Positions 1 through 21,553 of a stretch of 21,553 nt of DNA are shown one piece after another; the stretch's first letter is position 1, and each line of letters starts with the position of its first letter. The DNA lies in the IMG/VR virus record IMGVR_UViG_3300010413_000200, positions 1 to 21,553 of that record. The stretch is one strand, 5' to 3'. The DNA comes from a virus. The notes beneath the pieces are model-generated. The model saw nothing but the letters and a program-made list of their open reading frames with translations. It had not been told where the DNA came from and made no database searches. Both the position numbers and the translations under genes were made by a program.

Positions 1-382
1 CTGCGTAGGCTTCAGGATATATTACACCAATCCAATTCCATATGTCAAGTAAATTAGCCAACGCCATCATGCCAAATGATAATATACCGATACTTGAGAA
101 AATAGCACCAAAGAAAGAAGCTATTTCTTCTCCATCATTTTTTGTATCGGCACATAGTCTGGCTAAAGTTAAGGGATTATATTTCCCCAAAAGAAGATAT
201 GTAACCCCTATTGCACTGCATAGCCCAATCATTAATCCCTGACCGGCTTCAATACGTAATACCATTAAACCAAGGTCAACAGCTTGACCACCATATTTGG
301 TTATCACTTCTGTAGCTGCTTGGAAATACTGTTCCAACTTATCCGTGATAACGACAACTGTTTCTGGATTTACATCTGTCAT
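1..382 (-). CDS. Holin-like small membrane protein (C-terminus beyond window)
   Basis: The reading frame begins at the ATG on the - strand at 382 and runs open off the left edge, giving at least 127 residues. A clear AGGAG lies about 10 bases upstream. The protein has an amphipathic N-terminal stretch (about 1-45), a membrane segment at about 48-66 (around LCSAIGVTYLLLG), a short charged loop (about 78-88), and a second hydrophobic segment at about 89-110, followed by an aromatic stretch containing IWNWIGVIYPEAYA. This two-segment layout with a W/P-rich tail is common in small phage membrane proteins annotated as holins, which open the inner membrane at lysis. The holin role is inference from topology; no endolysin is visible here, and any lysis partner would lie further left. 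A copy of the repeated promoter-like motif sits just upstream (403-420), so this gene probably has its own transcription start. Confidence 0.72.
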   Translation of the reverse strand, partial: MTDVNPETVVVITDKLEQYFQAATEVITKYGGQAVDLGLMVLRIEAGQGLMIGLCSAIGVTYLLLGKYNPLTLARLCADTKNDGEEIASFFGAIFSSIGILSFGMMALANLLDIWNWIGVIYPEAYA

Positions 383-402
383 TTCTCATTTCTCCTGTTT
401 GT

Positions 403-420
403 GATGATGATAGTAATATT
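403..420 (-). promoter_or_regulatory. Promoter-like repeat, copy A
   Basis: On the - strand this reads AATATTACTATCATCATC. It ends about 20 bases before the ATG of the holin-like gene, leaving just enough leader for the AGGAG. The core AATATTACTATCATC recurs exactly at 1425-1442 and 1461-1477. The spacing suggests a phage-specific promoter. The central ACTAT resembles the ACTATA of T7-type promoters, but the assignment is inference. Confidence 0.45.
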
Positions 421-424
421 TTGA

Positions 425-631
425 TTAGTCCGATATTACAGTGAATGTTTCAATTGAAATAATTCGGGATAAATCAAAAGTATATGTTATGTGATGATGT
501 GGCCCGATATAACAGCTGATAAAATATACACCAGAATCACTCCACGTTTGGTCTACGTCGGTGAATTCCTGACATTTATCTTCATCATGTATATCAAGTC
601 CAGTGTATCTAATAGTTAAATTCTGATGCAT
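425..631 (-). CDS. Hypothetical 68-aa phage protein
   Basis: No function recognised. The protein starts MHQNLTIRYTG and is acidic in the middle (DIHDEDKCQEFTDVD), with a beta-rich aromatic half containing GPHHHITYTF. I chose the ATG at 631 over an in-frame ATG at 649 for two reasons. It overlaps the stop of the preceding gene as TAATG, and it has a purine-rich Shine-Dalgarno sequence (GGAGAGAGGTAG) at the right distance. The layout implies translation coupled to the gene upstream (631-828). It has no signal peptide or membrane segment. It belongs to a leftward string of very short genes that are probably host-interaction or regulatory accessories, but that is inferred from location only. Confidence 0.75.
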   Translation of the reverse strand: MHQNLTIRYTGLDIHDEDKCQEFTDVDQTWSDSGVYFISCYIGPHHHITYTFDLSRIISIETFTVISD

Positions 632-828
632 TATGCTACCTCTCTCCATACTCGCGAAGCGTCGCCCTTTTTCAGGACAACACTGCGTATTGTACCCTGA
701 ACCATTATCTTACCAAACTGGTTCCCCTGTTTGTCCATCCGAACTTGACTTACCTCCATAATACTAGGTATGTCTGTCTTAATTAGGACAAGCTGATTAA
801 TCTTATTCTTTAATCTGATTGATTTCAT
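631..828 (-). CDS. Hypothetical 65-aa basic phage protein
   Basis: No function recognised. The protein is MKSIRLKNKINQLVLIKTD...WREVA, basic and beta-strand rich, with alternating hydrophobic residues (QLVLI, GKIMVQGTIRSVVL) that suggest a small barrel or SH3-like fold. The start has a strong GGAGG about 9 bases upstream. Its TAA shares a base with the ATG of the next gene (TAATG), so the two are likely made together. It has no Cys, no membrane segment and no recognisable nucleic-acid-binding motif. Confidence 0.75.
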   Translation of the reverse strand: MKSIRLKNKINQLVLIKTDIPSIMEVSQVRMDKQGNQFGKIMVQGTIRSVVLKKGDASRVWREVA

Positions 829-853
829 AGGTTTTTATACCTCCATTGCCATT

Positions 854-1081
854 TTAGCTTGGCCTTTGTATTTGGTCAACGTATCGCATAACCAGTTTGT
901 GTTTGGAATCATATATCATATATGAATCCCATTTGTATTCATCGGCAATCCTGTCTCCCTCCTCAAGTGCCCGATTCCTTACCTTGGCCTCAAGTTTGAT
1001 AATGGCACAATCCGATGGATTATCCACATTAACTTTTTCGAGAAAGAAAGTTTCACATGGAAAATTGACTATTTGCCCCAT
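854..1081 (-). CDS. Hypothetical 75-aa phage protein
   Basis: No function recognised. It starts MGQIVNFPCETFFLEKV, and its middle is an alpha-helical, charged segment (CAIIKLEAKVRNRALEEGDRIADEYKWD) with heptad-like spacing. It ends VMRYVDQIQRPS. The start is preceded by the very strong SD GGAGGAGAGG. This SD is embedded in the 3' end of the overlapping 41-codon gene at 1069-1194, so the two genes share 13 bases and are probably coupled. A longer frame on the opposite strand over this interval lacks a ribosome site and is a shadow. Confidence 0.75.
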   Translation of the reverse strand: MGQIVNFPCETFFLEKVNVDNPSDCAIIKLEAKVRNRALEEGDRIADEYKWDSYMIYDSKHKLVMRYVDQIQRPS

Positions 1082-1194
1082 TTTCCTCTCCTCCTCATTT
1101 CTTTTTTTCTTTTCTTTTCATCTTCATACCAAGGCCAGTATATCAATAAAGCTACGATAATCAGGCCCACCACTTCACCGATAGATAAATACAT
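1069..1194 (-). CDS. 41-aa single-span membrane peptide
   Basis: A short gene that is easy to miss. It has ATG at 1194, GGAG 8 bases upstream, and TAG at 1069-1071. The product begins MYLSIGEVVGLIIVALLIYW and continues with a highly basic cytosolic tail (about 26-41: KKRKKEMRRRGKWGK). That gives one hydrophobic segment (about 6-22) followed by positive charge, so an N-out, C-in single-span protein is likely. It overlaps the next gene out of frame by 13 bases. Function is unknown. Small membrane peptides of this shape in phages act as holin or antiholin partners or as superinfection factors, but nothing in the sequence decides between these. Confidence 0.6.
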   Translation of the reverse strand: MYLSIGEVVGLIIVALLIYWPWYEDEKKRKKEMRRRGKWGK

Positions 1195-1213
1195 ATCTTT
1201 TCTCCATGTTAGG

Positions 1214-1225
1214 TAGTCTAGACTA
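1214..1225. promoter_or_regulatory. Palindromic box 1, TAGTCTAGACTA
   Basis: Perfect 12-bp palindrome, flanked as GG-box-TGTC. It lies ahead of the 41-aa gene (start 1194) and overlaps the TAG stop of the tiny ORF at 1223-1303. On the - strand the flank gives CATAGT, a possible weak -10. It is one of six identical boxes. An operator for a dimeric regulator is the simplest reading. Confidence 0.6.
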
Positions 1226-1303
1226 TGTCAATAGCGACCTCACTATCTCCACAATCCACGCAAGAGAAGCGAGCCATACCATTAACTCATACATCTTATT
1301 CAT
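1223..1303 (-). CDS. Possible 23-26-aa hydrophobic peptide
   Basis: A tiny open frame, MNKMYELMVWLASLAWIVEI followed by VRSLLT, ending in a TAG that is part of palindromic box 1. A strong AGGTGGAGG sits immediately before it. The spacing is too tight for the first ATG (1303) and better for the second (1294, about 10 bases), so the product may be 23 aa. Almost the whole peptide is one amphipathic or hydrophobic helix with conserved-looking tryptophans. It lies between boxes 1 and 2 and would be transcribed leftward with the small-gene chain. It could be a real membrane micro-peptide or a leader ORF; coding status is uncertain. Confidence 0.4.
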   Translation of the reverse strand: MNKMYELMVWLASLAWIVEIVRSLLT

Positions 1304-1312
1304 TCCTCCACC

Positions 1313-1324
1313 TAGTCTAGACTA
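1313..1324. promoter_or_regulatory. Palindromic box 2, TAGTCTAGACTA
   Basis: Second perfect copy, flanked as CC-box-TGTT. On the - strand it sits directly before the AGGTGGAGG of the 23-26-codon ORF, so a bound protein would block transcription or initiation there. The - strand flank again gives CATAGT. Confidence 0.6.
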
Positions 1325-1424
1325 TGTTGACGAATTGGGCATATAGAGTGCCCCACTATGAAACCATTGTACCATAGTCAAGGCCGGAAGTCAAGCGTTA
1401 TCAATAACTTAGCACAACTCATAT

Positions 1425-1442
1425 GACGATGATAGTAATATT
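1425..1442 (-). promoter_or_regulatory. Promoter-like repeat, copy B
   Basis: On the - strand this reads AATATTACTATCATCGTC. It lies about 120 bases ahead of the tiny ORF at 1303, in the 1304-1556 interval where I see no other gene. The core is identical to copies A and C for 15 bases. It points toward the leftward small-gene chain. Confidence 0.42.
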
Positions 1443-1460
1443 CACACACACGCATAGGTC

Positions 1461-1477
1461 ATGATGATAGTAATATT
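1461..1477 (-). promoter_or_regulatory. Promoter-like repeat, copy C
   Basis: On the - strand this reads AATATTACTATCATCAT, 36 bases from copy B in the same orientation. Its upstream edge abuts a separate 10-bp palindrome, CCTGTACAGG (1478-1487), which in turn abuts palindromic box 3. The tandem arrangement looks like a compact control region for the leftward genes. Confidence 0.42.
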
Positions 1478-1499
1478 CCTGTACAGGTAGTCTAGACTA
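1478..1499. promoter_or_regulatory. Palindromic box 3 (1488-1499) joined to CCTGTACAGG palindrome
   Basis: Perfect copy of TAGTCTAGACTA, flanked as GG-box-GGTG. It is immediately preceded by the unrelated 10-bp palindrome CCTGTACAGG at 1478-1487. Two back-to-back dyads beside promoter-like copies B and C suggest combined control of leftward transcription. Confidence 0.55.
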
Positions 1500-1556
1500 G
1501 GTGAACTATAGGATATATTAGTATATTAGGATAGTGGGATATACAGAATCGTAGGC

Positions 1557-1582
1557 AAAAAAAAGCCCCGGTAATCCGGGGC
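1557..1582 (-). terminator. Rho-independent terminator
   Basis: On the - strand a perfect 7-bp GC stem, GCCCCGG/CCGGGGC with a 4-base ATTA loop, is followed by eight T residues. It lies about 28 bases past the stop of the 222-aa gene and ends leftward transcription from it. The downstream small-gene chain therefore needs its own promoter, consistent with copies B and C. Confidence 0.93.
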
Positions 1583-1609
1583 AAAGTGGATATTGTCGGT
1601 GATTATTTA

Positions 1610-2278
1610 TTATGCTTTGGCCTTATTAGCGGTCAATGCGTCCTTTGCGCTTTTTGGGCGTGAAGGAGTAACGGGTACAAGGTGGCGGAGTACCTTAATA
1701 TCTTCGATTACCTTATCCAGCAGGGCTAATACGTCTGGCTGTTGCTCTGCCGTTGTACCTTCGACCGTACCCACAAGGGCTAGCAGGCGTTGCCCGATTT
1801 CAGGGTTGGCGGCTGCAATATCCTTTGCATTATCAGCGGCAGTCTGCCCACCTTCACCCTGTTCTGCCTTGCGGTAATCGTTCAATGCCTTGCGGTACTT
1901 ACTCATAGACTTGTAATCGCAAGGATTAAAACCCGCTTCGATTCCCTTCTTTACATTGCTTTTGCATTGCGTCCAGGCGTCCGGTACTTTGTCCCATCTA
2001 TCGACAATAGGACAGTTTTCGCTTTTCATAAAGGCTGATTCTGTCTCAATAGCGGCGACTACTTTCTCCACTAATTTCTTGCGGCTGTCCTCATCCTTAA
2101 GGTTTATACCTTCGCTGTATCCCTGTGCGGCCATGAGAAAATGGTCGGCCATTGAAACCCCGGCTTCACGGGCTTCGTCCTTTGCAGTCTGCGCGTGAAT
2201 TGCCTCACGAGCCACATCACGGAAGGTAATTTGACCGCGTAAACCAGTACCCTGCAACTTATCTTTTGCCTTACTCAT
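1610..2278 (-). CDS. Hypothetical 222-aa phage protein
   Basis: No function recognised. It starts MSKAKDKLQGTGLRGQITF, with AAGGAG 9 bases upstream. It is largely alpha-helical and charged, with about 40 residues of helix (REAIHAQTAKDEAREAGVSM) followed by ADHFLMAAQGYSEG. The middle has two Cys (NCPIVDRW and WTQCKSNVKKG) plus a third at NPCDY. The Ala/Glu/Leu-rich C-terminal half ends in a lysine-rich tail (SAKDALTANKAKA). It is a single-gene unit: palindromic box 4 sits upstream, and the terminator at 1557-1582 follows. Dedicated control at both ends suggests a well-expressed early product. It might be DNA-associated, given the basic ends, but no defined DNA-binding motif is visible. Confidence 0.85.
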   Translation of the reverse strand: MSKAKDKLQGTGLRGQITFRDVAREAIHAQTAKDEAREAGVSMADHFLMAAQGYSEGINLKDEDSRKKLVEKVVAAIETESAFMKSENCPIVDRWDKVPDAWTQCKSNVKKGIEAGFNPCDYKSMSKYRKALNDYRKAEQGEGGQTAADNAKDIAAANPEIGQRLLALVGTVEGTTAEQQPDVLALLDKVIEDIKVLRHLVPVTPSRPKSAKDALTANKAKA

Positions 2279-2299
2279 TTTAAAAACTCCTTCTAGACC

Positions 2300-2311
2300 T
2301 AGTCTAGACTA
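2300..2311. promoter_or_regulatory. Palindromic box 4, TAGTCTAGACTA
   Basis: Perfect copy, flanked as CC-box-TGTG, 22 bases ahead of the start of the 222-aa gene and just upstream of its SD. An extra TCTAGA core at 2292-2297 gives a possible degenerate half-site between box and SD. The - strand flank yields CATAGT at a -10-like place, with CTGTCA 16 bases upstream as a weak -35. Confidence 0.62.
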
Positions 2312-2348
2312 TGTGATTGATTGAGAATGTGACAGCTAGTCGCTGCCC

Positions 2349-2381
2349 CACTGTCCCCATTAGACCACAATAGGGGCAGTG
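2349..2381. other. Imperfect hairpin after the 62-aa gene
   Basis: Arms CACTG-T-CCCC-ATT and AAT-A-GGGG-CAGTG can pair for 12 bp with two single-base bulges and a 7-base loop. It begins about 10 bases beyond the stop of the gene at 2391-2579 and lies ahead of box 4. It has no T-run on either strand, so it is not a typical intrinsic terminator. It could be an RNA-processing or stabilising element. Confidence 0.4.
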
Positions 2382-2390
2382 AGTCAACTA

Positions 2391-2579
2391 CTATACAGCC
2401 TGATTCAGTAATAAACCACAGCAATGGCGGCGCATTGGTAAAGCATGAACATAATCAGCCTCAAATAACTTGGAATATACCCGCTCGATGGTATCGGCTC
2501 TATATTCACTATCTACATTTAGAGTGGAAATAGTAACACTTTCACCTTTTTGAATACTTACTATATATTGAATATTCAT
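2391..2579 (-). CDS. Hypothetical 62-aa phage protein
   Basis: No function recognised. It starts MNIQYIVSIQKGESVTISTL, beta-rich, then has a charged helix (ADTIERVYSKLFEADYVHA). The end contains MRRHCCGLLLNQAV with a vicinal Cys pair and an adjacent His. A GAGGTG lies about 8 bases upstream of the ATG. It is the first leftward gene past the divergence region and would be read from the promoter overlapping palindromic box 5. It is probably among the first leftward transcripts. Very short, but spacing, SD and context favour a real gene. Confidence 0.62.
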   Translation of the reverse strand: MNIQYIVSIQKGESVTISTLNVDSEYRADTIERVYSKLFEADYVHALPMRRHCCGLLLNQAV

Positions 2580-2663
2580 AATTTATTCACCTCATTTATT
2601 GATTAACCTCAATATATTATCGGCCATATAATCGAATAAATCAAGAAATATAGAAAAAATACC

Positions 2664-2699
2664 TAGTCTAGACTATATTAATTTTCCTTTGTTTTTCAA
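2664..2699 (-). promoter_or_regulatory. Leftward promoter overlapped by palindromic box 5
   Basis: On the - strand a TTGAAA (2694-2699) and a TATAGT (2672-2677) are separated by 16 bases, a reasonable sigma70 promoter for the 62-aa gene. The TATAGT shares four bases with box 5 (TAGTCTAGACTA at 2664-2675). A protein bound to the box would cover the -10 and start site, the classic repressor geometry. Confidence 0.55.
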
Positions 2700-2744
2700 T
2701 GAGTTATCGAAGTCAAGAAATTAATTCAATTTTATTGTCTATTT

Positions 2745-2788
2745 TGTGATGCACATCACACTTCCTGCAAGTAATAAACCTATATAAA
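2745..2788 (+). promoter_or_regulatory. CRP site with class II-like rightward promoter
   Basis: TGTGATGCACATCACA at 2745-2760 is an exact match to the TGTGA-N6-TCACA core of CRP (Vfr/CRP family) sites, itself nearly palindromic. Downstream, TATAAA at 2783-2788 is a good -10. A start about 7 bases later (around 2794-2795) puts the CRP centre (2752.5) near -42, the class II distance of about -41.5. The -35 hexamer (ACTTCC) is poor, as expected for activator-dependent promoters. Palindromic box 6 lies at about +21 to +33. The promoter would feed the right arm through a leader of over 500 bases. Confidence 0.55.
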
Positions 2789-2815
2789 TAGTAGGGATTA
2801 TGGGATATTTAGAAC

Positions 2816-2827
2816 TAGTCTAGACTA
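2816..2827. promoter_or_regulatory. Palindromic box 6, TAGTCTAGACTA
   Basis: Sixth perfect copy, flanked as AC-box-CCCC, so outside the core it differs from the other copies. It lies just downstream of the predicted CRP-dependent start. A bound regulator could act there as a roadblock on rightward transcription. Confidence 0.6.
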
Positions 2828-3138
2828 CCCCACCCCACAAACCCCACGACACATAACACTCTTTGCATACCCCAAAGGGACTAGATATAAGGTAATAGCC
2901 CTACAATACTCACACGCTCTGTAGGGTCTATAAGGTCTCTCTAATATTAAAGAATTCTTATGGAGCAAGACAGGGGGGGTGGGGGCCAAAAAAAAGATTG
3001 GGGAGGAGAAGGGACTAGGGTGTTTCCGACGGTGCTACAATTTTCAAAGGGACCCCTTTTTACCCCACAGACCCTATAGGACCCCACTATCTCTACACCG
3101 GTATAGTTTACATAGAGAATAATAGCCTTATTGGGTCC

Positions 3139-3173
3139 AAAGGGGCTATCTTTGCCTTAAGGTACCCCTTTTT
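3139..3173 (+). terminator. Possible weak terminator or attenuator ahead of terS
   Basis: AAAGGGG at 3139-3145 can pair with CCCCTTT at 3165-3171 around a 19-base loop that contains the small palindrome CCTTAAGG. The T-run 3169-3173 includes the end of the stem. The long loop and the A-T closing base pairs make it weak. If it acts, it would limit read-through from the CRP-type promoter. Confidence 0.3.
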
Positions 3174-3205
3174 CCACACATATCATCAAAAGGTACAAAA
3201 ATAAA

Positions 3206-3235
3206 TTGAACTTTTGCTCATTTTTGTTGTCTAAT
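3206..3235 (+). promoter_or_regulatory. Candidate sigma70-type promoter for terS
   Basis: TTGAAC (3206-3211) and TCTAAT (3230-3235) are 18 bases apart on the + strand, about 125 bases ahead of terS. A second option is an extended -10 element, TGGTATAAC (3297-3305), with no usable -35. Both are ordinary matches in AT-rich DNA, so confidence is low. Confidence 0.3.
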
Positions 3236-3361
3236 ACCCTATCGTTGTTTTTGTATTATCTTTTTTTTCTTTTTACCGTTTTTCTGTTTTTGTTTTTGGT
3301 ATAACTAAATATAGAAAGTCAGGTTCCAGTACAGACAGGTATATAACCCTATAGGTGCTCA

Positions 3362-3988
3362 ATGTCAGATAAAGAATTACAGCTTAGAATAGCTGAATCA
3401 GACCCAGAATTCAATTATGAGGAGATTCCTCTTATTGAAGGTGAATACAGTGAGGATGATGCCCTATGGGACCTCAAAGACCTCTACCATACGAATTCTT
3501 GTTATACACCAGAAACCAAAGTAAGAGCTGTTATGGCCTATTTGGTGACAGGTACAAGTAAACAGGCAGAAAAATTTAGTGGAGTTAAAGCTACCGTTAT
3601 TCGGGATTGGAAGAGTAAATCAGAATGGTGGCCCCTTGTTATGGGGGAATGCAGGAAGAAGAAGCAGGATGAATTGGATGCTGCATACACCTCTATTCTC
3701 CATCAGGCTGTAGGAGCTATCTCAGAACGTATAGAGAATGGTGATGAATATATTGATCAAAAGACGGGTGAGAGGAAAAGGAAATTACTCAGTGCCAGAG
3801 ATTTGGCTATCATCACTGGGGTCATCTATGATAAAAGAGCTCTACTTAGGGGAGACCCAACAGGACGTATTGAAAGGAGAACCTCTGGGGATAACCTCAA
3901 GATGCTCCAGAAGAATTTTGAAAAAATTGCTCAGCAATTGGAAGCAAAGACTATTGAGGGTACTGTTACCCGAATCGAGGAGGAATAA
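3362..3988 (+). CDS. terS: Terminase small subunit
   Basis: This 208-aa protein would recognise the phage packaging site and deliver DNA to the large terminase. The N-terminal 45 residues are acidic. Residues about 50-86 form a helix-turn-helix (ETKVRAVMAYLVTGTSKQAE, then SGVKATVIRDWKSKSEWW). Long helices for oligomerisation follow (about 95-125), then the stretch SARDLAIITGVIYDKRALLRGDP (about 144-166), which is characteristic of this small-terminase family. The tail is charged. Only a modest AGGTG lies 4 bases before the ATG. The gene opens the rightward module. Its TAA overlaps the next ATG (TAATG). Family assignment rests on the HTH, the LLRGDP-type motif and the position before terL. Confidence 0.88.
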   Translation: MSDKELQLRIAESDPEFNYEEIPLIEGEYSEDDALWDLKDLYHTNSCYTPETKVRAVMAYLVTGTSKQAEKFSGVKATVIRDWKSKSEWWPLVMGECRKKKQDELDAAYTSILHQAVGAISERIENGDEYIDQKTGERKRKLLSARDLAIITGVIYDKRALLRGDPTGRIERRTSGDNLKMLQKNFEKIAQQLEAKTIEGTVTRIEEE

Positions 3989-4254
3989 TGGGGAGTCGAA
4001 GTAATCATTCTGGTGGTTTCTGGGATACCTTTGAATCTGGTGCTAAGAAATTGGGTGGTCAGATTTATGAGGCTACTCATGGTGGTAAAAAGGAAAGTAA
4101 ATCAGAAGGAGAGAAACCTGCTAAGGAGAAGAAGGAACATAAAGAGGCTAAACAAGCTTCTGCAAAACCTTCAAAAGAGCCTATGAAGGATATTGGTAGT
4201 CCTGAAGAAGCAGTAGCACTGCTCCGTAAGAATCGTGGTGGAAGATTGCCGTAA
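3988..4254 (+). CDS. Hypothetical 88-aa lysine-rich protein
   Basis: No function recognised. It opens MGSRSNHSGGFWDTFESGAK, then has a highly charged, low-complexity Lys/Glu/Ala stretch (about 31-68), and ends with SPEEAVALLRKNRGGRLP. The charged centre is probably disordered and basic enough to touch nucleic acid. Start: TAATG overlap with terS and AGGAGG within the last terS codons, so translation is coupled. It is the first of six small genes between terS and terL. Confidence 0.78.
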   Translation: MGSRSNHSGGFWDTFESGAKKLGGQIYEATHGGKKESKSEGEKPAKEKKEHKEAKQASAKPSKEPMKDIGSPEEAVALLRKNRGGRLP

Positions 4255-4388
4255 TGCCTGTCCATAAGGTAAAAGGTGGATGGCAGTGGGGAAACCACGG
4301 TAAAGTCTACAAAAATAAGGCAGATGCCGAAAGGCAAGGACGAGCTGTCTATGCTCACGGATATAAGGGCAAAAGCAAAAAGAAATGA
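4254..4388 (+). CDS. Small conserved-type 44-aa basic phage protein
   Basis: The product starts MPVHKVKGGWQWGNHGKVYK and goes on with ADAERQGRAVYAHGYKGKSKKK. The pattern MPV-K-VKGG-W-WG--GKVY-----A--QGRA-YA-GYK is one I recognise from many phage genomes as a tiny uncharacterised protein. Its start overlaps the previous stop as TAATG, and its own stop overlaps the next ATG as ATGA. It is aromatic and basic, with no Cys. Function is unknown. The recurring family pattern and double coupling support a real gene despite the length. Confidence 0.75.
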   Translation: MPVHKVKGGWQWGNHGKVYKNKADAERQGRAVYAHGYKGKSKKK

Positions 4389-4537
4389 TTTGGGGTGTAT
4401 TCACTCTTATTTGTTTTGTGGCCCTGATGGTCGTCTGTCGTCCATCTGAGGCACCTCCCAAGGATGACCCTTGGTGTGTCAAAATCAAGATGGATGGTAA
4501 GAGGTATAACCGTGCAAAAGACGAAAGGTGGTTTTGA
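4385..4537 (+). CDS. 50-aa protein with N-terminal membrane anchor or signal
   Basis: The product begins MIWGVFTLICFVALMVVCRP, a hydrophobic run of about 18 residues followed by SEAPPKDDPWCVKIKMDGKR and a basic end. This is a single-span anchor or a signal peptide. A Cys follows the hydrophobic stretch (LMVVC), but the residues before it are a poor lipobox, so lipoprotein status is doubtful. The ATG overlaps the previous TGA, and SD support is weak. The next gene overlaps its 3' end. Function unknown. Confidence 0.55.
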   Translation: MIWGVFTLICFVALMVVCRPSEAPPKDDPWCVKIKMDGKRYNRAKDERWF

Positions 4538-4799
4538 ACGTATAGAGGCGAGATGGGCTGACCACTGGGTAAATCCCGGAGACCATGACCTCAAAGATGT
4601 TATAGCATGGGCCAAACCCATGTATGGTAATTATACAGGATATCTAGTTTTCGAGAATAAACAAGTTATTGTTTTGTGTTCCAATTGGTGGGACCCTGAA
4701 GAGGGTGAAGATATTGTCGTATCTGACCCTATGTACATCATGAAACGAGCAATCGTCTACAGGAGTGATAGGGATGGCGGCAAAGAAAAAGGTAAGTAA
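4512..4799 (+). CDS. Hypothetical ~95-aa phage protein (GTG start)
   Basis: No function recognised. The conserved-looking body runs KGGFERIEARWADHWVNPGD, then YGNYTGYLVFENKQVIVLCS, NWWDPEEGED, and PMYIMKRAIVYRS. This alternation of strands ending in an 'I-K-aliphatic-I' strand resembles small phage proteins with the plan 'W-D ... GWL-E ... IPKS-I'. I prefer the GTG at 4512 because AAGAGG lies 7 bases before it; in-frame ATGs at 4494 and 4464 lack a usable SD. The coding frame overlaps the previous gene by 26 bases and the next start by 26 bases. Confidence 0.65.
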   Translation: MQKTKGGFERIEARWADHWVNPGDHDLKDVIAWAKPMYGNYTGYLVFENKQVIVLCSNWWDPEEGEDIVVSDPMYIMKRAIVYRSDRDGGKEKGK

Positions 4800-5043
4800 A
4801 AAACATAATAAAAGCACTGGTAGGGATTACGATAGCGAATATAAGAACTACCATTCCAGTGAGAAGGCCAAGAAACAAAGGGCCCGAAACAATAAGGCTA
4901 ACCGAGATGCGGGGACTTATGGCAATGGAGATGGGAAAGATATCGCACATACCAAACCGGGGGCAAAGGGCAAAACCTACAAACAAAGCCCAAGTAAGAA
5001 TAGGTCCTTCAAGCGCACATCGACGGCAAGAAGGAAGAAATAA
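4774..5043 (+). CDS. Basic HNH-like small protein, degenerate
   Basis: This 89-aa, very basic product has the order RDYDSEYKNYHSSEKAKKQR, ARNNKANRDAG, GNGDGKDIAHT, then SPSKNRSFKRT and ARRKK. Phage HNH-fold small proteins near terminase commonly read GDGKDV-HKDG---NNS--NL---S-SKNRS. Here the GDGKD-x-H part and the SKNRS end are kept, but the central NNS-NL segment is replaced by a Gly/Lys-rich stretch, so nuclease activity is doubtful. HNH proteins beside terminases can assist packaging, and this may be a decayed or repurposed relative. Start chosen at 4774 (AGGAG 8 bases upstream) rather than the upstream GTG. Its TAA overlaps the next ATG. Confidence 0.75.
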   Translation: MAAKKKVSKKHNKSTGRDYDSEYKNYHSSEKAKKQRARNNKANRDAGTYGNGDGKDIAHTKPGAKGKTYKQSPSKNRSFKRTSTARRKK

Positions 5044-5270
5044 TGTTGGGGGTAATATCGGAGTGTCTATTACAGGTTTTAATATGCACAATTACCACTC
5101 TGACTCCAATAGGTTCTGATAACCAGATTTATGCTGTGTGCCCTGAGAAATTTGAGGTTACACAATTCGATGTAAGCCAGACTCGTATGGTAGTGCATCA
5201 TGAATATGATTCACCCTTAATATCATATGATGAGACATTTGTCTTAATATGTCCGAGGTCAGAAACATGA
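5043..5270 (+). CDS. 75-aa protein with N-terminal signal or anchor
   Basis: It starts MLGVISECLLQVLICTITTL, a hydrophobic region of about 20 residues without leading positive charge, followed by a polar beta-type domain (YAVCPEKFEVTQFDVSQTRM, then FVLICPRSET) with two C-P motifs that might form a disulfide outside the cytoplasm. It is coupled to the previous gene (TAATG, AAGGAAG upstream). It overlaps the next gene by an ATGA. Function unknown. It is the second membrane-associated small gene in the terS-terL interval. Confidence 0.65.
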   Translation: MLGVISECLLQVLICTITTLTPIGSDNQIYAVCPEKFEVTQFDVSQTRMVVHHEYDSPLISYDETFVLICPRSET

Positions 5271-5515
5271 ATCCTCTGTGGCGAAGATTAGCGGAGCAGA
5301 TTGGCTCCTTTGAACATGCTAAACAGATTTTAATTGATAGGGGCCATATGCGTGATGATGGCTCCTTAACCTCAGAAGGCCAGAGTAGGGCCGATATGGG
5401 GAATGAGGGAAGGGCACGGGATAGGTATCGTAAAAGACATCCCACAAAGGATGACAGCGAGTATGTATACGACCCTTTAACAAATAGACTACACAAATTA
5501 GAAATTGACGTATGA
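5267..5515 (+). CDS. Hypothetical 82-aa phage protein before terL
   Basis: It starts MNPLWRRLAEQIGSFEHAKQ and continues ILIDRGHMRDDGSLTSEGQS, ending YVYDPLTNRLHKLEIDV. The order 'RG-M---G-LT--G--R--M---GRA-DR' plus a terminal 'Y-YDP-TNR' is a pattern I recognise from uncharacterised phage genes near terminase. The ATG at 5267 was chosen over one at 5249 because GAGGT lies 7 bases upstream and it overlaps the previous TGA (ATGA). Its stop overlaps the terL start the same way, so TerL translation is probably coupled to it. Confidence 0.78.
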   Translation: MNPLWRRLAEQIGSFEHAKQILIDRGHMRDDGSLTSEGQSRADMGNEGRARDRYRKRHPTKDDSEYVYDPLTNRLHKLEIDV

Positions 5516-7005
5516 ATCTGAATGCTGAGACTATATATGGTTTTACAACCTCTTTACTCTTAGCTCGATTCGATAACCCAAAACCTACACCAGATTTTCA
5601 TAAAGAATTGTGGGAGTTGGTGTGCCGACCCGAGCCGAAAGTAGCGATAGCTGCCCCTCGTGGTCATGCCAAAAGCACGGCAATTACCCACGCTTTTACC
5701 CTTGCTTCTGTTCTATTCCGGCAGAAGAAGTATGTTCTGATTGTATCTGATACCGAAGGACAGGCTGTACAGTTCCTTGGGGATATCAAGATGGAATTGA
5801 TTGAGAATCAGGACTTAATAAATGTATTCGGTATAAAGAAGATTGTACGTGATACCGAAGCTATGATTATTGTAGAGTTTGAAGATGGGGAGCAATTCCG
5901 TATTCAAGCCAAAGGTTCTGAACAGAAGGTCCGTGGTTTGAAATGGCGTAATATGCGACCTGACCTCATTATTGGTGATGATCTCGAAAACGATGAGATT
6001 GTCATGAATGAGGAAAGACGGGAGAAATTCAGACGATGGTTTTACAATGCCTTACTCCCGAGTGGCGGAGACAACTGCACCGTTCGTATCGTAGGTACTA
6101 TTCTGCATATGGACAGCTTGCTGGAACGTCTAATGCCCGCGTGGGGTGCAACGACAACCGAGACCAATGGGATAAAGCACTGGTCGACGAAACAGTTTCA
6201 ACCGTGGGTATCGATAAGATATCAAGCTCATAACGAAGATTTCTCTCTCATGTTATGGCCTGAGAAGTTCTCCAAAGAGAGACTCTTATCCATACGTCAA
6301 GATTATACGGAACAAGGGTTCCCAGAAGGTTACTCACAAGAGTATCTCAATTACCCTATTGACGAGAGTAATGCTTATTTCCGCAAGGATGATTTCCTTG
6401 AGATTAAGGACCCAGATGAATATCTGGAGTACTATTCGGCTGCTGACTTAGCCATCTCAGAGAAGGATAGGACAGCATATACCGCTATCGTCACAGTTGG
6501 TGTTAATAAAATAGGTCGACTAAAAGTAGTCGATGTACGGCGTTTCCGAGGAGATTCCCACGCTATTATCGAGGAAATCTTCTCAGTTCAGAAGAGATTT
6601 AGTCCAGAGCTCTTTATTATTGAACAGGAAAATATTGCCAAGTCTATTGGTCCTTTCCTCACTGCCGAAATGGTAAAGAGGAATTTATACCTGAATTTGG
6701 AAACACCAACACCTACTCAAGACAAATTAAAGAGGGCTCGTTCCATACAGGCCCGTATGAGAGCCGGTCAGGTCGAGTTTGATAAAGACGCTGAATGGTG
6801 GCCAGCTCTACAAACTGAGATGGTTCAGTTTCCCCGAGGAGCCTATAAGGACCAAGTTGACGCCTTAGCTCATATCGGGATGGTCTTGGATAAAATCCAT
6901 GAGGCCCCCACAGATGAAGAATTGGAAGATATGATGTGGGAAGATGAAATTGAATACTCAGAAATGTACTCTTATGACGGACGAGACTCACACACTGGAT
7001 ATTAA
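5512..7005 (+). CDS. terL: Terminase large subunit
   Basis: This 497-aa protein is the ATP-driven motor and nuclease that packages phage DNA. Walker A is AAPRGHAKST (about 47-56), Walker B is DLIIGDD (151-157), and the coupling motif is GTILHMDS (195-202). The RNase H-fold nuclease half begins at SAADLAISEKDRTAY with Asp312, continues with LFIIEQEN (Glu371), and has the third acidic cluster in KDQVDALAH (Asp447/Asp450). All expected ATPase and nuclease acidic residues are present, so it looks intact and active. The last 30 residues are strongly acidic. The start overlaps the previous stop (ATGA), and portal follows after 2 bases. Confidence 0.97.
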   Translation: MNLNAETIYGFTTSLLLARFDNPKPTPDFHKELWELVCRPEPKVAIAAPRGHAKSTAITHAFTLASVLFRQKKYVLIVSDTEGQAVQFLGDIKMELIENQDLINVFGIKKIVRDTEAMIIVEFEDGEQFRIQAKGSEQKVRGLKWRNMRPDLIIGDDLENDEIVMNEERREKFRRWFYNALLPSGGDNCTVRIVGTILHMDSLLERLMPAWGATTTETNGIKHWSTKQFQPWVSIRYQAHNEDFSLMLWPEKFSKERLLSIRQDYTEQGFPEGYSQEYLNYPIDESNAYFRKDDFLEIKDPDEYLEYYSAADLAISEKDRTAYTAIVTVGVNKIGRLKVVDVRRFRGDSHAIIEEIFSVQKRFSPELFIIEQENIAKSIGPFLTAEMVKRNLYLNLETPTPTQDKLKRARSIQARMRAGQVEFDKDAEWWPALQTEMVQFPRGAYKDQVDALAHIGMVLDKIHEAPTDEELEDMMWEDEIEYSEMYSYDGRDSHTGY

Positions 7006-7007
7006 TA

Positions 7008-9002
7008 ATGCCTAATACAGATGACGTTATGAATCAAATGCAGGAAACCCTTAATCTGGTTGATGCATATGATGATGACTATTTAGATGAAATTGGACGT
7101 AAACTCGTTGAGAATTTTGACGAGGACCTTGAATCCCGCTCAGACTGGGAAGACCAGAATGATGAATGGATGAAATTGGCTTCTCAGGTAATTGAACACA
7201 AGAGTTATCCATGGGAAAATGCTGCGAATGTCAAATACCCCCTACTCTCTACCGCTGCCCTACAGTTCCATGCCCGTGCTTATCCAGCTCTGGTAAATGA
7301 CGGTAATCTGGTAAAGATTAAGAGATATGGAGCTGACCCTGATGGTCAGAAAGCAAAGAGGGCTGACCGTATTGGTCAGTATATGTCTTACCAACTCTTA
7401 GAAGAAATGTCTGAGTGGCAGGAAGATATGGACCGTTTGCTCTATCTGGTACCTATTCTTGGTCTAGCATATAAGAAGACTTTCTATAGCCCCTCAAAAG
7501 AACGCAATGTTTCTGAGTTGGTCTTGCCTCGTGACTTGATAATCAATTATCATGCTGAGGATTTCGAGAGGGCAACAAAGGTCCACCGATTCTGGATGGA
7601 CCAAAACGAATTATTGGAATATCAGCGTAGTGGCTTATTCCGTGAATGTAATTTACAAGCCCCACAATATCGTGAACACGAAGGTGTGGTTGATGAGATT
7701 ACAAAGATTCAACCCACAGACCGTGATGATGATATCCCATATGAAATCTTGGAATGTCATACATGGTGGGACTTGGATGAAGATGGATACAAAGAGCCGT
7801 ATATAATTACGGTTGACCATGATTCCAGAAAAGTTTTACGTATTGTAGCTCGATATGCCTCTGATGGGGTTAAAATTAATCCTGTCTCTGGTGAGATTGT
7901 CAAGATTGAGCCTATTGAACATTTTACGATGTATCCCTTCCTGCCAAATCCTGAAAGTAAAATCTATACTCTCGGATTTGGTTCTCTACTTGGCCCTCTG
8001 AATAAGGCGGTCAACACCATCACAAACCAGCTCATCGATGCTGGTACCCTAGCCAACCTGCAAGGTGGCTTCTTAGGGAAAGGAGTTAGGGTCCGTGGTG
8101 GAGTAATTAAGTTCAAGCCCGGTTTATGGCAACAGGTACAGTCCACTGGTGATGATTTGAGGAAAGGTATTTTTCCACTCCCAGTTAAGGAACCTTCAAA
8201 TGTACTCTTCCAGTTGCTCGGGATGCTGATTCAATCAGGGGAACGATTGGCGTCTGTCAAGGATATTATGGTCGGGGAAAACCCCGGACAGAATCAGCCT
8301 TACTCCACCACAGTGGCCGTATTGGAACAGGGATTAAAGGTATTTGTGGGTATCTACAAACGCCTATATCGTGCTCTGACATCAGAATACAAGAAGATTT
8401 TCCGTCTTAATTATGTATTCCTTGATGATACGAAGTATTTTAATGTCTTAGATACAGGCGATGAGGTTCAGGTAGGTCGTATGGATTTCAATCCAGATGA
8501 CTATGATGTTCGTCCCAATAGTGATCCGAATATCGTTTCTGATGCTCAAAAGATGATGAAGGCACAGAGTCTTCTCCAGAAGATGGCTGCTGGTATGCCG
8601 TTGAACCCTCAATTGGTTCTGCGTCAAGTCTTGGAAGCTGAAGGTCATGAGGATATAGAAATGCTCATGCAAGCTCCATCTCCTCAGCCAGACTTTGAAA
8701 CTCAACTGAAGATGGAAGAGTTTAAACATAAATCACAGATGGAAGAACTCCGATTCCAACTGGATGTAGCTAATACGCAATATGAGGCTATGAAAGACTA
8801 TTCACAGTCAATCGTCAATTTAGCTAAAGCTGCTGCTACTGATGCAGGTATGAAGAGGGATGATGTTAAGGCAGTACTCGATACCTTAGTAGCCCAAGAA
8901 GACAGCTTAACAAAGAGAATTTCTGCTATTGGTCAAGTTCAAGCAAAACAAGAGCAAATGAAGCAGAAGCAAGAATCTGGTCCTACAGGAGGGTCAGAGT
9001 AA
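7008..9002 (+). CDS. Portal protein
   Basis: This 664-aa protein would form the 12-fold ring at the capsid vertex through which DNA enters and leaves. The N-terminal region is acidic, followed by SYPWENAANVKYPLLSTAAL and QFHARAYPALV, a hallmark stretch of a podoviral-type portal family. The middle includes PLNKAVNTITNQLIDAGTLA and KDIMVGENPGQNQPYSTT, typical of the wing and stem region. The last 130 residues hold a long coiled coil (about 565-660) ending in a Gln/Lys-rich tail. It sits directly after terL. Length and order match large portals of short-tailed phages; no truncation is seen. Confidence 0.93.
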   Translation: MPNTDDVMNQMQETLNLVDAYDDDYLDEIGRKLVENFDEDLESRSDWEDQNDEWMKLASQVIEHKSYPWENAANVKYPLLSTAALQFHARAYPALVNDGNLVKIKRYGADPDGQKAKRADRIGQYMSYQLLEEMSEWQEDMDRLLYLVPILGLAYKKTFYSPSKERNVSELVLPRDLIINYHAEDFERATKVHRFWMDQNELLEYQRSGLFRECNLQAPQYREHEGVVDEITKIQPTDRDDDIPYEILECHTWWDLDEDGYKEPYIITVDHDSRKVLRIVARYASDGVKINPVSGEIVKIEPIEHFTMYPFLPNPESKIYTLGFGSLLGPLNKAVNTITNQLIDAGTLANLQGGFLGKGVRVRGGVIKFKPGLWQQVQSTGDDLRKGIFPLPVKEPSNVLFQLLGMLIQSGERLASVKDIMVGENPGQNQPYSTTVAVLEQGLKVFVGIYKRLYRALTSEYKKIFRLNYVFLDDTKYFNVLDTGDEVQVGRMDFNPDDYDVRPNSDPNIVSDAQKMMKAQSLLQKMAAGMPLNPQLVLRQVLEAEGHEDIEMLMQAPSPQPDFETQLKMEEFKHKSQMEELRFQLDVANTQYEAMKDYSQSIVNLAKAAATDAGMKRDDVKAVLDTLVAQEDSLTKRISAIGQVQAKQEQMKQKQESGPTGGSE

Positions 9003-9023
9003 TAAAGAAGAAAGGAGATAGAT

Positions 9024-9323
9024 GTGTCACAGAGATTTTCAGAAGATTTTTATAGACGTTCTGATGAGGCACTAGAAATTGTTGGTAAGAATGAAATCGA
9101 AGCATGGTACCGCCATCCAATAACACAAGCACTACGGTTCTCCCTCATGGGTGACTTTATGGGTCTCTATGATTCGTGGGGAAACGGAGAGTTTACTAAA
9201 GAAAGTTCGGATGGAACTGTACAAGCAAATGCTAAAGCCCTAGGTCAGGTTCAGGCTATCGAATCCATGATTGATTGGATTGATGGTTTGAATGCGATGA
9301 AGGAGGATAGTGAAGATGCTTAA
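9024..9323 (+). CDS. Hypothetical 99-aa head-module protein (GTG start)
   Basis: No function recognised. It begins with GTG at 9024, preceded by AAAGGAGATAGAT. An overlapping ATG two bases earlier is in another frame and does not stay open. The protein is MSQRFSEDFYRRSDEALEIV, mostly helical, with an aromatic WYRHPITQALRFSLMGDFMG core and an acidic C-terminus (MKEDSEDA). It sits between portal and co-chaperonin, so a head-assembly accessory is plausible. Its stop overlaps the next gene's 5' end. Confidence 0.82.
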   Translation: MSQRFSEDFYRRSDEALEIVGKNEIEAWYRHPITQALRFSLMGDFMGLYDSWGNGEFTKESSDGTVQANAKALGQVQAIESMIDWIDGLNAMKEDSEDA

Positions 9324-9627
9324 ACCATGCGGACATAAAGTTCTGGTAAAACCAGATCCCATTGAAAAAGAAACTGCTGGTGGTATTGTTATTGTAGTTG
9401 ACGAGAAGATGGAGAAATCTGGTATCCAACGTGGTACTCTAGTAGCTCATGGCCCTCAAGCTTGGAAAGCATTCAGTAATGATTTCACAGGCGAACCTTG
9501 GGCAAATCCGGGAGATTATGTAGTATATGCCCGATTTGCTGGAAAGTTCATCGAGGACCCGTTTACTAAAGAAGAGTTTCTCATTATGAATGATGAGGAC
9601 GTAATAGCAATTATGACAGAGGAATAA
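9316..9627 (+). CDS. GroES-like co-chaperonin
   Basis: This 103-aa protein has the Cpn10 order: N-terminal strand HKVLVKPDPIEKETAGGIVI (mobile-loop region with the GGIV motif), then RGTLVAHGP, an aromatic insertion (AWKAFSNDFTGEPW), NPGDYVVYARFAGK, and the end KEEFLIMNDEDVIAIM, which parallels the GroES EVLIM-E-DILAI segment. GroES caps GroEL, and phage versions such as T4 gp31 replace it so that large capsid proteins fold. Location between portal and scaffold fits a role in folding the major capsid protein. ATG at 9316 was chosen because GGAGG lies 9 bases before it; the upstream GTG (9310) is too close to that SD. Confidence 0.9.
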   Translation: MLKPCGHKVLVKPDPIEKETAGGIVIVVDEKMEKSGIQRGTLVAHGPQAWKAFSNDFTGEPWANPGDYVVYARFAGKFIEDPFTKEEFLIMNDEDVIAIMTEE

Positions 9628-9629
9628 CA

Positions 9630-10478
9630 ATGTCTGAAGAAGCATTGGAAATTACTGGGGAAGAAAACCCCGGAGCAAATGAACCTCAACTGAGCCCAGC
9701 AGAAGAAAAAGCCCGTAGTCAGGGTTGGGTAACAGAAGAGGAGTGGGTAGAGCAGGGTAAGGACGCTGATGATTGGGTAGATGCTAAACAGTTTGTCTTC
9801 CGTGGTGAACTGATGAGTCGTATCCAGCAACAGTCCAAGCAATTACACGAGTCCACTGGTAAGATTGACCAGTTGACTAAAGCTCTGCAAAAGATGGGTG
9901 AAATGAATGCCAAGATTGCTGAAGAGCAATATAAAAAGGCAATCAATACGCTCAAAAGGCAGAAAGCAGAAGCCATGAGCGATGATAACCATGATGAGGT
10001 GGTCCGAATTGAAGACCAGATTGATGAGCTAAAAGAAGCTCAGAAAGAACTCAAAGCAGAAGCGGTTATCGAACAACGAGAAGTTAAGGACAATCTCCCA
10101 GCAGAATTTACTGCTTGGATTGAAGCTAACTCTTGGTATGCAACTGACCCAATTCTTAAGGGCGTTGCAGATGCAATTGGTACTTCTTATGCAGCGGAGA
10201 ATCCACACCTGCCTCCCGCAGATGTTCTCGCTCACGTAGCTAAGCAAGTTAAAGCAGAGATGCCACACAAATTCGGTGGACAACGGGCAGTAGCCCCACA
10301 GGTCATCGAGAAGGGTGGTAAGCCTAATACTCCGGCACGAGGTAAGAAGCCGAAGTTTACAGCTAAAGATTTAGATGATGAACAGCTAAAGATGGCTAAA
10401 ACCTTTGTAGACACAGGCGCATTGCCTGACATCCAAACCTACGTTGACCAGTTGGCTGAAATTGGTGAATTGGGTTAA
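9630..10478 (+). CDS. Scaffolding protein (putative)
   Basis: This 282-aa, acidic, mainly helical product has no Cys. Residues 1-55 are acidic with two tryptophan-acidic motifs (GWVTEEEWVEQG, DDWVDAKQFVFRGEL). About 60-160 is a long coiled coil (SKQLHESTGKIDQLTKAL, then EVVRIEDQIDELKEAQKELK). A globular part containing AWIEANSWYATDPILKGVAD follows, and the basic PNTPARGKKPKF leads to the C-terminal helix. The layout and the position between portal and major capsid are those of internal scaffolds, which direct procapsid assembly and leave the head. It starts 2 bases after the co-chaperonin stop. Confidence 0.82.
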   Translation: MSEEALEITGEENPGANEPQLSPAEEKARSQGWVTEEEWVEQGKDADDWVDAKQFVFRGELMSRIQQQSKQLHESTGKIDQLTKALQKMGEMNAKIAEEQYKKAINTLKRQKAEAMSDDNHDEVVRIEDQIDELKEAQKELKAEAVIEQREVKDNLPAEFTAWIEANSWYATDPILKGVADAIGTSYAAENPHLPPADVLAHVAKQVKAEMPHKFGGQRAVAPQVIEKGGKPNTPARGKKPKFTAKDLDDEQLKMAKTFVDTGALPDIQTYVDQLAEIGELG

Positions 10479-10496
10479 TAGAGGAGATATTTAATT

Positions 10497-10967
10497 ATGT
10501 CATTAGAAAATACAACCCCTAAGAGAGGCCGGGGCCGTCCCCGGAAAGATGAACGTGTTGACCCTAAAGTTCGTCCCACACGAGTTCCTGTTTCAGGACA
10601 TAGAGATATTTTGACCGTTTCAGGTAAAGAAGACGGCTATGTTTACCGTTGGGTATTAGATAAACAAGAGGACGGCGGACGTATTCAGAAGTTTTTAAAT
10701 GCTGGATATGAGTTCGTACAATCTGACCATGTTGGTCAGGTAGGGCAAGACGACGTTTACCAAACAAAAAATGTTGGTTCGATTGTCAGGAAACCCTCAG
10801 GCGATGGACAATATCTTTATTTGATGCGAATTGACCAAGACTGGTATACAGAAGACCAGACTTCAAAGGAAAGAGAGCTGAAGATTAAAGAAGGTGCCAT
10901 AACCCGAGAACGTGACCCTGAAAACAAAGGTGATGATGGTCAGTATGGCTCGGTTAAAATCTCGTAA
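10497..10967 (+). CDS. AT-hook-containing head-module protein
   Basis: This 156-aa protein opens with KRGRGRPRK (9-17), an AT-hook-type minor-groove DNA-binding motif. Then comes a compact domain starting RPTRVPVSGHRDILTVSGKE and running through GYVYRWVLDKQEDGGRIQKF, LNAGYEFV and KPSGDGQYLYLMRIDQDWY, with a charged helical tail (SKERELKIKEGAI). The plan 'basic R/K hook + RVPVSG-RDIL-V-GK---Y-YRWV' recurs in phages between scaffold and capsid genes, but I know of no established function. It may bind packaged DNA or act in the capsid. A GAGGAGAT lies about 9 bases before the start. Confidence 0.8.
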   Translation: MSLENTTPKRGRGRPRKDERVDPKVRPTRVPVSGHRDILTVSGKEDGYVYRWVLDKQEDGGRIQKFLNAGYEFVQSDHVGQVGQDDVYQTKNVGSIVRKPSGDGQYLYLMRIDQDWYTEDQTSKERELKIKEGAITRERDPENKGDDGQYGSVKIS

Positions 10968-11027
10968 ATTTATACCTACCAAAGCTGATAGCATCGCCAT
11001 AATTTAATTTTAATTGGAGAAATAAAC

Positions 11028-11603
11028 ATGGCAAATGTTGACCGTCCTAATGGTTTTCGCCCTGTTAAGACCATCTCTGGCGCTCCTCTGTCTGCAATTG
11101 TGCGGTCAGTTGGTGTTGCTGATGGTGCCGATATCTTCGTTGGGGATGCTCTTCAGCTCGCCAGCGGTCTAGCTCAAAAGCTGGCTGTAGAGGGTGTCTG
11201 CCTTGGCGTAGCTATTGGTTTTGGTAAGAAGGACACTATGTCCCTCGAAACTTATGGTCCCTTCAATGTGGCTGATTTGACTACTCGTTTTTATGACGAT
11301 AGCGCAAACACCCATACTGATTGGGTTGTTTTTTACATTCCGGCTGAAGATGCAATCTTTGAAGCTCAGTGTGATTCGGCTGGCGGTGCCGTCGAGTTGC
11401 AAGTAGGCGAAGCTCAGGATATTGTCGACGGTGGTGGTAGTACGACTACTGGCCTGTCGCAGATGGAAATCAATGATGATGCCCTCACCAATGATGGTGA
11501 TGTTGTGGTCGTTGAACGTCCGAATACTGTAGGCAATGACTTGACCTTAGCGAATGCTACTTACTGGGTTAAGTTTGTTAATACTCAGTTTAACAACGTC
11601 TAA
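11028..11603 (+). CDS. Virion structural protein, likely capsid-associated
   Basis: This 191-aa, acidic, beta-rich protein starts MANVDRPNGFRPVKTISGAP and continues with VGVADGADIFVGDALQLASG, then CLGVAIGFG and the ending TYWVKFVNTQFNNV. Proteins of this plan (RPNGF-PV-----P, later GD-V-L) precede the major capsid in many phages and are usually called decoration or head proteins. It has TTGGAG 8-9 bases before the ATG and follows a 60-base gap, one of the few unlinked junctions here. Codon choice is less AT-biased, as in the MCP gene, fitting high expression. Its role as decoration protein is inference. Confidence 0.8.
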   Translation: MANVDRPNGFRPVKTISGAPLSAIVRSVGVADGADIFVGDALQLASGLAQKLAVEGVCLGVAIGFGKKDTMSLETYGPFNVADLTTRFYDDSANTHTDWVVFYIPAEDAIFEAQCDSAGGAVELQVGEAQDIVDGGGSTTTGLSQMEINDDALTNDGDVVVVERPNTVGNDLTLANATYWVKFVNTQFNNV

Positions 11604-11616
11604 GGAGTAATATAAA

Positions 11617-12525
11617 ATGCCTATTAGTCGTTCAAATTTTGCGAAAGCCCTATGGCCGGGTGTTAATGCTTGGTACGGAAAGGCTTATGACGAGCATCCT
11701 GTAGAATATACAATGCTCTTTAACACCTATAACTCTAACAAAGCCTATGAAGAAGATGTTGGTATTTCCAGCTTCGGTCTGGCTTCTGTCAAGGGTGAAG
11801 GTAATTCAATCGCCTACGATGAAGAAAATCAAGCATTCCTGACTCGCTATGCACACGTTGTATACGGTCTGGGCTTCGTCGTAACCAAGGAAATGTTTGA
11901 AGATGACCTCTACGGTGTAGTTGGTCAGCGTCGGGCACGAGCCTTGGCATTTTCGATGCGTCAAACCAAGGAAATTGTTGCTGCTAACGTATATAACCGT
12001 GCATTCAACGCTTCCTACAAAGGTGGTGACTCTAAGGAAATGTGTGCTACCGACCACCCGAATTGGGCCGGTGGTACTTGGGCAAACGAACTTGCTACCG
12101 CAGCTGATTTGTCTGAAGCAGCTCTGGAACAAGCTTCCATTGACATCATGAACTTCACCAATGACCGTGGTCTGAACATCTCTGTGATTCCGCAGACGTT
12201 GATTATCCCACCGGATTTGGTGTTTGAAGCAGAACGTATTCTGGCTAGTCCATATCGTGTAGGTACTGCTGATAATGATGTGAACGCCCTGCGTTCAATG
12301 GGTAAATTCCCCGGTGGCATCAAGGTTAACCATTACCTGACTGATGCTGACGCATGGTTTATCCGCACCAATGCTCCTGATGGTCTGAAGCATTTCGAGC
12401 GTCGAGCTATGAAGTTCGATATCGATAATGACTTTGACACTGAGAACGCTAAGTTTAAAGCTACGGAACGATACAGCTTCGGCTGGACCGACCCCCGTGC
12501 TATCTACGGTTCTCCGGGTGCTTAA
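11617..12525 (+). CDS. Major capsid protein (HK97 fold, Mu gpT-like)
   Basis: This 302-aa protein begins MPISRSNFAKALWPGVNAWY and includes EDVGISSFGLASVKGEGNSI (E-loop area), YAHVVYGLGFVVTKEMFEDD, the MCATDHPNW segment, NISVIPQTLIIPPDLVFEAE with ERILASPYRVG (A-domain), and the C-terminal ERYSFGWTDPRAIYGSPGA. The DHP-W...L.IPP.L...A..IL arrangement is typical of Mu gpT-type capsid proteins. It would form the icosahedral shell, assembled on the scaffold. AAGGAG precedes the ATG, and G/C-ending codons are enriched. A stable hairpin follows the stop, as expected for a highly expressed MCP transcript. Confidence 0.95.
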   Translation: MPISRSNFAKALWPGVNAWYGKAYDEHPVEYTMLFNTYNSNKAYEEDVGISSFGLASVKGEGNSIAYDEENQAFLTRYAHVVYGLGFVVTKEMFEDDLYGVVGQRRARALAFSMRQTKEIVAANVYNRAFNASYKGGDSKEMCATDHPNWAGGTWANELATAADLSEAALEQASIDIMNFTNDRGLNISVIPQTLIIPPDLVFEAERILASPYRVGTADNDVNALRSMGKFPGGIKVNHYLTDADAWFIRTNAPDGLKHFERRAMKFDIDNDFDTENAKFKATERYSFGWTDPRAIYGSPGA

Positions 12526-12532
12526 TTGAGTT

Positions 12533-12556
12533 AGGGCCCTTCGGGGCCCTTCTCTT
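12533..12556 (+). terminator. TTCG-tetraloop hairpin after the capsid gene
   Basis: AGGGCCC (12533-12539), TTCG, GGGCCCT (12544-12550) form a perfect 7-bp stem with a very stable UUCG loop, followed by TCTCTT rather than a clean T-run. It starts 7 bases after the MCP stop. It could be a partial terminator or a 3' end stabiliser for the capsid message. Confidence 0.75.
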
Positions 12557-12563
12557 CCATATA

Positions 12564-12586
12564 TCGTTAGTGTGAGAAACTAACGA
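12564..12586 (+). other. Leader hairpin before decoration-like gene
   Basis: TCGTTAGT (12564-12571) pairs perfectly with ACTAACGA (12579-12586) around GTGAGAA. It has no T-run, so termination is unlikely. It sits between the MCP hairpin and the SD of the next gene, where it could protect the 5' end of a processed message. Confidence 0.5.
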
Positions 12587-12611
12587 GTTGACCCATATAG
12601 GGGGAAATACT

Positions 12612-13052
12612 ATGGCTACTCATTTTCTAGGCGGTTTGGCTATGCGTCCTGTAGCGGTACCTGATGGTGCTACCTACTTGGCTCTGGCTAAGAATTCCGG
12701 TAAACTTCATGTTATGCCGAATCTTACTGCCACTTGTACGATTACTCTTCCTGCCGCTGAAAACGGTCTACGCTTCACCTTCATGTATGGTGGTGCTGCC
12801 GCTGATGCACAGAACTGGGTAATTAACACTGCTGCTACGACTTCGGTATATGTTGGTGGTGTGGTTCATCTGGATGCTGATGCCGGTGCTGCCGGTGATG
12901 AAGTTGTTCCGGTCTATTCTGATGGTGCTACTAACGATGCTCTAACGGTCGTTACTCCTGAAGTAGGCACGATAATCGACTTGGTATCCAATGGTACTCA
13001 TTGGTATCTTAATGGTCAAGTAGTTTCTGCTACTGTTCCGACTATTGTCTAA
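12612..13052 (+). CDS. Decoration-like, beta-rich virion protein
   Basis: This 146-aa product begins MATHFLGGLAMRPVAVPDGA and continues TYLALAKNSGKLHVMPNLTA, TCTITLPAAENGLRFTFMYG, QNWVINTAATTSVYVGGVVH and VSNGTHWYLNGQVV. The repeated short strands and T-I-TLPAA...FTF-YGG and SNGT-WY-NG motifs recur in phage beta-helical or jelly-roll decoration and fibre proteins. The start at 12612 is preceded by AGGGGGAAATACT; an in-frame upstream TTG at 12588 lacks an SD. GC-rich hairpins on both sides would give it a discrete, abundant transcript. An exterior capsid protein is likely but unproven. Confidence 0.8.
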   Translation: MATHFLGGLAMRPVAVPDGATYLALAKNSGKLHVMPNLTATCTITLPAAENGLRFTFMYGGAAADAQNWVINTAATTSVYVGGVVHLDADAGAAGDEVVPVYSDGATNDALTVVTPEVGTIIDLVSNGTHWYLNGQVVSATVPTIV

Positions 13053-13058
13053 CGGATT

Positions 13059-13080
13059 GGGGGCTTCGGCCCCCTTTTCC
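13059..13080 (+). terminator. TTCG-tetraloop terminator
   Basis: GGGGGC (13059-13064), TTCG, GCCCCC (13069-13074), then TTTTCCCTTT. A 6-bp all-GC stem and a T-rich tail, 7 bases after the decoration-like gene. This is the best + strand intrinsic terminator in the window; the following genes may rely on partial read-through. Confidence 0.85.
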
Positions 13081-13095
13081 CTTTGAGGATTTGAA

Positions 13096-13497
13096 ATGGC
13101 AAATACAATCACTAAACAAACTATTGTCGATGGCAGTAAGTGGCTTATCGTAAAAATTCATATTGATGGTGATGGCTCTGGTGAAGAAACTGGAACTGTT
13201 ATCGTTGATGCTTCAACCTATAATCCTGCTTTTACTAATGAATCTCTATGTGGACTTCATGCTAATTTAAGTGGATTTACTTGCGACCTTTATTGGGATG
13301 CAACTGCTAATGTCCCTATTACTAATGTTCCTGATTATGAAGTTCATTTAACTGATGCTGAATTAGGTCATATGGGTGGTGGTTTCCCCAATGATGCTGG
13401 CGCTGGTAAAACTGGGGATATTGTAATTAATACTTTTGGCCTTGGTGCAAATGACCACGGTACTATTACTTTAAAAATTAAGAAGAAAGCTCCCTAA
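13096..13497 (+). CDS. Virion structural protein, 133 aa
   Basis: It starts MANTITKQTIVDGSKWLIVK and continues IHIDGDGSGEETGTVIVDAS, with the middle LSGFTCDLYWDATANVPI and the end FGLGANDHGTITLKIKKKAP. The order 'IT-----DG----V-K--I-GDGSGEE--TV--D.....L-WDAT...P....GDI-I-T-GL---DHGT--L---KK' is one I recognise from many phage genomes as a structural protein encoded after the capsid genes. Exact virion position is not known to me. GAGGA lies about 9 bases before the ATG. Its TAA overlaps the next gene (TAATG). Confidence 0.82.
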   Translation: MANTITKQTIVDGSKWLIVKIHIDGDGSGEETGTVIVDASTYNPAFTNESLCGLHANLSGFTCDLYWDATANVPITNVPDYEVHLTDAELGHMGGGFPNDAGAGKTGDIVINTFGLGANDHGTITLKIKKKAP

Positions 13498-13790
13498 TGG
13501 CTAGTTCGCACACTCGTAGTCCCGGATATCAACCTGGAAATCACTGGGTCGTTTGTGACCGTTGTGAGAGCACTGTGCGAAAAGATGATGTTCAAAAAGA
13601 ATGGACTGGATTAGTCGTGTGTAAAGAATGCTTTGAACCCCGGCATACCCAAGAATATGTTAGGGGGAAACCAGAGAAGATTCATGCTGACTATCCAATT
13701 CGTCCCGAACCCGATGAGGTCTATGTGGACGTTACTGGTGCTACTGGGCCGGATACACTTCCTTCAGGAACTTTTAATAATGAGTTATAA
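13497..13790 (+). CDS. Zinc-ribbon protein, tandem copy 1
   Basis: This 97-aa protein has four cysteines in two CxxC knuckles, VCDRCES (Cys20, Cys23) and VCKECFE (Cys42, Cys45), 19 residues apart from Cys23 to Cys42. They are followed by EPRHTQEYVRGKPEK, giving a classic Cys4 zinc-ribbon. The tail ends LPSGTFNNEL. Similar 'W-VCDRCG-----D-----W-G--VC--C-EPRH-Q---RGKPD' proteins are common among phage structural genes, but their role is not established. It is coupled to the gene before (TAATG), and it overlaps copy 2 by 11 bases. It may stabilise a tail or fibre component or bind nucleic acid. Confidence 0.8.
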   Translation: MASSHTRSPGYQPGNHWVVCDRCESTVRKDDVQKEWTGLVVCKECFEPRHTQEYVRGKPEKIHADYPIRPEPDEVYVDVTGATGPDTLPSGTFNNEL

Positions 13791-14097
13791 ACGTGGTGAA
13801 CATAGTGTAACTTGTGACCGGTGTGGTAGGGAGTATTTATCATCTGAAGTTCGTACTGAATGGACGGGTGATGTAGTTTGTCAGGGATGTTATGACCCTC
13901 GGCATCAGCAAGAATTATTGAGGATGAGAGCAGATAGGATTGCCCCTAATCCCGAGTTTGTTCGTAAACCACCTACAGAAAAAACTTCTGACCGAATATG
14001 TTCTTCTTATTCTGCTCTTGCTGATGAAGCTATTGCTGATTGTTTTGTTGCTGATGGTCAAATACCATTACCTAGTTCAACTTTTGGGAGTTTATAA
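13780..14097 (+). CDS. Zinc-ribbon protein, tandem copy 2
   Basis: This 105-aa paralog of the preceding gene has CDRCGRE (Cys12, Cys15) and VCQGCYD (Cys34, Cys37) with the same 19-residue spacing, EWTGDVVC matching EWTGLVVC, and DPRHQQELLR matching EPRHTQEYVR. It ends LPSSTFGSL like LPSGTFNNEL in copy 1. A C-terminal insertion (about 65-95, SSYSALADEAIADCFVADG) distinguishes it. I chose the ATG at 13780 (AGGAA 9 bases before); frames further upstream lie inside copy 1. Its TAA overlaps the tail-fibre ATG. A recent duplication followed by divergence is the simplest history. Confidence 0.8.
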   Translation: MSYKRGEHSVTCDRCGREYLSSEVRTEWTGDVVCQGCYDPRHQQELLRMRADRIAPNPEFVRKPPTEKTSDRICSSYSALADEAIADCFVADGQIPLPSSTFGSL

Positions 14098-16763
14098 TGG
14101 CTAGTACTACTTTCGTAGCTCATAATACAAAAGTAGCAGCTGACTGGCTTAATGAAGTCGATGCTGTTATATGGGATGTTTTTAATGGGGCAACCACAGC
14201 AGCTTCAGCTAGAACCGCTATAGGTGTTTATTCCTCTGCTGAAGTAGATACTCTTCTGGCAGCTCAGAATGATGCAAGTGAAATTAATTTTACCCCATAT
14301 GGTGGATTAATTGCTACTGATGTACAAGCTGCGATACAGGAACTCGATGATGAAAAACTTCGAGTAGATGGTACGGTAGCCATGACTGGCGAGCTGGATG
14401 CCGGAGGTGGGGTATGGCTCCACGACGACGATGTGTTTAGTCTTGGTACTGCAAAAGCCTTTCAGTTTAAATATAGTGCCGGGAATGGATATGTAACTAA
14501 TTATGATGGTCATTACTATTTTAGGAACTTTTCTAATGGTAAGACTATCGAGCTAAAGACCCGTGATACTGATTCGACAGACAGAGTTGCTGCCACTTTT
14601 GGAGGAGCATATCAATCTGTTCAGCTTAACTACTTAGGGTCAACTGTCCTTTCAACCAGTTCAACTGGAGTAGATGTAACAGGAAATATTGCTGTAACAG
14701 GTACAGTAGATGGACGTGATGTAGCGACTGATGGAGCAACACTTGATGCTATACCTACCACTTATGTAGCTGTCGCTGGCGATACTATGACTGGGGACTT
14801 AACCGTTCCTAATCTTGTTACTCCTGGTTTAGTAGATGGGCGTGACATTTCCGCCGATGGTGCTACCTTAGATGGTGTTCCAACTACATACCTTAAGTTA
14901 ACTGGCGGAACGTTGACCGGCCCGCTGACTCTTAGTAGCCTCTATCCACAGCTCAAGTTGTACGAGACTGATGGTGGCGTTGACTCAAAGAATTGGTCTT
15001 TCTTAGTCGATGGCAATACCTTTACACTACGTCTGTATGATGATGCACAGACCGCCTACAACTCTGCGTTCTCCTTGGGTCGATCAGGTAATACTCCCAC
15101 CAACTTTAATGTGCTTACTACTGGTTTCCAACACAACGGAAATTCAGTTTGGACTGCGGCCAACCTAACTCCGAGCGACTATCTTCCATTAGCTGGTGGA
15201 ACTGTGACTGGAGATTTAACAGTCAACGGAAATACCCAAGTGGGTGCTGGAACTCCGTCTAATGTGAGACAGCTAGTAGTTTTAGATAACGCTATTATCC
15301 CTGCTTTATTTGAAAGCTCCTCTGCTACCGGGACAGCCGTTGATGTACGTAATGTGGGGGCTGGAACACCGTATCTAGGTATTCGTTTCAATGATAACGG
15401 TACACAAAAGGGAATGGTTGGTTACAATAACCCAACTGATTCTATCTTCTTAGGTGGAAGTCAATCTACACAACATCTCTCTATTGACCGCACTACCGGG
15501 AACGCTACCTTTGTTGGTAATATCGCAGTAGGTGGTACAGTTGATGGCCGTGACGTAGCAACTGATGGTTCTAAGTTGGATGGTATCGAAGCTGGTGCAA
15601 CGGCCGACCAGACAGGTGCGGAGATTAAAACTGCATACGAAGCTGAGGCTAATACCAACGCCTATACTGATGCTGAGAAAACTAAACTCGCTGGGATTGA
15701 GACAGGTGCTACCGCTGATCAGACTGCTGCTGAAATCAAGACCGCTTACGAAAGTAATCTTGATACAAATGCTTTTACGGATGCTGAGCAGACTAAACTC
15801 GCTGGTATTGCTGCTGGTGCTGAAGTTAATACCGTTGATTCAGTTAATACGCAGACTGGGGCTGTTGTCCTCGATGCGGATGATATCGATGATACATTAA
15901 CTACCAATAAATTTACAACTGCTACTGATATTAGTAAACTTGCTGGAATTGAAGCTGGGGCGACAGCAGACCAAACCGCTTCTGAAATTTTAACACTTAT
16001 TAAAACTGTCGATGGAACAGGTTCAGGATTAGATTCTGATTTACTTGATGGATATGAGCGGAGTTCTGCTCGTAGTACTAATACAGTCGTTTCTCGCGAT
16101 AGTTCAGGTAATATCTATGTAGATGATGTTTTTGCAGATAGAGGAGATGGAACAGGTGTTATTTATTTTGGTGGTGTTACCCGTTATTTATGGTATGATG
16201 GCACCAAATATGTATTAGCATCTGCTGGATTAGAAATCAATGGTGGTACAGCGTGGCATTCAGGTAATGATGGCTCTGGTTCTGGATTAGATGCTGACAC
16301 GCTCGACACGTATGAAGCTACAGCATTTCCGCGTAAAGCTGAGGCAGCTACAATTACTAATAGCTGGACGATGCAAGCCATCAACATGCAGGACTACGAA
16401 TTAACTCGTCCTAAGTTTAAGGATTATGCTGTAACCCACACTACCCCAACTATTAGTGCAGGGGCTATTACTTTTGATTGTGCTAATGGTAATTCATTTA
16501 ATGTAAGTTTGACCGCTAATATCACAAGCATCACATTAAGTAATCCTCCTGCTACCGGTTCATATGGGGAAATTGTAATTGAATTTAAACAGGATGCTAC
16601 TGGTAGTAGAACTGTAACAGGTTGGCCCGCATCAGTTAAATGGCCGGGAGGTACAGCTCCGACAATTACTACAACTGCTACTACTGGGACTGATTACATT
16701 ACTTTACGTACTCATGATGGTGGTACTACTTGGTATGGGGATTATTCGCAGGATTATTCATAA
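14097..16763 (+). CDS. Tail fibre protein
   Basis: This 888-aa, Thr/Ala/Gly/Asp-rich fibre probably contacts the host surface. The N-terminal module (about 1-85: NTKVAADWLNEVDAVIWDVF, then FTPYGGLIATDVQAAIQELD) looks like a virion-attachment domain. Then come several 'VDGRDVATDGATLDGI' units, 'MTGDLTV' and 'LPLAGGTVTGDLTVNG' beta-fibre units, and 37-residue repeats from residue 493 (KLDGIEAGATADQ, then EIKTAYE...). The distal part has two GSGLD-D-LD-YE modules, and the C-terminal SLTANITSITLSNPP...GTTWYGDYS is like many fibre tips. No chaperone or peptidase domain is evident. GGGAG lies 7 bases before the start, and the stop overlaps the next gene (TAATG). Confidence 0.9.
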   Translation: MASTTFVAHNTKVAADWLNEVDAVIWDVFNGATTAASARTAIGVYSSAEVDTLLAAQNDASEINFTPYGGLIATDVQAAIQELDDEKLRVDGTVAMTGELDAGGGVWLHDDDVFSLGTAKAFQFKYSAGNGYVTNYDGHYYFRNFSNGKTIELKTRDTDSTDRVAATFGGAYQSVQLNYLGSTVLSTSSTGVDVTGNIAVTGTVDGRDVATDGATLDAIPTTYVAVAGDTMTGDLTVPNLVTPGLVDGRDISADGATLDGVPTTYLKLTGGTLTGPLTLSSLYPQLKLYETDGGVDSKNWSFLVDGNTFTLRLYDDAQTAYNSAFSLGRSGNTPTNFNVLTTGFQHNGNSVWTAANLTPSDYLPLAGGTVTGDLTVNGNTQVGAGTPSNVRQLVVLDNAIIPALFESSSATGTAVDVRNVGAGTPYLGIRFNDNGTQKGMVGYNNPTDSIFLGGSQSTQHLSIDRTTGNATFVGNIAVGGTVDGRDVATDGSKLDGIEAGATADQTGAEIKTAYEAEANTNAYTDAEKTKLAGIETGATADQTAAEIKTAYESNLDTNAFTDAEQTKLAGIAAGAEVNTVDSVNTQTGAVVLDADDIDDTLTTNKFTTATDISKLAGIEAGATADQTASEILTLIKTVDGTGSGLDSDLLDGYERSSARSTNTVVSRDSSGNIYVDDVFADRGDGTGVIYFGGVTRYLWYDGTKYVLASAGLEINGGTAWHSGNDGSGSGLDADTLDTYEATAFPRKAEAATITNSWTMQAINMQDYELTRPKFKDYAVTHTTPTISAGAITFDCANGNSFNVSLTANITSITLSNPPATGSYGEIVIEFKQDATGSRTVTGWPASVKWPGGTAPTITTTATTGTDYITLRTHDGGTTWYGDYSQDYS
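15573..15985 (+). repeat. 37-residue in-gene repeats in the tail fibre
   Basis: Units start at 15573, 15684 and 15795, exactly 111 bases apart, with a further partial unit at 15936. Each encodes K-L-[DA]-G-I-x-[AT]-G-A, usually followed by TADQT-[GA]-[AS]-EI. DNA copies have diverged at third positions while the protein is kept, so the repeats are old and under selection. Confidence 0.85.
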
Positions 16764-17320
16764 TGTTAATTAGTGGTCGATTCGGAAACATCAGAACTAA
16801 AACTACATGTAGTTGTACTCCGGGTAATACAGGATGGGTTAGTGCTGGCAATGGAGCTAATAATGGAACAGGTACTTCTTGGACAAATCCCACTAATATT
16901 TATGTAAGTGATAATAATAGAGCATTTGTTTCTTTATCCCTATATGGTCAAGCACAAAATTTATTCGCAACTAATTTTGATATGTCAGCAATTCCGGATT
17001 GTGCCGTGATTTCACAAGTGGAAGTACGTGCTGAGATGTATCAAAATGTAGGCCCATCTATTCATGGTGTATTTTATTTAGTGAAAGGTGGTGCATTAAC
17101 AGGTAGTAGTTCCTCATCTGTTATTCCTACTTCGACAGAAGCATATATAACAAGAACTGGAGATGCAGGAGCTGATCCACTTTGGAGTGCAACATTGACA
17201 CCAGCTGATGTAAAATCAACTAATTTTGGATGTGCATTACAAGGATTTGTTATTGATTCGTATGATTCTAATGTTATTTATTGTGATCACGTGCAGATGC
17301 GAGTGAGTTGGACATGCTAA
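16763..17320 (+). CDS. Beta-sandwich tail-associated protein
   Basis: This 185-aa product begins MLISGRFGNIRTKTTCSCTP and has a domain from GWVSAGNGANNGTGTSWTNP through NRAFVSLSLYGQAQNLFATN, IPDCAVISQVEVRAEMYQN and FGCALQGFV to DHVQMRVSWTC. The order 'TNP-N---SD---A---L--------L-ATNF---IP--A-I--IEV-----...DHV---V-Y' is a recurrent secreted or virion beta-sandwich domain found in fibre-associated proteins. A carbohydrate- or receptor-facing role is inference from its place right after the fibre. Codon use here is more AT-rich than in the capsid genes. Start is the TAATG overlap with AGGA 9 bases before. Confidence 0.72.
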   Translation: MLISGRFGNIRTKTTCSCTPGNTGWVSAGNGANNGTGTSWTNPTNIYVSDNNRAFVSLSLYGQAQNLFATNFDMSAIPDCAVISQVEVRAEMYQNVGPSIHGVFYLVKGGALTGSSSSSVIPTSTEAYITRTGDAGADPLWSATLTPADVKSTNFGCALQGFVIDSYDSNVIYCDHVQMRVSWTC

Positions 17321-17871
17321 ATACTTTTGTAGTCTCAGGCAGACCCCGTTCTGGTACATCAATGATGATGCGAGCTTTGGGTTTGAGTGGGTTAAAAATG
17401 AGATATGATGACAGACCAGAAAGAACCCAAGCTTATAAGGATGCTTTTAAGAATACCCGATATCATCCTAATCCTTGGGGTTTCTTTGAAAATGGTATAA
17501 TTGATTATCGGAATGGGGAAGGAGATGGAGAGGTCTGTAAAGTCTTTGCAAGAGACTTGGGCATTAAATGTCCTGTATTACCAGATGTTACCTACAATGT
17601 AATTGTAATGATACGGCCTGAAACAGAGATTAAATTATCTTTTACTAATGGTTTTGGGATTGATTTTAATTTAAACTCCATGATGACTATCCCCGAAATT
17701 ATGGATTATTTGGCTACACGTCCTGATTTTAATTGGATTGCTTTAAACTTTGCCGATGTTATTGCTAATCCATTAGACACATTTAAAAAATTAGTAGCAG
17801 CTGGGTGGCCTATTGACCCTGTAATTGCGGCAAGCACTATTGACCCGACACTCTATCGGAGTAAACTATAA
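17314..17871 (+). CDS. Sulfotransferase-like P-loop protein
   Basis: This 185-aa protein opens MLNTFVVSGRPRSGTSMMMR; residues 8-19 match the 5'-phosphosulfate (PAPS) loop R-S-G-T-[ST] of sulfotransferases. VIVMIRPETEIKLSF (about 97-110) supplies the Arg101 and Ser109 of the 3'-phosphate motif. The closing IDPTLYRSKL parallels the 'VDPSLYRNR' end of a bacterial sulfotransferase-like family, as do 'NPWGFFEN' and 'PE...'. It is short (usual members are about 190-300 aa), so substrate-binding parts may be reduced. Catalysis is unproven; it could modify a virion or host-surface glycan or simply bind nucleotide. It overlaps the previous stop and lacks a strong SD. Confidence 0.78.
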   Translation: MLNTFVVSGRPRSGTSMMMRALGLSGLKMRYDDRPERTQAYKDAFKNTRYHPNPWGFFENGIIDYRNGEGDGEVCKVFARDLGIKCPVLPDVTYNVIVMIRPETEIKLSFTNGFGIDFNLNSMMTIPEIMDYLATRPDFNWIALNFADVIANPLDTFKKLVAAGWPIDPVIAASTIDPTLYRSKL

Positions 17872-17888
17872 TTTTCAAGGATATATAA

Positions 17889-18833
17889 ATGGCAACTTCA
17901 GGTTCTATTAATTTAACAGCTACCGGAACCGATATTATTACGGAAGCTCTAGAACAACTTGGGGTTCTCTCGGAAGGAGAAACTCCGGGGACTAATGCGC
18001 TTACCTCCTGTAATCGTACCCTGAATTATCTAGTTAAAGCTTGGCAAGCTGAAGGATTGAATATATTCGCTCTTCAGAAAAGTTATCTTTTCTTACAGGA
18101 GAATGTTCATGAGTATACTCTTAGCTCTACTGGTTCTCATTGGACTGATACTTTTTACAGCACTCAGATAGCTGTTGCGGCTGTTGCCACTGATACTACA
18201 ATTACTGTAGATGATGATGCTAATATCACTAATGGCGATTATATTGGTATAGAGTGTTCTGATGGGACAATGCATTGGACTACCGTGAATGGTGTTCCTG
18301 CTGCTAATGTAGTTACACTTACTGATGCTCTGGATGCGGCTGTATCTATTGATGCATACGTATATAATTATACTACTAAAGCTGACCGACCAATGAAGAT
18401 TACGAATGCTCTTGTTCGTGATACTGCAAATCGAGATGTAGAAGTTCCTATTATCCAGAGAGAAGAGTATGTTCGTCTTCCTGATAAGACTACGGATGGT
18501 CGTGTTAACCAACTTTATTTTGAACCTAGTATTGGAACATCTAAACTTTTTGTATGGCCTGAAACAAATGATGTAACTGATTATCTGGTTATTTGGTCAC
18601 AACGTACTTTAGATGATATTGATACTGTTGCTACTGATGAAGTAGATTTTCCACAAGAATGGTTCATGCCTTTAATGTTTAATTTATCTCTTATGCTTAT
18701 GCCAAAATATGGTACTCCTATGCCACAGGCACAAATAATTGCCCAATTAGCAAAAGCGTGGAAGGAGAAAGCAGAGAGTTGGGATACTGAGGATGCTTTC
18801 CAAGTAACTCCTGATATCGATTGGAGTGTATAA
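17889..18833 (+). CDS. Head-tail adaptor, P22 gp4-like
   Basis: This 314-aa protein has an N-terminal helical domain (about 11-62: GTDIITEALEQLGVLSEGET, then TLNYLVKAWQAEGLNIFALQ) typical of P22 gp4/T7 gp11-type connector proteins. A beta insertion (about 90-163, TTITVDDDANITNGDYIGIE) is followed by the conserved end region (REEYVRLPDKTTDGRVNQLY, FEPSIGTSKLFVWPET, DFPQEWFMPLMFNLSLMLMP). It would attach below the portal and receive the DNA-plug protein encoded next. P22 gp4 is about 166 aa, so the insertion accounts for the extra length. AAGGATATAT lies before the ATG, and the stop overlaps the next ATG (TAATG). Confidence 0.85.
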   Translation: MATSGSINLTATGTDIITEALEQLGVLSEGETPGTNALTSCNRTLNYLVKAWQAEGLNIFALQKSYLFLQENVHEYTLSSTGSHWTDTFYSTQIAVAAVATDTTITVDDDANITNGDYIGIECSDGTMHWTTVNGVPAANVVTLTDALDAAVSIDAYVYNYTTKADRPMKITNALVRDTANRDVEVPIIQREEYVRLPDKTTDGRVNQLYFEPSIGTSKLFVWPETNDVTDYLVIWSQRTLDDIDTVATDEVDFPQEWFMPLMFNLSLMLMPKYGTPMPQAQIIAQLAKAWKEKAESWDTEDAFQVTPDIDWSV

Positions 18834-20341
18834 TGCCTACTGTACCAGTTAATCTAGTTACGGATTTAGAGTCGTACTCAACCTCGTTGGGTACCTCTCC
18901 TGTTAATCAGGCTTATATGAGGAATTGTTTAGTTCGTAAAGAGAATGGTAAAACTATTATCAGTAAGCGTCCGGGAGCTTATATAAAAAGTAAGGGTAGT
19001 CGTTTAGCTCATGGTTTATACTATTGGTTGAATAATTATTCCGCTGCTACTATTACAATGGAATATGATAGCAGTGCTACAGAATGGAAATTATATAATA
19101 ACAGTACTGCTGCCATATATACTCTGACCGGTATTACCCATACCAGAACTGCATCTCATTTCTCTGCTGCGGAATTCATACATTCTGGGAGTGAATATCT
19201 TATTGTAAATGCTCATACATCTTATTCGGGTGAGCAATTATATGCTATTGATGACCATCTAAATGTAACACACATTACAAATGCGCTTCATGGTTATCCT
19301 GCTGTGGGCGCTGGAAACTACCCAGTTCCCGGTGTAGTTGAATTAGATGGATATATCTTTTCTGGATTTATAGATGGTAAAATCTATAATAGTAATCTAA
19401 ACGATTACACTACATGGACTGCTACGGATTTTATTACTGCTGAACGTAAGAAAGATGTTAGCCGTTATATATGTAAACACAATAATAATATCTGTCTTAT
19501 GGGTTCAGAATCTATAGAATTTTTCTATGATGCTGGTAATCCCAATGGGTCTCCATTAGCGAGACGAGAAGATGTCTATTATGATATTGGGATAGCTACT
19601 ACCACCTATCTGGCTGACCATCCATCAGCAGACTCTAATGACCATATGATTGCATTCATTGGGTCTCGTGGATATGCAGCCGGTACCCAGACTCTTGGTG
19701 TCTATGTAATTGAAAATTTTAGATTAAAAAAAATCTCTACTCCTTCTATTGATAAACGGGTTGGACAATACGATAGAGTTAACATTATCTCTCTGGTAGA
19801 CCGAGAAATCATTATGGTAAACGAGGATTCCTCTGGAGATACTTACGTATATGATACTATGACTGGTCTCTGGTATTTTTGGGATTTTGCTAATATCTCT
19901 AGTGATACAGTAGATTATCAAATAACTGGGGCTCATCACAAATATTTTATTGAATATGATACTGGTAGGGTTTATTCCTTTACTGAAGGATTATTCAAAG
20001 ATGGTGGTTCAGAAGGGTATGGAACACCCTATAGTGTTATCCAGACTTCATGGTGGGATGGTGGTTCAATGGCTAATAAGTTCTTCCATACCCTATCCCT
20101 TGTAGCTGTTACTAGTGATGAAAGTGGTGCTGGTGATGTTATCACAGTAAAATGGCGTGATAATCTCAATGATGTCTTTACGTCTGGTAGGGATATTGAT
20201 ATGAGATATAATAGACCTATACATCGTTTAGGTTCTGCTCGTAAACGTCAATGGCAATTCACTCATCATAATGATGGGACTTTCCACTTAGAACGTATGG
20301 ATTTATTGGCAGGAAGCACCGATAATATCAGAGACCAATAA
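18833..20341 (+). CDS. Packaged-DNA stabilisation protein, P22 gp10-like
   Basis: This 502-aa protein starts MPTVPVNLVTDLESYSTSLG and includes RNCLVRKENGKTIISKRPGA, then several beta-propeller-like repeats (SGSEYLIVNAHTSYSGEQLY, GYIFSGFIDGKIYNSNLNDY, IENFRLKKISTPSIDKRV, DTYVYDTMTGLWYFWDFA) and a C-terminal half with FFHTLSLVAVTSDESGAGDV and RRxxW-type ends (ARKRQWQFTHHNDGTFHLER). This plan is that of P22 gp10, which seals the portal-gp4 channel to retain DNA. The P22 protein is about 472 aa, so length agrees. An in-frame upstream ATG exists, but the TAATG start at 18833 with TGGAG is preferred. Confidence 0.88.
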   Translation: MPTVPVNLVTDLESYSTSLGTSPVNQAYMRNCLVRKENGKTIISKRPGAYIKSKGSRLAHGLYYWLNNYSAATITMEYDSSATEWKLYNNSTAAIYTLTGITHTRTASHFSAAEFIHSGSEYLIVNAHTSYSGEQLYAIDDHLNVTHITNALHGYPAVGAGNYPVPGVVELDGYIFSGFIDGKIYNSNLNDYTTWTATDFITAERKKDVSRYICKHNNNICLMGSESIEFFYDAGNPNGSPLARREDVYYDIGIATTTYLADHPSADSNDHMIAFIGSRGYAAGTQTLGVYVIENFRLKKISTPSIDKRVGQYDRVNIISLVDREIIMVNEDSSGDTYVYDTMTGLWYFWDFANISSDTVDYQITGAHHKYFIEYDTGRVYSFTEGLFKDGGSEGYGTPYSVIQTSWWDGGSMANKFFHTLSLVAVTSDESGAGDVITVKWRDNLNDVFTSGRDIDMRYNRPIHRLGSARKRQWQFTHHNDGTFHLERMDLLAGSTDNIRDQ

Positions 20342-20790
20342 TGGCTAATAAATATAGACAACTATTCCCTCGTCCAGTATGGTTGGCCGCAACCATTGGA
20401 TTACCAGAAGAATTTGTTAATTGGTTATTAAGGGCTTGGAATATTATTGGTCAGGTAGAAGAATGGCATGAAGTTGGAGCTACTAATGAACCAGCCTTCG
20501 AGAATAGTTGGACTAATTATGGGACTGGATATGAAACGGCAGCATTCTATAAAGATCCTTTTGGACGTGTACATTTAAAAGGAATGATAAAGAGTGGAAC
20601 AAATAATACGGCTGCCTTTACATTACCTGTAGGTTATAGACCAGCCGCATATCTTATGTTTTCTCAAATGTCATCTGGGCCAGTCGATTGTGCCACCATT
20701 ATTCAAGGAGATGGTGTGGTGAGACCAAATAGTACTAGTTCTGGTACATGGAATACCTTAGACGGTATCTCTTTTAGGGCAGAGCAATAA
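20341..20790 (+). CDS. Fibre-like virion protein, 149 aa
   Basis: The N-terminal 45 residues are helical and aromatic (FPRPVWLAATIGLPEEFVNW, LLRAWNIIGQVEEWHEV), a likely virion-attachment segment. The rest is a beta domain, GATNEPAFENSWTNYGTGYE then TAAFYKDPFGRVHLKGMIKS, FTLPVGYRPAAYLMF and WNTLDGISFRAEQ. The motif 'GEPAF-N-W-NYG-----A-F-KD--G-V-L-G--K-G------F-LP-GYRP' recurs at the C-terminus of many phage fibre and head-fibre proteins. It probably forms a short appendage. It is coupled on both sides by TAATG, with little SD, so translation depends on upstream ribosomes. Confidence 0.78.
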   Translation: MANKYRQLFPRPVWLAATIGLPEEFVNWLLRAWNIIGQVEEWHEVGATNEPAFENSWTNYGTGYETAAFYKDPFGRVHLKGMIKSGTNNTAAFTLPVGYRPAAYLMFSQMSSGPVDCATIIQGDGVVRPNSTSSGTWNTLDGISFRAEQ

Positions 20791-21281
20791 TGGAAGAATC
20801 CTACGAAATTATCCCTTATGATGATAAGGAAGGCCGTCTCGCTAAAAGAGTTACCATCGAGCAATATGAATATGCTCTTGCAGAAGCCTTAGGCCCTGAT
20901 GGGAATAAGGTAGATGAGATTAATGAGAAAGGATTAACTGAATACTTCGTAGAAGGAGCCTACATACGACAACTCTTTATCCCCGCTGGCACTACAATCG
21001 TCAGTAAATTATGGAATAGGGAGAGATTGTGGGTAATCACAGAAGGTGATGTATCAGTAGTATCAGAAACAGGTAAGCAGAGAATCAAAGCACCCTATAT
21101 TGGAATGGCTCCCTTTGGAAGTAAGGTAGCCCTTTATGCACATGAGGATACTATGTGGTTAGCAATCACTGGAGCCGAATCAACAAATTCAGAGGATGTC
21201 GCTAAAGAAGTGACAGCACAAACATATAATGAATTAACTTATCCGTGGGATAAGCTGGAATTTAAAGGAGACGCTAAATGA
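20790..21281 (+). CDS. Cupin-fold phage protein
   Basis: This 163-aa protein has about 50 N-terminal residues that are helical and charged, then a cupin-type barrel (about 58-128): YIRQLFIPAGTTIVSKLWNR, ERLWVITEGDVSVVSETGKQ, RIKAPYIGMAPFGSKVALYA, HEDTMWLAITG. Phage members of this family commonly read 'YIR-LFIPKGT...HKHEH--ILSKGEV-V---DG---I-AP------G-KR--YA-EDT-W'. Here the first-motif histidines are replaced (NRERLW), leaving H118 as the only obvious ligand, so metal binding and enzyme activity are doubtful. A structural role in the virion fits its location. The stop overlaps the next gene as ATGA. Confidence 0.8.
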   Translation: MEESYEIIPYDDKEGRLAKRVTIEQYEYALAEALGPDGNKVDEINEKGLTEYFVEGAYIRQLFIPAGTTIVSKLWNRERLWVITEGDVSVVSETGKQRIKAPYIGMAPFGSKVALYAHEDTMWLAITGAESTNSEDVAKEVTAQTYNELTYPWDKLEFKGDAK

Positions 21282-21553
21282 GTATGGCAGCAATTGGCGG
21301 AGCCGCCGTAACCTTGGTAGGTGGTAAGCTGCTAGGAGGTGGCGGTGGTGGAGGCGGTGGAGGTGCCGGGATGGCCGACCCGTTTGCTTCTTCTCGTGGT
21401 AGATATGCCGATATATTAAATAGTTTATATGGGACTATGGCACCCTCTGGTGGTTATGGTGGTGGAACTCCCGCAGCACAAAATCAATCGGCTGGTGATT
21501 CGTATGCTTCATATGCTTTAGCTAAAGATAGAGCATTTGCTACTGGTGATGAT
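21278..21553 (+). CDS. Glycine-rich internal or tail virion protein (C-terminus beyond window)
   Basis: The frame is open from ATG 21278 to the right edge (92 codons so far), with AAAGGAG about 7 bases upstream; a second ATG at 21284 is also possible. It begins MSMAAIGGAAVTLVGGKLLG, then a run of ten glycines, then ADPFASSRGRYADILNSLYG and a Gly/Ala/Ser-rich segment ending YALAKDRAFATG. The 'DPFAS-R--Y---L--L' opening and small-residue composition are those I associate with podoviral internal or ejection-type proteins that enter the host with DNA. The assignment is tentative because most of the protein is missing. Confidence 0.6.
   Translation, partial: MSMAAIGGAAVTLVGGKLLGGGGGGGGGGAGMADPFASSRGRYADILNSLYGTMAPSGGYGGGTPAAQNQSAGDSYASYALAKDRAFATGDD

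Follow-up and report, generated by a model that had tools for sequence, protein, structure and literature searches.

Identical palindromes between early phage genes and the uncharacterised protein family that accompanies them

Phages that carry a set of identical short palindromes of the kind described here also carry a rare, uncharacterised protein, which suggests an undescribed DNA-binding switch on their early genes. To our knowledge, gene control is unknown in most lytic environmental phages, and nearly all of their early proteins are merely listed as 'hypothetical'. The repeated palindromes pick out one such hypothetical protein as a likely regulator, both in phages of Vibrio breoganii and in metagenome contigs. 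If this is true, the protein would represent a new family of regulators in which no DNA-binding domain is recognised, and the natural matched protein-site pairs (TAGTCTAGACTA, TAGTATATACTA and GTATACATGTATAC) could be used to study how a regulator and all of its sites change jointly.

Palindromes in the early arm of the window

The stretch analysed here (the window) is a whole public record, a linear virus fragment of 21,553 bases. Its plus strand carries genes for terminase, portal and capsid, and to the left of these are small genes on the minus strand. An exact search of the full 21.5 kb finds the perfect palindrome TAGTCTAGACTA six times (boxes 1 to 6, Table 1) and nowhere else. The first-pass annotation, made by eye, had described six identical copies and none in the structural region; both statements are confirmed, as no further copy appears anywhere in the window even with one or two mismatches, and matches with three mismatches occur at chance level. 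Its view that such a six-fold repeat exceeds chance is borne out by the reversed-control sequence, which has no copy in the window versus six for the palindrome, and by Markov-shuffled sequence, in which any exact 12-bp palindrome is seen at most once and never repeated. Comparison with the ORFs agrees with the described placement between genes: five of the six boxes (2-6) lie outside ORFs, and box 1 shares bases with the TAG stop codon of a 26-aa ORF on the minus strand. The shared flanks are also as claimed, with CC preceding copies 2, 4 and 5 and T directly following the 12-mer in copies 1, 2, 4 and 5. The tetranucleotide CTAG occurs 40 times in the window.

Rather than being scattered at random through coding DNA, the boxes are restricted to the early arm and the divergence region, in gaps between minus-strand early genes, and several of them directly precede ribosome-binding sites; the idea of a phage regulon survived this comparison. 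Along the minus strand, the elements follow each other as box 6, box 5 with a promoter-like sequence, the 62-aa ORF, box 4, a ribosome-binding site, the 222-aa ORF, a terminator-like hairpin, box 3, a second promoter-like sequence, box 2, the 26-aa ORF with box 1, and finally ORF 1069-1194. Because of this order, there are boxes within transcription units and not just at a promoter, and the earlier description of control sites for the left arm is corrected in this respect. Scanning the remaining early ORFs of the window against Pfam and PHROG gave no useful match.

Table 1. Boxes and neighbouring elements in the left part of the window, in minus-strand order
Feature	Position	Strand	Remark
Box 6, TAGTCTAGACTA	2816..2827		divergence region, far upstream of any start codon
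Promoter-like TTGAAA-16-TATAGT	2672..2699	-	consensus match only; box 5 overlaps the -10
Box 5, TAGTCTAGACTA	2664..2675		over the -10 of the promoter-like sequence before the 62-aa and 222-aa ORFs
62-aa ORF	2391..2579	-	first gene of the candidate regulator's unit
Box 4, TAGTCTAGACTA	2300..2311		21 nt ahead of the start codon of the 222-aa ORF
222-aa ORF	1610..2278	-	candidate box-binding regulator; orphan family, found with all box phages tested
Terminator-like hairpin, then T8	1565..1582	-	after the 222-aa ORF; consensus match only
Box 3, TAGTCTAGACTA	1488..1499		upstream of the promoter-like sequence 1366..1394
Promoter-like TTGACT-17-TACAAT, extended -10	1366..1394	-	upstream of box 2; consensus match only
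Box 2, TAGTCTAGACTA	1313..1324		leader, immediately ahead of the ribosome-binding site of the 26-aa ORF
26-aa ORF, MNKMYELMVWLASLAWIVEIVRSLLT	1223..1303	-	stop codon within box 1
Box 1, TAGTCTAGACTA	1214..1225		intercistronic, 19 nt ahead of the start codon of ORF 1069-1194
41-aa ORF	1069..1194	-	downstream of box 1

Several other features of the window were seen alongside the boxes. Box 5 and box 6 flank a perfect CRP-type site (TGTGATGCACATCACA, positions 2745-2760, by eye); it lies upstream of the candidate regulator's promoter-like sequence, on which host CRP may act. A second repeat family on the minus strand comprises AATATTACTATCATCATCAC and variants at 401-420, 1423-1442 and 1458-1477, one copy of this family being just ahead of the ribosome-binding site of ORF 2-382; contig G039 contains ACTATCATCA five times as well, two of these near a box. 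Before the plus-strand structural genes, a 38-nt block (3197-3234) is 95% identical in G001 and 90% in G052/L051, the DNA around it differing between the window and these records, and it is perhaps a late promoter. Further to the right, a 105-aa ORF (9310-9627) matches a gene of MW202796 annotated as 10-kDa chaperonin, and a 187-aa ORF (17308-17871), which starts with the P-loop-like SGRPRSGTSMMMRALG, looks sulfotransferase-like by eye.

A protein family found together with the palindromes

The annotation had found no obvious regulator in the window. A likely one is there, however: the minus-strand ORF 1610-2278, which has boxes on both sides and whose 222-aa product is probably the regulator for the boxes. 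This protein has no Pfam, PHROG or PDB sequence match, and a search of IMG/VR with it alone gave no match because the family is too divergent; its relatives were found through the terminase and the box. Near-identical DNA was not found in INPHARED, neither for the window nor for a 17-kb piece of contig G012.

Fourteen IMG/VR loci match the window's terminase. The closest of them, G001 (70% identity), has three exact copies of TAGTCTAGACTA, in the divergence region and before the gene of its 222-aa homologue, and nucleotide similarity to the window around the boxes is otherwise limited to two short blocks; the 12-mer is thus kept while its flanks diverge, and the idea also withstood this check in relatives. 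In G003 (terminase 55% identical), the palindrome is TAGTATATACTA, present six times, with both halves changed together relative to TAGTCTAGACTA. No such repeated palindrome was found in G006, G007, G009 and W01.

BLAST with the 222-aa ORF recovers G001 and, weakly, G012, a contig known only through its boxes. The G001 protein as query leads to six Vibrio breoganii phages, three of which, the Zobellviridae 1.015.O, 1.034.O and 1.209.O, were examined and, being near-identical, counted as one lineage. Their family gene, annotated as hypothetical protein, opens a minus-strand arm at the right-hand end of the record; its product in 1.209.O is AUR95622.1. These phages, reached through the protein alone, carry five to seven exact copies of TATACATGTATA each, mostly within GTATACATGTATAC. 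In MG592579, all seven boxes fall in annotated gaps (p ~2e-8, with non-coding DNA accounting for 8% of the placements in that arm), and four of these gaps measure 28-69 bp, the box lying 13-21 nt ahead of the next start codon. The same record (L124) holds a second set, TATACANTGTATA, which is one base wider than the main Vibrio box and occurs seven times (36430, 38397, 41560, 42582, 42722, 43694 and 17266). VpV262, SIO1 and CVT22, members of the same family Zobellviridae, have neither the protein nor a palindrome set.

For the reverse direction, from boxes to protein, IMG/VR was scanned for the 12-mer followed by GGAG, which yielded 76 stretches. Copy number in the whole record singles out three lineages, namely G039 (13 copies), G012 (eight) and G052 (six, and three in its near copy G022). 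A profile from which G039, G052 and G003 had been left out detects the family in each of them (8e-48, 4.5e-9 and 2.9e-16, respectively). Thirty records in which the 12-mer occurs once or twice gave no family match in a profile search; the two-copy records (G032, G040, G057, G061 and G070) were compared by family search alone. A positive-control run of the family search recovered every expected member, which shows sensitivity and not homology, because several members were in the alignment. Homology of all eight members tested is confirmed at the sequence level by leave-one-out profiles, with E-values of 3.8e-52 for G001, 1.4e-51 for G039, 1.2e-23 for the window, 7.8e-19 for G003, 5.2e-17 for MG592579, 6.8e-15 for G012, 3.3e-11 for G052 and 3e-8 for G002. 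The most conserved element of the family is a core PxxWxQxKS at the start of a helix.

Because the box itself had led to several of the box phages, each search direction is judged separately. Among lineages reached without it (G001, G003 and the Vibrio phages), three of three have a palindrome set, compared with none of the eight phages without the family; conversely, the family is present in G012, G039 and G052, the three lineages to which many boxes had led. At least three identical palindromes accompany the family in the window, G001, G003, G012, G039, G052 and the three Vibrio phages, and, with the exception of G052, all of these have a box upstream of the family gene. G052 is the weakest case of the association: the majority of its boxes fall inside ORFs, some of them encoding a recurring SLDY peptide close to protein ends, where synonymous variants occur as well. 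Several G052 proteins (L129-L131; ~5642, 6213, 6479, 10585 and 10875) share the tail SLDYM(N/S)D..LS.EDK.II.EAL, whose SLDY codons, synonymous variants included, overlap the box. In G039 (L128, ~35020-35080), tandem TATGACAATTATGGTCACAT repeats were seen by eye between two boxes.

More distant relatives give a less clear picture. The distant family member G002 has no repeated perfect palindrome, and a search for words repeated across its gaps gave nothing strong. TTGAN4TCAA, chosen post hoc, occurs only four times in its 50 kb (20790, 21766, 23221 and 23613), within 2.8 kb around the family gene, and this cluster may be a degenerate box set. Pseudomonas phage PPpW-3, by profile a still more distant relative, has no clear box set. 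GTDB species genomes contained no homologue in a search with the family alignment, a pattern search that may miss divergent copies, and there is therefore no prophage support.

It is quite unlikely, in our judgement, that the boxes are bound by another phage or host protein and that the 222-aa family is merely a linked gene under its control. In an all-versus-all ORF comparison of seven box phages and ten others, the 222-aa family is common to all seven; the sole other cluster that they all share, a merged terminase/replication cluster, is present in box-free phages too, and the complete or near-complete box phages have no other ORF family in common that the box-free ones lack. The box sequence also varies by lineage, which a common host factor would not predict. 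A different binder would fit with the very divergent family proteins that accompany identical boxes: the G052 protein is only about 12-14% identical to that of the window, yet its 12-mer is the same, which is unexpected if recognition residues drift. The window genome, moreover, is incomplete, so that its other genes are not comparable.

A six-frame translation-stop sequence or a cloning-linker artefact is a barely credible origin of the boxes. CTAGTCTAGACTAG does give TAG in three frames on both strands, and papers containing the 12-mer are, judging by their titles, apparently on cloned constructs, but up to 13 dispersed copies occur in unrelated contigs. As a general explanation the six-frame-stop reading is rejected, as the Vibrio variant GTATACATGTATAC is without any stop codon.

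AlphaFold models of the family are all-helical, and their confidence is moderate, the mean pLDDT being 70 in the window protein and 80 in that of G001. In a fold search of these models against the PDB, no fold stood out and no recognised DNA-binding fold was found. Among viral models, only A0A2I7QQ18, a 188-aa entry of the same length as the Vibrio family proteins, and the distant PPpW-3 protein matched.

How the boxes could act

We consider it moderately probable that the six boxes are binding sites of a phage-encoded regulator, most likely a dimer of the 222-aa protein, which would repress early genes in a stoperator-like manner. The first-pass annotation had proposed operators for a dimeric regulator, and this part of its reading has gained from the confinement to the early arm, the placement in gaps, the conservation with diverged flanks and the symmetric change between lineages; control would run through the candidate in the window. 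Box binding by this protein, its dimerisation, and repression or a roadblock rather than activation are what we infer beyond the exact repeats, their positions in gaps, their symmetric change in other lineages and the co-occurrence with the family from both search directions.

Such a regulator would act at promoters and between cistrons, and repress its own gene along with other early genes. With box 5 on the -10 of its own unit's promoter-like sequence and box 4 before its ribosome-binding site, it would limit its own synthesis. At boxes 1 and 2, in an intercistronic gap and in the leader of the next unit, bound protein could block RNA polymerase between genes, and early genes would be turned down as the regulator accumulates. 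Promoter repression combined with an elongation block between genes seems to us the best fit to this arrangement. Speaking against such a regulator are the distant relatives G002 and PPpW-3, which lack a clear palindrome set, the placement of the G052 boxes, the all-helical models with no recognised DNA-binding fold, and the 12-mer that the window and G052 share despite their very divergent proteins.

Most boxes overlap no recognisable sigma-70 promoter, which counts against a regulator of this type and could instead indicate positive elements, i.e. core or activator sites of early or middle phage promoters, with the 222-aa protein as an activator or polymerase-binding factor. Phage promoters often serve one individual gene each, and the many boxes, one ahead of individual genes, would suit this, as would the -10-like TATACT in TAGTATATACTA. 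In the Vibrio phages and G003, however, the ribosome-binding site follows within a few bases of the box and leaves scant room for a -10 and a transcription start. A palindrome also carries no direction, and, unlike in T4 MotA-type middle promoters, there is no fixed distance from box to -10 across 55 boxes. We therefore regard positive elements as fairly unlikely.

That many boxes are transcribed and lie right ahead of ribosome-binding sites might also point to a function in RNA, where a small hairpin would control translation or mRNA processing. This appears highly improbable: the would-be loop of four central bases is self-complementary in each of the three variants (CTAG, ATAT and CATG), the next start codon is 85-240 nt or more away from several boxes, and the window has no Rfam match. 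A DNA site for a dimer is favoured over an RNA hairpin because of these self-complementary centres, the far-upstream boxes and the symmetric change between lineages.

On the wider claim, that an undescribed all-helical phage family acts as a sequence-specific DNA-binding regulator through perfect palindromes between the cistrons of the early arm in several lineages, with all copies of the site rewritten symmetrically together with the protein in some of them, we see the balance as about even.

Comparison with known phage repeat systems

In the open-access literature, we found no phage report for the 12-mer, nor for ATACATGTAT together with 'phage'. The Zobellviridae of V. breoganii resemble the window in that they encode the family protein and have, in the gaps of the early arm, their own set of palindromes; they differ from it in the box itself, which is GTATACATGTATAC.

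The closest historical parallel is the SPbeta repeat SPBRE, an intergenic repeat in one phage that was first noticed from sequence alone and only much later tied to the repressor MrpR (PMC10516654). MrpR, which keeps the prophage silent, has a tyrosine-recombinase fold and represents an unexpected repressor family (PMC10516654). For the 222-aa family, no tyrosine-recombinase similarity was seen in the family scans, which gave no match, or in the fold search, which gave no clear fold, and there is no prophage evidence.

In their proposed mechanism, the boxes recall cluster A mycobacteriophages such as L5 and TipsytheTRex, in which a short site is repeated at promoters and in short intergenic spaces, and these operators and stoperators are proposed to block both initiation and elongation (PMC9283540). 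The window likewise has many copies of one short site, at a promoter and in intergenic gaps. The mycobacteriophage sites, however, are asymmetric 13-mers that are oriented with transcription and to which an HTH monomer binds (PMC9283540), whereas all three variants described here are perfect palindromes, and the boxes are for this reason not filed as a member of the stoperators. The cluster A repressor combines an HTH with a second DNA-binding domain; the candidate regulator of the window has no recognised HTH and all-helical models. If our reading is true, the boxes and their protein would form a palindromic counterpart of the mycobacteriophage stoperators.
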